Assembly (NCBI RefSeq): GCF_038003525.1
Contig: NZ_JBBOPI010000001.1
Span: 1,727,001-1,791,000, forward strand
Source: Solibacillus sp. FSL H8-0538
GTDB taxonomy: Bacteria > Bacillota > Bacilli > Bacillales_A > Planococcaceae
Direction: 5' to 3'
DNA: 64,000 bases
Shown here: positions 1-64,000 of the stretch, piece by piece
Position numbering within the stretch: position 1 is the first letter of the stretch
Layout of the letters: each line of letters opens with the position of its first letter
Position numbers and translations under genes: made by a program
Notes under the pieces: model-generated
What the model saw: only the letters and a program-made list of their open reading frames with translations
The model's database searches: none
Told to the model about the DNA's origin: nothing

Positions 1-1
1 A

Positions 2-1054
2 ATATATAACGGCATTCAGTTTGGTGCCCCACATCATAAGTTTGAAAAGTGGATTGATCCGTATGTAATTGAAGGAGATACGAGCAGTGGTTTACTTCAT
101 GGCATTACAGAAGATAGCTCGCAGCAGCTCGGCTTTCAAGGGCAAGGTGATCACCGCATTCAAGCGTATAATTTCCGTATTTGTTTAACGACTGTACCAA
201 ATAAGCTAGCATTTCCGAAGCCGCCAAATTACGATGCAACAAAATATGAATTGCTTCTGCGATATATCCAGTCTGGAGTGTGGGATGCATTGAAGCTCCA
301 TACGCCATTACCGAATGACAAAACAGATTTAAATAATTACGGAGCGTTTTCAACGGATTACATCGGCATGAATTATGACTGGCCGGACGGAAGCTACCGT
401 CGCCGTGAAGAAATTTTCCAAGCACATTTATCATATGTAATGGGGCTGTTGTACTTTTTAACGAATGATAACCGTGTCCCCCTATTTATTCGCCAACAAG
501 TGAGTAAATACGGGTTACCACTGGATGAATTTAAAGATACGCATCACTGGCCACATCAACTGTATATACGTGAAGCACGTCGCATGATTTCCGATGTTAT
601 CATGACGGATCACTACCCATTACAGCAGAAATTTGTTCACGATTCTATTGGGTTAGCTTCATTTCATATGGATTCCCATAATTGCCGCCGCATGGTAGTA
701 GATGGACGTGTGGTAAATGAAGGGGATGTACAAGTAGCAGTAAGTCCATTTGCCATTTCTTATCAAGCGATTCGTCCGAAACGGGAAGAATGCGAAAACT
801 TACTTGTCCCAGTTTGCCTTTCTGCTTCTCATATTGCGTACGGTTCGATTCGCATGGAGCCTGTCTTTATGATTATTGGGCAATCAGCGGGTATGGCGGC
901 AGCACTTGCACTAGACAATAACTGTGCGGTTCAACAAGTTTCGTATGCCCGTTTGCGCGCACTGCTCGAACAGGCAGGGCAAGTGCTTGACTGGGACACG
1001 TCCATACAAGATGACCCACTAGCCCGTATGAAAGAAACGTTTGGCAAAGTATAA
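2..1054 (+). CDS. FAD-dependent oxidoreductase, 5'-truncated
   Basis: The frame is open from the first bases of the window, so only the C-terminal 350 residues are present and the N-terminal FAD-binding Rossmann motif lies upstream. The visible part carries features of the FAD_oxidored family: a GDHRIQAYNFR stretch, then TDYIGMNYDWPDG, and near the end GSIRMEPVFMIIGQSAGMAAALA, the conserved C-terminal FAD contact region of the family. Such proteins often sit in sugar-catabolic loci. The stop is followed after 15 bases by the GNAT gene, and a ROK protein follows that, suggesting one operon. Substrate unknown. Confidence 0.8.
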   Translation: MYNGIQFGAPHHKFEKWIDPYVIEGDTSSGLLHGITEDSSQQLGFQGQGDHRIQAYNFRICLTTVPNKLAFPKPPNYDATKYELLLRYIQSGVWDALKLHTPLPNDKTDLNNYGAFSTDYIGMNYDWPDGSYRRREEIFQAHLSYVMGLLYFLTNDNRVPLFIRQQVSKYGLPLDEFKDTHHWPHQLYIREARRMISDVIMTDHYPLQQKFVHDSIGLASFHMDSHNCRRMVVDGRVVNEGDVQVAVSPFAISYQAIRPKREECENLLVPVCLSASHIAYGSIRMEPVFMIIGQSAGMAAALALDNNCAVQQVSYARLRALLEQAGQVLDWDTSIQDDPLARMKETFGKV

Positions 1055-1069
1055 GGGGGAATGAAGAAT

Positions 1070-2032
1070 ATGCAATTTCAACCATGGTCTATTGATTATA
1101 TTGATGGGCTTGTTACGTTATGGAATGCGGAATTAGATACAGAATTTCCAATGCGCAAGGAATTATTTCTACAAAATAGTTTTTACGACGTCAATGTTTT
1201 TGAAGAAGGTAGCTTTATTGCGCTAGATGACAATGGCCAAGTAATCGGGTTTGTTGTGAGTAAAACGTGGCAAGAGAAAATGGACGTCGCAATGGACAAA
1301 AGACGCGGCTGGATTCAAACGCTACTTGTATGTAGTGATGCCCGTCACAATGGGCTTGGGACAATGCTTTTAAAAAAGGCAGAGCAGGCGCTAACTAATG
1401 TAGGTATTAAAGAAATTCAACTAGGCGGTGATCCATTTCATTATTTATGCGGGATTCCGCTAAATCAGCTGGAAACAATAAAGCTAGCAGAAAAGCATGG
1501 CTATGTGAAGCGAATTGATACGTATGACTTAGTGAATGAGCTTGCAAAAGACTATGTAATGCCCGCGCATCCGAATGTTGAATACGTACTATTGAAACAA
1601 GAAGAAGCACCGCAGTTAATTGCCTTTTTACAGCGCTGTTTCCCTGGCCGCTGGGAGTACGAGGCGATGAAATATTTTGAAATGGGTGGTACGGGCCGAG
1701 AATTCGTTGTGCTGAAAAAAGAAGGGGAAATTATTGGGTTTTGTCGAATTAATGACGACCAATCCCCGATGATTGCCCAAAATATGTACTGGCGCCAGCT
1801 AATTGATGGGGAAGTAGGTGGTATTGGTCCGCTCGGGGTTGATCAAAACGAGCAAAAGCAAGGATACGGCCTTGGAATTGTGCAAGCAGGCATGGCGTAT
1901 TTACAGCAGCGTAGCGTGGAGACAATCATTATTGACTGGACGTTTTTAGTCGAGTTTTATGAAAAGCTCGACTTTAATGTGTGGAAATCATACGGCATTT
2001 ATTTAAAAACGATGGCTGAAGTAGGTGACTAA
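1070..2032 (+). CDS. GNAT family N-acetyltransferase, two GNAT-like halves
   Basis: About 320 residues, twice the usual GNAT length, with two acetyl-CoA-fold halves. The first has the RHNGLGTMLLKKAEQ motif (near residue 100), matching the R/Q-x-x-G-x-G/A acetyl-CoA loop. The second has the related QNEQKQGYGLGIVQAG motif near residue 270. An upstream in-frame ATG at 1061 directly abuts the ribosome site AAGGGGGA (1053-1060). The ATG at 1070 has a normal 9-base spacing and is preferred. The gene lies between the FAD oxidoreductase and the ROK gene, so it is probably cotranscribed. Acetyl acceptor unknown. Confidence 0.8.
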   Translation: MQFQPWSIDYIDGLVTLWNAELDTEFPMRKELFLQNSFYDVNVFEEGSFIALDDNGQVIGFVVSKTWQEKMDVAMDKRRGWIQTLLVCSDARHNGLGTMLLKKAEQALTNVGIKEIQLGGDPFHYLCGIPLNQLETIKLAEKHGYVKRIDTYDLVNELAKDYVMPAHPNVEYVLLKQEEAPQLIAFLQRCFPGRWEYEAMKYFEMGGTGREFVVLKKEGEIIGFCRINDDQSPMIAQNMYWRQLIDGEVGGIGPLGVDQNEQKQGYGLGIVQAGMAYLQQRSVETIIIDWTFLVEFYEKLDFNVWKSYGIYLKTMAEVGD

Positions 2033-2033
2033 A

Positions 2034-2912
2034 TTGGGCTATATTTTAGTAGCGGATATTGGCGGTACAAAGCTTGCAACCGCCATTTTTGAACATGGAA
2101 AACCTTTACGGATGATTGCACAACAAGAGCAGCCAAGTAGCCAGGAGGAACAAGCGCTATTTGATCAGCTAATAAATGGGTTTGAGCAGCTATATACAGC
2201 CAATCACGTTCAAAAGGAGAAAATTGAAGTCGTTTCGGTTGGATTGCCAGGTGTGTTAAACCTTGCTAAGGGGGTTGTTTTGTATCAAAATAATTTACCA
2301 TGGTCCGGTTTTCCGTTAGTCGAGCGCCTGTTAGAAAGGTTTCCGAATTCAAAGATCATCATGGATAATGATGTTTATATGGCGGCGTCTGGGGAGTATC
2401 AGGCACGTGAATTCACGACCGAAACATTTGTGTATGTCACGTTGAGTACAGGGATTGCCTGTTGTACGATTGCGAATGGCCAATTTTTACGTGGTGTTGG
2501 GATGGCTGGGGAAATTGGTTTCAGCTTAACAGATACTTCTCTGATGCTAGAACAATACGTAGCTGGTCCGGCATTAGAAGCCCGTATTAATAAGCAAACA
2601 GGCAAACAGGAGCCATTAAGTACCATTATGGAAAAGTATTATCGTAATGATGAAATTGTTTTACCGATTATAGCGGAAGCAGTCGATCATATAGCCCGTC
2701 AGCTCCATAACGTGCTCATCTTACTAGATCCACATGTCATTGTACTAGGCGGCGGCGTTTTTAATCATCATCCAAAACTTGTTCAGGTTGTACAACGAAA
2801 ACTTGGGGATTATTTAACAACACCACTACTACATGGCAAAGAAAACCGCGTTGAAGCAAGTATTTTTAAAGGAAATGCGGGGTTAATTGGAGCGGCAAGT
2901 AGGGGAATATAA
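2034..2912 (+). CDS. ROK family protein (sugar kinase-like)
   Basis: The N-terminal VADIGGTKLATAIF is the phosphate-1 motif of the ROK/ASKHA fold. VSVGLPGVLN and MDNDVYMAASGEY supply the central motifs and the candidate catalytic Asp. A VLGGGVF motif lies near the C-terminus. The usual ROK zinc cluster (a His followed by a CxCGxxGCxE signature) is not visible: after the GMAGEIGF segment the chain runs on without clustered Cys. I favour a TTG start at 2034 with AGGTG six bases upstream; a GTG at 2025 overlapping the previous gene is the alternative. It probably phosphorylates a sugar or amino sugar from the same operon. Confidence 0.78.
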   Translation: MGYILVADIGGTKLATAIFEHGKPLRMIAQQEQPSSQEEQALFDQLINGFEQLYTANHVQKEKIEVVSVGLPGVLNLAKGVVLYQNNLPWSGFPLVERLLERFPNSKIIMDNDVYMAASGEYQAREFTTETFVYVTLSTGIACCTIANGQFLRGVGMAGEIGFSLTDTSLMLEQYVAGPALEARINKQTGKQEPLSTIMEKYYRNDEIVLPIIAEAVDHIARQLHNVLILLDPHVIVLGGGVFNHHPKLVQVVQRKLGDYLTTPLLHGKENRVEASIFKGNAGLIGAASRGI

Positions 2913-2922
2913 ACGGAAAATT

Positions 2923-2980
2923 AAGCATCTTCAAACAGGTGGAAAGCGTAACCGCCACTGGTGAAAGATGCTTTTTATTA
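2923..2980 (+). terminator. Rho-independent terminator after the ROK gene
   Basis: AAGCATCTT (2923-2931) pairs with AAGATGCTT (2965-2973), with an imperfect inner stem, followed by TTTTATTATT. It ends the FAD-GNAT-ROK operon. Confidence 0.7.
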
Positions 2981-3086
2981 TTGAATGAATTACTATACAG
3001 GGCACGGTGCGGTTGAAATAAGTTTTCAATACTAATCTTTACTTACATAATCACAATGATATTTAACACAATCTTTAATTAAATTG

Positions 3087-3118
3087 AAAAAGGTGAGTCC
3101 AAATAGCTCTCACCTTTC
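3087..3118 (-). terminator. Terminator for the small minus-strand gene
   Basis: AAAGGTGAG (3089-3097) pairs with CTCACCTTT (3109-3117). Read on the minus strand the stem is followed by TTTCAATTT, so it closes the gene at 3130-3345. Confidence 0.7.
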
Positions 3119-3129
3119 ATGTACAGTTT

Positions 3130-3345
3130 TTATTTATTTTTGTTGGATTGTTGATCTTTGTCATGATTGGTTTTATTATCTTTGTTTTTTGCTTTAGCAT
3201 CCCATTCAGCGGAAAATTCTTCGTTTAAATTGTCATTGGGGTTATTGTTATTGCTATTGGTATCGTCAAGGTCTTTGCTTTGGTAGAGATTAAAAGGGTT
3301 ATGAGTTCTTACATTCATTGTCTTTTTGTTGTTTTTATTACCCAT
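3130..3345 (-). CDS. small hydrophilic protein, possible small spore protein
   Basis: A 71-residue, extremely hydrophilic protein rich in Asn, Lys and Asp, with no hydrophobic segment. A central NEEFSAEWDAKA patch resembles the EFxxE patches seen in small acid-soluble spore proteins and YfhD-like proteins. The resemblance is weak and is my inference. The gene looks real: AGGAGGTG lies seven bases before the ATG, and a terminator follows the stop. It is monocistronic. It could equally be another disordered stress protein. Confidence 0.6.
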   Translation of the reverse strand: MGNKNNKKTMNVRTHNPFNLYQSKDLDDTNSNNNNPNDNLNEEFSAEWDAKAKNKDNKTNHDKDQQSNKNK

Positions 3346-3621
3346 GGATGTTCACCTCCTAGTGTTTAATGTGCTCACAATAGAAGATTTTATTCTTAAT
3401 GAACAATTCATCTTTTATTACCAAAATGTGTTTAATTGTCAGTTTGGATAGTTTGCATTTAGTCTCAAATTGGAGCGGGTGTCGAGCGTACAGTTACAAA
3501 CAGGACGGAATCCAAATCTTTTTGATTAGTATTTATTTAATTAATGAAACGTATATATCTCTATAGAAACGCAGATCGTAGTATTTAAAGAATCCCAAGT
3601 TTAAGAGTAAAGGTGTGCTAA

Positions 3622-4812
3622 ATGAAGGTTGACAAAATATGGACAAAGGATTTTTTCGTTATTTGGATCATTCATTTCATTATTACCGTTATTTTTTATT
3701 TGCTTCTAGTAACAATCGGTCAATACGCGATTATCCATTATGAAGTTTCGATAAGTGTAGCTGGGCTTGTGTCGGGGATTTTTGTAATTGGCAGTTTAGT
3801 TGGGAGGCTCATTGCAGGTCGTTTACTTACATTAATGAGTAGTAAGAAAGTGATGATAATCGGGCTTGTTTTTTTATGTGTGACCACTGCTTTATATTTT
3901 ATCCAGGTAGCTCTTTTCAGTTTAATGATCATTCGTTTTTGGCAAGGTTTTGCGATGGGGATTACAGGGACAGCAGCAGGTACGCTTGTTTTTGAAACGT
4001 TACCTTCTCATCGCAAAGGGGAAGGCATTGGTTATTTTTCATTAGGGGGTATTATTGGGACTGCTATTGGACCGTTTCTAGGAATTTTCCTTACTCAACT
4101 TTCGACAGATTTCAACCTAATTTTTAAAGTGAATGTGCTACTCGCATTGATTTGTTTAGGATCATGTTTATTACTAGGGAAAAGTAGAAGTAATAGACCA
4201 ATCGTTTCTGCTAGTAAACGATTTCGACTGTCTAATTATGTGGAGCTAAATGTTATACCAATGGCTTGTATTGCCTTATTAATTGGCTTTAGTTTTTCAG
4301 GTGTTATGTCTTTTTTGACGTTATATACTGAATCTATTAATCTTGTCGTAGCAGGCAGTTATTTCTTTTTGGTGTATGCCCTAGCAGTTATTTTAACAAG
4401 GCCATATATAGGGAAGTTATTTGACAGAGCTGGTGCAAGCATTGTCATTTATCCTAGCTTAGTTATTTTTGCGTTCGGGATGTTTTTATTTAGTACAGCA
4501 CAGTCTTCTTTTATCTTTTTATTGTCTGCTGCTTGTATCGGAGTTGGATTTGGTAATTTTAATTCAGTCTCGCAGGCCTTTGTTATTATGCAAACGCCGC
4601 ATGCTAGAATAGGTGTTGCCACTTCGACGTATTTAATATTGTGTGATTTGGGGATGGGGGCCGGTCCTTTTTTACTAGGGTTTTTAGAGCCGCTAATTGG
4701 ATATAGAGGTATTTTTTCGAATATGGTAGTTGTTATACTAATATGTGTTGTCCTGTATTATCTACTGTATAGTAGGCAGGGTAATTTTGGAAAGAAAAAG
4801 ATGCGAGCTTGA
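3622..4812 (+). CDS. MFS transporter
   Basis: A 396-residue membrane protein with about 12 hydrophobic segments. The loop 2-3 MFS signature appears as GRLIAGRLLTLMSSKKVM near residue 60, with a related RPYIGKLFDRAG repeat at about residue 260. The ribosome site AAAGGTG lies eight bases before the ATG. It is monocistronic, between a spore-protein-like gene and the tnrA region, and is followed by a strong terminator. It resembles the DHA1-type drug/proton antiporters of Bacilli. Substrate unknown. Confidence 0.85.
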   Translation: MKVDKIWTKDFFVIWIIHFIITVIFYLLLVTIGQYAIIHYEVSISVAGLVSGIFVIGSLVGRLIAGRLLTLMSSKKVMIIGLVFLCVTTALYFIQVALFSLMIIRFWQGFAMGITGTAAGTLVFETLPSHRKGEGIGYFSLGGIIGTAIGPFLGIFLTQLSTDFNLIFKVNVLLALICLGSCLLLGKSRSNRPIVSASKRFRLSNYVELNVIPMACIALLIGFSFSGVMSFLTLYTESINLVVAGSYFFLVYALAVILTRPYIGKLFDRAGASIVIYPSLVIFAFGMFLFSTAQSSFIFLLSAACIGVGFGNFNSVSQAFVIMQTPHARIGVATSTYLILCDLGMGAGPFLLGFLEPLIGYRGIFSNMVVVILICVVLYYLLYSRQGNFGKKKMRA

Positions 4813-4826
4813 GGATGCACGGATTT

Positions 4827-4857
4827 AAGACCAACTGTAAAAAAAGTTGGTCTTTTT
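4827..4857 (+). terminator. Terminator after the MFS gene
   Basis: AAGACCAACT pairs with AGTTGGTCTT, followed by TTTT. Confidence 0.85.
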
Positions 4858-4886
4858 GTCTGTAGTAAGTCTAGGGAGTCACCTTT

Positions 4887-5162
4887 TCATAATGCTGCTT
4901 TGTTTAAATTTTGTTCTCGGCGTTGTAGTTCTTTCCTTATTTCACTTGTCCAAATACCGTCTTCAAGTTGATTGGCGATTTCGATTAATATTTCAATATC
5001 CTCAAAAGAGTACTTTCTTATTCCTGTTTTAGATCTTTCTGGGAACAATAGTTTACGTGTTTCATAATAGCGTATTTGTCTTTCGGATAGTCCTGTTAAT
5101 TCACTAACGATTCCAATCGTAATTACCTTTTTATCCTTATATGAATAATCACTTCGAGTCAT
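4887..5162 (-). CDS. tnrA: MerR-family nitrogen regulator, TnrA homologue (short)
   Basis: A 91-residue MerR-type winged-helix protein. [20 protein letters not shown] followed by [11 protein letters not shown] and RKYSFEDIE is very close to my recollection of Bacillus subtilis TnrA, the activator/repressor used in nitrogen limitation. TnrA is about 110 residues and its C-terminal tail binds feedback-inhibited glutamine synthetase. Here the chain ends shortly after the dimerisation region, at EQNLNKAAL, and no tail-like coding is visible in the other frames downstream. The start chosen is the ATG at 5162 (GGGTGA seven bases upstream, and it matches the TnrA N-terminus). A TTG at 5177 is possible. 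It is divergent from the liv operon, with a TnrA box in its own promoter. Confidence 0.85.
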
Positions 5163-5224
5163 CTTCAAATCACCCAACTTTCCGATAAATCTGATAATGT
5201 ATTCTTTTCATATATTTTACATTT

Positions 5225-5230
5225 AATATA
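5225..5230 (-). promoter_or_regulatory. predicted -10 of tnrA
   Basis: On the minus strand TATATT lies at 5230-5225, predicting a start near 5218. The upstream TnrA box is then centred about 51 bp before the start, the usual activation geometry for TnrA. Confidence 0.5.
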
Positions 5231-5260
5231 TTTGTGATGCAACAATATTATGGAATAGTA

Positions 5261-5277
5261 TGTTAATATTCCTTACA
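5261..5277. promoter_or_regulatory. TnrA/GlnR box facing tnrA
   Basis: TGTTAATATTCCTTACA matches the 17-bp consensus TGTNA-N7-TNACA at every fixed position. It lies 99 bp upstream of the tnrA ATG. Positive autoregulation is known for Bacillus subtilis tnrA. Confidence 0.8.
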
Positions 5278-5333
5278 AAGAAATCGGTGTAATTCGACAT
5301 TTATCGACTGGAATAATGTCGAAATAAAAAGTG

Positions 5334-5350
5334 TGTGAGAACATCTGACA
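5334..5350. promoter_or_regulatory. TnrA/GlnR box facing the liv operon
   Basis: TGTGAGAACATCTGACA is a second perfect TGTNA-N7-TNACA site. Its centre (5342) is about 50 bp upstream of the start predicted from the -10 at 5380-5385, the position used at TnrA-activated promoters. Confidence 0.8.
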
Positions 5351-5379
5351 ACATTGCTGATTATTTTTAGATTCAAAAT

Positions 5380-5385
5380 TATACT
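5380..5385 (+). promoter_or_regulatory. predicted -10 of the livJ promoter
   Basis: TATACT with no good -35 hexamer 17 bp upstream, as expected of an activator-dependent promoter. Start predicted near 5392, leaving a leader of about 43 bases. Confidence 0.55.
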
Positions 5386-5434
5386 AATTAAATCTAGTTG
5401 CTAAACTAGAAAGAGAAAAAATAGGGGGTATACT

Positions 5435-6652
5435 ATGAGACTAAAAAAATCTTTTTCCTTACTTTCAGCTGGCTTACTAAGTATGGGGATATTGGCGGCT
5501 TGTTCTTCTGATTCAAGTGGAACTTCAAGCTCAGGAGGTTCGAATGGTAGTGGAGCAACAGAGGATACAAAGGTAATTAAAATTGCTGGACAATTACCAT
5601 TATCAGGTGGTGTGTCAGTTACTGGCGAATCTTTACGACTTGGTGCGCAATTGAAGTTAGATGAAGAAATTGAGAAGTTCAAAGAGTTAGGCTATACACT
5701 CCAATTTGAAACATATGATGATCAATCGGATCCTAAAAAAGGTGTATCCAATGCGAACATAATTGGCGCAGATGAATCAATCTTAGCCATTGTCGGTCAT
5801 TACAACTCAGGTGTTGCGATTCCATCTTCTGAAGTATATGACAAATACAACCTTGCGATGTTGACGCCAGGTGCCACGGCGACTGATGTAACCGATCGTG
5901 GATTGAAAACTGTTAACCGAATTGTCGGTCGTGATGATGCCCAAGGACCTGCTGCTGCGAAATATGCTATAGAAACTTTAGGGGCTAAGAAAATCTTTAT
6001 TATTCAGGATAAAACAGCATTTGGTACGGGTGTTGCAGAGGCATTCAAAGGTGCTGCGGAACAATTAGGTGCTGAAATTTTAGCATTTGAAGGAATTACA
6101 GTTGGAGAGAAAGATTTTAACGGGGTAATAAACCAAGTGCTTTCTAAAAAACCTGATTTAATTTATTTCGGTGGGTTATATTCTGAAGCTGGAATTATTT
6201 TAAAACAAGCACGTGAAAAAGGGATTACTATACCGTTTATGGGGGCAGACGCACTAGATTCTTCTGGTTTAGTAGATATTGCGGGTGATGCCGTCGTAAA
6301 TACATTTATTACATCAGTTGCCGGTTCGACTGCATCATCAGAATCTGGTCTAAAATTTGTTGAAAAGTATGAATCTACTTACAACAAAAAGGTAGAAGCG
6401 TTCTCAGTATATGGGTATGACACAATGGGTGTTATTTTAAATGCCGTTGAACAAGCTATTGAAGAAAATGATGGCGGACTTCCTACAAGAGAACAGGTAG
6501 CTGAAAAAATTCGTGCAACAAAGGATTACCAAGGTGCACTTGCAAATGTTACGTTTGATGAAAAAGGGGACAACGTAAACGCGAAAATTTATTTATTTAA
6601 ATTTGATGAGCCTGTGTATCCAGGTGTGTTAGAAGGGGAAGTTAGTTTCTAA
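5435..6652 (+). CDS. livJ: branched-chain-type amino acid ABC transporter, substrate-binding lipoprotein
   Basis: A 405-residue extracellular binding protein of the LivJ/HAAT type. A signal peptide ends in a lipobox (LAAC, Cys near residue 22), followed by a Ser/Gly-rich linker. The mature part begins IKIAGQLPLSGG, the usual LivJ opening, and contains the IVGHYNSGVAIPSSEVY and YDTMGVILNAVEQA segments typical of the family. AGGGGG lies upstream of the ATG. It is the first gene of livJHMGF and sits behind a TnrA box, so it probably captures an amino acid or related amide as a nitrogen source. Exact substrate cannot be read from sequence. Confidence 0.87.
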   Translation: MRLKKSFSLLSAGLLSMGILAACSSDSSGTSSSGGSNGSGATEDTKVIKIAGQLPLSGGVSVTGESLRLGAQLKLDEEIEKFKELGYTLQFETYDDQSDPKKGVSNANIIGADESILAIVGHYNSGVAIPSSEVYDKYNLAMLTPGATATDVTDRGLKTVNRIVGRDDAQGPAAAKYAIETLGAKKIFIIQDKTAFGTGVAEAFKGAAEQLGAEILAFEGITVGEKDFNGVINQVLSKKPDLIYFGGLYSEAGIILKQAREKGITIPFMGADALDSSGLVDIAGDAVVNTFITSVAGSTASSESGLKFVEKYESTYNKKVEAFSVYGYDTMGVILNAVEQAIEENDGGLPTREQVAEKIRATKDYQGALANVTFDEKGDNVNAKIYLFKFDEPVYPGVLEGEVSF

Positions 6653-6664
6653 TTAATAATCCTC

Positions 6665-6706
6665 AAAGGTGTTGGGAGGCTGTCTTATCTCAACACCTTT
6701 ATTTTT
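6665..6706 (+). terminator. intercistronic terminator-like hairpin between livJ and livH
   Basis: AAAGGTGTTG (6665-6674) pairs with CAACACCTTT (6691-6700), followed by ATTTTT. It probably lets only part of transcription continue, giving more binding protein than permease. Confidence 0.7.
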
Positions 6707-6784
6707 ACTAGATAGAAAGTATAGGATTTCTTTCGATTTTGAGAACTACGCATTATTTCTATCAGATGAGTCAGGAGGGGTATT

Positions 6785-7771
6785 ATGTTTCTAGAAATGG
6801 TACAAAGTCTACCTCAAGTACTAATTGACGGACTGACATTGGGTGCTGTGTATGCTGTTGTAGCCCTTGGTTATACGATGGTATATGGTATTTTACAGTT
6901 AATAAATTTTGCGCATGGGGAAATTTTTATGTCAGGTGCCTTTATTGGTACGGCGTTATTTATTTTAATAATGGGCATGAGCTGGGCATCGGCAATTCCT
7001 CAGATTATCGTTCTGATTTTAGTACTAGTTGTGACAGCGTGTATAACAGGTGTTCTTGGAATGGGAATTGAGCGAGTTGCGTACCGCCCACTTCGAAGTG
7101 CGCCGAGGTTAATTCCTCTGATTACAGCAATTGGTATTTCGTTTGTTTTACAAGATGTTGTTCGTTTTATTGCTGAATTATCATATGGAAATTATATTGT
7201 GACAGGTCCATCAATGTTTAGAGATCAAATCACATTTAAAGCATCTTCTATTTCAAGTGTATTTAATGATGCTAGTTTTAAGACTTCATTTTTAATTGTA
7301 CTTGTGATTGCCGTTATCTTAATGCTTTCTCTTGATTACTTTGTAAACAAAACAAAATGGGGAACTGCGATGCGAGCAGTCGCTTTAGATCGGGACACAG
7401 CGGCATTGATGTCTATTAATGTAAATAAAGTAATTTCTATTACGTTCTTTATTGGTTCCGCTTTAGGTGGAGCGACAGGTGTATTATTTGCGGTTCAATA
7501 CGGAACAATTGACCCATTTATCGGCTTTATTTTAGGGATGAAAGCATTTATTGCGGCTGTTTTAGGCGGTATTGGAAACATTCGCGGTGCGATGTTTGGT
7601 GGTCTGTTATTGGGGGTTCTAGAAATGTTTGCTTCTTCTAACTTATCCCTATTAACAGGTGGTGTATTTGGGGCTGAATATAAAGATGTTTTCGCCTTCT
7701 CGATATTAATATTAGTACTTATTTTCAAGCCAGAAGGTTTATTAGGTAAACCTGTGGCCGAGAAAGTGTAG
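6785..7771 (+). CDS. livH: branched-chain amino acid ABC transporter permease LivH
   Basis: A 328-residue membrane protein with about eight hydrophobic segments. It has the LivH hallmarks GAVYAVVALGYTMVYGILQ, INFAHGEIFMSGAF, RAVALDRDTAALMSINV (the ATPase-contacting loop) and AAVLGGIGNIRGAMFGG. A strong ribosome site (AGGAGGGG) lies five bases before the ATG. It is the second gene of the importer operon and pairs with LivM in the membrane. Confidence 0.9.
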   Translation: MFLEMVQSLPQVLIDGLTLGAVYAVVALGYTMVYGILQLINFAHGEIFMSGAFIGTALFILIMGMSWASAIPQIIVLILVLVVTACITGVLGMGIERVAYRPLRSAPRLIPLITAIGISFVLQDVVRFIAELSYGNYIVTGPSMFRDQITFKASSISSVFNDASFKTSFLIVLVIAVILMLSLDYFVNKTKWGTAMRAVALDRDTAALMSINVNKVISITFFIGSALGGATGVLFAVQYGTIDPFIGFILGMKAFIAAVLGGIGNIRGAMFGGLLLGVLEMFASSNLSLLTGGVFGAEYKDVFAFSILILVLIFKPEGLLGKPVAEKV

Positions 7772-7780
7772 GTGGCTGTT

Positions 7781-9043
7781 ATGAAGGGGAAATGGACATT
7801 ATTTTTACAGCAAAAATGGTCACAATTAATATTATTTACTTTATTTATTGTCGTGACATCATCCGCTTTGTATTTTTCTAAAAAATCGGTAATTGCATTT
7901 TTATTATTATTATCTTCGTTATTGATCCTTCATTATATGAATTTAAAAAACTTAACGAAATGGATAATGGCTGCAGCATTACTGTTTATCTTGATTCCAT
8001 TCGCGTCTAGTGGTGGTCCAGCTTTCCACTCCTATATGGAAGTTGCAACGATGGTTGGTATCTATGTATCGATGGCATTGGGACTGAATATCGTTGTCGG
8101 GATGGCAGGGTTGCTTGATTTAGGATTTGTTGCTTTCTTCGCAGTTGGCGCTTATTCATATAGTATTTTTGCAACATCCCAAGCTTCAAATTTCATGCCT
8201 TTTGGAACCTACCCTCTCGGTGGAGAAAGTTTTTGGATGTTCTTAATCATCGGTGGTATCGTTGCTGCCATAGCCGGCGTGTTGATTGGTATTCCCGTAC
8301 TTCGAGTAAAAGGGGATTATTTAGCGATTGTAACATTAGGATTCGGTGAGATTATTCGGATTTTATTTAACAATGCGGATAGACCAGTCAATTTTACAGG
8401 AGGTGCAATGGGGATTTCATCTATTGCTCCACCGAAAATTTTTGGATTTGAACTTGTTTTTCCGAATCATTTTTATTTTGTGACGCTCGTTATTTTATTA
8501 TTTACTCTTTTTGCGGTCAATCGATTAGAGCAGTCGAAGTTAGGGCGTTCATGGAAGGCTGTTCGTGAAAATGAAATTGCCGCGCAAGCAATGGGGATTC
8601 CACTCGTTAAAACGAAGTTAATGGCCTTTGCGCTAGGTGCTTCTTTCTCGGGTGTAATGGGCGTAGTATTCGCTGCGAAACAAGCATTCATTGACCCAAC
8701 AAGTTTCACATTAATGGAGTCGTTTACGATTTTGGTTATGGTTGTACTTGGGGGGATGGGAAGTGTACCTGGAGTAATTCTAGGTGCAGCTGTAGTTACG
8801 ATATTAAACTTGCAAGTACTCACAGAATTAACGAACTGGGTAAATCAGTTGACGAATACCGGTATCATCTCCATTCCTCAAGCATTGTCTCCATCAAAAA
8901 TGCAAAAATTCATTTTCGGAGCTATACTTGTAGCGTTTGCGTTGTATCGACCTAAGGGGTTAATTCCCGCGAAAAATAAAATCTTTGATGCAAGTAAATT
9001 GAAAAGTGAAACACCTCAAAAGAACTCAGTAAGGACTGATTAG
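7781..9043 (+). CDS. livM: branched-chain amino acid ABC transporter permease LivM
   Basis: About 420 residues with an extra hydrophobic N-terminal region of roughly 80 residues, as common for LivM. Family motifs are ALGLNIVVGMAGLLDLGFVAF, VKGDYLAIVTLGFGEIIRIL, RENEIAAQAMGI (the EAA-like ATPase contact) and VVLGGMGSVPGVILGA. The ATG at 7781 is preferred because AGGTGG ends five bases before it; a GTG at 7772 would overlap that ribosome site. Third gene of the importer. Confidence 0.9.
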   Translation: MKGKWTLFLQQKWSQLILFTLFIVVTSSALYFSKKSVIAFLLLLSSLLILHYMNLKNLTKWIMAAALLFILIPFASSGGPAFHSYMEVATMVGIYVSMALGLNIVVGMAGLLDLGFVAFFAVGAYSYSIFATSQASNFMPFGTYPLGGESFWMFLIIGGIVAAIAGVLIGIPVLRVKGDYLAIVTLGFGEIIRILFNNADRPVNFTGGAMGISSIAPPKIFGFELVFPNHFYFVTLVILLFTLFAVNRLEQSKLGRSWKAVRENEIAAQAMGIPLVKTKLMAFALGASFSGVMGVVFAAKQAFIDPTSFTLMESFTILVMVVLGGMGSVPGVILGAAVVTILNLQVLTELTNWVNQLTNTGIISIPQALSPSKMQKFIFGAILVAFALYRPKGLIPAKNKIFDASKLKSETPQKNSVRTD

Positions 9044-9071
9044 AAAAAATCCAATGGTAAGGGTGATGGAT

Positions 9072-9866
9072 ATGCCGATTTTAGAGGTAACTAATTTAAC
9101 GAAAAAATTCGGAGGCCTGACAGCCAATCAAGATGTTACGATGAGTGTTGAAGAAGGCTCTATTACGGCCGTTATTGGACCCAATGGAGCTGGTAAAACG
9201 ACATTCTTTAATATGATTACAGGTGTTTATCAGCCAACATCTGGTGACATTAAATTAGAGGGAAAGTCAGTGGTCGGACTAAAACCTGACGAAGTATCCA
9301 AAAAAGGCATTGCTAGGACATTTCAAAACATACGACTATTTGGGGAGATGTCAGTTCTTGAAAATGTACTTGTAGGGATGCATACACATTTAAAAACGAA
9401 TTTACTAGGTATTCTATTAAATTTTCCGGGTACGAAAAAAGAAGAATTAGAAGCTGAAAAGGAAGCGTATCGTTTATTGGAGTATTTCGACCTTGCGCAT
9501 TTATTGAATGAAAAGGCATGTAATTTAAGTTATGGTGCACAACGTAAACTCGAAATTGCACGTGCACTCGCTACAGAGCCGAAATTAATATTATTAGATG
9601 AGCCTGCTGCTGGGATGAATCCTAAAGAAACAGTTGAATTAACCACAATCATTAAGCAAATGGGCAAAGAATTTAATGTATCGATTTTGTTAATTGAGCA
9701 TGATATGAAATTAGTAATGGAAATATCTGAGCATATTATTGTGCTAGATCATGGAGAAAAAATTGCAGAAGGAAACCCAGAAGCGATCAGAACGAATCCG
9801 AAAGTAATTGAAGCCTATTTAGGTTCAGGTGCTGTTCAAGCTCAAAGTTCTGCTCAATTGGTCTAA
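9072..9866 (+). CDS. livG: branched-chain amino acid ABC transporter ATPase LivG
   Basis: About 264 residues. Walker A is GPNGAGKTT, the signature is LSYGAQRKLEIARAL (the variant LSYG typical of LivG), Walker B is LILLDEPAAGMNP, and the switch region contains LLIEHDMKLVME. Several in-frame ATGs precede the homology (9054, 9066, 9072). The last is favoured because AAGGGTG sits seven bases upstream and the protein then starts MPILEV, as in the family. It is one of two cytoplasmic ATPases driving LivHM. Confidence 0.88.
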   Translation: MPILEVTNLTKKFGGLTANQDVTMSVEEGSITAVIGPNGAGKTTFFNMITGVYQPTSGDIKLEGKSVVGLKPDEVSKKGIARTFQNIRLFGEMSVLENVLVGMHTHLKTNLLGILLNFPGTKKEELEAEKEAYRLLEYFDLAHLLNEKACNLSYGAQRKLEIARALATEPKLILLDEPAAGMNPKETVELTTIIKQMGKEFNVSILLIEHDMKLVMEISEHIIVLDHGEKIAEGNPEAIRTNPKVIEAYLGSGAVQAQSSAQLV

Positions 9867-9881
9867 GGGAGTGAATAATAG

Positions 9882-10589
9882 ATGTCGATACTACAAGTGA
9901 ATAATATAGAAACGTTCTATGGTGGAATACAAGCATTAAGAGGAATCAGTATTAATGTAAACCAAGGCGAGATTGTTACTTTAATAGGGAGTAACGGTGC
10001 GGGGAAATCCACAACTTTGAAATCTATTAGTGGTTTGGCAAAAGTCAAATCGGGCTCTATTCTGTATAAAGATAAGGCCATAACAAATAAACCAGCTCAT
10101 ACAACAACATTGTTAGGAATGGCACATGTCCCAGAAGGAAGAAAGATTTTTTCTACCTTGACTGTAAAAGAGAATTTATTAATGGGTGCTTTTTCTGTTA
10201 ATAAAAAGAATTTAATTGACCAGCGTATGGAAATGGTTTTCGAATATTTTCCTATACTTAAGAGTCGGATTGATCAAAAGGGAGGAACAATGAGCGGCGG
10301 TGAACAACAAATGCTCGCCATTGGACGTGCTTTAATGATGAATCCGGAACTATTAATGCTTGACGAACCATCAATGGGATTAGCTCCAATCATTGTTGAA
10401 CAAATTTTCGACATTATTACGAAGTTAAATAAGGACGGAATGACGATACTATTAGTTGAGCAAAATGCGTACCAAGCATTAAGTATTGCACATAGGGGTT
10501 ACGTTATTCAAAATGGTGAGATCGTCTTAAGTGGAAAAGGTTCAGATCTCATCGAAAATAGTGAAATAAGAGATGCGTATTTGGCGTAG
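9882..10589 (+). CDS. livF: branched-chain amino acid ABC transporter ATPase LivF
   Basis: 235 residues, normal LivF length. Walker A GSNGAGKSTT, Q-loop region VPEGRKIFSTLTVKENL (a LivF hallmark), signature MSGGEQQMLAIGRAL, Walker B LLMLDEPSMGLAP, switch LLVEQNAYQAL. A GGGAGTG ribosome site precedes the ATG, 15 bases after livG. It is the last gene of the importer operon. Confidence 0.9.
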   Translation: MSILQVNNIETFYGGIQALRGISINVNQGEIVTLIGSNGAGKSTTLKSISGLAKVKSGSILYKDKAITNKPAHTTTLLGMAHVPEGRKIFSTLTVKENLLMGAFSVNKKNLIDQRMEMVFEYFPILKSRIDQKGGTMSGGEQQMLAIGRALMMNPELLMLDEPSMGLAPIIVEQIFDIITKLNKDGMTILLVEQNAYQALSIAHRGYVIQNGEIVLSGKGSDLIENSEIRDAYLA

Positions 10590-10616
10590 TTACTACGAAG
10601 ATCAATTGTAAAAGGT

Positions 10617-10708
10617 GAGGGTACTGAAAAAGTCGATAAAGTAGTAAAGCCAGTTCTTGAACGATGTATCGTTCAAGAACTGGCTTTTTACTTCGATGTC
10701 GGTACCCG
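10617..10708. repeat. short inverted-repeat remnant resembling an IS/MITE end
   Basis: GGGTACTGAAAAA (10619-10631) differs at one base from the 13-bp terminal repeat of the element at 19838-20151. GTACCC at 10702-10707 mirrors the outer six bases. The segment contains the liv operon terminator. It is probably a decayed element, but no target duplication was found. Confidence 0.35.
10646..10690 (+). terminator. strong terminator of the liv operon
   Basis: A 20-bp perfect stem (10646-10665 with 10668-10687) followed by TTTTT. The stem is symmetrical, so it may also end the converging nitrilase transcript. Confidence 0.9.
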
Positions 10709-10759
10709 GTGCACATGCTATAAGTAAACAGTATATAGACGAGTATTCATAAAGGCGAT

Positions 10760-11683
10760 CTATTGCGGTTCTTCATTAACGATTAATTGAAATACATCTT
10801 TGCGATTATAATGTCCCACTACATCAAAATCGAAATGTCCACGTGTGATGTCGTCTAAATTCAACGTGGCATATAGAATGTCTTCTTTTCCAAATACAGG
10901 CTCTACTAAAAATTCGCCAAGTGGATTGACAATGCAACTGCCGCCGCGCGTAATTTCAAAAGGCATTTTTTGCATGTCTTCTGTTTCCAATAAATCTTCC
11001 TCGTACATTTCTTTCGTACTATACTGGTTGCACGATAATACAAAGCAACGACCTTCAATTGCAATATGGCGCATAGTAGAAAACCAGGTTTCGCGTGCAT
11101 CAGCAGTTGGTGCGATATAAATTTGAATGCCTTTTTCATACATAGCAGCACGTGCTAGTGGCATATAGTTTTCCCAACAAATGAGAGAACCGATTTTGCC
11201 ATAAGGTGTGTCAAAAACAGGGAGTGTACTGCCATCCCCTTCACCCCAAATAAGTCGCTCACTACCTGTTGGTTTTAATTTGCGATGCTTACCAAGCAAT
11301 GTGCCATCTGGTCCAAAGAAAATAGCGGTACAATACAATGTGCCACCACTTGTTTCTTGATCTCGTTCAATGACACCAATGACTGTATAGGCCCCTGCTT
11401 TTTTCACTGCTTTTCCTAATTGATCGGTTTCTGGACCTGGAACTAAAATGGAATTCTTTGCGTAACGTAAAAAATCATTGCGACCTTCAGGAGAGCGACT
11501 CCCTACCACTGCTCCAAAGCTCATTCCGCGTGGATATGCTGGGATAAAACTTTCAGGAAAAACAATAATATTTGCCCCTTGCTCCCCGGCTTCTTGGATT
11601 AAAGAGATTGCTTTCTCGATACATTTTTCTTTATTCATCACGATTGAACCTGCCTGAACTACAGCAACTTTGCATATTGACAA
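10760..11683 (-). CDS. nitrilase (carbon-nitrogen hydrolase family)
   Basis: 307 residues. The catalytic triad is visible: Glu44 in VFPESF, Lys135 in GKHRKLKPT, and Cys169 in SLICWENYMPLAR. The CWENYMP block marks true nitrilases, which hydrolyse nitriles to acid plus ammonia, rather than ordinary amidases. Start is TTG at 11683 with AAGGAGGG six bases upstream; no better ATG exists. The gene is divergent from a broken LysR gene and converges on the TnrA-linked importer, so a role in nitrogen scavenging is plausible. The natural nitrile is unknown. Confidence 0.87.
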   Translation of the reverse strand: MSICKVAVVQAGSIVMNKEKCIEKAISLIQEAGEQGANIIVFPESFIPAYPRGMSFGAVVGSRSPEGRNDFLRYAKNSILVPGPETDQLGKAVKKAGAYTVIGVIERDQETSGGTLYCTAIFFGPDGTLLGKHRKLKPTGSERLIWGEGDGSTLPVFDTPYGKIGSLICWENYMPLARAAMYEKGIQIYIAPTADARETWFSTMRHIAIEGRCFVLSCNQYSTKEMYEEDLLETEDMQKMPFEITRGGSCIVNPLGEFLVEPVFGKEDILYATLNLDDITRGHFDFDVVGHYNRKDVFQLIVNEEPQ

Positions 11684-11746
11684 CTAAATCCCTCCTTTTC
11701 ATAAAATTGTAAGTTTAATCATTTATAATGTAAAATATATGATAGC

Positions 11747-11759
11747 CATATTGAATATG
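11747..11759. promoter_or_regulatory. 13-bp palindrome between nitrilase and lysR
   Basis: CATATTGAATATG is a perfect palindrome around a central G. It lies 27 bases before the LysR start in the divergent promoter region and is a candidate operator. Confidence 0.35.
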
Positions 11760-11785
11760 CCAAAAAGGAATAATGGGGGAATACG

Positions 11786-12708
11786 ATGAATTTAAGAGAG
11801 TTAGAAGTAATTAAAATAATTGTCGAATGTGGAAGCTTTTCAATGGCAAGTGAGCAGCTATTTATCGCACAACCAGCATTATCGAAAACAATTCAAAGGC
11901 TGGAGAAAAAAATTGGCGCAACTCTTTTTGAGCGATCAAATCGGATCGTTCGAATAACTAATGAAGGTCAACTTGTCTATGAAAAAGCGGTCACAATGTT
12001 ACAACAAATGAAGGAGTTAAAAATCGAGCTTAAAGATATGAATGAACATGTTAAAGGGCATCTAAAAGTCGGCCTTCCTCAAATTATTGGTACCTTTTTC
12101 TTTCCACAAGTGGCGAAAGCTTTCTCTTTGAGTTTAAGGAAGTTACTCTTGAAATCGTCGAAGAAGGTGGTTTGCGTGTCGAAAAACTCGTTGAAAAGGG
12201 TGAAGTCGATGTAGCTTTTGTCGTAATACCTACACAAAGTAAGGAACTAGAGGAACAGTTGATTTTTGAAGCGCCGTTTGTTGCGTGCTTGCCCAAAAAA
12301 CACTTCTTAAAAGATGAACACCAAATTACATTAGCACAGCTACAACATGACGAATGGATTTTATTTGATGCTACATTTGCCTTGCGCCAGATCGTTATTG
12401 ATAGCTGTCGTAGGGAGAACTTTGTACCGAATATTGCATATAGTACGACGCAGTGGGACTTGCTAATGGCATTAGTTCGTGATGAGCTAGGAGTTGCTAT
12501 TGTACCAAGACCGCTAACTGAAATGTATATACAGCATCTAAGTGTAAAAGAGATTGGTAGTCAGTATATCCCTTGGAAAATTGGCTTAGTTGTAAAGAAA
12601 AACAGTTATAAAACTAATACATTACAAGCTTTTTTGAAAATCGTGTCCGAGGTTTTTCAACCAAATATGGAAATAAAAAATACTGATAGGATTCAATATT
12701 TTATATAA
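11786..12708 (+). pseudogene. LysR-family transcriptional regulator, frameshifted
   Basis: Two overlapping frames together make one LysR protein of normal length (about 307 residues). The first frame (11786-12214) holds the winged-helix domain, MNLRELEVIKIIVECGSFSMA and PALSKTIQRLEKKIGATLFE, up to FFFPQVAKAF. After that it becomes nonsense. The second frame resumes near 12131 with EFKEVTLEIVEEGG and continues through the effector-binding domain to 12708. A single missing base in the T/C-rich stretch around 12120-12132 explains the shift. No canonical slippery heptamer is present, so a mutation or sequencing error is likelier than programmed frameshifting. It probably controlled the divergent nitrilase. 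Confidence 0.8.
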
Positions 12709-12757
12709 TTAAACAATTAAGGTAATCGCAAAAAATATAGCACTTCATATTCCCCTC

Positions 12758-12802
12758 AAAAAAAGACTTAGTTCTACTAATTACAGTAGATCCAAGTCTA
12801 TT
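12758..12802 (-). terminator. Terminator of the msmX-like gene
   Basis: On the minus strand AGACTTGGATCTACT pairs imperfectly with AGTAGAACTAAGTCT, followed by seven T. Confidence 0.75.
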
Positions 12803-12808
12803 GTTCTT

Positions 12809-13906
12809 TTATCGAATCCGTTTTTCCGTTTCAGGATCAAAGAAATGCGCTTTCGTTAAATCAAACACTAATTGAATATTGTCACCTGGTTTTGCAGTAG
12901 AGTCCGCATTGATTTTTGCAACGAAGGATTGGTCATCGAGTGCAGTGTAAATCATAATTTCTGCACCTGTTAATTCGGCAACTTGCACCTTTACATCGAC
13001 AACTGCCTGTGGAAACAGCGTAAATGCTTCTGCGTCATTTGAGATATTTTCCGGACGGATGCCGAAAATAATCTCTTTCCCGATGTAGTTTTGCTCCTTA
13101 AGCAGCGGCAATTTCGCAGGAGGGATTTGAATTTTAGATGAGCCGATTTCAATCGATTCACCTTGGACAATCCCCTTAAAGAAGTTCATGGCAGGGGACC
13201 CGATAAAGCCACCAACAAATACATTTTCAGGGAAATCATAAACTTCGCGGGGTGAACCAATTTGTTGAATATAGCCATCTTTCATGACAACAAGGCGTGT
13301 TGCCATTGTCATCGCTTCTGTTTGGTCATGCGTCACATAGAGCGTTGTTGTTTTTAATCGTTGATGTAGTTTCGTAATTTCAGAACGCATTTGGACACGT
13401 AATTTCGCATCTAAGTTAGATAGAGGCTCGTCCATTAAAAAAAGCTTTGCGTCACGGACAATTGCACGGCCTAAAGCTACACGCTGACGTTGCCCACCAG
13501 ATAATGATTTTGGCTTTTTCGTCAGTAAATCTTGTAATCCTAAAATGTCTGCTGCGTTCCGAACGCGCTGGTCAATTGCATCTTTTGACAGTTTGCGAAG
13601 CTTTAAACCGAATGCCATATTATCATAGACGTTCATATGGGGGTATAAGGCATAGTTTTGAAAAACCATCGCAATATCACGGTCTTTCGGTTGCACATCA
13701 TTGACACGTATTCCTTCGATCCGGAGTTCGCCTTGAGATATATCTTCGAGGCCTGCAACCATACGCAGTGTAGTAGACTTTCCGCAACCCGAAGGCCCAA
13801 CAAGAACGATAAATTCCTCCGGTGCTACTTCTAAATGAAAATCCGTTACGGCAACATAACCGTCTGGATACGTTTTATATAAATGGTCAAATTCTAGCAT
13901 ATTCAC
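12809..13906 (-). CDS. sugar ABC transporter ATPase, MsmX/UgpC type
   Basis: About 365 residues, the family length. Walker A GPSGCGKST, Q-loop FQNYALYPHM, signature LSGGQRQRVALGRAIV, Walker B LFLMDEPLSNLDAKLR, switch YVTHDQTEAMTM, then a C-terminal OB/TOBE regulatory region (VVDVKVQVAELTGAEIMIY). These ATPases energise several carbohydrate importers, and no permease or binding protein gene is nearby, so it is probably a shared ATPase. A GTG start at 13906 fits best (AAAAGGGAG nine bases upstream). ATGs at 13915 and 13900 are alternatives. It lies close behind the PucR-like regulator on the same strand. Confidence 0.85.
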   Translation of the reverse strand: MNMLEFDHLYKTYPDGYVAVTDFHLEVAPEEFIVLVGPSGCGKSTTLRMVAGLEDISQGELRIEGIRVNDVQPKDRDIAMVFQNYALYPHMNVYDNMAFGLKLRKLSKDAIDQRVRNAADILGLQDLLTKKPKSLSGGQRQRVALGRAIVRDAKLFLMDEPLSNLDAKLRVQMRSEITKLHQRLKTTTLYVTHDQTEAMTMATRLVVMKDGYIQQIGSPREVYDFPENVFVGGFIGSPAMNFFKGIVQGESIEIGSSKIQIPPAKLPLLKEQNYIGKEIIFGIRPENISNDAEAFTLFPQAVVDVKVQVAELTGAEIMIYTALDDQSFVAKINADSTAKPGDNIQLVFDLTKAHFFDPETEKRIR

Positions 13907-13999
13907 TTTTACCATCTCCCTTTTAAAAGAGCGTACCATAACTAGTAATTGGGAAAAATGGGCATATTGCATAAAACTTAAGCTTCATCATTGTGCAAA

Positions 14000-14860
14000 T
14001 TACTTTGATAGCGAGCTCGCCATATAAACAGCGAGTGCTCCATCAAATTGGCGAATATTAATGCCTGTTAGCTCTTGAAATTTTGCAAGGCGGTATAGCA
14101 GTGTATTGCGATGTAAATGAAGTGCTTTAGCAGTTGTACTCGCATTCAAGCCTTGCTCAAAAAATGTTCGAACGGTATGTAATAATGTATCATCCTCCTG
14201 AATTTTTTGTAGAATTTCTGACTGTAATAGTTCTTTTGTATCGTCGGTCATTTGAGAGGTTAAATGCGACGCAAGTAAAAATTCCATTGTCACAAGTCGT
14301 TTAGCAGTAGAAACGATATTCGCTTCACGATACCAGCGATGCTCGCGTGCAAAACGCTGTGCAAATGTTGCATCACAAGTATGAAATTTGCCGATATAAA
14401 GCGTGGCATGGATAAAAAAATCACCCTCTAGGACTAATAGGAAAGCCTCTAACTCTTGGTCGCTTATTTGTGCGCTGTCACGTTCAATAAGTACATTAAA
14501 GCTAGGAGATAATGACACAAAGGTAAGTGCATTTTCAAAGAAAGCCGCTGTCGCTTGTTGCAGTTCCGCTACATTGACTGGCTGCTGTGTAAAAATTTGG
14601 AGGACGCGGATTTGTTCTGTGATGGCAATAGGCGCCGCTTTCTCACCTAACAAAAATGCTTCCCAAGGCGAATAGTTCTTTTTCGATTGCACGTCCCAAA
14701 CAGACGATAAAAGCTGGAAATCTCGTTCAGTCACTTCTTGTTTCGATATGGTAATCCATACATGTTGTGCGGCATTGAAAAAGATATAGCAAGCTTCATG
14801 TTCAGTCGGAAAGTTTGGAAATATACGTAAGGATGGAAATAGGGATTGCAATGCATACAT
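14000..14860 (-). CDS. PucR/CdaR-type helix-turn-helix regulator
   Basis: 286 residues. The C-terminal 60 residues match the PucR C-terminal HTH: LLHTVRTFFEQGLNASTTAKALHLHRNTLLYRLAKFQELTGI. The N-terminal part is not recognised and probably senses a ligand. It is divergent from nagA and upstream of the sugar ATPase on its own strand, which suggests control of amino-sugar or wall-sugar use. The ribosome site is weak (AGGTTGTG). The palindrome at 14889-14906 in the divergent gap is a candidate target. Confidence 0.75.
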   Translation of the reverse strand: MYALQSLFPSLRIFPNFPTEHEACYIFFNAAQHVWITISKQEVTERDFQLLSSVWDVQSKKNYSPWEAFLLGEKAAPIAITEQIRVLQIFTQQPVNVAELQQATAAFFENALTFVSLSPSFNVLIERDSAQISDQELEAFLLVLEGDFFIHATLYIGKFHTCDATFAQRFAREHRWYREANIVSTAKRLVTMEFLLASHLTSQMTDDTKELLQSEILQKIQEDDTLLHTVRTFFEQGLNASTTAKALHLHRNTLLYRLAKFQELTGINIRQFDGALAVYMASSLSK

Positions 14861-14888
14861 ATTTATTCACAACCTAACTTAGAAATAG

Positions 14889-14917
14889 TTTACAATTATT
14901 TGTAAATTCACTATAAC
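14889..14917 (+). promoter_or_regulatory. nagA promoter with overlapping operator palindrome
   Basis: -35 TTTACA (14889-14894), 17-bp spacer, -10 TATAAC (14912-14917). An 18-bp inverted repeat, TTTACAA-N4-TTGTAAA (14889-14906), covers the -35 and half the spacer, which suggests repression. The predicted start is about 19 bases before the nagA ATG. Confidence 0.6.
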
Positions 14918-14942
14918 AAAAAATGGAGTGGAGGGCACATCG

Positions 14943-16103
14943 ATGTCAACCTTATTGCTAAAAAATATCGTTGTAGGTAATGCATTTCAGGCAGCGTTGC
15001 GACAAGATGTATATATAGAAGACGGGAAAATCAGTGAATGTGGGCATCAATTACAACGATTAGCGCATATGGAAATTGACTTTTCGGATAAAGAACTGCT
15101 AGCTGTGCCAGGCTTTATTGATATTCATATACATGGAGCGAACGGACATGATGTCATGGATTCGACGCAAGAAGCACTACACGGAATGGCGAAGGTGTTA
15201 CCGCAGGAAGGAACGACAAGCTTTCTTGCCACGACGATGACACACTCACCTAATGCAATTGGTGAAGCGCTAAAAGCAGTAGCAAAATTCGAACAAGAAA
15301 TCGGTGAGGCAAGTTTACTCGGTGTGCACCTAGAGGGACCATTTGTGTCACCAAAAAGAGCAGGCGCCCAGCCAATTGAACATATTCAGCTACCGTCCAT
15401 TCAATTAATGGAGGCGTGGCAACACCAAAGTGGCAATAAAATCCTTGTTACAACAATAGCGCCGGAACAAGAGGGAGGCTTAGAATTTACTAAGCACTTT
15501 TCAAAGCAGGGAGTCATTATCTCGCTCGGGCACACGGATGCGACTTATGAACAAATGAACGTGGCAATTAAAGCGGGCGCCAAGCAAGTCACTCATTTAT
15601 ATAATCAAATGAGCCCTCTCCATCACCGCGACGTACATGCAATTGGTGCTGCTCTCATTGAAGATGCTCTGACAACAGAACTTATTGTCGACCGCATTCA
15701 TTCAAGCGAGCAGGCCGTACAGTTGGCTTATCGCTGTAAGGGGGCAAGTCGCATCATCCTTATTACAGATGCGATCCGCGCAAAAGGATTACTGGCTGGG
15801 GATTATGAATTAGTTGGACAAAAGGTGATTGTTAAGGATAATGCTGCACGGCTGGAAACAGGGGTACTTGCAGGAAGTATTGTCACAATGGAACAGGCTG
15901 CGAAAAATATGCGGACAATTACGAACTGTAGCGAGCAAGAGTTAATTCAAATGACCTCGTATAATGCCGCAAAGCAATTAAACTTTGCATCAAAGGGCGT
16001 ACTTGCGCAGGGCTATGATGCGGACATGACGATTGTAAATGAAGCATGGGATGTGGTAATGACAATCTGTGGCGGCGTCATTGCTTATAACCGGATGCCT
16101 TAA
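14943..16103 (+). CDS. nagA: N-acetylglucosamine-6-phosphate deacetylase
   Basis: 386 residues. Metal and active-site motifs are visible: PGFIDIHIHGANGHDVMD, LGVHLEGPFVSP (metal Glu), SLGHTDATY (His), THLYNQMSPLHHRD (His) and LITDAIRAKG (catalytic Asp). The enzyme removes the acetyl group of GlcNAc-6-phosphate during amino-sugar and wall-sugar recycling. The ATG at 14943 has GGAGGG seven bases upstream. The usual partner nagB (glucosamine-6-phosphate deaminase) does not follow and is not in the window. The MsmX-type ATPase and the ROK protein nearby could feed the same route. Confidence 0.9.
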   Translation: MSTLLLKNIVVGNAFQAALRQDVYIEDGKISECGHQLQRLAHMEIDFSDKELLAVPGFIDIHIHGANGHDVMDSTQEALHGMAKVLPQEGTTSFLATTMTHSPNAIGEALKAVAKFEQEIGEASLLGVHLEGPFVSPKRAGAQPIEHIQLPSIQLMEAWQHQSGNKILVTTIAPEQEGGLEFTKHFSKQGVIISLGHTDATYEQMNVAIKAGAKQVTHLYNQMSPLHHRDVHAIGAALIEDALTTELIVDRIHSSEQAVQLAYRCKGASRIILITDAIRAKGLLAGDYELVGQKVIVKDNAARLETGVLAGSIVTMEQAAKNMRTITNCSEQELIQMTSYNAAKQLNFASKGVLAQGYDADMTIVNEAWDVVMTICGGVIAYNRMP

Positions 16104-16154
16104 CTAGGTTATTTCTACGTTTACTTTCTCATACCTTGAATTGGAGGTGTGCGA

Positions 16155-16547
16155 TTGATAAAAGGGAAACTAATCAGTTTAACAGTTGTCCTGTTATTAC
16201 TAACGACAGTTTTTATATATGTGCAGGGTGTAGAAAAAGCTAGTGTACCTCAAATCTCTCAAGAGCAACAAAGAGAAATAGATGATTTTCTATCACTTCT
16301 TCAAGAAGAAGACGGTTTCTTTGACCAAGTCGGGGAAGAGTTGAAAAAAGTAGGCTACAACAACTTTCAAACTGTTGGAATGATCTATTCGAAAGAGGAT
16401 ATTCGAATTCAAATGATTATTCCACGTACCGAAGAAGTGACGGAACAAAAACAAGAGGAAGTAAATCAGATTTATCACGAGATGATTAGCAAATTCAATT
16501 TGGATCCGAACACTTTTAAAGTTGAAGTGAGTCATCCCGAGAAATGA
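16155..16547 (+). CDS. membrane-anchored protein of unknown function
   Basis: About 130 residues: an N-terminal signal anchor (ISLTVVLLLLTTVFIYV) followed by a charged extracellular domain with a helix of acidic and Gln residues, ending FNLDPNTFKVEVSHPEK. I do not recognise the family. The start is probably TTG at 16155, seven bases after GGAGG; a GTG at 16149 overlaps the ribosome site. It follows nagA by 51 bases with no terminator, so it may be cotranscribed. Confidence 0.65.
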   Translation: MIKGKLISLTVVLLLLTTVFIYVQGVEKASVPQISQEQQREIDDFLSLLQEEDGFFDQVGEELKKVGYNNFQTVGMIYSKEDIRIQMIIPRTEEVTEQKQEEVNQIYHEMISKFNLDPNTFKVEVSHPEK

Positions 16548-16643
16548 AATTGTTAAAATATGCTATTATCCGTAAATTATATTAAATATATATCGTTCGT
16601 GATATGATTGTGCCATTGTCAAAGTAGAAGAGGTATTGAAAGA

Positions 16644-18182
16644 ATGAAGAGTAAGATTGTACTAGTATTAATGGCACTTTTTGTATCAAATATTGTAGCG
16701 ACAACTGCGCATGCACAGAAGTTTGCTGATATACAAGGCTATGCAACAGATACACAAGCGCAAGTATTCAATTTAGCTGCGCGTAATATTATTAAAGGAA
16801 CGTCTGCCACAACCTTTTCACCGAACGCCAATATCACGCGTGGTCAAGTAGTGAAGATGATGGGGCGTTATGTAGAAGCAAGTGGTCTCATGCAAGTACC
16901 GACAAACTGGGAACAGGGCGACCGATTTAATGACGTGCTAAGAGAAACACCAGATCGTGAGCTCCGTAAATACTCTGCGCTATTACATGATATGGGTGTA
17001 TTCGAAGGGCAACGTGGCAAATTAAAGCCAAATGAACTGATGACGCGTGAAAATATGGCGCTCGTACTGGAACGACTTGTATCCAGCTTACGTGAATATT
17101 CACTGATTGATTACGCATACGATTTACCTGCTAATGTAACGGACTTAACCAATGCGAAGGTAGAGGCACGTCCTTTTATTGAGGCGCTTAATGCACTGCA
17201 AATCTCAACAGTGCCGGAGTTTAAGCCAAAAGATACGGTTAAGCGCGTTCATTTTGCATCCTTTTTAATGAAAACGATCGAGCTCATTGAACTTGATCGT
17301 CAAGTGCTGTACTTCGAACGTACCGCGGAGGAGCTTGGATTTTCACGGATCGAGACTGTTAAAACGATAGAAGGTTCACGATATACCGTTACGTTTGATG
17401 AGCAAGCATTGTCTTTATATACGAAATTCAATGGTGATGAACAAATTAAAGAAGACATTTTAATTACTGGAACGGATTTATTTGGACGACCTCATGAATC
17501 ATCAATGAGGCTAGTGAATACGTTCCTTAATAATAGAGAACTAAGTATCATCCCTGAGTATCGTCCGGGTGAGCATGGTTCACTATCGGTTACGCTCTTC
17601 CTCATGCATGCCTATACAGAGGAAGTGTGGACGAATACGAAAACCGGACAGCAGTTTAGCTATTCAACGCCGTATTATGATGATAACGGTGTGTTCATTA
17701 ATTTTAATCAGCGTAGCACCCCGATTTTTGAGCATACGTTTACTGGCTATGTTATGAAGCGTGTGGACGGCAAAATTGTGCGCACACCGAAATCGGAGAC
17801 ATACCGCTATTATTATGACTATGAAGGCGTTATGATTACTGATAATACGGCCACGAATTATATAAATGATAGTCGCTACAGTGTGACCAGTGATGGAGAC
17901 GTCACATTTAACGGTGAAATTATGACGGACCGAGAATTTTATTATTTACCAACTGTTCGACCAGTTGCATTACACTGGAATAATGTATTCGGAGGCTTCA
18001 CATATCCGGAAGATGCGACACTTGAGGAGATTTTGGCGTTCCATGCAACGGACGGCAAGAAATCAAGCATCCCAACTACATTTATGCATCCTACCGTCAT
18101 CATTATGGATCAGGACAAAAATATTTATGCGGAAATGGATTTACGTGACGTGACATTCGGTACATTTACTGAAATGAAATAA
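16644..18182 (+). CDS. secreted protein with three SLH domains
   Basis: 512 residues. A signal peptide ends at ATTAHAQ. Three S-layer-homology modules follow at roughly residues 25-80, 90-150 and 160-215 (KFADIQG...ITRGQVVKMMGRYV; RFNDV...MTRENMALVLERLV; a third, weaker one). SLH domains anchor proteins to pyruvylated wall polymer. The rest, rich in Tyr, Thr and Asp, is an unrecognised outer domain. The ATG at 16644 has AGAGGT upstream and is followed directly by the signal peptide. Confidence 0.8.
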   Translation: MKSKIVLVLMALFVSNIVATTAHAQKFADIQGYATDTQAQVFNLAARNIIKGTSATTFSPNANITRGQVVKMMGRYVEASGLMQVPTNWEQGDRFNDVLRETPDRELRKYSALLHDMGVFEGQRGKLKPNELMTRENMALVLERLVSSLREYSLIDYAYDLPANVTDLTNAKVEARPFIEALNALQISTVPEFKPKDTVKRVHFASFLMKTIELIELDRQVLYFERTAEELGFSRIETVKTIEGSRYTVTFDEQALSLYTKFNGDEQIKEDILITGTDLFGRPHESSMRLVNTFLNNRELSIIPEYRPGEHGSLSVTLFLMHAYTEEVWTNTKTGQQFSYSTPYYDDNGVFINFNQRSTPIFEHTFTGYVMKRVDGKIVRTPKSETYRYYYDYEGVMITDNTATNYINDSRYSVTSDGDVTFNGEIMTDREFYYLPTVRPVALHWNNVFGGFTYPEDATLEEILAFHATDGKKSSIPTTFMHPTVIIMDQDKNIYAEMDLRDVTFGTFTEMK

Positions 18183-18310
18183 ATGCTGTTGCTAATCTGT
18201 TTTTTGTTAATACTTTTCGTGTTGAGACCTTCGTATGAAGACGAATTTAGTTAAATGAGGTATACTAAGATGAGTGCAAGTGCGATTGTAGCACGCCTAC
18301 TGGAGGCAAT

Positions 18311-18919
18311 ATGTATACAATTAGTGAAAAAAACGAACGAGTGACGATTCTTTTGCACGAAATTTACGGCGTTAATAAGTATATACATCATTTTGCGAAT
18401 CGACTTTCACAAGATGGTATGGATGTCGTCTGTCCAGACTTATTAGGGGGCAATGTTTTTAGTTATGAACAACAAGCAGAGGCGTATCAATATTTTATGA
18501 CAGAAGTTGGCTTTGAACGAGCGGCAGCTGAAATGAAAGACCTCATACAGTCTTTGCAAACACAATATAAAGAAGTGTATCTAGTCGGCTTTAGCATTGG
18601 GGCTACAGTTGCTTGGCTGTGTAGTGAACAAGAGGGGATTAGTGGTATTGTCGGGTACTCCGGCACGCGTATTCGTGACTACTTAGACATTACACCCGAG
18701 TGTCGTACGTTACTCCTTTTCGCGCGCTACGAGGCTTCGGTTAACGTCGATTCAATGATACCCGCGCTTACCCGCAAGCAAGTAGAAGTTGTGCGAATCG
18801 CTGGAAGTCACGGCTTCGCGGATGTATACGCACCAACGTATACGATGCACTCAAGCAACCGAGCATACGCATTGGTTACTGAATTTTTCGCAAAAAAAAG
18901 TAGAAAAATTATTAGCTGA
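18311..18919 (+). CDS. dienelactone hydrolase-like alpha/beta hydrolase
   Basis: 202 residues. It has the fold features LLHEIYGVNKYIHHFANRL and VVCPDLL, a nucleophile elbow VGFSIGAT (Gly-x-Ser-x-Gly near residue 97), and a C-terminal GSHGFAD that supplies the His. True dienelactone hydrolases use Cys at the elbow; here it is Ser, so an esterase or carboxylesterase role is likelier. GGAGG precedes the ATG. It is monocistronic. Substrate unknown. Confidence 0.75.
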   Translation: MYTISEKNERVTILLHEIYGVNKYIHHFANRLSQDGMDVVCPDLLGGNVFSYEQQAEAYQYFMTEVGFERAAAEMKDLIQSLQTQYKEVYLVGFSIGATVAWLCSEQEGISGIVGYSGTRIRDYLDITPECRTLLLFARYEASVNVDSMIPALTRKQVEVVRIAGSHGFADVYAPTYTMHSSNRAYALVTEFFAKKSRKIIS

Positions 18920-18965
18920 TGGTTGACGAAGTTACCGATTTTCCCGGGAATATTTGCATAATCTT

Positions 18966-19009
18966 TAAAGGTATGTTTTCCATTATTATATGGGGAAATG
19001 CCTTTTTTT
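18966..19009 (+). terminator. Terminator after the alpha/beta hydrolase
   Basis: AAAGG-TATG-TTTTCC pairs imperfectly with GGGGAAA-TG-CCTTT, followed by TTTT. Confidence 0.6.
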
Positions 19010-19109
19010 AGTTAGGTTCGAATTAAAAGGATACTTGGTATTATTAAAATAAGTACAAATATTTTAAAGTGTAACTTGGAGCAAGGCGTTTAGCATCCTC
19101 TTAGGAATA

Positions 19110-19193
19110 ATGGTAAGTCTAATCAAAGCAGAATTAGTTTCGAACAAGTTTGTGTTTTTGCCGCCAGAGAATTTAGAACATCTATTGCGATAA
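19110..19193 (+). other. 27-codon small frame or gene remnant
   Basis: A short frame, MVSLIKAELV followed by FLPPENLEHLLR, with only a weak TTAGGA upstream. The composition is protein-like and it may be the tail of a decayed gene. The rest of 18920-19216 shows only the terminator. Confidence 0.25.
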
Positions 19194-19216
19194 AAGGTTA
19201 AAATGAAGGTGATCCT

Positions 19217-19729
19217 ATGTCAAATACAAGTGAAATTAAATTAAAGATGTTACTCAGGGAAAACAAAATAAAACAAGCAAGAATACAACTTATTGAAAAA
19301 TTATTGAAATGCCATAACACAGATCTTTCGGATAAAGAATTTGCTGATTACCGAGTATGTGAGAAAGAATTTCAGACGATATATGAAAAAATAGAAGTAG
19401 AAGACATAAAATGTTTTAAGTTTCCTTATAGTGAAGAAACACTTAATGTGACGATTGATTTCCTATTTGATTACTACAAAAAATACGAGAAAGAAAAGAT
19501 TTTACTTTACCCAGAAACAAGTAGATTTCCTATTAGTGATTGCAATCACCTTTATCTTGAGTATCCAATTGCATTCACTATGCCTTTGATTGAATGTAAG
19601 AGCATTATTATCAAGTTGATGTCTGAAAAGAATGATGATGTAATTGTTATTTCTGAAAAAATCAATATCGGTTTTATTATTTGGGAAGATGAACATTCAG
19701 AAGTGACAATTGAATATTGGGGGAGTTAA
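19217..19729 (+). CDS. hypothetical protein, 170 aa
   Basis: An AT-rich gene with a good ribosome site (GAAGGTG). The protein is acidic, soluble and rich in Lys, Glu and Ile, with a helical N-terminal third and a beta-rich C-terminal part (CNHLYLEYPIAFTMP, VIVISEKINIGFIIW). No motif recognised. Its size, acidity and isolation recall orphan immunity proteins, but that is only an impression. A 314-bp MITE-like element lies just downstream. Confidence 0.6.
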   Translation: MSNTSEIKLKMLLRENKIKQARIQLIEKLLKCHNTDLSDKEFADYRVCEKEFQTIYEKIEVEDIKCFKFPYSEETLNVTIDFLFDYYKKYEKEKILLYPETSRFPISDCNHLYLEYPIAFTMPLIECKSIIIKLMSEKNDDVIVISEKINIGFIIWEDEHSEVTIEYWGS

Positions 19730-19837
19730 CCTTAATTTGGATAACAGAGGTAAGTGTTTGTTGAACAACGAGAAAGAATTCTTAATAACAGGATTTCCCT
19801 AAACTTTTTTGAGTATATCAACCTGAGCATTGAACTA

Positions 19838-20151
19838 GGGCACTGAAAAAGTTGATTTCTACTGAAAATTCTAATATGTATATGCTAAATAGTGATAGGT
19901 CATTGGTGCTCTGGCACTCGCTTTCCGCGGGCGGTGGCGAGCCTCCTCGGGCCAACACGATGTTGGTCACAAAGGCGTTGCCACAGGACGTGGCGTTCTT
20001 AGCCTTCGTTCCTAAAAGCTCCTGCGGGGTCTCATCTGTACTGCTTTTCCCGCAGGAGTCTCGCGCCGCCGCACCAATGCTTTCTGAATAAAATAAAGCA
20101 GAAGCATAAAATTACTATGAAAAAATACTGTTTCGGGGTTTTTCAGTGCCC
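19838..20151. mobile_element. MITE-like element with 13-bp TIRs
   Basis: 314 bp bounded by GGGCACTGAAAAA (19838-19850) and its exact inverse TTTTTCAGTGCCC (20139-20151). Outside lie direct repeats GCATTGAAC at 19827-19835 and 20154-20162, a 9-bp target-duplication-like pair two bases from each end. It encodes no transposase. The GC-rich interior holds the repeat core also found at 36980 and 59345, plus a 10-bp hairpin CTCCTGCGGG/CCCGCAGGAG. It was probably moved by a transposase acting in trans. Confidence 0.75.
19950..20007 (+). repeat. GC-rich dispersed repeat, copy 1 (core)
   Basis: The core contains two hairpins, CCAACA-CGA-TGTTGG and GCCAC-AGGAC-GTGGC. It is nearly identical to 36982-37039 (+) and 59433-59489 (-). 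Confidence 0.8.
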
Positions 20152-20208
20152 TCGCATTGAACAGAGCCTTTATTTGAAAGCAGGCAATCCTAAAAATGAG
20201 GTGTAGTG

Positions 20209-20745
20209 ATGAGAAGGGTAAAAATGTTTATCGCAATGAGTTTGGATGGTTTTATCGCGACGGAAGACGAGCAATTGGATTGGCTTTATTCAGTAGAAGG
20301 TGAAGGGGATAATGGCTACGGCAAATTTATGGAACAGGTAGATTGTGTGCTAATTGGTCGTAAAACATATGATTGGATTAGGCGAGAATCACCAAACGAA
20401 TTCCCATACAAAGATCAAACGTGCTACGTGTTTAGCCGTACCCCCCAGGAGCAAACGCAACATGTAACATTTATCCAAGAAGACATAGGATCCTTTATTA
20501 AACCACTAAAGACTGAATTAGGTCGTACCATTTGGGTAGTAGGTGGTGGTGAAATACTGCGTGCTTGTCTTGAAGCGAATGTAATCGATGAAATCATTGT
20601 CACAATAGCACCTGTAATTTTAGGGAAAGGTGTACCGCTCTTTGTAGGACTTGCCCAACAAAAATCGCTTACTTTAATTGGTACACAACAGTTTAATCAA
20701 TTTATTGAATTGCATTATAAAGTTAATGTTGCGGAGAGTTGTTGA
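20209..20745 (+). CDS. dihydrofolate reductase-like (RibD C-terminal domain) protein
   Basis: 178 residues. KMFIAMSLDGFIA, VDCVLIGRKTYDWI and TIWVVGGGEILRACLEANVIDEIIVTIAPVILGKGVPLF are characteristic of the RibD C-terminal/DHFR-like fold (YwjB/YyaP type in Bacillus). These NADPH-type reductases are separate from the essential DHFR. The ATG at 20209 is five bases after GAGGTG; the GTG at 20206 is too close. Monocistronic, function unknown. Confidence 0.8.
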   Translation: MRRVKMFIAMSLDGFIATEDEQLDWLYSVEGEGDNGYGKFMEQVDCVLIGRKTYDWIRRESPNEFPYKDQTCYVFSRTPQEQTQHVTFIQEDIGSFIKPLKTELGRTIWVVGGGEILRACLEANVIDEIIVTIAPVILGKGVPLFVGLAQQKSLTLIGTQQFNQFIELHYKVNVAESC

Positions 20746-20773
20746 TTTACATATTTTGAGTCCAACTCAAATG

Positions 20774-20812
20774 ATGCCTACTAAATCACAAATGATTTAG
20801 CAGGCTATTTTT
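20774..20812. terminator. bidirectional terminator between the RibD-like gene and metC
   Basis: GCCTACTAAATCA pairs with TGATTTAGCAGGC, followed by TATTTTTG. It serves both converging genes. Confidence 0.8.
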
Positions 20813-20837
20813 GTTTTACATGCGCCGTTCGACTGAA

Positions 20838-22007
20838 TTAAACTGTTGCAACCTCAGCGGCAGCTTTTAATGCCTGCGCAAAGTCTTCTAGTAAATCATC
20901 TTCATTTTCAAGCCCAACAGAGAAGCGAAGTAGCCCGTCTGTAATGCCACGTTTTGCGCGTTCTTCTGGCTCCATTGCCGCATGACTCATTTTGGCAGGG
21001 TAGCTTAAGATTGATTCCACACCACCGAGACTTACCGCAAATACTGGAATTTTCATCGCAGAAACAAACGCTTTTGCAACCGAATAGCTTGGAAGACTAA
21101 AGGATAGCACGGCACCATTTGATGTTGATTGTGACGCGTGAATGTCGTGTCCTGGGTGACTTGCAAGGCCAGGATAGTATACTTTTTCAACAAGTGGATG
21201 TACTTCAAGGAATTTAGCAATACGTTCTGCTACTCGTGTTTCCTCGTTAAAGCGAACTGCCGTCGTTTTCATGTTTTGGATCAGTGTATAGGAATCTTGT
21301 ACACCGAGTACCGAGCCAAATGAGTTTTGGACGAAGTAAATTCGGTCGCCAAGCTCGGCATCCTTCGTTACAACAAGACCCGCTACAATATCAGAGTGAC
21401 CTGATAAAAACTTCGTCGCTGAATGAATGACCACATCTACACCTAATTCGAGTGGGCGCTGATGCAGTGGTGTCATGAATGTATTATCAAGGAATGTTAG
21501 GGCGCCAGTTTCACGTGCAATTTCAACAATTGCGCGTATATCAGTAATACCTAATGTTGGATTTGACGGTGTTTCCATGTAGATTAATTTTGTTTCAGGC
21601 CGAACAGCCGCACGTACTGCATCTACATCTGTAAAATCGACAAATGTATGTGTAATGCCAAAGCGCGGTAGAACTTTTGTGACAAAACGGTACGAACCAC
21701 CGTACACATCTTCGGTAATAACAATATGGTCGCCAGCAGATAAAATCATAAAGCAAGCAGACACTGCAGCCATTCCAGTTGCAAACGCGAATCCACGCTC
21801 GCCGCCTTCAAGTTCAGCGATTGCTTTTTCAAGTGCTGCACGTGTTGGGTTACCTGAACGTGCATAATCATACTCACCGAACTCATCGATTGATTCTTGG
21901 TGGAATGTGGACGATAAATACATTGGCACGTTGACCGCACCTTTTTTATCGGCATAGCCTTCACGAATTGCGCCGTGAATTAGCGCTGTTTCTATGCGTT
22001 CTGACAT
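20838..22007 (-). CDS. metC: cystathionine beta-lyase MetC
   Basis: 389 residues of the Cys/Met-metabolism PLP family. The PLP lysine lies in HSATKFLSGHSDIVAGLV. Other hallmarks are YDYARSGNPTRAALE, ATGMAAVSACF, METPSNPTLGITD and SLGGVESILSYPA. It converts cystathionine to homocysteine. The ATG lies inside the last 16 bases of metI with GAGGTG seven bases upstream, so translation is probably coupled. The order metI-metC matches Bacillus subtilis. Confidence 0.87.
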   Translation of the reverse strand: MSERIETALIHGAIREGYADKKGAVNVPMYLSSTFHQESIDEFGEYDYARSGNPTRAALEKAIAELEGGERGFAFATGMAAVSACFMILSAGDHIVITEDVYGGSYRFVTKVLPRFGITHTFVDFTDVDAVRAAVRPETKLIYMETPSNPTLGITDIRAIVEIARETGALTFLDNTFMTPLHQRPLELGVDVVIHSATKFLSGHSDIVAGLVVTKDAELGDRIYFVQNSFGSVLGVQDSYTLIQNMKTTAVRFNEETRVAERIAKFLEVHPLVEKVYYPGLASHPGHDIHASQSTSNGAVLSFSLPSYSVAKAFVSAMKIPVFAVSLGGVESILSYPAKMSHAAMEPEERAKRGITDGLLRFSVGLENEDDLLEDFAQALKAAAEVATV

Positions 22008-23119
22008 GCGAATTCACCTCGTAAGCTTTCAAATACTTGTTGTAAATCTGCAATAATATCATCGGCTTCTTCAATACCGACAGAGAAGCGAAGTAGGCGA
22101 TCACATACACCGCGCGCCACACGTTCCTCATACGGCATATCCGCATGTGTTTGTGTCGCAGGGTAGGTAATGAAGCTCTCAACCCCACCAAGACTTTCAG
22201 CAAACGTAATTAGTTTCATATTTTGTAGGAAAGGGTTGACCATTTCAGGTTCTTGTATACGGAATGATAGCATACCGCCTTTACCTGTATACAGGACGTT
22301 TTTCACAAGTGGCTCGCTCTCTAAATAAGCCGCTACCTTTTTCGCATTTGCATCATGCTGTTTTAAGCGAAGGTGCAGTGTTTTCAAGCCCCGAATAATT
22401 AACCAAGAATCCATTGGCGCAAGTACTAAGCCCATACCGTTATGAGCAAATGCTAGTTTTTCTACTAGCTCAGCACCTTTTGCAACAACAAGCCCTGCGA
22501 GTACGTCATTATGTCCGCCGATGTATTTTGTTGCGCTATGTAATACGATGTCTGCTCCAAGCTCAATTGGGCGTTGGAAGTATGGAGTATAAAATGTATT
22601 GTCAACAATTAATAGTAGGTTATGCGCTTTTGCTAGCTCCGCATAAGCAACTAAATCGATTTCCTGCATTAACGGGTTTGTAGGTGTTTCGATAAATAAT
22701 GCTTTCGTATTGTCGTTAATAAGCGCTGCTACTTCATCAACTGATGTAAATGTGTTGTAAACGGGGTTAATATTGTACGTTTCTGCGAATGTTTTAAACA
22801 GGCGGTAAGTCCCGCCGTATAGATCATCAGGCACGATTAATTCGTCATTTGGTTTAAATAAAGAAAGCACTAATTGAACAGCTGCCATACCTGAACTACA
22901 GGCAAAACCAGCATCGCCGCCTTCAAGCTCGGCAATCCCGTTTTCTAAAATATCACGCGTCGGGTTTTTGGTACGTGTGTAGTCATAGCCAGTTGATTGG
23001 CCAATTCCTGCATGCTTGTAAGCTGTTGACATATAAATCGGTGGGTTGACTGCACCTGTTTTGGCATCGCTTAAATTACCTAGTTGTACTAATTTCGTTT
23101 CAATTTTACGATCTGACAT
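21992..23119 (-). CDS. metI: cystathionine gamma-synthase / O-acetylhomoserine thiolyase MetI
   Basis: 375 residues of the same PLP family. The PLP lysine lies in HSATKYIGGHNDVLAGLV, with YDYTRTKNPTRDILE, IETPTNPLMQEIDL and SLGGVESFITYPATQ also conserved. It joins an acylhomoserine with cysteine or sulfide. It is the first gene of metI-metC. In Bacillus subtilis this operon carries an S-box; here the roughly 150 bases between the mscL terminator and the ATG show no S-box signature, so regulation must differ. Confidence 0.87.
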   Translation of the reverse strand: MSDRKIETKLVQLGNLSDAKTGAVNPPIYMSTAYKHAGIGQSTGYDYTRTKNPTRDILENGIAELEGGDAGFACSSGMAAVQLVLSLFKPNDELIVPDDLYGGTYRLFKTFAETYNINPVYNTFTSVDEVAALINDNTKALFIETPTNPLMQEIDLVAYAELAKAHNLLLIVDNTFYTPYFQRPIELGADIVLHSATKYIGGHNDVLAGLVVAKGAELVEKLAFAHNGMGLVLAPMDSWLIIRGLKTLHLRLKQHDANAKKVAAYLESEPLVKNVLYTGKGGMLSFRIQEPEMVNPFLQNMKLITFAESLGGVESFITYPATQTHADMPYEERVARGVCDRLLRFSVGIEEADDIIADLQQVFESLRGEFACQNA

Positions 23120-23261
23120 GAAATCACTCTTTCTTTGTTAATTTACGAAACATTAAGAATGTATCGATTATTTACTCAATTTAACACTTTCTTATGCTTG
23201 CTACAATACGAGATTACATTGTTTTGTGAAAAGTATGTAAATACGATAGGAAAAGTAGCCA

Positions 23262-23291
23262 AATAAAAAAATGCCGACTTTTTTAGTCGAC
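23262..23291 (-). terminator. Terminator of mscL
   Basis: On the minus strand CGACT pairs with AGTCG, then GCATTTTTTTATTT follows. Short stem. Confidence 0.55.
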
Positions 23292-23298
23292 GAAAGGG

Positions 23299-23688
23299 TT
23301 AGGCTTGCTCTTTTTTTAGTAAATCACGGATTTCTTTTAGTAATTCTTCTTTTGTATCAATTACAGTTACAGGTTTTTCCGCGACAACCTCTTCCTTCTT
23401 TCGGTTTAGCTTGCTCAAAAGTCGAAGTGCCATGAAGATTGCAAAGGCGATAATAAGGAAGTCAATAATCGATTGAATAAATGCCCCAAATTGGACTTTC
23501 GCGTCGCCTACTTTCCAAATGAAGTTATCATTGAAATCAATACCACCAGTTAATACACCGATCAATGGTGTAATTATATTTTCTACTAATGAAGTAACGA
23601 TTTTTCCGAATGCACCACCGATTACAACAGCGATTGCAAGATCCATTACATTTCCGCGCATCGCGAATTCTTTAAAATCTTTCCACAT
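23299..23688 (-). CDS. mscL: large-conductance mechanosensitive channel MscL
   Basis: 129 residues. It has [31 protein letters not shown] (N-terminal amphipathic helix and pore helix), a second membrane helix at about residues 65-90, and a charged helical C-terminal bundle ([12 protein letters not shown]). It opens on membrane tension to release solutes during osmotic downshock. AAAGGAG lies 11 bases before the ATG. Monocistronic. Confidence 0.95.
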
Positions 23689-23821
23689 AGGGGATATAGC
23701 TCCTTTAATGTAAATATTGTTAATATTCTATTTTAGTTGTTAATAAAAATATTTTCAACTATGAAAATGGTACACAACAACGATATAATATAATGATTAG
23801 AAAATAAGATAGGTGGCATGT

Positions 23822-24511
23822 ATGGCAAATAACAAGAAGAAGAAACCACTCATTTCGCCTAGTATGAAGCTGTTTTTAATTGTATTACTCATTCCAGTTT
23901 CGATTACAGTCTATTTTTTGGCATATTTAGCGTGGGATGATTTACGGAAGCTCTCCATCTTTGAAGGGTTTGGCGAGCGTTCAGTTTACGAGCAAATTCA
24001 AGAAAATTTCGATTTAGCAATTCCTCTCGAATATATTCCAATCTATGTGGCAGCGGAAGAAAAATATCAAGTTCCTTGGACACTACTTGCTGCACATCAT
24101 CGTATTGAAACACGTTTTTCAACGACGAGAACGCTTATTTCTCCAGTAGGTGCAGAAGGACATATGCAGTTTATGCCATGTACGTTTGTTGGTTGGAAAC
24201 ATCCGTCCTGCAAAGGTCTTGGCGAAGGAGAAATTGCTGATGGAGAAAAAATGAATCCAGCTATGATAAAAAAATACGGTGGCTACGGGATCGATGCGAA
24301 TGGGGACGGGAAGGCCGATCCATTTAATATTGAGGATGCCGTATATTCTGCGGCTAATTTTCTATCCAAAGCCGGTGTTGCGAAGGGCGAGCTAAAAAAA
24401 GCAATCTTCCAATACAATCATAGTGATGAATATGTAGAAGATGTTTTGCACTACTATAAGATGTATCGAGATTACGATAATCAATTAAAACAAATTGCCC
24501 TAGAACAATAA
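23822..24511 (+). CDS. membrane-anchored lytic transglycosylase
   Basis: 229 residues with one N-terminal membrane helix (residues 15-37) and an extracytoplasmic lysozyme-like domain. LAAHHRIETRFS contains the candidate catalytic Glu (about residue 96), and GAEGHMQFMPCTFVGW is the substrate-cleft motif, as in the transglycosylase domains of CwlP/Tn916-type proteins. It probably cuts glycan strands. The ATG at 23822 follows AGGTGG by five bases; the GTG at 23813 overlaps that site. Confidence 0.82.
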   Translation: MANNKKKKPLISPSMKLFLIVLLIPVSITVYFLAYLAWDDLRKLSIFEGFGERSVYEQIQENFDLAIPLEYIPIYVAAEEKYQVPWTLLAAHHRIETRFSTTRTLISPVGAEGHMQFMPCTFVGWKHPSCKGLGEGEIADGEKMNPAMIKKYGGYGIDANGDGKADPFNIEDAVYSAANFLSKAGVAKGELKKAIFQYNHSDEYVEDVLHYYKMYRDYDNQLKQIALEQ

Positions 24512-24522
24512 CGAAAAATAAA

Positions 24523-24557
24523 AACAGAGTGCGACAAATATACAGTCACACTCTGTT
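24523..24557. terminator. bidirectional terminator
   Basis: AACAGAGTGCGAC pairs with GTCACACTCTGTT between two converging genes. Confidence 0.75.
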
Positions 24558-24567
24558 GAAAGTAAAG

Positions 24568-24822
24568 TTACGTTGCTTTGCGCATTGCTTTTAAAATAAA
24601 ACTTACGATAAAAATTAAGACAACGGCCCCAATTAATGCAGGGAATACATAAAAGTCTGAAACTTTCCAACCCCAATTGCCGAGTAAAGTACTACCAATC
24701 CAAGAACCGATAATCCCCGCAACAATATTACCAATAACGCCTCCAGGAATATCCTTGCCTAAAATGACACCGGCTAGCCAACCGAGCACTCCTCCAATAA
24801 TTAGGAACCAAATAAAACTCAT
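24568..24822 (-). CDS. GlsB/YeaQ/YmgE-family stress membrane protein
   Basis: 84 residues with three hydrophobic glycine-rich segments: IIGGVLGWLAGVILGKDIPGG, GNIVAGIIGSWIGSTLLG, and a C-terminal helix. This is the Transglycosylase-associated (Transgly_assoc) family of small stress-response membrane proteins. A ribosome site (AAAGGAGATGA) precedes the ATG. Role unknown beyond general stress. Confidence 0.85.
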   Translation of the reverse strand: MSFIWFLIIGGVLGWLAGVILGKDIPGGVIGNIVAGIIGSWIGSTLLGNWGWKVSDFYVFPALIGAVVLIFIVSFILKAMRKAT

Positions 24823-24929
24823 TATGTGGTCATCTCCTTTTAATGTAGATATGATAGCTGATCATAATTATTACCGTATCCTCCTACTTTCAAACATATT
24901 CTTTACACATTAAGTGTAAAAAATACTGA

Positions 24930-25472
24930 TTAAATCACATTTGCCCCAAGCGACCCTTTAAAATGACCTAGTGCCCAGTCATGTCCTTGCGCGTTAAAGC
25001 TTGCCACAGCGTCCGCATGTACTGTAATGGAATAGCCGCTGTTATAAGCGTCTACTGCAGTATGCAGCACGCAAATATCCGTACACACGCCGACTAAATG
25101 AACATCCATAATACGACGTTCTGCTAATAGAATACCCAATTTGGTACCAGCAAATGCACTATAACGAGTTTTATCTAAAAAAATGCAGACGTCCTTATTC
25201 TTTTCGTAAGCCGTCTTTACTTTGCCATATAAATCGCGTCCAGCTGTTCTATATAGATTATGCGGAGGGAATAATTTTGTTTCAGGGTGAAGCGTATCTC
25301 CCTCATAATGGACATCATTTGCAAAGACAACCAGATCGCCACTCGCAATAAATTCCTCGATTATTGATACGATTTTTCCTTCTAATGCTTGACCAGGTTC
25401 GCCACAAGTTAATTTCCCGTCTGGTGCAACAAAATCCACCGTATAGTCAATTACAAGTAATGCTCGTTTCAT
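24930..25472 (-). CDS. pncA: nicotinamidase
   Basis: 180 residues of the isochorismatase-like cysteine hydrolase fold. The triad is Asp9 (LLVIDYTVDF), Lys101 (FLDKTRYSAF) and Cys134 (GVCTDICVLHT). The metal ligands expected of nicotinamidase are at Asp53, His55 and the ETK/HPE region near residue 62. It converts nicotinamide to nicotinate plus ammonia for NAD salvage. The C-terminal HDWALGHFKGSLG also fits PncA. Monocistronic. Confidence 0.85.
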   Translation of the reverse strand: MKRALLVIDYTVDFVAPDGKLTCGEPGQALEGKIVSIIEEFIASGDLVVFANDVHYEGDTLHPETKLFPPHNLYRTAGRDLYGKVKTAYEKNKDVCIFLDKTRYSAFAGTKLGILLAERRIMDVHLVGVCTDICVLHTAVDAYNSGYSITVHADAVASFNAQGHDWALGHFKGSLGANVI

Positions 25473-25562
25473 AAAAAAGCCCCCTAACTATGAGTTTGCT
25501 TTATTATGACATTATCTAAGCAGAAGTGGCAGAAAAAAAGTTCACAAAAGTTTCGAAAACTT

Positions 25563-25592
25563 TTGCAAAAAGGTATTGATTTGTAGTATAGT
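25563..25592 (+). promoter_or_regulatory. predicted promoter of the 34-codon ORF
   Basis: TTGCAA, 18-bp spacer, TATAGT, ending about 30 bases before the ORF at 25622. Confidence 0.45.
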
Positions 25593-25621
25593 AATAAAAA
25601 ATAATCTATGGGGTGATGTTT

Positions 25622-25726
25622 ATGGATCTAGCTGTCATGAGAAAATTAAATCGTCAAGGATTAGCATTCGCCGCGTTACACACTATTATCTTTTTAAATT
25701 TGGCTGTTGAACTATTATTAATATAG
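25622..25726 (+). CDS. 34-aa membrane microprotein
   Basis: MDLAVMRKLNRQG followed by a hydrophobic stretch (LAFAALHTIIFLNLAVELLLI) ending at the C-terminus, a single predicted membrane helix behind a basic head. GGGGTGA lies upstream of the ATG, a promoter lies just before, and a perfect terminator (25742-25773) begins 16 bases after the stop. It therefore appears to be a complete stand-alone transcription unit. Too short for family assignment. Confidence 0.55.
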   Translation: MDLAVMRKLNRQGLAFAALHTIIFLNLAVELLLI

Positions 25727-25741
25727 TAATTATACTTTCTC

Positions 25742-25773
25742 AAAGTCTAGCAAAATACTGCTAGACTTTTTTT
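25742..25773 (+). terminator. Terminator of the 34-codon ORF
   Basis: AAAGTCTAGCA pairs perfectly with TGCTAGACTTT, followed by TTTT. Confidence 0.9.
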
Positions 25774-25811
25774 GTGGATAAAATAGTATAGCTTTTCCAT
25801 CCACATAAATT

Positions 25812-25856
25812 AGGACATCAACTAGCCCTATTTTGGACGAGTTGTTTGTTCCTAAT
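25812..25856. repeat. 45-bp diverged repeat, copy 1
   Basis: About 80 percent identical (36 of 45 bases) to 37318-37362, around a shared CCCTATTTTGG core. It may be a decayed paralogous coding piece or a small dispersed hairpin. Confidence 0.4.
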
Positions 25857-25894
25857 TTTCCGGATTTAGTTAAAAAGAAAGAAATACGGGGGAA

Positions 25895-26002
25895 TTGAAC
25901 ACAAATAATGCGGAAAATATCCAATCATTTTATCCACAAGCACAAAAATTTAATGCAGTTTGGAAGCAATACGATCCGGAAGATGTATTTTTAATGACTT
26001 AA
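25895..26002 (+). pseudogene. C-terminal remnant of a possible FAD-linked oxidase
   Basis: The frame reads NAENIQSFYPQAQKFNAVWK then QYDPEDVFLM and a stop. It resembles the C-terminal end of BBE-type FAD-linked oxidases (a YDPxxxF ending). No intact upstream part is present. Confidence 0.4.
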
Positions 26003-26140
26003 AACAAGAAAATATTCTTAGTAATTTAAAGGTTTTAACGGTTTCGGAGCAATAATAAAAGAAAAAATTAGAATAATTAAAAATATACAAAATTATAAAA
26101 AAACTAAACCAAAACAGCAAAAAACATGCAAGATAAAGAG

Positions 26141-26154
26141 TGAAAGCGGTTTCA
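26141..26154. promoter_or_regulatory. CcpA cre-like site upstream of ilvD
   Basis: TGAAAGCGGTTTCA, a near-perfect cre palindrome, centred roughly 90 bp upstream of the predicted ilvD start site. A far-upstream cre is compatible with CcpA activation, as known for Bacillus subtilis ilv-leu. Confidence 0.6.
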
Positions 26155-26200
26155 AAATGGTTGATTTTTTTGAATTGTATAAATAATTCTAAAAATAGTG

Positions 26201-26230
26201 TTGACGGTTCGCCTTGATTCGTACTATGAT
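26201..26230 (+). promoter_or_regulatory. predicted ilvD promoter
   Basis: TTGACG (26201-26206), 18-bp spacer, TATGAT (26225-26230). It gives a leader of roughly 230 bases before ilvD. Confidence 0.55.
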
Positions 26231-26232
26231 AA

Positions 26233-26343
26233 CAACAATTTAGTACACACGTTGCATACTTCAAACGTCTTTATGACAATCTAGTTTTTGAAAGTACAAC
26301 GACCGTATTTAAAGGAATTCCTGCTTTCACAGAAGTTCCATAA
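26233..26343 (+). pseudogene. unrecognised coding remnant inside the ilvD leader
   Basis: The frame reads STHVAYFKRLYDNLVFE then STTTVFKGIPAFTEVP and stops. The composition is protein-like but there is no start codon or ribosome site, so it is probably the end of a lost gene. Downstream to 26465 lies a hairpin (GTGAT...ATCAC, 26351-26377) but no gene. Confidence 0.35.
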
Positions 26344-26465
26344 AAAAGTGATGCCGTTCAAGTGGGCGGAACATCACACGTAGCGCAGTAATAGTTAAAC
26401 AATAGATATTTACGCTAAAATAGCATTAAATATGGAACAAGCATTACGTGAGGGGCGTTTAGTAA

Positions 26466-28136
26466 ATGAGAAGCGATATGATTAAGCTTGGGGTAGACCG
26501 TGCTCCACACCGTAGCCTTCTTTATGCTACAGGGAAAGTGAAGGCAAGAGATTTAGAGAAGCCATTCATCGGTGTATGTAACTCGTATATTGATATTATT
26601 CCAGGACATGTCCACTTACGCGAGTTTGCGGAAGTTGTCAAGGAAGCTATTATTGAAGCAGGCGGTATTCCATTTGAGTTCAATACAATTGGTGTTGATG
26701 ATGGAATTGCAATGGGTCACATTGGCATGCGTTATTCATTGCCATCACGTGAAATTATTGCAGACTCAGCTGAAACAGTTATTAACGCGCACTGGTTCGA
26801 CGGTGTATTTTACATCCCGAACTGCGATAAAATTACACCAGGGATGCTGATGGCAGCTGTACGTACAAACGTACCATCTGTTTTCGTATCAGGTGGCCCG
26901 ATGGAAGCAGGTACATCTGCAAACGGTAAGCAATTATCATTAACAAGTGTATTTGAAGGCGTCGGCGCACATAAAGCAGGGAACATGACAGCTGAGGAGC
27001 TACTTGATATTGAGAACAATGCATGTCCAACATGTGGTTCTTGCTCAGGCATGTTCACAGCGAACTCGATGAACTGCTTAATGGAGATGTTAGGTGTTGC
27101 ACTACCAGGTAACGGCACAATTGTCGCAACGAGTGATGAGCGTCACCAACTAATTAAAGAGGCAGCAAAACATTTAGTTCGTATGATTAAAGAAGATGTT
27201 AAACCGCGCGATATTATTACAAAAGAAGCGATTGATGACGCATTTGCACTAGATATGGCTATGGGTGGATCGACAAATACTGTACTCCACACATTAGCAA
27301 TCGCAAACGAGGCAGAAATTGATTATAAAATCGAAGACATTAATAAAGTCGCTGAACGCGTTCCGTATTTAGCGAAAATTATGCCAGCTTCTGACATATC
27401 TATGGATGATATTTGCAAAGCAGGCGGTGTCCAAGCGATTATTAATGAATTAACGAAAATTCCTGGTGCTATCCATCCTGACCGTCCAACTATTTCGGGC
27501 GTGACGATGCGTGAGCTTGTGAAAGATTATCACATTACTGATGACAAAATCATTCGTACGAAAGATAATCCATATTCTCCTGTTGGTGGTTTGTCTGTAT
27601 TATTTGGCAACATCGCACCGGAAGGCTCTGTTATTAAAGTTGGTGCTGTTGATCCTTCGATTAAACAGTTTATCGGCGAAGCAATTGTGTTTGAATCACA
27701 AGAGGAAGCACAAGAAGCGATTGATCAAGGCATTGTACGCGAAGGCCATGTGGTTGTTATTCGCTACGAAGGGCCAAAAGGTGGTCCAGGAATGCCAGAA
27801 ATGCTTGCTCCGACTTCAGCAATTCAAGGTCGCGGGTTAGGAACGAAAGTCGCACTTATTACAGACGGACGTTTCTCTGGTGCATCTCGAGGAATTTCAA
27901 TTGGTCATATTTCACCTGAAGCAGCAGAAGGCGGTCCAATCGCTTTGATTGAAAACGGTGATACAATTGCGATCGATTTACCAAACCGTACGATTAATCT
28001 AGAAGTATCTGAAGAGTTACTTGCAGAACGTCGCACAAAATTACCTGTTTTTGAACCGAAAATTAAACGCGGTTGGTTAGCCCGTTACTCAGCATTAGTA
28101 ACGAATGCTTCTCAAGGCGGCGTTATGAAAATCTAA
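26466..28136 (+). CDS. ilvD: dihydroxy-acid dehydratase
   Basis: 556 residues. NCDKITPGM and [24 protein letters not shown] hold the cysteines for the iron-sulfur cluster. [17 protein letters not shown] and [20 protein letters not shown] are the C-terminal IlvD/Edd signatures. It dehydrates dihydroxy-isovalerate and dihydroxy-methylvalerate in Ile/Val synthesis. GAGGGG precedes the ATG. The first gene of the cluster, it is separated from ilvB by a T-box leader, so it has its own control. Confidence 0.95.
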
Positions 28137-28160
28137 TTTATTTTACTTGAATAATATAAA

Positions 28161-28505
28161 TCGTTGATGAGGTTAAAGGTACTAGAGCATTGTATTTACC
28201 AGAGAGTCGGTATTGCTGGAAGCCGATGATACAACTAGTACCGACATCCCCTCGGAGTGAGCTATTAAACGCATTCTTTGCTATTAGATAGTTCCGGGCA
28301 TAGTCGAAGTGCTCGTTATTAATGAATAGTGTATTACGCTTTGTTGCACGCTAAATTTTCTGTGTATTTGGAATTTAGCGAAAGTGAAATAATTTCCACT
28401 ATTCGCGAGGTAGCTTTTAGCTATGAACAAGGGTGGTACCATGAAAAGTCTTTTTCATCCCTACGCAAGGTTTATTTTGCGTGCGGAGAAAAGGGCTTTT
28501 TGTTT
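28161..28505 (+). ncRNA. T-box leader (Ile-type specifier) upstream of ilvB
   Basis: Stem I is closed by GGTACTAG/CTAGTACC and ends CTCGGAGTGAGC. The specifier loop reads CCGAC-ATC-C, the same geometry as CGAAA-GGC-A in the glyQS leader, so the codon is ATC (Ile). The T-box core is AAGGGTGGTACC (28429-28440). Its TGGT pairs with an ACCA tRNA end, which fits the tRNA-Ile discriminator A. The antiterminator pairs ATGAAAAG with CTTTTTCAT and competes with a terminator stem (28444-28505). Confidence 0.88.
28444..28505 (+). terminator. T-box-controlled terminator
   Basis: TACGCAA/TTGCGTG and an outer AAAAGTCTTTTTC/GAGAAAAGGGCTTTTT stem end in a T run. It forms when charged tRNA-Ile fails to stabilise the antiterminator. 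Confidence 0.75.
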
Positions 28506-28539
28506 TCTAGTTATTCTTGAATAGGGAGGAGAACACAAT

Positions 28540-30291
28540 ATGAGTGCAAATGTTTCAGTAAATGAACAACTTGATGTAAGTTCAGAAGCACAAGAAGTGA
28601 AGAAGCCGCGAGATGGTGCTGATATTTTAATTCAGTCATTACATGATCAAGGCGTTGATATAATTTTCGGCTATCCGGGCGGAGCGGTATTACAAATTTA
28701 TGATGCAATGTATCGCAACCCAATTCGTCACATTTTAACTCGTCACGAACAAGGTGCGATTCACGCTGCTGAAGGTTACGCACGTGTAACAAACAAACCA
28801 GGCGTTGTTATTGCCACATCTGGACCAGGCGCAACGAACCTTGTCACAGGTATTGCTGATGCGATGATAGACTCGATTCCCCTTGTTATTTTCACAGGGC
28901 AGGTTGCGACGTCAGTAATCGGTACGGATGCATTCCAAGAGGCGGACATTATGGGGATTACAACACCTATTACTAAGCACAACTACCAAGTGCAAGACGT
29001 GAAAGATATCCCACGTATCATTAATGAAGCGTTCCATATTGCGAATACAGGTCGTAAAGGTCCAGTATTAATTGACTTCCCGAAAAACGTGTCTCAATCA
29101 ATATTTAATGAAAATATTCCAACGACACCGGAAGAAATTTACTTACCAGGCTATCAACCCAATTCTAAACCGAACTACTTACAAATTCAAAAAGCAATTC
29201 AAGCTATTTCGTTAGCGAAGAAGCCGTTAGTATTAGCAGGTGCAGGTGTGTTATTTGCCGATGCGCGTGGAGAATTGACTGAATTTGTCGAAAAGTACAA
29301 ATTACCTGTCATTAACACATTGCTTGGACTTGGTAGCATTCACGGCGAACACGAGCAGTTTTACGGTATGGCGGGAATGCACGGTACAGTAACAGCGAAT
29401 AATGCGATTACAAAAGCAGACTTACTTATTAATATCGGTGCACGCTTTGATGACCGTTTAACAGGGAGCTTAGCTACCTTTGCCCCGAATGCAACAATCG
29501 TGCACATCGATATTGATCCTGCGGAAATCGGTAAAAATGTACCTACTGATATCCCAATCGTCGCAGATGCTAAAGAAGCATTAAAAGCACTACTGAAAAA
29601 AGAATTTGACGCACCGGATACAACAGCTTGGTTGGAGTATTTAAATGAAAGTAAAAAAGAGTATCCGTTATGGTACGAAGCTGATGGTGTTGAAACATTA
29701 CCACAGCAAGCACTTGAACTCATTCATAAAATTACGAACGGTGATGCAATTGTTACAACCGACGTAGGCCAACACCAAATGTGGACTGCGCAGTATTACC
29801 GCTTAAACAACGACCATGGCTGGGTAACGTCAGGTGGTCTTGGGACAATGGGCTTCGGCTTTCCAGCTGCAATTGGCGCACAATTTGCGAAACCAGACAA
29901 GAAAGTTATCTCGATTGTTGGGGACGCAGGATTCCAAATGACAAACCAAGAATTGGCGTTATTAAAAGAATTCAATTTACCAGTAAAAGTTGTGATTTTA
30001 AACAATCAGTGCTTGGGAATGGTTCGCCAATGGCAAGAAACATTCTATGACGAACGCTATTCATCATCACTTATTCCAGTACAACCGGATTTCGTAAAAC
30101 TAGCAGATGCATATGGGGTTAAAGGATACCGCATTAATACTTTAGCAGAAGCGGAGGCAATTCTCACAGAAGCAATTAACTCAGATGAGCCAGTTGTCAT
30201 TGATTGCCGCGTGAAGCAGCTAGAAAACGTTTATCCAATGGTTGCACCAGGAAAAGGACTACACGAAATGATCGGGGTGAAGAAGGGGTGA
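28540..30291 (+). CDS. ilvB: acetolactate synthase, large (catalytic) subunit
   Basis: 583 residues. ThDP enzyme features: the catalytic Glu in [16 protein letters not shown], a [12 protein letters not shown] block, and the ThDP/Mg motif [21 protein letters not shown]. It condenses pyruvate with pyruvate or 2-oxobutyrate, the first common step to Val, Leu and Ile. A GGGAGGAG ribosome site lies upstream. It is the first gene after the T-box, and the stop overlaps the ilvN GTG start. Confidence 0.95.
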
Positions 30292-30803
30292 AACGTGTCA
30301 TTACAGTAACAGTTATTAATCAAAGCGGTGTACTTAACCGTGTAACAGGGCTTTTAATGAAGCGCCAATTCAATATTGAATCAATTACAGTTGGCCATAC
30401 TGAACAGCCAAACTTCTCAAAAATGACATTCGTCGTACATGTAGAAGATGAAAGTAAAATTGAACAGTTGATCAAACAACTATCAAAACAAATCGACGTG
30501 CTAAAAGTAAATGATATTTCGGATAAATCAATTGTGCTCCGTGAGTTAGCATTAGTGAAAGTTATTTCACCACCAAATGTTCGACTTGAAATGAATGCAA
30601 TTATCGAACCGTTCCGTCCACAAGTGATTGACACAGCGAAAAATGTTGTAACGTATCAAGTGGTAGGTCATCCGGAAAAAATTGATGCCTTTATCGAACT
30701 AATTCGTCCATATGGCATAAAAGAATTAACGCGTACTGGTGCTACTGCATCGGTGCGTGAAGCACAAAAAACAGAAGGTCCGCAGCTATCTATTTTGAAA
30801 TAA
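30288..30803 (+). CDS. ilvN: acetolactate synthase, small (regulatory) subunit
   Basis: 171 residues. The N-terminal ACT domain reads [20 protein letters not shown] then [18 protein letters not shown], followed by the C-terminal ALS_ss domain ([21 protein letters not shown]...[20 protein letters not shown]). It gives valine feedback control of IlvB. The GTG at 30288 overlaps the ilvB stop by four bases; sequence further upstream in this frame has no homology to the family. Confidence 0.93.
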
Positions 30804-31900
<1,097 letters not shown>

Positions 31901-31901
<1 letters not shown>

Positions 31902-33445
31902 TGCGCAAGATTGATATTTTTGATACAACCCTTCGTGACGGAGAACAATCAGCAGGAATTAACTTAAACACGGCGGAAAAAATAGAAATCGCAAAACAGT
32001 TAGAGCGCCTAGGTGTCACAATTATTGAAGCGGGATTCCCCGCTTCATCACCTGGTGATTTTGAAGCAGTTAATCGTATTGCAGGAACAGTGAAAAACTC
32101 GATCGTAACAGGTCTTGCGCGCTGTATCCAAAAAGATATTGATACAACGTGGGAAGCGATTAAAGTCGCAGAACAACCACATATTCATATTTTCCTAGCA
32201 ACAAGCCCAATCCATATGGAGTACAAATTAAAAAAATCTCCAGAACAAGTAATGGAACAAGCCGTAGAAGCAGTAAAATATGCGAAGAAGTTTTTCCCAC
32301 TAGTACAATGGTCGGCTGAAGACGGGTTCCGATCGGATCGTGAATTTTTAGCGGAAATTATCGGAGAAGTTATTGCTGCTGGTGCAACAACGATTAATAT
32401 TCCAGACACAGTAGGCTATGCATCACCAAATGAATACGGTGAGCTATTCAAATACTTACGTGAAAATGCGCGTGGTGCAGACACAGTGAAATTTTCAGCA
32501 CACTGCCATGACGATTTAGGAATGGCGGTAGCAAACTCAATTGCGGCGATCCAAAACGGTGCAGACCAAGTGGAATGTACAATTAACGGGATCGGTGAGC
32601 GTGCGGGGAATGCAGCGCTAGAAGAAATTGGTGTGGCCATGCATATTCGTAAAGACCTTTACCAAGTAGAGACAGGTCTGAACTTAAAAGAAATTAAACG
32701 TTCATCACAACTGGTAAGCCGCCTAACAGGTGTTGTGATCCAGCCAAACAAAGCGGTTGTTGGGAAAAATGCCTTTGCTCATGAATCAGGCATCCACCAA
32801 GACGGTGTGCTAAAAAATCCTGAAACATACGAAATCATCTCACCAGCATTAATTGGAGAAGATGATATACCATTAGTATTAGGTAAACACTCAGGCCGCG
32901 CAGCTTTCCGTGACCGTGCGGAAACAATGGGCTACGAGCTATCAGATGAAAAATTAAACAAGGCGTTCCAAGAATTTAAACGCTTAGCAGACCGTAAAAA
33001 AGAAGTAACCGAAGAAGATTTAGTTACAATTTTAACGGAACAACAAGTATCAGTTGAAGATGTAGCACTATTTGAACTAAAAAGTGTGCAAGTGCAGTAC
33101 GGAACGGAAAATATTCCAACCGCAACAGCATCTGTCATTACTCCTGAAGGCGAAACGAAAACGCTCGCTTCAACAGGTTCAGGTTCAGTAGAGGCCATTT
33201 TCAACACTCTTGAACAATTAGTCAACGGCACAGTAAATATTTTAGATTACCGTGTAAAATCAGTTGGCAAAGGCCGTGATGCATTAGGAGAAGCTGTTAT
33301 TAACCTAAGCTACAACGGCTACACATCAACTGGTCGTGACGCAGCACTAGACGTACTTGAGGCATCTGCAAAAGCATATTTAAACGCAATCAATCGCCAA
33401 CTTATTCAAGAAAGCATCCGCGCACAACAGCCGGTGCTAGTATAA
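31901..33445 (+). CDS. leuA: 2-isopropylmalate synthase
   Basis: 514 residues. [13 protein letters not shown] opens the HMGL/TIM-barrel domain. [16 protein letters not shown] provides the metal-binding His pair, and a C-terminal LeuA dimer domain provides leucine feedback ([15 protein letters not shown] onward). First committed step of leucine synthesis. The start overlaps the ilvC stop (TAATG), implying coupled translation. Confidence 0.95.
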
Positions 33446-33452
33446 CAATGAG

Positions 33453-33480
33453 CGCCATCAGACAACTTGTTTGATGGCGT
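33453..33480 (+). terminator. intercistronic hairpin between leuA and leuB
   Basis: GCCATCA-GACAA pairs with TTGT-TTGATGGC, followed by only three T. It is probably an RNA-stability or partial-termination element, not the end of the operon. Confidence 0.45.
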
Positions 33481-33539
33481 TTCACTAAAATAGCGCAAAA
33501 TGGTACGTCCATACACGTGAGAAGGAAAGGTGTTTTCAA

Positions 33540-34640
33540 ATGGAAAAGAAAATTACAGTACTGCCTGGCGACGGGATTGGTCCTGAAGTTATCGCTTCAG
33601 CAGTAAAAGTATTACAAGTAATCGGCAAACGATTTAACCATACATTCCACTTAGGCTACGCTACAATCGGTGGAGCGGCAATCGACCAACATAATAACCC
33701 ACTACCAGAAGAAACGATTGCAATGTGTGAAGAAAGTGACGCAGTACTACTCGGTGCGGTAGGCGGTCCTAAATGGGACAATAACCCACCAGAATTACGT
33801 CCGGAAAAAGGTTTATTAAAAATCCGTAAACACTTTGATTTATTCGCAAACCTTCGTCCAGTTAAAGCGTTCCCAAGCTTACTTGCATCTTCTCCATTAA
33901 AGCGTGAAGTCGCAGAAAACGTTGATTTAATGATCGTACGTGAACTAACAGGGGGCCTTTACTTCGGAGAGCCACGCATGAAAACAGAAACAAGTGCTAT
34001 TGATACATGTGTGTATTCACGCGAGGAAATCGAACGCATCGTGGACAATGCTTATGAACTAGCAAGACTGCGTCGCGGAAAGTTATGTTCAGTAGACAAA
34101 GCTAACGTACTAGATACGTCAAGATTATGGCGAGAAATCGTGGAAGAAAAGAAAAAGCAGTACCCAGATGTAGAAACTGAGCATAACTTAGTGGATTCTG
34201 TGGCAATGAAATTAATTACAAACCCAGGCCATTACGATGTTGTTGTAACGGAAAATTTATTTGGCGACATTTTAAGTGATGAAGCTTCTGTCATTACGGG
34301 CTCACTTGGTGTATTACCTTCTGCATCAATTCGCGGCGATAGCTTCGGTCTTTATGAGCCAGTTCATGGTTCAGCACCTGAACTTGCAGGTCAAGGTGTA
34401 GCAAATCCTGCAGCAACGATTCTTTCAGTGGCGATGATGCTTCAGTATTCATTTGGCTTGAAAGAAGAAGCAGCTGAAATCGAACGCGCGGTTAACGCAG
34501 TATTCGAAGATGGTTACTTCACTGCGGACCTTGCTCAACAAGGCGGTCGTATTTTATCAACAGACGAATGGACAGACAAAGTCATTAACGAAATTGATAC
34601 AAGCTTCGTATCAGACAGCATTATGATTTCATATATTTAA
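33540..34640 (+). CDS. leuB: 3-isopropylmalate dehydrogenase
   Basis: 366 residues. [10 protein letters not shown] at the N-terminus, [16 protein letters not shown], and [25 protein letters not shown] with [21 protein letters not shown] as the NAD and Mg site. It oxidatively decarboxylates 3-isopropylmalate. AAGGAAAGG precedes the ATG. Confidence 0.95.
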
Positions 34641-34656
34641 GGGATTGGTGAAGAAC

Positions 34657-36066
34657 ATGGGGAAAAACATAATTGAAAAAATTTGGGATACACACGTTGT
34701 ATATGAGGAACCAGGTAAACCTGATTTACTGTATATTGACCTTCATTTAATTCATGAAGTAACGAGCCCACAAGCGTTTGAAGGTTTGCGCATTAACAAT
34801 CGTAAAGTGCGTCGTCCGGATCTTTGCTTTGCGACAATGGATCATAACGTACCAACAAAAAATTTACCTACAATTAATGACCCAATCGCACGCAATCAAA
34901 TCGAAACACTTGCAAAAAATGCGCAAGAATTTGGCATTGAACTGGCAGATATCGGCCACCCAGACCAAGGGATTGTACACGTTATCGGTCCAGAGCTTGG
35001 GCTAACACAACCTGGTAAAACAATCGTTTGTGGTGACTCGCATACATCAACACATGGTGCATTCGGTGCGATTGCATTCGGTATCGGTACATCTGAAGTT
35101 GAGCACGTAATGAGTACACAAACACTATGGCAAAACAAACCGAAAACAATGGAAATCCGCGTAGAAGGTGAGCTTCCAGTAGGCGTTGCTGCAAAAGATA
35201 TTATTCTAGCGATCATTTCTAAATTCGGTATTGGTGTAGGAACGGGTCATATTGTGGAATTCACTGGAGAAGCGATCCACAAACTATCAATGGAAGAACG
35301 TATGACAATTTGTAATATGTCAATTGAAGCTGGCGCTAAAGCAGGCCTTGTGTCACCAGATGACATTACAGTGGAATACATCCGAGGTCGTCGTTATGCA
35401 CCAAAAGACGAAACATTCGAAGAGGCAGCAGCTTACTGGTTAAGCCTTGCTTCTGACACAGATGCTACGTATGACGAAGTACGTATCATTAATGCAGAAG
35501 AAATTGAGCCAATCGTAACATGGGGTACAAACCCATCAATGGGCTCTGGTGTTTCACAAAATGTCCCAACGCAGAATGACTACACAGATGAGTCAGATAA
35601 AGCGGCACTTCGCCAAGCGCTGGAGTACATGGGGTTAGAAGAAGGCCAACCGCTAACTTCAATTGACGTACAGCACGTATTTATCGGCTCATGTACAAAT
35701 TCACGTCTATCGGATTTACGTGCAGCTGCACAAGTAATCCAAGGTCGTAAAGTAAATGAAAACGTAACAGCCATCGTTGTACCAGGTTCATTTACAACAA
35801 AACAACAAGCGGAAGCGGAAGGTTTAAATAAAATCTTTCTTGAAGCAGGCTTTGAATGGCGCGAGTCTGGCTGTTCAATGTGCCTAGCGATGAATGATGA
35901 CGTAGTACCAGCTGGGGAACGTTGTGCATCAACATCTAACCGTAACTTCGAAGGTCGTCAAGGCACAGGCGCACGCACGCACTTAGTGTCGCCTCAAATG
36001 GCAGCAGCTGCAGCAATTGCTGGCCACTTCGTTGATGTTCGTGAATTTGTTAAGGAAACAGTTTAA
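34657..36066 (+). CDS. leuC: 3-isopropylmalate dehydratase, large subunit
   Basis: 469 residues of the aconitase family. [25 protein letters not shown], the first cluster Cys in [16 protein letters not shown], and the paired Cys in [12 protein letters not shown] bind the 4Fe-4S cluster. The ATG at 34657 follows GGTG by six bases. A TTG at 34645 is possible but lies too far upstream of the family's N-terminus. It works with LeuD. Confidence 0.95.
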
Positions 36067-36079
36067 GAGGTGAAATAAA

Positions 36080-36670
36080 ATGGAACCAATTAATATCATA
36101 AACAGTGTTATCACACCACTTGATCGTAAAAATGTGGATACAGATCAAATCATTTCAAAGGAATTCTTAAAACGCATTGAGCGCACAGGATTCGGCCAAT
36201 TTTTATTTTACCACTGGCGTTTTGACGCAGAAGGCAATGAAATTTCAGACTTCGTGCTAAACAAACCAGAATTTAAAGGCTCTAAAATTATTGTAGCACA
36301 GGACAACTTCGGCTGTGGTTCATCACGTGAGCACGCACCTTGGGCAATTTTAGACTACGGCTTTAACGTAGTCATCGCTCCAAGTTTCGCCGATATTTTC
36401 CACAATAATTGCTACAAAAACGGCATCCTGCCAATTAAATTAACTGAAGCAGAGTGTGACGAGATTTTATCAAAAGGCTTAACAAACCCGTACAACGTGG
36501 AAGTAAGCCTAGAAGCACAAACGGTAACAGGGGAAGACGGAGCAGTATACAACTTCTCAATCGATCCGTACTATAAAGAAACACTAATCAATGGTTGGGA
36601 TGAAATTGCCCTAACGATTCAATATGAAGAGTATATTGCGGCGTACGAAGCAAAGCGCGTTGCTTACTAA
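36080..36670 (+). CDS. leuD: 3-isopropylmalate dehydratase, small subunit
   Basis: 196 residues, normal length. NVDTDQIISKEFLKRIERTGFG and DNFGCGSSREHAPWAILDYGF are the swivel-domain signatures. Last gene of the ilv-leu operon, followed by a terminator. Confidence 0.95.
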   Translation: MEPINIINSVITPLDRKNVDTDQIISKEFLKRIERTGFGQFLFYHWRFDAEGNEISDFVLNKPEFKGSKIIVAQDNFGCGSSREHAPWAILDYGFNVVIAPSFADIFHNNCYKNGILPIKLTEAECDEILSKGLTNPYNVEVSLEAQTVTGEDGAVYNFSIDPYYKETLINGWDEIALTIQYEEYIAAYEAKRVAY

Positions 36671-36685
36671 TTAAATAAACCGAAA

Positions 36686-36724
36686 TGAGCCCGACTTTGA
36701 TGGATTACTTCAAAGTCGGGTTCG
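36686..36724. terminator. Terminator of the ilv-leu operon
   Basis: GCCCGACTTTGA pairs with TCAAAGTCGGG; a T-rich stretch follows on both strands. It also serves the small minus-strand gene downstream. Confidence 0.75.
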
Positions 36725-36732
36725 CTGTTTTA

Positions 36733-36915
36733 TTAACCGATTAACTCATGCTTTACTACTTCATAAGCCTGACAAATATGCTCGAAATGAGTAGGGTCAT
36801 GGCGTTTAATTAGATTTACGGCAATATCGAATAAATTAGATTCATTTCTAATAGCTAAATCAGCCATCAAATAAGTCCGGATTTGTTCGACAAAATACTT
36901 GATTTCAAAACTCAT
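36733..36915 (-). CDS. hypothetical protein, 60 aa
   Basis: A small soluble helical protein starting MSFEIKYFVEQIRTYLMADL and ending KRHDPTHFEHICQAYEVVKH. AAGGAG lies ten bases before the ATG at 36915, giving a credible start. No family recognised. Monocistronic, converging on leuD. Confidence 0.6.
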   Translation of the reverse strand: MSFEIKYFVEQIRTYLMADLAIRNESNLFDIAVNLIKRHDPTHFEHICQAYEVVKHELIG

Positions 36916-36979
36916 TATATAATCGCTCCTTAGTATTACTTTTGCTAGCAATCATACAAACTTGTTGTCTAATAACAAT

Positions 36980-37127
36980 GAGGCCAACACGATGTTGGTC
37001 ACAAAGGCGTTGCCACAGGACGTGGCGTACTTAGCCTTTGTACCTTTGTTACCCCTAAGCGGCTCATCGAACGCCCCCTGGAAAGCGTCCAGCCAGAACG
37101 GAAATCAACCCCAAGTTACGGTGCTTA
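36980..37127 (+). repeat. GC-rich dispersed repeat, copy 2
   Basis: The core (36982-37039) is nearly identical to copy 1. It continues with an arm shared only with copy 3, including a CTGGA-AAGCG-TCCAG hairpin and a stretch ending in GGAAATCAACCCCAAGTTA. Confidence 0.8.
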
Positions 37128-37558
37128 AACCAATATATTCTAATTGCACTAATATAAAGCACTTATAATATACTTTACACGCAGTTCATTTTTCTTATGC
37201 ACTCGAAACTATTTTTTCTTGCTTCAAGGGTGGCAATGAAAATCCTATCTTATAGATAATAAAAATAATAAATTTTTGAGAATGTTTATGAACTAGATTT
37301 TTCTTGGTAGATAAGAAAGGACAGCATCTCGCCCTATTTTGGGCGAAATGTTTCGTTCTAATATAGTGATTGCTGTATGGATTAAAATCCGTTGTACCAA
37401 TGGATTTACAATATATTGATGATTGCTCAGAAGATGGTGGATGTAATGTTTGTCATCATAATGTAATTTGAAAGTAGGTAGAAAGACCAGTATACTATTT
37501 TTAGAGATACTCGTAATTTAACTAGAATACTTTTACATCTGAGAGGAGTTGATTGTGC
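37128..37558. other. 431-bp gap without a convincing gene
   Basis: AT-rich. It contains the second copy of a 45-bp repeat (37318-37362). It also holds a 23-codon frame at 37402 (MDLQYIDDCSEDGGCNVCHH onward) without a ribosome site, so possibly the tail of a lost gene. Confidence 0.4.
37318..37362. repeat. 45-bp diverged repeat, copy 2
   Basis: See 25812-25856. Here the core forms a clearer hairpin, TCGCCC-TATTTT-GGGCGA. Confidence 0.4.
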
Positions 37559-38668
37559 GTGAATACTCGCACATCATTACATCATAAGATTGCATTAACA
37601 TTATTATTAGCTTGCGGAGGAGTGTATGTAACGAGCGGACAAGCTTTTGCAGATACAGCAACCGAGCTTACTGAAAAAAAGGCAACAGTGGATGCCAAAA
37701 CTGAACAATTAAACATGGAGGTCGAAACACTTCAAACAGAACTCCAAAAGGAAATGGAGCAATTTGAAGCAACGACAAAGGCAATCGCAAAAACAGACGC
37801 TGAAATCCTAGAGATTGAGAAGCGTATTAAAGACCGAACTACGATAATATCAGATCGTTTAACAGCCTATCAAATACAAGATTCAAATTTATCTTTATAC
37901 ATAGATGCTATTTTTGGTTCTAGTAGTATAACAGATTTATTTAGCCGTGTGACTACAGTTAAAACTATACTCGAAGCGGATCAAGCTTTAATTGATGAAC
38001 AAAATGACGACTATTTGCAACTGCAGGAAACAAAACAACAATTACAAGACACGAAAGAACAGCAACAGCAACGTTTCCAACGCATGCAGGAGAAGGAAAC
38101 TGAGCTTCAAATTGTTATTTCGGAAAATAAAGCGAAGTCACTTCGTTTAAAAGAACAAATTGCAGACGTCACAGAGCGTGAGCGTTTACAAGAAGAACGT
38201 ATTGCAGCTGAAAACGAAGCACAGTCACTGCGCAATTTACAGGGCAGCATCAAAAAAAATGAGGCAACAAACGAGGATTCAAATGTGACTACGAAAGCAC
38301 CAAGCATGACGCAAGGTGTAACAGCAGCCATAAGTGAAGCGAAGAAATATATAGGTATGCCATATAAATGGGGCGGTAGTACACCAAGTACAAGCTTTGA
38401 CTGTTCGGGCCTTGTACAGTGGTCATTTGCGCAAGCAGGCATTTCAGTGCCACGTACTTCAGGCGAACAATATTTAGCGACGACAAAAATAAGTCGCAGT
38501 GATGCTAAGGCAGGGGATCTCGTATTCTTTAGCTACGGCTCAGGTATTGCACATGTTGGTATTTATCTCGGCGATGGAAAAATGATCGATGCACAAAACT
38601 CAGGTGTTGTCATTGAATCACTAGACTGGTGGGAAAAATATCTTGTAGGCTTTGGCCGTGTGAATTAA
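37559..38668 (+). CDS. CwlO-like NlpC/P60 peptidoglycan endopeptidase
   Basis: About 369 residues. The signal peptide is cut near QAFA. A long coiled coil (residues 30-235) rich in Glu, Gln and Lys with a SLYIDAIFGSSSITDLFSR turn matches the CwlO/PcsB N-terminal domain that responds to FtsEX. A linker and C-terminal NlpC/P60 domain follow, with Cys in TSFDCSGLVQW and His in GIAHVGIYLGDG. The third catalytic position reads MIDAQN, where His is commoner. It cleaves D-Glu-mDAP/Lys-type stem bonds. GAGAGGAG precedes; GTG at 37559 has better spacing than TTG at 37553. Confidence 0.85.
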   Translation: MNTRTSLHHKIALTLLLACGGVYVTSGQAFADTATELTEKKATVDAKTEQLNMEVETLQTELQKEMEQFEATTKAIAKTDAEILEIEKRIKDRTTIISDRLTAYQIQDSNLSLYIDAIFGSSSITDLFSRVTTVKTILEADQALIDEQNDDYLQLQETKQQLQDTKEQQQQRFQRMQEKETELQIVISENKAKSLRLKEQIADVTERERLQEERIAAENEAQSLRNLQGSIKKNEATNEDSNVTTKAPSMTQGVTAAISEAKKYIGMPYKWGGSTPSTSFDCSGLVQWSFAQAGISVPRTSGEQYLATTKISRSDAKAGDLVFFSYGSGIAHVGIYLGDGKMIDAQNSGVVIESLDWWEKYLVGFGRVN

Positions 38669-38682
38669 AAATAGTTTAGTAG

Positions 38683-38729
38683 AAAAATAGCAGGGCGATT
38701 AGATTGAACTCGCTCCTGCTATTTTTTTT
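38683..38729 (+). terminator. Terminator after the NlpC/P60 gene
   Basis: AAAATAGCAGG pairs with CCTGCTATTTT, with a further GCGA/TCGC inner pairing and a T run. Confidence 0.85.
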
Positions 38730-38899
38730 AATTACGAGGAATTAAATGAGCAATTCAATGCAGTAGTTATGTAGTTATAGACAATTTCCGTAATCTATTA
38801 TTGTGCATAACATCTTCATTCTATGTATATACTGAGTGTATACAATTGTGTAAGGGAGTGTTATTCTTGAATCAAGAAGATGGAAAGGGGTGGATATTT

Positions 38900-39169
38900 A
38901 TGACAACTGCAACAGTTCGAAAGTGGGGCAATAGTCTAGCTGTCCGTATTCCTCAGGATGTTTCTGAGAAAGTAAAGTTTACTGATGGAGTTGAAATTGA
39001 GATGTACGTAAATGAGGACCAAGAAATCCTGCTCCGTCCAATATATCCGGCTGCTGATGATCAAGAAGACCTTCGTAAACATTTTCTGTCGATTCGTGCG
39101 AAATGCAAGCAAGGTATGCCTACTCACGAGGAGATTAAAGATGAACCTATGGGGGATGAGATAATCTAA
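38900..39169 (+). CDS. mazE: MazE-type antitoxin (AbrB fold)
   Basis: 89 residues. TTATVRKWGNSLAVRIPQDV is the swapped-hairpin AbrB/MazE DNA-binding domain. The acidic C-terminal tail (KDEPMGDEII) would wrap the toxin. AGGGGTGG precedes the ATG at 38900. The stop overlaps the toxin start (TAATG), the usual coupled TA layout. Confidence 0.87.
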   Translation: MTTATVRKWGNSLAVRIPQDVSEKVKFTDGVEIEMYVNEDQEILLRPIYPAADDQEDLRKHFLSIRAKCKQGMPTHEEIKDEPMGDEII

Positions 39170-39546
39170 TGGGGATTACAGGGAATGTTGAGCGAGGTAG
39201 CGTAATATGGTTGAACATGTATCCAACAAAAGGGCATGAACAAAACGGTTGGCGTGCTGCAATCGTTCTTTCAGACGGACTAATTGATCCGAATAATACA
39301 AACTTTGCTATGATTGTTCCTGTTACGACACAAATAAAGGAATATCCTTTTGAGGTAAAGGTTCCTAAGGGTATTAACACGGCCCATCCAAGAGTCCCAT
39401 TTACAGAACTGAGTGGAGTCGTCCTTACCGATCAAGCCAAGTCACTTGACCTTAATGCGAGAAATGCTGTGGTCATTGGTAAAGTAGGCCCGAGATCGAG
39501 CTTTTACCAAAAAGTAGTTACCAATGTCCGCTCTATTCTTGCATAA
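39169..39546 (+). CDS. mazF: MazF/PemK-type mRNA interferase toxin
   Basis: 125 residues. RGSVIWLNMYPTKGHEQNGW then RAAIVLS is the MazF/PemK opening, followed by NTNFAMIVPVTTQIK (conserved PVT) and the LTDQAKSLDLNAR segment carrying the conserved Asp. The sequence is closer to the E. coli MazF/ChpBK type than to Bacillus NdoA. It cleaves mRNA at short sequence motifs when freed from MazE. Confidence 0.9.
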   Translation: MGITGNVERGSVIWLNMYPTKGHEQNGWRAAIVLSDGLIDPNNTNFAMIVPVTTQIKEYPFEVKVPKGINTAHPRVPFTELSGVVLTDQAKSLDLNARNAVVIGKVGPRSSFYQKVVTNVRSILA

Positions 39547-39654
39547 AGATGCTATCTATTGAATTCTACATTTTTTTCCAACCCGTTTTAGCAAATCACT
39601 ACTTATCCGGCAATACGGGAGACATTATGCTATTATTCAATGTTAAAACAAAAA

Positions 39655-39693
39655 CAGCATATGAAACCATTTCTGATTTCACATGCTATTTAA
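39655..39693 (-). terminator. Terminator of the sulP-uspA transcript
   Basis: On the minus strand AGCATGTGAAA pairs with TTTCATATGCT, followed by GTTTTTGTTTT. Confidence 0.75.
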
Positions 39694-39719
39694 TGAATTA
39701 ATAAGGTGAAGTGCACCCT

Positions 39720-40148
39720 TTATTTCACCACAAGTGCAGGACAATTAACGTGCTTCATCACTTTATGTGACACACTGCCAAGCACCATTTCTTGCAAGCT
39801 GTTAAGACCGCGGCTTCCGACTACAACTAAATCGACTGCTTTGTCATTGGCAAACTTAATGATCTCTGGACCTGGATTGCCTCGTAAAATTTCAAGTTTG
39901 TAAGCAACGGCAGCTTCTCTAAAAATAGCTTCAATGTTCGCTAATTTTTGACGACGCTCTACATACAGGCTTTCGGCAGAGGACGCATGCAGATTTTCTG
40001 TTTTTGCTTTTTCAAAATCAGCCACATACACAATGGTTACGTGTGAATCCTTTGCTAACTTCGCAATTTTTGAGGCTTCTGTTGCGGCCCGCAGTGCGTT
40101 GTTTGAGCCGTCCGCTGCAAGTAAAATATGTTGATATATTGCTCTCAC
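39720..40148 (-). CDS. universal stress protein (UspA family)
   Basis: About 142 residues. YQHILLAADGSNNALRAA at the N-terminus and VVVGSRGLNSLQEMVLGSVS then HKVMKHVNCPALVV form the ATP-binding Usp fold (G-2x-G-9x-G-S type). The only canonical start, GTG at 40148, sits on the last base of the AAGGAG site. An ATA at 40139, eight bases after that site, gives exactly the usual N-terminus, so a non-standard start is possible. It follows sulP with overlap of regulatory sequence; SulP-Usp pairing is common in Bacilli. Confidence 0.85.
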   Translation of the reverse strand: MRAIYQHILLAADGSNNALRAATEASKIAKLAKDSHVTIVYVADFEKAKTENLHASSAESLYVERRQKLANIEAIFREAAVAYKLEILRGNPGPEIIKFANDKAVDLVVVGSRGLNSLQEMVLGSVSHKVMKHVNCPALVVK

Positions 40149-40151
40149 TCC

Positions 40152-41585
40152 TTATAGAGGTAAGGATTTCCCCGTTATTTTTGCTATGAGTGTTGCGCTC
40201 GATCCGTCAAAACTGCAGAAATGAACCGTATTGCCGTTTGCTTCGAGTAAATCATTTATTTTTAATAATGCCCCAACCGCTGAATCATCCCAGATACGGC
40301 TATCTGAGAAATCAATCGTTACTTCTTGCTCAGTTAATCCTTTATTCTTGAAATAATTCATAAATCCTTCTGTTGAAGCGAAAAATAACTGGCCTTTCAC
40401 CGTAAACATATCACTATCTTCGATAATATCCACGCGTGAAATTTCAGCAACAAAGAACATCGCACTCACAAGCACACCTGCAACAACACCGACTGCTAAA
40501 TTATGTGTATAAATTACAACACCCACTGTTAATAGCATAACGAATACATCTTTTTTCGGTGCTGTGATCGCATATTTAAATGTGCTCCAGTCAAACTGTG
40601 TTATACACACAACGACCATCACACCAGCAAGCACTGGCATTGGAATTTGCACGACATAATCGCCAAGTACTAATATTAAAAAAATTAAAAATGCGCCTGC
40701 AACAAACGTAGAAAGTCGACCACGTGCACCTGACTTCACATTAATAACAGATTGGCCAATCATTGCACAGCCTGCCATCCCACCGAAGAATCCGTTTATG
40801 ACATTGGCAATCCCTTGTCCACGCGCTTCTTTATTTTTATCACTATCAGAATCCGTCATATCATCTAAAATCGACGCCGTTAACAGTGATTCCATTAACC
40901 CAACAATCGCTAGGGCAATCGAATACGGAAAAATAATGGATAACGTCTCTAAGTTAAATGGCACGTCCGGAATAAAGAATGAAGGCAAGCTTTGTGTAAT
41001 CGATCCCATATCGCCAACCGTATTTAAATCAAACCCCGCATACACAGCCACCACCGATAAAATAACAACTGCAATGAGTGGCGCAGGTATGCCTTTAATA
41101 ACATAAGGGATTCCGTAAACAAATGCGATTGTTGCCAGTAAAAAGATCCATGTCATAAGGCTTCCGCCGAAGAAGTGCGGCGTTTGCGCCATAAATACTA
41201 AAATTGCTAATGAATTCACAAAGCCAATCATGACGGCATTCGGAATGAATTTCATCAAGCGGGCAATTTTGAAAACACCAAATAATACTTGAATAATTCC
41301 CGTTAAAATTGTTGCGGCTAGTAAATATTGTAGCCCGTGATCTTTTACAAGCGACACGATAACAAGTGCCATTGCACCCGTTGCAGCTGAAATCATAGCA
41401 GGGCGACCACCGACAAAGCTAATCGTCACCGCAATAACAAACGACGCATACAACCCTACCATGGGGTCAACGCCAGCTAAAATAGAAAAAGCAATTGCCT
41501 CTGGAATAAGTGCGAGTGCGACAACAAGTCCAGCTAAAATATCGCCTCGAACATTTCCAAACCATTGCTCACGTAAACTTTGCAT
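40152..41585 (-). CDS. SulP-family anion transporter with STAS domain
   Basis: 477 residues with 10-12 membrane segments. [20 protein letters not shown] and [10 protein letters not shown] are the SulP signatures. The C-terminal 80 residues form a STAS domain ([22 protein letters not shown]). Candidate substrates are sulfate or bicarbonate; the sequence does not decide. The ATG at 41585 has AAGGAG eight bases upstream. Operon partner of the UspA gene. Confidence 0.88.
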
Positions 41586-41867
41586 GGAAAAACTCCTTCT
41601 TCTACAAAAAATCTTCAATTATCATATCATCTTTCATTAGCATTGAAAACAAACTTACAAGAACTGAGCATTAGTTCGACAGCAAACTCAACATTTAAAT
41701 AAAATTACTGCATCTAGTGCAGTGCGACATGTACTAGTACCTATTTGTTACAAAACATTATAAGGAAGTATGCTCAATTTATAAATAGGCTTACATTTCC
41801 ATATTCAAGGAGATGGATAAACTATTATAATAGTAAATAATGACAGAAATAAAAGGGGTTTGGACGA

Positions 41868-43712
41868 ATGACTGAGAAAATCAATGAACAGGTTAGTACA
41901 ATACAACCGCCCGCATCAAATCCATTACTGCAATTAATCGAGCGTGTAAAGCCGTTGAGTGTTATGTTAGCGCAAAATTCATATGTTAGAGATACAACAC
42001 GTCGTTTAACCCGCATTATTGAAGATGCACAAAATCAAACGATGTTATTAATTTTAGGGAAAGAACGCGTCGGAAAAACGACGATGATTAATGGTCTGCT
42101 TGGGCGTGAGCTACTTTCTGCAAGTAACACGAACCCGACAAGTGCCAATACATTTATTCGCTACGGTGAGGAAGAATGCATTAAAGCAGTATTTTTAGAT
42201 GGTATGATTGCAACATTTGATATTGCCAAAGTGGAGCTTCTAACAACGTCTGATAACTTTAGTGCCCAAATCATTCGAGAGCACCTGGACTATTTAGAGG
42301 TGTATATAAAGCATGACTTACTGAAGGAAGTAACAATTGTAGATTCAACTGCACTTGAAGTAGGGGCAGACAATTCCGCTTATTTTTCACAGGCTCTAAT
42401 TAACCGCGTAGATGAAATTTTTTGGGTGCTTCGTAGTGGATCTATTGCGACAGAGGCGGAGCTGAACTTTTTACATAAATTAAATGTGCGTGGCATTAAG
42501 CCCCATTTCATCGTTAATGCGATTGACTGCTTTGAAGGTAGTGTGACGACCTTTATTGAATCAGAGAAAAGTCGATACGGTTCACAAATTGAGGACATGC
42601 TAGGTGTTTCCGCGTTACAGGCAATTGAGGCGAGAAAAAGTAATAATACACAGTTGTTAATTGATTCGCATTATACAGAATTGACCCAGCTAATTCACCG
42701 AATTGTAAATAATCAATCTAAAAAGACACGTCATATTACGGAGCGTTTCATGAATTGGCTTGAGCGACTACGCAAGGAAATCGAGTTGATTCCTGCACGT
42801 GAGCCGTATTTATCGGCTTATGAAAGCATTGAGCAGTATAGCGCGGATACGAATTTTGAGTTTTCACGTCAGCAACGGGATATGGCCATTATTTCGGCAT
42901 ATGAGGATGAATATCGCCATGTAAGTGAAGTGTTCAAGCCTGTCCAAACATTATACCAGCTACTCCAAGTACTAGCAGGCGAGTTGTATTTACGTGATTT
43001 AGAAGTAGAGCGCTTCGAGGAGCGTGCCATTCGCTATCAGCAAGCCGTTCGTGAATACCGCAAGCTACATAGCGAATATGAACATGAATATGCGCGCTAT
43101 GAGAAGCAGCATAAAAAGCTTCACGGTAAAGGTTTGAAAGCCACCGTCGAAGTAGATGAGGAAAATGACTATGTAAAGGACCGCATCGCAAGTCTCAACA
43201 ACCAACAGGCCATTTGTGCTGAAAAGTTGGAGTTCATTCAAAAATACGAAAAGCAAATGTTAGAAGATTTATATGCCATCCAAAATCATTTAAACGATTT
43301 AGCGATGAAACGAATGAAAACAATTTTAATGCAAGTAGGCGAACTAAACGTCCAACGCAAGCGTGAGCGCATCATTCTAAAATCAAATGCCAATAAGTTA
43401 GCGGAATTTAATTGCATCATTGAGGCGCAAGGTTTTGTACGTGATGCATTGAAACCGTATTTACTAAGTAATTCGCTGCCATTAACAGATTCGGAGAAGA
43501 CTCATGTACGCAATACGATTGACTGTATTTGTGCAGTAGACTTAACACATGAAGGCTTGTATACACGTTTAACATTCAATGATCTTGATCTAACAGCACA
43601 GCTTGATTTTGAAACGAGTTACAAGCTGTCCGGACTAAGCTTAACCGAGGCTGATGTTGTTTCGGATTTACCTGAATTACCTGCAATCATTGAAATTGAA
43701 GAAATTGCTTAA
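41868..43712 (+). CDS. dynamin-like large GTPase
   Basis: 614 residues. The P-loop is GKERVGKTT (residues 64-72), a switch-1-like NTNPTSANTF follows near residue 88, the G3 position reads VDSTA (where dynamins have DTPG), and G4 is NAID. The rest is charged coiled coil (residues 300-530) suited to stalk formation. Membrane segments are not obvious. Bacterial dynamins act in membrane repair, phage resistance or vesicle traffic; this one is monocistronic and not next to a second dynamin, which many bacterial dynamins need. Function here unknown. Confidence 0.72.
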   Translation: MTEKINEQVSTIQPPASNPLLQLIERVKPLSVMLAQNSYVRDTTRRLTRIIEDAQNQTMLLILGKERVGKTTMINGLLGRELLSASNTNPTSANTFIRYGEEECIKAVFLDGMIATFDIAKVELLTTSDNFSAQIIREHLDYLEVYIKHDLLKEVTIVDSTALEVGADNSAYFSQALINRVDEIFWVLRSGSIATEAELNFLHKLNVRGIKPHFIVNAIDCFEGSVTTFIESEKSRYGSQIEDMLGVSALQAIEARKSNNTQLLIDSHYTELTQLIHRIVNNQSKKTRHITERFMNWLERLRKEIELIPAREPYLSAYESIEQYSADTNFEFSRQQRDMAIISAYEDEYRHVSEVFKPVQTLYQLLQVLAGELYLRDLEVERFEERAIRYQQAVREYRKLHSEYEHEYARYEKQHKKLHGKGLKATVEVDEENDYVKDRIASLNNQQAICAEKLEFIQKYEKQMLEDLYAIQNHLNDLAMKRMKTILMQVGELNVQRKRERIILKSNANKLAEFNCIIEAQGFVRDALKPYLLSNSLPLTDSEKTHVRNTIDCICAVDLTHEGLYTRLTFNDLDLTAQLDFETSYKLSGLSLTEADVVSDLPELPAIIEIEEIA

Positions 43713-43871
43713 TCGTACAAAATGAACAAGGTGGCATGTGCATCTTGCATTTGCTATTGGGAGAGGGGGTAGACATTGTTAGACAACCTACTATTATTTA
43801 TCTTTTCCATTCTTGTAACTTAAGCTTCCTAGAAATTAATATATGAAACGTAATACCGGTCTGAACCAAGC

Positions 43872-43919
43872 CCCGAATAGCGGACACTTTAAATAAAGTG
43901 GAGCTATTCGGGTTTTTTT
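43872..43919 (+). terminator. Terminator after the dynamin-like gene
   Basis: CCCGAATAGC pairs with GCTATTCGGG, with an inner CACTTTA/TAAAGTG stem and seven T. Confidence 0.9.
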
Positions 43920-44010
43920 CTTTTTGTTAAAATAGAAATTTTTTTTTTGGATTAAAAAAATTACAAAACTTATTTCAAAAACCGTTCCTAATTATTTCTT
44001 TCACGCATAT

Positions 44011-44029
44011 ATTTTTCCTAAGGGCAACA
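44011..44029. promoter_or_regulatory. MntR-box-like operator upstream of mntA
   Basis: ATTTTTCCTAAGGGCAACA resembles the Bacillus MntR operator (TTTGCCTTAAGG-type core). It lies about 95 bp before the mntA start, near a possible -10 TATATT (44007-44012). Overlap would allow Mn-dependent repression. Confidence 0.5.
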
Positions 44030-44122
44030 AATCGGAGTGAATGAAAATTAGTAGAGATTGTGCACGTTTCAACTTCTATAATTATTAATTTGAAGATAAA
44101 ACAGTGAGAAAGAGGGAAAGTA

Positions 44123-45040
44123 GTGAAACGTTTTTTAGCTATTATTGGATTGTCGTTTTTATTAGCTGCATGTGGAGATGACAACGAAGCAAGTAAAAAA
44201 AATAAAGAGGGCATCATTGTTGCAACAACAGGTCAACTTGCAGATGCGGTGAAAGTGATTGGTGGTGACCATTTAACGGTGATGAATTTAATGGGGCCAG
44301 GGGTAGACCCACACTTGTATAAAGCGACGCAAAGTGATTTATCAAAACTAGATAACGCAGAGCTTATTATTTACAATGGGTTGCATTTAGAAGGGAAGAT
44401 GCTCGATATTTTTGAACAAATGGCAGAAGAAAAAACGGTATTAGCAGTGGGTGAGACTTTAGATCAAGGTGAATTATTAGGTAATCAACAAGATGTGACG
44501 TTACATGATCCCCATATTTGGTTCGATATTGAAATATGGAAAACCGTTGTGGAAAGTATTGGCGATACGTTGGTGAAAGAATATCCGGAATACAAAGAGG
44601 ATTTTGAAACGAATGAAGCTGCTTATTTAACAGAATTAGAGGAATTGCAAGTATATGTCAAAGGACGTGTGCTAGAAATCCCTGAAAAACAACGAATTTT
44701 AGTAACTGCGCATGACGCATTTAATTATTTTGGAAAGAGTCAAGGATTTGATGTCCGTGGTTTACAAGGGTTAAGTACAGATACTGAATACGGGGTTAAA
44801 GATGTTCAAAATATGGTGGATTATTTAGTCACAAATCAGATTAAAGCCATTTTCGTAGAGTCAAGTGTTTCTGACAAAGCGATGAATGCCGTTATTGAAG
44901 GGGCAAAACAAAAAGGGCATGAAATACGTATTGGCGGTAAGTTGTTCTCCGATGCGATGGGCGCGGATGGAACAGATGAAGGAACTTATATAGGGATGTA
45001 TAAATATAACGTAGACACGATTGTGGATGCGTTAAAGTAG
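44123..45040 (+). CDS. mntA: manganese ABC transporter, substrate-binding lipoprotein
   Basis: 305 residues of cluster A-I metal-binding proteins. The lipobox is LLAAC (Cys about residue 17). Candidate metal ligands are His in GPGVDPHLYKAT, His in LHDPHIWFD, Glu in IKAIFVESSVSDKA and Asp in the C-terminal GTDEGTYIGMY region. The GTG start has AGAGGG upstream. Four genes with two permeases match the Bacillus subtilis mntABCD layout, so manganese is likelier than zinc; a zinc role cannot be excluded. Confidence 0.82.
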   Translation: MKRFLAIIGLSFLLAACGDDNEASKKNKEGIIVATTGQLADAVKVIGGDHLTVMNLMGPGVDPHLYKATQSDLSKLDNAELIIYNGLHLEGKMLDIFEQMAEEKTVLAVGETLDQGELLGNQQDVTLHDPHIWFDIEIWKTVVESIGDTLVKEYPEYKEDFETNEAAYLTELEELQVYVKGRVLEIPEKQRILVTAHDAFNYFGKSQGFDVRGLQGLSTDTEYGVKDVQNMVDYLVTNQIKAIFVESSVSDKAMNAVIEGAKQKGHEIRIGGKLFSDAMGADGTDEGTYIGMYKYNVDTIVDALK

Positions 45041-45049
45041 GTGGAGCAG

Positions 45050-45778
45050 ATGAACGCATTAACAGTGAATAGTTTATCAGTCGCGTATGACAAGAAGACG
45101 GTGTTGGAAAATGTCAATGTGGCGGTCCCGATCAAGCATTTAACAGCGATTATCGGGCCTAATGGAGCTGGGAAATCTACCTTTTTAAAGGCCGTCCTCA
45201 ATCAGCTACACAATAAGGTAGGATCTGTCGAAATTTTAGGACACTCTTTTCAACCAAAAAGCCTAGTTGTCGGGTATGTGCCTCAACGAAATGCCGTCGA
45301 TTGGGATTTTCCAACAAATGCATTAGATATTGTTTTAATGGGACGTTACGGGCATAGTGGATTATTTAAACGACCTTCAAAACAAGATAAGGTCATTGCA
45401 CAACAAGCGCTCGCAAGTGTAGGGATGCAAGATTATGCCAATCGCTCTATCGGTCAACTTTCTGGAGGCCAACAGCAACGTGTATTTTTAGCCCGTGCAC
45501 TTGCTCAAAATGCAGATGTATATTTCCTAGATGAACCGTTTGCAGGGGTAGATGCAGCAACCGAAAAAACGATTATTGATATTCTAAAAAATTTAAAAGC
45601 ACAAGGGAAAAGTATTTTCGTTGTTCATCATGATTTACAAACGGTAAAAGAATACTTTGACTACACGATATTATTAAATAAAACAATCATCGCAGCAGGT
45701 CAGACTGAGGATGTATTTACTCCTGATTATTTACAACAAACATACGGCGGGAAATTATTTATGATGAAGGATTTGTAA
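45050..45778 (+). CDS. mntB: manganese ABC transporter ATPase
   Basis: 242 residues. Walker A GPNGAGKST, Q-loop YVPQRNAVDWDFP (the RNAVDWDFP block marks metal importers), signature LSGGQQQRVFLARAL, Walker B VYFLDEPFAGVD. The ATG at 45050 is preferred, with AGGTGG five bases upstream. Second gene of mntABCD. Confidence 0.87.
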   Translation: MNALTVNSLSVAYDKKTVLENVNVAVPIKHLTAIIGPNGAGKSTFLKAVLNQLHNKVGSVEILGHSFQPKSLVVGYVPQRNAVDWDFPTNALDIVLMGRYGHSGLFKRPSKQDKVIAQQALASVGMQDYANRSIGQLSGGQQQRVFLARALAQNADVYFLDEPFAGVDAATEKTIIDILKNLKAQGKSIFVVHHDLQTVKEYFDYTILLNKTIIAAGQTEDVFTPDYLQQTYGGKLFMMKDL

Positions 45779-45790
45779 GGGGGAAAAGGC

Positions 45791-46666
45791 ATGATAAGTG
45801 GGAACTTGCTTTGGGTACTAATTGGCACCATGCTACTTGGTGTAGCTGCAGGGATTACGGGCACTTTTTCCTTTTTGCAGAAACAAAGCCTAGTGGGCGA
45901 TGCAGCAGCACATGCTGCATTGCCAGGCATCGCGCTTGCCTTTTTATTCACAGGACAAAAGGAATTACCGATTTTAATGATTGGAGCAGCAATTACTTCC
46001 GCACTGGCTGTTTATTGTATTCAGTGGATAACGAGCTACTCAAAATTAAAAGCAGACGCAGCCATTGGAATCGTCTTAGCCGTCTTTTTTGGTGTAGGAA
46101 TCGTATTTTTAACGATTGTGAATCGTAGCCCACTCGGTAATCAAAGTGGCTTAAATGATTTCATTTTTGGCAAAGCAGCAACCATGACAAAGAACGACTT
46201 AATGTGGCTTTTTTTAAGTGCCACCATTATTATCGCTGTCAGTCTTTTATGTTATAAGGAATGGAAGCTCCTCATTTTTGACCCTGTTTATGCGAAAGGA
46301 ATTGGTCTACCGATTGAAGCATTAAAAGCGATTTTAACGGCTCTAATCGTCATGACAATTGTGACCGGCATCCAGGCTGTTGGCGTCATATTAATGTCCG
46401 CATTATTGATTATTCCTGCAGCAAGTGCAAAACTATGGTCAAAAAAACTCACTACAATGCTTATTGTTAGCGGTGCGATTGGTGGCTTGTCTGGAATTGC
46501 CGGTACCTTTATAAGTTCATTGCGGACGGGGCTATCGACGGGACCAATCATTGTGCTTGTTGCGGCAGGTATGTTCTTTATTTCTTATTTAGTGAGCCCA
46601 CAAGCAGGTCAAATTAGCAAGTACCGAAGAAAAGTGCAGTTTAGAAGGTTAGGTGATCGTCCATGA
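45791..46666 (+). CDS. mntC: manganese ABC transporter permease
   Basis: 291 residues with about eight membrane helices. FSFLQKQSLVGDAAAHAALPG is the ABC-3 family opening, and PVYAKGIGLP plus GVILMSALLIIPAASAKLW follow. It has an ATG with AAGGGGG upstream, and the stop overlaps the next start (ATGA). Confidence 0.87.
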   Translation: MISGNLLWVLIGTMLLGVAAGITGTFSFLQKQSLVGDAAAHAALPGIALAFLFTGQKELPILMIGAAITSALAVYCIQWITSYSKLKADAAIGIVLAVFFGVGIVFLTIVNRSPLGNQSGLNDFIFGKAATMTKNDLMWLFLSATIIIAVSLLCYKEWKLLIFDPVYAKGIGLPIEALKAILTALIVMTIVTGIQAVGVILMSALLIIPAASAKLWSKKLTTMLIVSGAIGGLSGIAGTFISSLRTGLSTGPIIVLVAAGMFFISYLVSPQAGQISKYRRKVQFRRLGDRP

Positions 46667-47523
46667 TGGAGTTTTGGGTTGTCTTAACTGGCATATTAGT
46701 GGGGATCACATGTGGCATTGCGGGTGTGTTTTTAATTTTACGTAAAATGTCAATGATTGCAGATGCCATTAGTCATACCGTTTTATTTGGTATTGTGATG
46801 GCGTATATTGTGACACATACGCTGAACGGTTTTTGGATGCTTATCGGAGCAGCTTGTGCCGGTATTTTAACGGCCTATTTAGTTCAATTACTCCAATCCT
46901 CAGGTATTCAAGAAGATGCAGCAATTGGTGTCGTATTCACCTCGCTATTTGCAGTAGGTGTACTATTAATTACGTTATTTGCGGGAGATGTACATCTGGA
47001 CGTTGAACACGTTTTAATGGGAGAAATTGCGTTTGTACCCTGGGATAGGTGGACTTTTTTATCACTTACGATGCCAAAAGCGGTTTGGATGCTACTCATT
47101 GTGTTATTCATAAATGTCACATTTCTCATATTGTTTTATAAAGAAATGAAACTGTCCACGTTCGATCCAATGTATGCCGCAACAATTGGCCTGCCGATTG
47201 TACTATTGCATTACGGGTTTATGACGACAGTTTCTTTTACAACCGTAGCAGCCTTTGATAGCGTCGGCGCCATACTCGTTGTAGCTATGTTGATTGGGCC
47301 AGCTGCAACAGCCTATATAATTAGCCAAACGATTAAGCAAATGTTTATATGGAGTGTCAGCTTTGGCGTCGCATCCGCTGTTATTGGGTATTATGCAGCA
47401 AAATTTTTAAACACATCGATTGCTGGGATGATGGCAGCAACAGTTGGCGTACTATTTATTGCCATCATTGTTTTCAAAAAAATGATGGATAACTCCAAAA
47501 AGAAACATTTACAGGCTGAATAA
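46663..47523 (+). CDS. mntD: manganese ABC transporter permease
   Basis: 286 residues of the same ABC-3 family: FLILRKMSMIADAISHTVLFG, FDPMYAATIGLP, GAILVVAMLIGPAATAYI. The ATG overlaps the mntC stop by four bases. It forms the second half of the membrane channel. Confidence 0.87.
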   Translation: MMEFWVVLTGILVGITCGIAGVFLILRKMSMIADAISHTVLFGIVMAYIVTHTLNGFWMLIGAACAGILTAYLVQLLQSSGIQEDAAIGVVFTSLFAVGVLLITLFAGDVHLDVEHVLMGEIAFVPWDRWTFLSLTMPKAVWMLLIVLFINVTFLILFYKEMKLSTFDPMYAATIGLPIVLLHYGFMTTVSFTTVAAFDSVGAILVVAMLIGPAATAYIISQTIKQMFIWSVSFGVASAVIGYYAAKFLNTSIAGMMAATVGVLFIAIIVFKKMMDNSKKKHLQAE

Positions 47524-47558
47524 TCTAACGGGTATAGAAAATGAGAAGGAGGAGGGTT

Positions 47559-47678
47559 ATGGAAAAGTTTGTGCTGATCGGGATTGTCATGGGTATACCT
47601 GTATTTACGTATGCGACATCGCTAAACGGCATACTAGCTATTACAAAAGCATATTGCAAAAATAAAGAAGGGACTTAA
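47559..47678 (+). CDS. 39-aa membrane microprotein at the end of mntABCD
   Basis: MEKFVLIGIVMGIPVFTYAT then a C-terminal ITKAYCKNKEGT: one hydrophobic helix and a basic tail with a single Cys. The ribosome site AAGGAGGAGGG is among the strongest in the window and lies 35 bases after mntD with no terminator between. A terminator follows the stop at 47742. It may assist the manganese importer, but no homologue is known to me. Confidence 0.6.
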   Translation: MEKFVLIGIVMGIPVFTYATSLNGILAITKAYCKNKEGT

Positions 47679-47741
47679 TGGAGTAGTTACTTGGAAAACT
47701 TATTCGCTTTTTTCAAAAGGGATAAAAATTGTATAGCGAAT

Positions 47742-47774
47742 AAAAAAGTAGCTTGTCATAGGCTACTTTTTTAG
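47742..47774 (+). terminator. Terminator of the mnt operon
   Basis: AAAAAAGTAGC pairs with GCTACTTTTTT. A separate palindrome, ATTCTCTTTAAAAGAGAAT, follows at 47777-47795. Confidence 0.85.
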
Positions 47775-47920
47775 TGAATTCTCTTTAAAAGAGAATCCCC
47801 CAAAAATTAAATTAAGACAGTAGTAGACAGCCACTGTCTTTCTTATGAGACATTTGTCCTTTACAGCTGTGCAGCTACTATTCTACAATGATCCTACCAT
47901 TTAGTGGGAGGTAAGGATAA

Positions 47921-48622
47921 GTGAGGAAGATTTCCGACGAAGGATTACGAGCGGCTTATATTAAACAATTTAATCTACCTGCACTTTTGCCGATCGATGT
48001 ATTAAATATGCCGTTATATGAGTTCAATCAAGAAGAAATCCTTTGCCAGCAAGGGGAGCCGTTACACTATGTGTTTTTACTTGTGAAGGGAAAAGTGAGG
48101 ATTTATTCGACATCTTCGGAGGGGAAACGGCTTATTGTTGCCTTTAATGCTCCATTAGAATTATTTGGAGATATTGAACTTGTACAAAATATGGATTTGT
48201 TAAATACAGTAGAAGCAGTAGGAACGGTTCATGCATTTGCACTTTCCATCCCGCTGCTGCGACAACGAATGCAAGAAAATATCGGGCTGTTGCAATATTT
48301 ACTGAACGTCGTGACGAGAAAATTTTGTACAAAATCGACTACGCTTAGCTTTCATTTACTCAATGAAGTGGATGTGCGTTTTGCCAGCTATTTACTGTCT
48401 ATCACGCATGATGAGTATAGAAGGATGCAGACAGATACGATTGCGAAAAGTGAGCTAAAAGAAATTGCTGAATTTATTGGGACAAGTACGCGCCATCAAA
48501 ATCGCATTATTAACGATTTTATAGACAAAGGAATTATCGGACGAGTAAAAAATGGCATTGTCATAAAAGATACGACAACGTTAATGAAAAAAGCACAAGG
48601 CAATATTTATGAAATGCAGTAA
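47921..48622 (+). CDS. Crp/Fnr-family transcriptional regulator
   Basis: 233 residues. The cNMP-type beta-barrel occupies residues 25-130 (QGEPLHYVFLLVKGKVRIY) and a C-terminal winged helix with LKEIAEFIGTSTRHQNRIIND residues 170-215. No CxxC-type iron-sulfur cluster is evident, so it is closer to YeiL/Crp than to oxygen-sensing Fnr. The start is GTG with GGAGGTAAGG upstream. The HAD gene follows by 15 bases, so they are probably cotranscribed. Confidence 0.8.
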   Translation: MRKISDEGLRAAYIKQFNLPALLPIDVLNMPLYEFNQEEILCQQGEPLHYVFLLVKGKVRIYSTSSEGKRLIVAFNAPLELFGDIELVQNMDLLNTVEAVGTVHAFALSIPLLRQRMQENIGLLQYLLNVVTRKFCTKSTTLSFHLLNEVDVRFASYLLSITHDEYRRMQTDTIAKSELKEIAEFIGTSTRHQNRIINDFIDKGIIGRVKNGIVIKDTTTLMKKAQGNIYEMQ

Positions 48623-48637
48623 AGGAGGAACTGATTT

Positions 48638-49276
48638 ATGCAAACATTTATTTTTGATTTTGACGGTACACTTGCGGATTCTAAGCAGTGCAGTGTACTC
48701 GCTACACAACAAGCATTTCAAGCGATGGATTTAGCTGTACCGACTACAGAATGCATTGAATATTACATGGGTATTCCAATCGAACAATCTTTTAAAGAAA
48801 TGGCCAGTACATCACTGGATGACGTAGCATTTGAAGCGCTATTAAATGCATTTAGACAAGCGTATAAAGAGTTGGAAAATGACACATTGACTGTATTTCC
48901 GTATATCCCTAAAGTGCTCCGAATATTAAAGGAGCATAATAAAAGTCTATATGTTGTATCGAGCAAAAAATCAGATGTGCTACGCCGCAACTTACAAACC
49001 TTACATATTGCTCAGTTTTTCGATGATCTTATCGGCTCGGATCAGGTCGAACATTACAAACCCCATCCGGACGGCATTCTTAAGCTTGTCGCACGTCATC
49101 AATTCAAGCTCGAGGATGCTGTGATGATTGGGGATGCAATTTTCGATATTCAAATGGGACAAGCAGCGGATTGCAGAACGTGTGCGATCACTTGGGGCAG
49201 TCACTCGAAAGAAAATCTTCAAAGCGAAAATCCAACATACCTTATTGAAGATGTGCATGCGCTTTTACAATTATAG
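48638..49276 (+). CDS. HAD-superfamily phosphatase (PGPase/PpaX-like)
   Basis: 212 residues. Motif I is FDFDGTLADS, motif II is VSSKKSD (Ser), motif III holds the Lys in HYKPHPDG, and motif IV is MIGDAIFDIQMG. The alpha-helical cap between motifs I and II places it in HAD subfamily IA, like phosphoglycolate or pyrophosphate phosphatases. AAAGGAGG precedes the ATG. Confidence 0.82.
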   Translation: MQTFIFDFDGTLADSKQCSVLATQQAFQAMDLAVPTTECIEYYMGIPIEQSFKEMASTSLDDVAFEALLNAFRQAYKELENDTLTVFPYIPKVLRILKEHNKSLYVVSSKKSDVLRRNLQTLHIAQFFDDLIGSDQVEHYKPHPDGILKLVARHQFKLEDAVMIGDAIFDIQMGQAADCRTCAITWGSHSKENLQSENPTYLIEDVHALLQL

Positions 49277-49341
49277 GTGATATACAGTGCGCAAAAATTA
49301 AAAAGGCATAATGAAAAATCTTACCCAAAAACTACACTAAA

Positions 49342-49386
49342 AGCAGTAGCTGAAAACAATTTGTTTTTAGTTGCTGCTGTTGTTTT
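49342..49386 (+). terminator. Terminator after the HAD gene
   Basis: AGCAGTAGCTGAAAAC pairs imperfectly with GTTTTTAGTTGCTGCT, then TTGTTTTATT. Confidence 0.6.
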
Positions 49387-49534
49387 ATTAGCTAATTTAA
49401 CTGTGTGAAAGGATAACATGATGTTGGTAATTGGCATGATTGAATCTTGTTGAAAAATTAACAGTAGCATTAGCCAGCAAAAAGTATAAAATTTGCTGTG
49501 AAAAAAGTGATAATCATACTTTTAGCACAGTCTT

Positions 49535-50821
49535 TTATGCCATTTTCTCATTCAGCTCTTCTTGCTGCAGGGAATCTGGCTTTGCTACTTGATCTAGTAC
49601 TTTTCGGTTTATGCACATATTTATTACAGGAATAAGAAGTAAACTGCTGCCAATAAATAAATATTCAGCAGGTACGAAATCAAATAATAAACCGTATACA
49701 ACCATTCCAATCGGCATCAAGCCCATTGCCATCATTTCTAACAAGCCAATAACTCGGCCACGGTACGCTTCGTCTACAGCTGTTTGGAACAGTACGGAAA
49801 TCGGTGTGTTTGTCATGACGCCAAATGCCCCAAACAGCGTCATCGCTAATGTGTAATAGACGAGGTTTGTCATATACGTCATGGATATAAATAATGGTAT
49901 GGCGAAAACAGAGATTAGTACAGACAACGTTAATATAGAGCGCTTCGCAAATAACAGGGGATTTTTCACATTTGAACGTGTGGCAAAGTAGATAGAAGCG
50001 ACCAGCATACCAACCGCACCGGCTCCTTCAATAAACCCAATATGTTGCGGTGCCATTTTTAATGTTTCTAGTAATATAAAATTGCCACCAACACTAATAC
50101 AACTAAAGAATAAGTTCACCCAAAGTGCCGTTAGTAAAATACTTTTTACAATTGGCTTCGTTTTTACATAGCGCCAGCCTTCCTTCATGCTGTCGATCAT
50201 TCTTTCTTTCTGTTGCACAGTAGCTTCTTTTTTGAATAAGTTAAAATTCATCGTTGCTTCAAGTGCTGTTGTGATAAGTAGCGCGATAATATTAACAACT
50301 AAAAACATAGACATTGAAACAAAGCCAAATAGCATACCACCTACAATAGGTCCACCTATCCCAGCTATAGAATAGGACAATTGGTTAAAGCTCATCGCTT
50401 TTTGTATTCGTTCCGTGTCTACTAAATTTGAAACTGATGCGGTGAAGGCAATGCCTGAAAATGTTGCAAACACTGTATAAATGAGCGTCGTACAATAAAT
50501 CGCAGGAACAGATAAGCCGAACAGATCGGTATACACGAGCAGGCCGCTAATCGAAAGCGCTTCACCAAGCTGTCCAGCGATGACAAGCACTTTTCTTGGA
50601 ATACGATCACCAATTACGCCTGCAATCGGTGATAAAATCGTGCGTGGTACAATACTAAAAATCATATTTGCTGCAAAGCTAAAAGCAGATCCAGTCATCG
50701 ATAAAATGTACATACTCATCCCGAACGCATACACATTGGAACCAAGCGTGCCGACCATTTTACTAATTAAAAATGTATACAAATGATACGTAGCTTTTTT
50801 GAGTTGCATGGCATCTGTCAA
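49535..50821 (-). CDS. MFS transporter, multidrug-type
   Basis: 428 residues with about 12 helices. GVIGDRIPRKVLVIAGQLGEA is the loop 2-3 signature, and SPIAG and GGPIVGGMLFG are further MFS_3-type markers. TTG at 50821, five bases after AGGGGTGG, is the best start; GTG at 50830 overlaps it. It is divergent from an XRE-TPR regulator, with one copy of the shared operator 18 bases upstream of the TTG. This suggests regulated drug or peptide efflux. Confidence 0.82.
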   Translation of the reverse strand: MTDAMQLKKATYHLYTFLISKMVGTLGSNVYAFGMSMYILSMTGSAFSFAANMIFSIVPRTILSPIAGVIGDRIPRKVLVIAGQLGEALSISGLLVYTDLFGLSVPAIYCTTLIYTVFATFSGIAFTASVSNLVDTERIQKAMSFNQLSYSIAGIGGPIVGGMLFGFVSMSMFLVVNIIALLITTALEATMNFNLFKKEATVQQKERMIDSMKEGWRYVKTKPIVKSILLTALWVNLFFSCISVGGNFILLETLKMAPQHIGFIEGAGAVGMLVASIYFATRSNVKNPLLFAKRSILTLSVLISVFAIPLFISMTYMTNLVYYTLAMTLFGAFGVMTNTPISVLFQTAVDEAYRGRVIGLLEMMAMGLMPIGMVVYGLLFDFVPAEYLFIGSSLLLIPVINMCINRKVLDQVAKPDSLQQEELNEKMA

Positions 50822-50838
50822 ATTGTCCACCCCTAAAT

Positions 50839-50855
50839 GTTTAATTTTATTAAAC
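50839..50855. promoter_or_regulatory. 17-bp operator, copy 1
   Basis: GTTTAATTTTATTAAAC, a perfect palindrome around the central T. Confidence 0.65.
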
Positions 50856-50893
50856 TTATTATATTCAGAATTCTACATATTAGCAACTAATTT

Positions 50894-50910
50894 GTTTAAT
50901 TTTATTAAAC
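50894..50910. promoter_or_regulatory. 17-bp operator, copy 2
   Basis: Identical to copy 1, centred 55 bp away. Confidence 0.65.
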
Positions 50911-50946
50911 TTTTTCTGGGGTTGTTGAATTGTTTCGGTTTTAATA

Positions 50947-50963
50947 GTTTAATTAGATTAAAT
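50947..50963. promoter_or_regulatory. 17-bp operator, copy 3 (variant)
   Basis: GTTTAATTAGATTAAAT, centred 53 bp from copy 2 and 19 bases before the regulator ATG. Confidence 0.55.
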
Positions 50964-50981
50964 TAGTAAGGGAGGCTTTGT

Positions 50982-52223
50982 ATGAACGAATTAGGTGAGC
51001 GCATTAAAAAGCTACGCAAGGAACAAAAATTGACCCTTGCACAATTAGCAGGTACAAAGCTTACAAAAGGCATGCTTAGTTTAATTGAAAATGGTAAGGC
51101 GCAGCCGTCTATGGAAAGCCTACACTATATAGCCCAGCAACTAGGTGTTGATGTATCCGAGCTTTTACAGGATCGTCATATAGAAGAAGCGCGTGCCATT
51201 TTATTACAAGTGGAAGAGCGCTATCAAAAATTAGTGAATGTGTATGAACTCTCTACACATGAGGACCGGATAGAAATTCTACAGTTAATTGAGCCACTCG
51301 TGCAAAAATTACAGGGAACACATTATGAAGAAATCCGCTTACTCGACATTTATTTAGTGCTAAAGCGTCTTGAAGATCCTTCATTTCCACTAACCCAAAT
51401 ATATGAGGTGATTCAACAGTATGAAGCAATTCATGCATATAGCCGTGTCGTTAGTAGCTATAGTTATTTATGCTGGACTGCTTTCGCTGAACAAGATTAT
51501 GAACGGGCACTGGCGTATTTAGAAGAATCTTATGAGCGTGTATTACCAAAATTATTTTTACTTGATAATTTAACGAAGCTCGATTTATTTTATCATCTAA
51601 CTGTGCTCTATACGGCAGTCGGCAATATAGTAGGCTCCGAACGTTTTTTAAATGAAGCGCTGACCATTGCGAAAGAAAAGAAAATTTATTATCGGATTGA
51701 TGATTTTTATCGCCTAATTGTCTGTCAGTCAATAAGTGAGCAAAATCAGGTAAAGGCAAAACGATATTTGGATAAATTACTATTACATGCACAGTTTACC
51801 GAAGATGAATTAGCAATAGCTAATGCGTTAGCGATTGAACTAGAATATTTAAATCATATAGAAAAAAATTATACCGCCGTAAAAGAAAAAGTTGCACGTT
51901 ATTTGGCACTGGAAAAGCAAGATAATTATGATGTTACGCAATTTTTAAAATCTGAAGCGGCTTTTGCACACTGGGCACTTAGTGAGTTTGACGAGGCGCT
52001 TGCGTTGCTACAGACGATTGAATTTCCTGCCTACTTGAATCATCCAATTGATTTATCGGTTTTGTATGTGATGTATAGTGTCCGGGGGCTTTGTAACCTA
52101 GAAAAAGGGGAAATAGAGTTGGCGAAACAGGACATTTTATATGCAGTTGATGGTGTAAAGGATTTTCCACAAACACATTCTACGCGCTTTATTCAAGAAG
52201 CATATGAAAAATTAACACCTTAA
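50982..52223 (+). CDS. XRE-family regulator with TPR-like C-terminus
   Basis: 413 residues. Residues 1-65 form an HTH_3 domain (LGERIKKLRKEQKLTLAQLA, KGMLSLIENGKAQPSMESL). The rest is an all-helical TPR-like array, the layout of peptide-sensing or Rgg/PlcR-like regulators, though no secreted signal peptide gene is seen next to it. GGGAGG precedes the ATG. The 17-bp palindromes in the divergent gap are its likely operators, controlling itself and the MFS pump. Confidence 0.82.
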   Translation: MNELGERIKKLRKEQKLTLAQLAGTKLTKGMLSLIENGKAQPSMESLHYIAQQLGVDVSELLQDRHIEEARAILLQVEERYQKLVNVYELSTHEDRIEILQLIEPLVQKLQGTHYEEIRLLDIYLVLKRLEDPSFPLTQIYEVIQQYEAIHAYSRVVSSYSYLCWTAFAEQDYERALAYLEESYERVLPKLFLLDNLTKLDLFYHLTVLYTAVGNIVGSERFLNEALTIAKEKKIYYRIDDFYRLIVCQSISEQNQVKAKRYLDKLLLHAQFTEDELAIANALAIELEYLNHIEKNYTAVKEKVARYLALEKQDNYDVTQFLKSEAAFAHWALSEFDEALALLQTIEFPAYLNHPIDLSVLYVMYSVRGLCNLEKGEIELAKQDILYAVDGVKDFPQTHSTRFIQEAYEKLTP

Positions 52224-52227
52224 ATGA

Positions 52228-52268
52228 AATAGCCTATCCGAAATGTATGATTCATCGGATAGGCTATT
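52228..52268 (+). terminator. Terminator of the XRE regulator gene
   Basis: AATAGCCTATCCGA pairs with TCGGATAGGCTATT, followed by GTTTATTT. Confidence 0.85.
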
Positions 52269-52411
52269 GTTTATTTCATGAAATGTATTGCTCGTAGTCG
52301 ATGGTGATGATTTATTATTCAATATAAAAATGTTTTTTACATACAATGTCAATTTAATATTTTTAATCGGGTTGGGAATAATACACCTAAAGATACACTG
52401 AGGTGATGAAA

Positions 52412-52945
52412 ATGACCAAAACGATTTCTCTTTTATTGCTTTCGTTTTGTTTAATGATTTCCTGGACGATTTATGTAACTGCAAACGATAAGCCTCGTCC
52501 CTATGAAGAAATATATCCTGAAATAGGATACAAAACCGTTGAAGAAGCATCGGATGATTTTGAACAACATTTTAAACAACATCTTATGTTACCGCTTAGA
52601 GTTCCACCGATAAGCTTTACACATCATTTTGGTAGGTTTAATGATTTAGATGGCGACATGAATGATTCATTTGAAGTGAAATTTATTAATGATAAGTTAT
52701 CAGAAAATCACTATATAATTACTGTTCGTCCGACTAAATATAAAATTTCTATTCCAGAGAAATACGTCATAAAAGCCTTTGAATTAAAGAATGGGAATGC
52801 AGCAACGTATATGAAAGTCGCAGGTTTCAATGTACTTGTTTTCGAGTGCGGTGATTGGCAGTATATGCTAAATATTGATGAGCGAGTTTCAATAACAGTA
52901 CCTCTAGAAGTCTTAGTAGACATAGCCGAGTCAATTGATTATTAA
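52412..52945 (+). CDS. secreted or anchored protein of unknown function
   Basis: 177 residues. The N-terminal signal sequence (TISLLLLSFCLMISWTIYV) leads to a mature domain beginning NDKPRPYEEIYPEIGY and ending in a beta-rich fold with VFECGDWQYMLNID. There is no clear lipobox. Not recognised. The ATG at 52412 is six bases after AGGTG; earlier GTG and ATG codons are too close to it. Monocistronic. Confidence 0.65.
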   Translation: MTKTISLLLLSFCLMISWTIYVTANDKPRPYEEIYPEIGYKTVEEASDDFEQHFKQHLMLPLRVPPISFTHHFGRFNDLDGDMNDSFEVKFINDKLSENHYIITVRPTKYKISIPEKYVIKAFELKNGNAATYMKVAGFNVLVFECGDWQYMLNIDERVSITVPLEVLVDIAESIDY

Positions 52946-53131
52946 TTTGAACTGGAGAGATTGTTACTTGCCAGTAGAAATAGAAAACTATTTAGACCCA
53001 CCATTCGAATATCGTATGTTTTAGGGCGCTTAGTTTTTCACATTATATAAAGCGACGTTATTTTCCCGTTTAAATCAGCCTAATTATTATACAAACCCAA
53101 AGTGTACATGATAACCCATTATCGTGATTGT

Positions 53132-53160
53132 TTGACATTTTTCTTTCATATAGATAGTAT
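53132..53160 (+). promoter_or_regulatory. predicted promoter of the SDR gene
   Basis: TTGACA (53132-53137), 17-bp spacer, TAGTAT (53155-53160). The upstream gap from 52946 otherwise holds only a short coding-like remnant (VEIENYLDPPFEYRMF) near 52969-53023. Confidence 0.55.
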
Positions 53161-53202
53161 TAAAAACGCTTTTATACCAACATTTTAAAGGAGATATCGA
53201 AT

Positions 53203-53937
53203 ATGAACAGATTATCAGGTAAAGTAGCAATTATTACAGGTGGAGCACGTGGTATGGGAGCTACCCATGTACGTATGTTAGTAGGTGAAGGTGCGAAAGT
53301 AGTTTTCACGGATCTTAATGAAGAAGGCGGACTAGCATTAGCACAAGAATTAGGTGAAAATGTAAAATTCGTGAAGCAAGATGTAACTAACGCAGCTGAT
53401 TGGGAAACTGTTATCAATGAAACTGAAAATACATTTGGTCCTGTGAACATTTTAGTTAACAATGCAGGCATCAGCATGAATAAAACAATTGCAGAAATGA
53501 CGGAAGCAGAATATCGTAAAATTCTAGAAATCAACCAAGTTTCTGTATTTTTAGGAATGAAAGCTGTTCTACCTTCTATGCAAAAAACAGGAAATGGTTC
53601 AATCATTAACATTTCATCTATGAACGGTATCGTAGGTGGTGCGATTGGCTATACAGATACGAAATTCGCTGTTCGAGGAATGTCTAAAGCAGCTGCTCTT
53701 CAATTCGGTCCACTAGGTATCCGAGTAAACTCTGTACATCCTGGCGTTATTGAAACACCAATGGTTACAGAAGGAGATGCTGTTGAAGTTATTAAAGAAT
53801 TTTCAAAACATATTCCAATGAGAAGAATCGCAAAACCTGAGGAAGTTTCAAATCTTGTTTTATTCCTTGCGTCGGATGAATCAAGCTATTCAACAGGTTC
53901 TGAATTCATTATCGATGGTGGCTTAACAGCGCAATAA
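53203..53937 (+). CDS. short-chain dehydrogenase/reductase
   Basis: 244 residues. Cofactor motif TGGARGMG (residues 12-19), an Asp at the end of beta-2 (VVFTDLN) that favours NAD, LVNNAGIS, Ser in NISSMNG, YTDTK as the YxxxK pair, and VHPGVIETPM. A C-terminal IDGGLTAQ follows. The chain resembles steroid-dehydrogenase and glucose-dehydrogenase-type SDRs. Substrate unknown. Monocistronic. Confidence 0.87.
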   Translation: MNRLSGKVAIITGGARGMGATHVRMLVGEGAKVVFTDLNEEGGLALAQELGENVKFVKQDVTNAADWETVINETENTFGPVNILVNNAGISMNKTIAEMTEAEYRKILEINQVSVFLGMKAVLPSMQKTGNGSIINISSMNGIVGGAIGYTDTKFAVRGMSKAAALQFGPLGIRVNSVHPGVIETPMVTEGDAVEVIKEFSKHIPMRRIAKPEEVSNLVLFLASDESSYSTGSEFIIDGGLTAQ

Positions 53938-53963
53938 TAGTTCAAAAAGCATAAAATTATTAA

Positions 53964-54018
53964 ATAAGTACCCTATAAAGTAGATACTTTCAAAAAGTTT
54001 CTACTTTGTAGGGTATTT
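53964..54018 (+). terminator. Terminator of the SDR gene
   Basis: TACCCTATAAAGTAGA pairs with TCTACTTTGTAGGGTA, followed by TTTTATATT. Confidence 0.85.
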
Positions 54019-54246
54019 TATATTTATCTGAAAATATGAAAATTGGTATGTTATATACTGTTGGGATATATAATAAATGTGGAAATTGGCATTGAAAAAA
54101 GAATTTCTATAAGTCTATGTTTGCGGAATTGGCAAGTATGTGGTGGGGAACCTATTGAAATCTAAAAAATTGTCCATGCATATGGTGTGTATTTTGTTGT
54201 TGTGAAGGAGTTTGGTTTCTTCTGTAATAAAAAAATTTAAAATAAA

Positions 54247-54274
54247 TGTAACGAATAACGTTTTAAATCTATAT
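54247..54274 (+). promoter_or_regulatory. possible ECF-type autoregulatory promoter
   Basis: TGTAAC, 16-bp spacer, CTATAT resembles the ECF form TGAAAC-N16-CGTATA. It lies 42 bases before the sigma gene. The rest of 54019-54246 shows no gene. Confidence 0.35.
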
Positions 54275-54315
54275 ATAGGTGATACATGAAAATTTGGTGA
54301 GAAGGAAGGAGGTTG

Positions 54316-54825
54316 GTGGAGGATTTAAGTGAAGTCTACAAATCCTATGCAGATGAAGTAAAGCGGTTCCTTATTTGTTTAACGTCAAATGTAGATTTAG
54401 CTGAAGAACTGACCCAAGAGACTTTTTATCAGGCGGTAAAGTCTATTCACAGGTACAACGGTGAATACAAGATGTCTGTTTGGTTATGTCAGATTGCAAA
54501 ACATACATATTATAACTATTTAAAAAAGGTAAAAAATGCTGACCATCTTAGTGTAGAAAATCTGATGCAAAAGGGAGTGGATATTCCATCTTCTAAGGAG
54601 CAGCCTGACGTTGAGATGGTTAGACGCAATACGCTTATTTCAATACATAAAGAAATACATCTGTTAAAAGAACCTTACCGCGAAATATTTTTACTAAGAA
54701 CGTCCATTCAGCTCAGCTTTAAAGAGATTGGTGAAGTATTTGATAAAAGTGAAAACTGGGCGCGGGTATCCTATTACCGTGCCAAATTGAAACTAGCAGA
54801 AAGGATTGATGGGAATGAATTGTAA
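54316..54825 (+). CDS. ECF-type RNA polymerase sigma factor
   Basis: 169 residues. Region 2 is YKSYADEVKRFLICLTSNVDLAEELTQETFYQA then VWLCQIAKHTYYNYLKK. Region 4 is LKEPYREIFLLRTSIQLSFKEIGEVFDKSENWARVSYYRAK. The start is uncertain: GTG at 54316 is six bases after AAGGAAGG, and TTG at 54313 is also possible. It overlaps the anti-sigma gene by 11 bases. Targets unknown; probably an envelope or antibiotic stress regulon. Confidence 0.87.
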   Translation: MEDLSEVYKSYADEVKRFLICLTSNVDLAEELTQETFYQAVKSIHRYNGEYKMSVWLCQIAKHTYYNYLKKVKNADHLSVENLMQKGVDIPSSKEQPDVEMVRRNTLISIHKEIHLLKEPYREIFLLRTSIQLSFKEIGEVFDKSENWARVSYYRAKLKLAERIDGNEL

Positions 54826-55450
54826 TATTATTAAAGATTTATTGCCATCTTATATTGATGAGATTTGTAGTAAAGATACTGTAAAAATGGTTGAAGAGCA
54901 TTTACAGTATTGTGAAAAATGTAAGGCGTGTTTTAATTCCATGCAGCAGGAAGGGGCTTATGTAGGGCAGTTGCCAGAAGAAGTAGCGAAAGCCATTACA
55001 CCGTTTAAAAAAATTAATAAAAAGCGCCGCATCCAAGTTATTAAGGCCGTTGTCATCACCTTTTTAACGACCTTTTTTATCACGGTTGTAGCTGATTCAG
55101 TTTATCAAAATGTAGGAGTTGTGAATCAATTCTTTTCCCCAATGGATAGAGGCATTGTCGATGTAGGTTCAGCTGATGAGTGGGAAAGAATCACCTTTAG
55201 TGACAACAATTTTCTGGAAAAAGATCATCTGATATTCGACAGCATTTTTTGGGAAAAGGAAATAACTAATCACGCGAATAACGAACAGGATGTCATGATA
55301 AGGGTAAAAGATGAAAATGGCAATATTATAGTGGACGAATTCCAAATTTTACATGGCACTAGCGTGAAATTGGACAGTTTGAAGAGAAATGAAAAATATT
55401 TTATTGAAATAAAAGCGCCACAAGGGAGATTTTTTATTAATGCGACATGA
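54815..55450 (+). CDS. zinc-finger anti-sigma factor, membrane-spanning
   Basis: 211 residues. The N-terminal zf-HC2-like anti-sigma domain has CNIIKDLLPSYIDEIC and HLQYCEKC (His-x3-Cys-x2-Cys), followed by one membrane helix (VVITFLTTFFITVVADSV) and an extracellular beta-rich domain of about 110 residues. The ATG at 54815 is nine bases after AAAGGA. It would hold the sigma factor inactive at the membrane until a signal acts on the outer domain. Confidence 0.82.
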   Translation: MNCNIIKDLLPSYIDEICSKDTVKMVEEHLQYCEKCKACFNSMQQEGAYVGQLPEEVAKAITPFKKINKKRRIQVIKAVVITFLTTFFITVVADSVYQNVGVVNQFFSPMDRGIVDVGSADEWERITFSDNNFLEKDHLIFDSIFWEKEITNHANNEQDVMIRVKDENGNIIVDEFQILHGTSVKLDSLKRNEKYFIEIKAPQGRFFINAT

Positions 55451-55572
55451 AAAATACTGAAATTTAGATCGTTGTCTAAAGTATAATAGGTAGTCTTTTT
55501 AATACATTACCGGGCGTTTTTAAGGGATATTCGTATTTCAAATTTTTAACACTTGGGCAGGAGGTAGCGAAG

Positions 55573-55755
55573 ATGGAGAATAAAAAAGGAATAGTTATTG
55601 CTAGCATTATGTTATGCTATTGCGTAATTTCTGTTAGCTATACGCTTTTATTAGATGGAACAATCAATTGGTCTCCATTCTTTTTAGCTATATGTATGGT
55701 AGGTGTAATAGGAATTGCTAAATCCAATAATAGATTACTAAAAAAACTTGAATAA
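55573..55755 (+). CDS. small two-helix membrane protein
   Basis: 60 residues: IVIASIMLCYCVISVSYTLLL and FFLAICMVGVIGIA are two membrane helices with a basic C-terminus (NNRLLKKLE). The AGGAGG ribosome site is strong, about eight bases before the ATG. It may belong to the sigma/anti-sigma module or be independent. No family recognised. Confidence 0.65.
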   Translation: MENKKGIVIASIMLCYCVISVSYTLLLDGTINWSPFFLAICMVGVIGIAKSNNRLLKKLE

Positions 55756-56241
55756 GTAAATGTGATAGCGGATTTTTTGATAGTATGGTGCTTTACATGA
55801 AGATTCGCATCTCGAATATTAAGTACTTTAGTTAGTAATCTGTGAGGGGTTTTGTGAAAAATATATGGTTAATTGCAATTATATTATGGGATTAAATAGG
55901 GTCTTTACCAAAACATGTCCTTTACTTTAAAAGAAAGTGAACTACTTTATAGGCACATGGAACGGAAAGCGACCGCCTGGAGTGGAATGTGCTGTCAAAT
56001 TCAGATTTTGGTGTAGAGTCATTAAATATATGGATTAGTTTCTAAAGATTTTTTCTCAACTCTAGTGAGAAGTTTATTTGCGTTATTAGGATTTATAGAA
56101 GATATAAAGCGAGATGATTCAAGTAATGAACTAATCATATTTCTAATGGCTGGTCCCTTTTTCTCATTGCGATTGTTCAATAGAGCAGTCGCTTCTTCTA
56201 CTAAGGGGGAAGGTTAGTAAAGAAGTGATTGACGAAATATT
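55756..56241. other. 486-bp gap without a gene
   Basis: Only fragments are seen. GGAACGGAAAGCGACCGCC near 55959 resembles arms of GC-rich dispersed repeats. No frame with a start signal is credible. Confidence 0.4.
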
Positions 56242-56270
56242 TTACAAAAATTTCGAATGTTTGTATTATA
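56242..56270 (+). promoter_or_regulatory. promoter of the T-box/MFS unit
   Basis: TTTACA (56242-56247), 17-bp spacer, TATTAT (56265-56270). RNA start near 56277. Confidence 0.6.
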
Positions 56271-56287
56271 TAAATAATACACAAATG

Positions 56288-56569
56288 CGATGAAGAGAAG
56301 AGTAAATAAAATCATTTCTTGCCAGAGAGCTCCCACTTGGTGAAAGGGAGTAAGAAAGATTTATTGAAACAAGCCTCTGAGTAGCATATCGGAACCAGTA
56401 TGGGGGGATGGTATGACGGGAGCTCCCGTTATAGAGCTAAGGTATAAAAATACATTGTACCTGATAAGATTAGTATGGCAACATATTAATAAAATGGGGT
56501 GGCACCACGATTAAAAATCTCGTCCCCAAGACTTTAGTTTCTGTAGAGTCTTGGGGAAGGGATTTTTTT
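56288..56569 (+). ncRNA. T-box leader (probable Gln specifier) upstream of an MFS transporter
   Basis: The AGTA turn and AATAAAATC/GATTTATT stem define the specifier loop. It reads TGAAA-CAA-GC, aligned with CGAAA-GGC-A of the glyQS leader, giving CAA (Gln); ACA or AAC by a shifted reading. The apical stem is CTCCC/GGGAG. The T-box core is GGGGTGGCACCACG (56496-56509). Its TGGC pairs with a GCCA tRNA end, that is discriminator G, as in tRNA-Gln and tRNA-Asn and against Thr. Antiterminator GGGG/CCCC plus ACGA/TCGT competes with a terminator stem. Confidence 0.85.
56517..56569 (+). terminator. T-box-controlled terminator
   Basis: CCCCAAGACT (56524-56533) pairs with AGTCTTGGGG (56547-56556), followed by GGGATTTTTTT. 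Confidence 0.88.
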
Positions 56570-56636
56570 ATTTATTTCAATCATTATTTAACCTTATTTA
56601 AAGTTTTATTTTTAATATTGAAAGGGGGATAAAGTG

Positions 56637-57890
56637 ATGAATTTAAAGAAAGTGATTGTGTCTTGGAAATACCCATCAATTTTATTAGTAGGTATTGGAT
56701 TTTCAAATATCGGTGAATGGATTTATTTTCTTGCTCTTAATTTAGTCGTTTACGATATAACTGGCTCACCTCTTGCAGTATCTATTTTGTATATAATAAA
56801 ATCCTTTGCTACTTTATGTACTAATTTTTGGGCAGGAAGTATGATTGATCGTTTGAATAAACGAAAATTAATGGTTTATCTTGATATTTTCAGAGCTATG
56901 CTTATTGCTTTATTACCTTTCGTTTCTTCTGTAATCCTGATTTACATAGTTGTATTTATAATAAATATGGCAAGTTCTATATTTGGACCAACATCAATGA
57001 CATATATTTCAAAATTAATTCCACCCGAACAAAGAAAACAATTCAATTCTATTTATAGTTTAGTTACATCAGGTTCTTTTTTTATTGGTCCAGCAATTGC
57101 AGGGTTATTATTTTTAATTGGGACCCCGATTTTAGCAATTTATATAAATGCCATGGCGTTATTTATTTCAGGGATAATTACATTAGTAATGCCTGATATA
57201 GAGAAAGAATCAATCAGTTTCTCAAAGAATAACAAATTGACTTTGAAACTAATTAAAAGGGATTGGTCTGTAGTTATTGAGTATAGTCGCCAATATAGTT
57301 ATATAATGATGATTTATTTTTTATTTAGTTTTGTGATGGTGATTATGGCGAGTGCCGTAGATTCGCTTGAAACAGCATTTGCAAAAGAGGTTCTTTTATT
57401 ATCAGATAGTGAATATGGGCTTTTGGTTACTATTGCAGGTGCAGGGATTTTGCTTGGAGCATTAGTTAATACATTTATAGTAAAACAAATAGGAATATCG
57501 GTGTTAATTGGTTTTGGTACTGTGCTCGTATCTACAGGCTATTTAGTTTATGCTTTTTCAAGTTCATTTTTTGTCGCTGCAATTGGTTTCCTATTCCTAG
57601 CTTTTTTTATTGCTTTTGCAAATACTGGTTTTCTAACTTTTTATCAAAACAATATTCCAGTCGAAATAATGGGGAGAATTGGGAGTGTCTATAATCTTAT
57701 GCAAGCATTGCTTGTAATAATAGCAACTGGCACTATGGGTGTTATGGCGCAGATTTTATCTATTCAGTTTGTTGTCATTATAGGTGTATTAGTTATGATG
57801 ATGATTTCAATTATTTTAAGTATATTCTGCTTTAACCCTTCAAAAAGTCAACTCTATCTGACCGAATCCATTGGGACTAAGAAAATCTAA
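56637..57890 (+). CDS. MFS transporter, efflux type, under T-box control
   Basis: 417 residues with about 12 helices. It has the MFS_3 layout of macrolide and other drug exporters: NIGEWIYFLALNLVVYDITGS, GSMIDRLNKRKLMVYLDIFRA (loop 2-3 signature), TYISKLIPPEQRKQFNSI and NIPVEIMGRIGSVYNL. The ATG at 56637 is eight bases after GGGGG. Only about 65 bases separate it from the T-box terminator, so it is the controlled gene, and it is alone. Substrate unknown; it could export an aminoacyl-tRNA-pathway inhibitor or an amino acid. Confidence 0.82.
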   Translation: MNLKKVIVSWKYPSILLVGIGFSNIGEWIYFLALNLVVYDITGSPLAVSILYIIKSFATLCTNFWAGSMIDRLNKRKLMVYLDIFRAMLIALLPFVSSVILIYIVVFIINMASSIFGPTSMTYISKLIPPEQRKQFNSIYSLVTSGSFFIGPAIAGLLFLIGTPILAIYINAMALFISGIITLVMPDIEKESISFSKNNKLTLKLIKRDWSVVIEYSRQYSYIMMIYFLFSFVMVIMASAVDSLETAFAKEVLLLSDSEYGLLVTIAGAGILLGALVNTFIVKQIGISVLIGFGTVLVSTGYLVYAFSSSFFVAAIGFLFLAFFIAFANTGFLTFYQNNIPVEIMGRIGSVYNLMQALLVIIATGTMGVMAQILSIQFVVIIGVLVMMMISIILSIFCFNPSKSQLYLTESIGTKKI

Positions 57891-57974
57891 ATAATATTGA
57901 AGAGCAATGTATTGAATCCTTATTGAACTAAAGGTGCTTTTCCACAAAAATCTCAAACCAAATTAAACAACTAG

Positions 57975-58018
57975 AAAGAGCCTTACTACACATGTTATAT
58001 GTTGTAGTAAGGCTCTTC
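57975..58018. terminator. bidirectional terminator between MFS and YfkAB genes
   Basis: AAGAGCCTTACTACA pairs with TGTAGTAAGGCTCTT, with a T run. Confidence 0.9.
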
Positions 58019-58044
58019 TTTTTTCTATTAACTAAATGAGTTTA

Positions 58045-59166
58045 TTATTTCACTGAGCCGCTGACAAACGCAGCATCGTTATAATACATATTTTTCACAA
58101 GCACATTTGGTCCTAAGCATTTCACGGCAGGGCAGTGGCAGTTTAAGCTTTTTGCTAAATCGCTCTCTAACCACTTATCAAAAATAGACGGAAGGGAGTC
58201 ATGTTCAATATTGCCAAGCGCCGGTGCATCACCGAAATCTGTCACAATCACTTCACCAGTGAAAATATTAATGTTTAGGCGTGAGCGGCCGTCGGGATCA
58301 TTGCGCAGTGTGACGTTTTTCGTCTCACGTAAACGCGCTAGAAGCATTTGATCCGCATCGTTCATGCTGCAAGGGTAGAACGGCAATGTCCCAAAAAGCA
58401 TCCACGTATCCTCATCACGTATATCAAGTAGGTGATGAATGGCCTCACGCGTTTCTTCAAGCGATAGGGAAGTAAGGGCACTAGCAAAATCGGATGGGTA
58501 CATTGGGTGAATTTCATGCCGTGCACACTTCATTTCGTGAATGATTTGGTTATGGATCTGTTCAAGGTAAGGCAGTGTTTTTTTGTTGAGCATCGTTTCT
58601 GCGGATACCATGACACCGTTTTCTGCCAGCATACGTGAATTATCAATCATGCGTTGGAAGAGGGCAGCACGCTGGTCAAAAGTAGGCTTACGGTCCATCA
58701 TCGCAAATCCTGTTTCTACAAACTCTTCGATTGTTCCCCAGTTATGTGAAATATGTAGTACGTCCAAATAGGGTGCAATTTCAAGATAACGTGCGCCGTC
58801 GATCGTTAAGTTCGAGTTCATTTGTGTACGAACGCCGCGGCTATGTGCATATTTTAAAATCGGTAGTACATAATTTTGTACCGATTTCTTACTCATCATC
58901 GGTTCTCCACCAGTAATAGACAATGTTTTTAAGTCTGAAATCTCGTCTAAGCGGCGTAGAATTGTATCGATTGGTAGCGCCTCTGGATCTTTGTTTTGCA
59001 ATGTATAACCAACTGCACAGTGAGCGCAGCGCATATTACAAAGTGTTGTCGTTGTAAATTCAATATTGGAAAGAGTAAGTTTGCCGTGCTGTTCTACATC
59101 TAAATAAGCTTCCCATGGATCAAAGCTAGGTGTAATTTTCGTTAATGTGGTCATAATTTCGTACAT
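58045..59166 (-). CDS. yfkAB: radical SAM/CxCxxxxC-motif protein YfkAB
   Basis: 373 residues. The radical SAM cluster Cys are C43, C47 and C50 (TLCNMRCAHC), then SITGGEPMMSKKSV for SAM binding. The C-terminal NCHCPAVKCLGPN is the CxCxxxxC motif that names the family, with PFYPCSMNDAD as a further Cys site. The reaction is unknown. An ATG at 59166 sits almost on the AAAGGAAG ribosome site; an ATG at 59154 is an alternative start. Monocistronic. Confidence 0.87.
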   Translation of the reverse strand: MYEIMTTLTKITPSFDPWEAYLDVEQHGKLTLSNIEFTTTTLCNMRCAHCAVGYTLQNKDPEALPIDTILRRLDEISDLKTLSITGGEPMMSKKSVQNYVLPILKYAHSRGVRTQMNSNLTIDGARYLEIAPYLDVLHISHNWGTIEEFVETGFAMMDRKPTFDQRAALFQRMIDNSRMLAENGVMVSAETMLNKKTLPYLEQIHNQIIHEMKCARHEIHPMYPSDFASALTSLSLEETREAIHHLLDIRDEDTWMLFGTLPFYPCSMNDADQMLLARLRETKNVTLRNDPDGRSRLNINIFTGEVIVTDFGDAPALGNIEHDSLPSIFDKWLESDLAKSLNCHCPAVKCLGPNVLVKNMYYNDAAFVSGSVK

Positions 59167-59344
59167 CTTCCTTTCTAACGCTTCATTTTCTCATAAATTA
59201 TTAAACTTGCAAATAGTAAATCAACATAAAAAACTATTACAGCTAACGCGAAAACAGTATTCTAAAATTAATGTTCATCTGCAATGCCAAGAAGTACTAT
59301 CCCAGCATATCAATTGAGATCACGATATATTGTTGTTTTATGAT

Positions 59345-59548
59345 TCAACACCATAACTTGGGGTTGATTTCCGTTCTGGCTGGACGCTTTCCTGGGGGCG
59401 TTCGATGAGCCGCTTCGGGAAATAAAGGAACAAAGGCTAAGTACGCCACGTCCTGTGGCAACGCCTTTGTGACCAACATCGTGTTGGCCACAGTCCAGGG
59501 TCTCATCTAGAACGCTAATCCCCTCGGAGTCGCCAGCCGCCACTCCAA
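59345..59548 (-). repeat. GC-rich dispersed repeat, copy 3 (longest)
   Basis: On the minus strand it starts GGAGTGGCGGCTGGCGACTC, then carries the common core (59433-59489), then the arm shared with copy 2 including GCGTCCAGCCAGAACGG. Around it (59167-59344 and 59549-59650) I see no gene. Confidence 0.8.
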
Positions 59549-59651
59549 TCAACAATCATTCTACTCTAATTTTCATCCCCGACTTTTGGTGATGAGCCTA
59601 TTTAATTACTATTATTATGAAAAAGGTATAAATTTATTTTGTTTTATGTAA

Positions 59652-59690
59652 AATCCCGATGCTAGCGGGTAAGCTGGCATCGGGACTAAG
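59652..59690 (-). terminator. Terminator of the beta-helix gene
   Basis: On the minus strand CCCGATGCCAGC pairs with GCTAGCATCGGG, followed by ATTTTAC. Confidence 0.85.
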
Positions 59691-59691
59691 T

Positions 59692-61626
59692 TTAATTAAC
59701 TTCATCCAGCGTCTGCGTAATGAAGCTATTGTTTTCACTATAAAACTTCTCACCGAATGTATTTTCCACTGTCGTTTTGTAAAGGTCTATTTTCGAATGA
59801 TTCACGGCCTGCACATTGAAGTTAAATTTATCATTACGGATGATGCAATTATTCGTATAGACGGATGATTTGTTTTGTACGTAAATATCGGATTCCGCAC
59901 CTTCTGTAAGCAACGTCGATTTTAACTCCACTGTTGACTCCAAATCAATCCAAACTTGCGGAAAGAGGTGTTTTGTAATAAAGGAATCTTGAATAAGCGC
60001 CTCTGAATTATTTTCGATAATAAAGCCGTTATTATCACCTTCCAGCAACTCGCTATTTTTAAAAATGAGTGAGCTATCATTGACGACAATTTGAGGCATA
60101 CGATGCTTTGAAATTTGACTATCATGAATATGCAGTGTGGAGTCACGCAGCGCCTTTATGGCATTGCCTGTGCCATTTGAAATTTGACAATTTTTTATGC
60201 GCGCTTTTGTACGATCTGCCACTTCTATTTGCACACCCTCACCGTCAGAAATTTTGCTGTCGTTCAAATATAAGGAAGAGTTATCAAGCATGTAAATACT
60301 TTTTCCTCGAATGAACTCACATTGATTTAGTGATACGAATGCATTCGTTTTACCTGCGATATGCGGCATGCCGTTATCAAAAAACTTGCATAAATCAACC
60401 GTTACGCTCGCATCGTTAACCGCTAAGATGCCGTTGCCTTTATTGTTTATTACTTCACAATTCACAACAGTCAGCTCTGCACCAATAGCTGTCATTGCAG
60501 TATTGGCATTATGAGCCACAATACAATCCACGACGGCACATGTTGCCGATTTTTCAATAAAAATACCCACTTGTCTACCTTCTTTAATGACACTATCTTT
60601 CAGTGTACAAATCGAATTCTCAGTAACGAATAGCTGTGACAGAACATTCGCGGCGAACGTTGTTTCAATAAAATTAACGATGGATTTTTCACGTACTTGA
60701 ACTCCAACACCTTCGCAACTATGCACTTGGCTATAGGTCATATTAAGCCTAGATTCGACCGTTGCCTGCACATTGGCGATTTTATGATGGGCAATAATAC
60801 AGTGATTGAGCTCTGCTTCTGCATGCTCACGTAGCATAATACCCGATTCCATCCCATGTTGAATATCGCAGTTGTTCGCCTCTAAATTGCTTAGCTGTAT
60901 CCACAATTGTGGCAGCTGGTGATGTGAAAGAGAAGTACCATGCAGTGTAATAACACTATTTTTAGTAGCATAAATACCATTACCAGACCCGTGTTCAATT
61001 GTGCTACCAATATCAGAAAATTGCGATTCATTTTGGACAATTACTTGCGTGCCGGTTTGGCGATGAAGTTTTACATTCTCTGTTTGAACGCGAGACTTAG
61101 TTTTTATCCAAAATGCATGCTTCGAATGGTGACATTCACTATCTGTCATAGTAATCGCTGATTGCTCCAGTAAAATATGCGCTTTTCCGTTATGCTCGAA
61201 CACGCAGTCGCGAATCGTAGCTGAGCTGTCATTTAATAACGCAAGCCCAACGTCAGTAGCGTGTTTAACTGTACAACCAGAAAGCTTAGCGAAACCACCA
61301 TTTAACGATAAAATCACACTTGTTAGCTGGCCATGCAACGTGCAGTTTTTAAAGATAGCCTTGCCTTCAACGTATATTTGAACAGTAGGTTGTATCGTCA
61401 AATTATTAAAGCTTACAGTTACATCTTTTGGAATAATAATTATGCCTTCTAATAACACATCATCCTGTTCTTTTGCATAAATGGTTACGTATTGATTAAT
61501 TGTTAATGATTCTTTATATTTACCCGATGCGAGCTGGATTTCATCGCCTCGATTTGCTTTATCTACCGCACGTTCAACCGTCTTAATCGTAGAAAAAACA
61601 GAGGTTGAAACTTTAATGATCGCCAT
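59692..61626 (-). CDS. right-handed parallel beta-helix protein, cytoplasmic
   Basis: 644 residues. The N-terminus (STIKTVERAVDKANRGDEIQLASG) resembles the DUF1565/NosD-type opening, followed by about twenty 23-25-residue coils with the pattern of small hydrophobic residues and Asn/Asp/Cys turns (for example NNTLTIQ-like, DSSATIRDCVFEHNG, LNHCIIAHHKI). This predicts a pectate-lyase-like solenoid of CASH type. There is no signal peptide, so it should be cytoplasmic. AGGAGGG lies upstream of the ATG. It is divergent from the RavA-type gene. No catalytic residues are evident; a scaffold or binding role is plausible. Confidence 0.78.
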   Translation of the reverse strand: MAIIKVSTSVFSTIKTVERAVDKANRGDEIQLASGKYKESLTINQYVTIYAKEQDDVLLEGIIIIPKDVTVSFNNLTIQPTVQIYVEGKAIFKNCTLHGQLTSVILSLNGGFAKLSGCTVKHATDVGLALLNDSSATIRDCVFEHNGKAHILLEQSAITMTDSECHHSKHAFWIKTKSRVQTENVKLHRQTGTQVIVQNESQFSDIGSTIEHGSGNGIYATKNSVITLHGTSLSHHQLPQLWIQLSNLEANNCDIQHGMESGIMLREHAEAELNHCIIAHHKIANVQATVESRLNMTYSQVHSCEGVGVQVREKSIVNFIETTFAANVLSQLFVTENSICTLKDSVIKEGRQVGIFIEKSATCAVVDCIVAHNANTAMTAIGAELTVVNCEVINNKGNGILAVNDASVTVDLCKFFDNGMPHIAGKTNAFVSLNQCEFIRGKSIYMLDNSSLYLNDSKISDGEGVQIEVADRTKARIKNCQISNGTGNAIKALRDSTLHIHDSQISKHRMPQIVVNDSSLIFKNSELLEGDNNGFIIENNSEALIQDSFITKHLFPQVWIDLESTVELKSTLLTEGAESDIYVQNKSSVYTNNCIIRNDKFNFNVQAVNHSKIDLYKTTVENTFGEKFYSENNSFITQTLDEVN

Positions 61627-61899
61627 ACGGACCCTCCTAATTTAACAGGCTATTACACATTATTTTCACGAACTTAATCCGTTAAACAAAAAAAATTCAA
61701 ATTTAGCTTATTTTGGTATTTAATAGGTCTAATAGTTAATAGATTATTTCATAAAAAACCGCTTTGATGGCAAACTGTTTTTTTATTAACACTTTATATA
61801 TAGTGCTTACAACTGATTTATATGTACCGTTGTCACAATGTTTAAAATTATTGCTCCAGGTGTAACGTTAGAGTAAGCATAAAGAAAGGAGAGCGTGCG
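61627..61899. other. divergent promoter region, beta-helix / RavA genes
   Basis: 273 bp, AT-rich, with no frame of note. Both flanking genes have strong ribosome sites, so both promoters must lie here; no hexamer pair is distinctive enough to call. Confidence 0.4.
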
Positions 61900-63021
61900 A
61901 TGTCATTCACACGATTACAGCAAATTCAACAAAGTTTAAACAGCAAATTTTACGATCGCGAGGCGGAAATTGAAGCGCTGATGACGGCTCTTCTTGCAAG
62001 ACAGCACATCTTATTTATTGGACCAGCTGGAACCGGCAAAAGTGCGTTGTCTTCAATGCTAGGTGAAATGGTTGAAGGAAGTCATTATTTCCAACATTTA
62101 CTGACTCCATTTAGTACGCCAGAAGAATTATTCGGCGTGCTATCACTGAAGGATTTAGAACAGGGTGTCTACAAGCGAAATGTGACAGGGATGCTTCCAG
62201 AGGCACATTTTTCATTTATTGATGAAATTTTTAAGGCCAATTCCGCGATTTTAAATTCATTGCTCACGTTAATTAATGAACGCGTTTTTTATAATAACGG
62301 CGTACCAATTCAATCACCGCTTATGACGATCGTTGGTTCTTCGAATGAGTATATTGAAGAAGGTGAAGGACTAGAAGCATTATTTGACCGCTTCCTGTTG
62401 CGTTATGAAGTCGATTATATTCGTGAGCAGGATGAATTCATTGCGATGTTGAAAAACGATCAAAACTTACTTGTGCCAAAGCTAACATTACAGGAATTGT
62501 ATGAGCATCAGGAGCGTGTACAGAACGTGCATATTTCAGATAATGTATTCTCCTCTATTGCAAAAATTCGTCAAAGTCTACATGACGAAGGAATTCGCCC
62601 ATCTGATCGACGCTTTAAACAATCTTTATCCATTTTAAAAGCAAAGGCATATTTGGATAATCGGCAGGAAGTATCACGCTCGGATTTATTATTACTAGTG
62701 AACGTTCTATGGGAAACAATTGAACAACGTGAAAAAACTGAAGAAATCATTAATGACATTGCACTTGATACGATTGAATCGTTTATTAATCGAGTTGGTC
62801 CAGAATTTGAACTGATTTTACTTCACTTGCAAAATGCGATGATAAGTAACGCTCCGAATTCTCGCTCTAGAATAAGTGAACTGTTAATGCAAGGTAAAAC
62901 ACTGTTTTTAGAAGTGCAGGCGATGAATCGTGAAGCACCAAATCGTCAGGAATTACAAGCATTAAAAAACGATATTCATAAGCGTCTGCTCAAAATGACA
63001 ACAGATGTCATTGGATTTTAA
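61900..63021 (+). CDS. MoxR-family AAA+ ATPase, RavA-like
   Basis: 373 residues. Walker A is GPAGTGKSAL (41-50), Walker B is FSFIDEIFKAN (about 104-114), and LNSLLTLINERVFYNNGVP and IVGSSNEY (sensor 1) follow, with the MoxR-type lid LEALFDRFLLRYEVDYI. A C-terminal helical region of about 130 residues replaces the LARA domain known from E. coli RavA. AAGGAG lies eight bases before the ATG. The following gene resembles ViaA, giving a RavA-ViaA-type chaperone pair. Confidence 0.85.
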   Translation: MSFTRLQQIQQSLNSKFYDREAEIEALMTALLARQHILFIGPAGTGKSALSSMLGEMVEGSHYFQHLLTPFSTPEELFGVLSLKDLEQGVYKRNVTGMLPEAHFSFIDEIFKANSAILNSLLTLINERVFYNNGVPIQSPLMTIVGSSNEYIEEGEGLEALFDRFLLRYEVDYIREQDEFIAMLKNDQNLLVPKLTLQELYEHQERVQNVHISDNVFSSIAKIRQSLHDEGIRPSDRRFKQSLSILKAKAYLDNRQEVSRSDLLLLVNVLWETIEQREKTEEIINDIALDTIESFINRVGPEFELILLHLQNAMISNAPNSRSRISELLMQGKTLFLEVQAMNREAPNRQELQALKNDIHKRLLKMTTDVIGF

Positions 63022-63055
63022 CTATGAAAAGTTGTGAGTAAGTGGGGAAATGGAG

Positions 63056-64000
63056 ATGAATGATATAGCTGTATTGTATAGTCGGTCTATTTTTCAAATT
63101 TCTTCCCAGCAACGAACGCGCTTTAATGAGCTTGCAAAAATGGCAAAAATGCTACATGACAGCTGTCAGGAAGGCGAACAAGTATTACCGGGATTTACGA
63201 ATATTATTGGGGATGTATGGATTGCATTTTATGCATTATACCCAGAACTCATACCGAATGCAGAGCAAATTGATGAAATGCAGCATAAATTTATTGGGAA
63301 TTTGATAACTACAGATGATTATGTTCGCTGGCATACATTAACAGAGGGTGACGAGCTACTATCAGCTTTAACTGCGATTGCCATTACAGAACAACTGAAA
63401 AAAACATTGCAGGATAATAAGGTAGCTCGGCAAGCGTCTGCACAAATAAAGCTTGCGGAGCGAAGTATGGAGCACGCACGTAAGCAATTGCAGGAGCTCC
63501 GCAAGAAAATGTTAGACGCCAGTTTGACTCAAGCAGAAAAAGAGCGGGTAGCTATGCAGAAAGATATGATTCAGCGGCGCTTACTAGCAGCAAAACAGGA
63601 TATGGTACAGGGGAATCGTACACTGTGTCAGCAAGTAGTACAAATGGACGGTAAGCATATTGGGGATATGATACAGTTGAGTGTCAAAAAAGTGAAAAAT
63701 ACGAGGAATGCCATAGTTGCGGTTGGCACGATGGACGGCAGAAAAATGGGGCAGGTCCCGCTAAGCGATCAGTTTGAGCTGGCAATACTAATCCGTCAGC
63801 AAAAAACTTTAAAAAAAATCGCGGATATGGCAGGGCGCTTTAAGAAAATGGCGCAAAAAAAGCAAAAAACAAAACAGCGCATGACGATGGAGCGTAAAAA
63901 TGTCATGTTTGGTCAGGAAGTTTCACGATTATTGCCAACAGAGCTTGCTAATTTAATTTCTCCGTATCGTAAGCTAGATTTTTTAAGACGTTATGGCGAG
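63056..64000 (+). CDS. ViaA-like VWA-domain protein, 3'-truncated by the window
   Basis: At least 315 residues; the frame runs off the window end. A helical N-terminal region with coiled coils is followed by LKKIADMAGRFKKMAQKKQ and FGQEVSRLLPTELANLISPY then KLDFLRRYGE, the stretch that precedes the VWA domain in ViaA proteins. The VWA (MIDAS) domain should lie just beyond 64000. It starts 35 bases after the MoxR gene, with GGGG nine bases before the ATG, so the two are cotranscribed. Confidence 0.75.
   Translation, partial: MNDIAVLYSRSIFQISSQQRTRFNELAKMAKMLHDSCQEGEQVLPGFTNIIGDVWIAFYALYPELIPNAEQIDEMQHKFIGNLITTDDYVRWHTLTEGDELLSALTAIAITEQLKKTLQDNKVARQASAQIKLAERSMEHARKQLQELRKKMLDASLTQAEKERVAMQKDMIQRRLLAAKQDMVQGNRTLCQQVVQMDGKHIGDMIQLSVKKVKNTRNAIVAVGTMDGRKMGQVPLSDQFELAILIRQQKTLKKIADMAGRFKKMAQKKQKTKQRMTMERKNVMFGQEVSRLLPTELANLISPYRKLDFLRRYGE

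Follow-up and report, generated by a model that had tools for sequence, protein, structure and literature searches.

What would a bacterium gain by placing a single transporter gene under the control of a tRNA sensor? In a 64,000-nucleotide stretch of the Solibacillus sp. FSL H8-0538 genome (hereafter the window), a T-box leader is followed by one MFS gene, and the gene after the MFS gene lies on the opposite strand. The original prediction, made from the letters of this DNA, had described a complete T-box with a glutamine specifier and a good promoter ahead of a lone MFS_3-type gene of an exporter family. The leader is a full-length match to the Rfam T-box model RF00230 (model positions 1-219 of 219), and its 132.2 bits (E 3.8e-29) stand well above the gathering score of 93. 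The host genome contains 22 T-box matches, 16 of them over the cut-off, and the MFS leader ranks sixth by score. The covariance search for which the original prediction had called therefore agrees with it, and every part that it had listed is present: specifier, core, antiterminator and terminator (Table 1).

Table 1. Features of the T-box leader and the MFS gene, in window coordinates
Feature	Position	Strand	Basis
Likely sigma-70-type promoter TTTACA-17-TATTAT	56241-56269	+	10/12 consensus; position just 5′ of the leader
T-box leader, stem I to antiterminator	56281-56530	+	RF00230 full-length match
Specifier codon CAA (Gln)	56370-56372	+	Register from the same genome's other T-boxes; CAA in 71/80 named homologues
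Antiterminator	56495-56528	+	Pairing kept across 38 distinct leaders
T-box core GGTGGCACC	56498-56506	+	
UGGC of the T-box bulge	56500-56503	+	Pairs with GCCA-3′ of tRNA-Gln
Intrinsic terminator with T-run	about 56513-56569	+	Fold z-score and pairing across homologues
MFS transporter, MFS_1/MFS_3 (DHA3-like)	56634 (GTG) or 56637 (ATG) to 57890	+	Pfam

The switch itself is well conserved. The RNA of 56488-56573 folds with a z-score of −6.6, as good a fold being found in none of 200 shuffles. When 39 homologous leaders are aligned as 38 distinct rows, 99.7% of cells are paired in the antiterminator, with changes on both sides in three pairs, and 97.0% are paired in the terminator, with changes on both sides in four; both pairings collapse when the partners are slid by one to three columns. 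Mutually exclusive antiterminator and terminator structures are found ahead of the MFS gene, and the specifier and the bulge are together complementary to one host tRNA, tRNA-Gln. We conclude that the leader is a complete T-box of the transcription-attenuating type, one that would respond to tRNA in vivo. The promoter fares less well. Its consensus match stands, but this AT-rich region has no more promoter-like sites than shuffles do, and we therefore regard TTTACA-17-TATTAT as a plausible promoter of the leader on account of its position.

The window also holds a second T-box at 28155-28465 (+), which is 311 nt long, scores 74.6 bits (below the Rfam cut-off) and carries the specifier ATC (Ile) before an ilvB-like gene. 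Three copies of Bacillaceae-1 RNA (RF01690) occur in it as well, at 59421-59487 (+), 36984-37050 (-) and 19952-20018 (-), and two of the three are very alike.

Which tRNA does the leader read? The specifier register was taken from the genome's other T-boxes, in which the three specifier bases are followed by nine bases, mostly ending in GAG. For example, TGG is followed by ACTTCTGAG in trpS, GTA by GCCTGGGAG in valS, TCC by GCCCTGGAG in serS, CTC by GCCTTGGAG in leuS and TGC by ACCTTTGAG in cysE; ileS, alaS and others were used too, and the T-boxes of pheS, tyrS and a few other genes are one base longer or less regular. Two trpE genes and leuA were confirmed downstream of T-boxes of this genome, with Trp and Leu specifiers as expected. 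In the same register the MFS leader reads CAA followed by GCCTCTGAG. The two host tRNA-Gln genes are identical, with the anticodon UUG, the discriminator G and the end ...CCCCAG-CCA, and this discriminator pairs with the C of the leader's UGGC. Because the register, the anticodon and discriminator of tRNA-Gln and the presence of like T-boxes on GlnRS genes (see below) all agree, CAA, for glutamine, is confirmed as the predicted specifier, as had been proposed from the codon and the TGGC core.

A frame one base later would make the specifier AAG or AAA, that is Lys, and the 2008 survey discussed below may have read the B. anthracis leader in this way. Indeed, the base after CAA is G in 61 and A in 10 of 71 homologous leaders, which makes every +1 reading a Lys codon. 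In the frame shared by the T-boxes of trpS, valS, serS, leuS, ileS, alaS, cysE and others, the specifier is nevertheless CAA, and in the 71 leaders the C of CAA is kept whereas the base before it varies (G 27, C 19, A 19, T 6). Likewise, UGGC cannot pair with the discriminator of the host tRNA-Lys, which is A, and the like T-box sits on glnS genes. Register, discriminator base and glnS targets thus rule against a Lys specifier, which we regard as very improbable.

Two other features of the host's T-boxes deserve mention in their own right. Two trpE-like genes each have their own Trp T-box (L004 and L007; G000:C1:2303327 and 513662), and a further T-box (L014 1501-1710; G000:C1:1566674-1566883) precedes a gene whose product, a membrane protein of 279 aa, matches no NCBIfam model.

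The pairing of leader and gene extends well beyond this genome. Among the 80 closest named homologues of the MFS protein (54-76% identity; Bacillaceae, Caryophanaceae, Paenibacillaceae and others, from many genera), the genes of 71 are preceded by a CAA T-box that has both core and T-run, and in these leaders the bulge base is always C or U and in no case A or G. A T-box also lies directly upstream of 27 of the 29 MFS homologues found in relatives, 23 of them over the Rfam cut-off and four by sequence; the two without one are L044 and L048. Since the search pattern required CAA, the nine named homologues that did not match it were read by eye. In three no leader was seen, and in one stem I has been lost; the Anoxybacillus rupiensis leader (L116) has stem I replaced by a transposon-like stretch and keeps its antiterminator, and the four Peribacillus leaders (L088, L090, L091 and L102) are absent or decayed to little beyond the terminator. 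No other specifier codon appears among these nine lost or damaged leaders. On a tree of 97 family members and an outgroup, the state of the leader changes 8 times, against 19.3 times in shuffles. We read the association of leader and MFS gene as probably old, with later losses, and some lineages do retain the MFS gene without a T-box. The homologue survey and specifier alignment thus favour a conserved pairing, and we found none of the three outcomes that the original prediction had named as contrary to it (no T-box match, a specifier conserved as another codon, or orthologues lacking the leader).

The gene itself is patchily distributed: at E 1e-30, 64 of the 151 genomes sampled have it. It also has no conserved neighbours. 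Each neighbour family is confined to 6 or fewer of 80 loci, which rules out an operon or a conserved neighbourhood. An ECF sigma factor (SigM-like) and a zf-HC2 anti-sigma candidate are encoded just upstream of the T-box, at 54313-55450 (+), and such a pair also precedes the MFS gene on a Priestia plasmid. A link between this pair and the MFS gene was considered and rejected, as there is one distant match among 85 loci.

What could a leader of this kind sense? Because neither the host genome nor any genome sampled from its family yielded a GlnRS over the cut-off, and gatB is present in the host, GltX most likely charges tRNA-Gln with Glu, which is then amidated; this is the transamidation route that had been assumed for this locus. 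It had also been assumed that the leader would sense a block in either GltX or GatCAB, and of these the GltX step stands. T-boxes reject tRNA bearing any aminoacyl group, glycine included (PMC7583486). Glu-tRNA-Gln should for this reason count as charged, and the leader should therefore report on GltX and the supply of glutamate and not on GatCAB; we therefore reject sensing of a GatCAB block on the strength of this published steric effect. In Paenibacilli the same Gln sensor would report on GlnRS, and the common signal is, as far as sequence can tell, uncharged tRNA-Gln.

The genes that share this sensor are few in kind. A first Gln T-box pattern matched 38 places in 151 genomes and a second, applied to 399 Bacilli genomes, matched 52 places in 51 of them; downstream of the 52 places are 41 genes of the MFS family, 11 glutaminyl-tRNA synthetase genes and nothing else. 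One match of the first pattern (G141:C14:1567088) lacks T-box features, was missed by the second pattern and was judged to be chance. The synthetase genes were identified by a GlnRS match over the cut-off in one case and by a per-genome GlnRS survey in the others. In all 11 genomes where glnS has such a T-box, there are exactly two GlnRS. Paenibacillus eucommiae has both a T-box MFS gene and a T-box second GlnRS (GlnRS2) and makes a twelfth GlnRS pair, and three other Paenibacillus genomes with a T-box MFS gene have a single GlnRS each. The T-box core occurs on every second GlnRS copy, and no CAA T-box was found on the primary copies. Likeness to the window leader is 0.69-0.79 for ten of the 11 GlnRS2 T-boxes (0.56 for the exception) and 0.65-0.88 for the other MFS T-boxes, compared with 0.55-0.62 for the genome's own other T-boxes. 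Because the GlnRS2 leaders are as like the window leader as the MFS leaders are, a single Gln T-box lineage is seen, by leader likeness, to serve two gene types.

These targets bear on whether the pump answers one kind of insult or many. It could serve against stress or many drugs in general and be tied to a tRNA-Gln sensor since many toxic states lower charging, with no specific inhibitor involved; MFS_3 pumps are often broad, and the lineages that lost the leader yet kept the gene show that the pump can be of use on its own. However, Gln is the only specifier seen on this MFS family, and the same T-box is otherwise found solely on GlnRS, which points to tRNA-Gln charging itself. We think a general pump quite unlikely.

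GlnRS2 differs from the primary enzyme in its active site. The two GlnRS of one genome are 52-59% identical, and the GlnRS2 proteins are on average 68% identical among themselves. The HIGH signature is replaced in all 12 GlnRS2, by HIGS or in one case HLGS, whereas it is HIGH in 27 of 27 readable GlnRS without a Gln T-box (one primary sequence, G336, was in the wrong frame and was left out of this count). Similarly, eleven further columns that are near-invariant in primary GlnRS are changed in all GlnRS2, some of them in or beside the KMSKS loop. All 12 GlnRS2 thus combine a second copy beside a canonical one, an altered signature motif and an inducible leader. The class Ib bacterial GluRS has a small fourth signature residue, and the signature of the host GltX is HIGG. 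Since GluRS itself has such a residue, HIGS in GlnRS2 is, judged from the motif, compatible with activity and by itself no mark of resistance. The loci with a HIGS GlnRS2 include L278, L284 and L294, a separate finding that merits a study of its own.

All five plasmid-borne MFS homologues in PLSDB keep the CAA T-box, and patchy presence together with plasmid copies is, from gene distribution, the pattern of an accessory trait. A thrS gene that bears two tandem T-boxes (L287 1713-2205, -) is found on pN447-3.3, a plasmid of Priestia megaterium, some 2.5 kb away from the MFS gene with the Gln T-box, and the two are possibly a plasmid set against aminoacylation inhibitors.

In which direction does the MFS protein transport? 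It exceeds the gathering scores of MFS_1 (PF07690; 118.6 bits against 33.4) and MFS_3 (PF05977; 73.7 against 27), as the expected MFS_3-type family should. It misses the cut-off of TIGR00900 (2A0121, H+ antiporter protein; 129.6 against 319.6 bits) and falls below that of every NCBIfam transporter model that it matched, the best-scoring named relatives being mostly exporters (EntS, Tet(V) and MefA). The predicted structure has the MFS fold (mean pLDDT 85.7), and a structure search with it matches NorA, LmrP, VMAT, VGLUT2, ferroportin and LacY, exporters and importers alike. A PDB sequence search and a PADLOC search gave no match. We consider the protein most likely to be an efflux pump. A second MFS_3-type transporter of the window, at 49535-50830 (-), is nearer to MefA/EntS-like exporters than this protein is, and no T-box is reported there.

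Two kinds of amino-acid transport have to be weighed against efflux of a toxic compound. The original prediction had offered an amino-acid exporter as the plainer alternative; we do not find it really plainer, as a cell that fails to charge its tRNA would only be worse off for losing Gln or Glu. The better rival is an importer. The MFS protein could be an ordinary nutrient transporter that imports glutamine, glutamate or a Gln-containing compound, its uptake being induced by the T-box when charging falls. Amino-acid transporters are commonly under T-box control, a second GlnRS might likewise be useful to a starved cell, and Wels et al. 2008 took a T-box MFS of B. anthracis for an amino-acid permease (PMC2494555). 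Against import stand the mostly exporting relatives just named and the needs of the hosts: charging requires Glu in organisms with GatCAB and Gln in those with GlnRS, and as the T-box MFS occurs in organisms of either kind, no single nutrient would suit them all. Neither the active-site change of GlnRS2 nor plasmid carriage would be expected from nutrition. We therefore consider import unlikely.

We propose that the T-box, by way of its CAA specifier and UGGC bulge, monitors whether tRNA-Gln is charged. Uncharged tRNA-Gln, which in the host would accumulate when GltX is inhibited or short of Glu, would favour the antiterminator and allow transcription of the MFS gene, and tRNA-Gln with any aminoacyl group would let the terminator form. 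The pump would then keep down the intracellular level of a natural compound that inhibits tRNA-Gln charging. Paenibacillaceae-type bacteria would use this T-box lineage to drive a HIGH-altered second GlnRS, the other classical defence of this kind. Cells usually meet an aminoacylation inhibitor in one of two ways, with an altered second synthetase or with an efflux-type pump, and for this reason we lean, with confidence a little better than even, towards the T-box MFS as an inducible defence directed at an inhibitor of tRNA-Gln charging, a defence in which export, resistance and the inhibitor itself are predicted from sequence. The earlier suggestion that the pump may expel an inhibitor of the Gln-tRNA pathway thus gains indirect support from the HIGH-altered GlnRS2 under the same T-box and loses the part that concerned a GatCAB block.

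Several observations count against this defence: the missed TIGR00900 cut-off, fold matches in both directions of transport, the patchy distribution of the MFS gene, the lineages without a T-box and the HIGG signature of GluRS. In addition, the part of an aminoacyl-tRNA synthetase inhibitor review that covers these enzymes lists no natural bacterial GluRS or GlnRS inhibitor, only synthetic microcin C derivatives for GluRS (PMC7916415), and this lack would also count against it. The same part describes the GluRS and GlnRS intermediates as alike enough for one compound to block both (PMC7916415). More tentatively, and with confidence somewhat short of even, we suggest that the Gln T-box regulon of pump and altered GlnRS is an inducible, partly plasmid-borne defence against an undiscovered natural inhibitor of class Ib enzymes (GltX and GlnRS), with the HIGS GlnRS2 as the second case of HIGH-motif resistance after IleRS2. 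The regulon would then name the attacked step, tRNA-Gln charging, ahead of any knowledge of the attacker, and the leader would be a ready reporter for finding natural products against GluRS or GlnRS. A curious T-box target becomes a testable prediction, and an older Lys annotation is put in question.

Finally, how does this locus compare with known systems? Like the RF00230 T-boxes of B. subtilis tyrS and glyQ, the window leader has a stem I with specifier, a bulge, an antiterminator and a competing terminator; unlike them, it has a Gln specifier and drives an efflux-type MFS gene. A two-codon T-box in the transamidation operon of Clostridium acetobutylicum, reportedly described by Saad and colleagues in 2013, is said to control the transamidation genes themselves; it too is tied to the route of an amide-amino-acid tRNA, and the window T-box drives a transporter instead. 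The MFS protein resembles the DHA3/MFS_3 drug exporters related to MefA, EntS and Tet(V) in exceeding the MFS_3 and MFS_1 cut-offs and in its MFS fold, and it differs from them in lying below all matched NCBIfam cut-offs and in belonging to a family of its own that is tied to the Gln T-box. Gln specifiers are among the least common in TBDB (PMC7778990), and a Gln T-box with an efflux MFS or a second GlnRS is undescribed in the open literature that we searched, with the proviso that older T-box surveys may mention one. The nearest precedent is in Wels et al. 2008, where, in the parts of the survey considered here, a T-box MFS of B. anthracis, one of 69, is given as Lys in Table 1, a Lys permease is proposed for BH0807 of B. 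halodurans, and degenerate boxes are noted in related MFS systems (PMC2494555). By description, to which this comparison is confined, the B. anthracis system shares with ours a T-box before an MFS gene and the degenerate boxes, which recall those of Peribacillus; the wide conservation, the Gln register and the link to a second GlnRS go beyond the same parts of that survey (PMC2494555). The closest parallel to GlnRS2 is IleRS2, in which a swapped HXGH motif confers mupirocin hyper-resistance and which its authors describe as the exclusive adopter of this change (PMC10485003). GlnRS2 is likewise a second class I synthetase with an altered HIGH signature that coexists with a canonical copy; it differs in carrying HIGS under a Gln T-box and in being known from its sequence, where IleRS2 has mupirocin.
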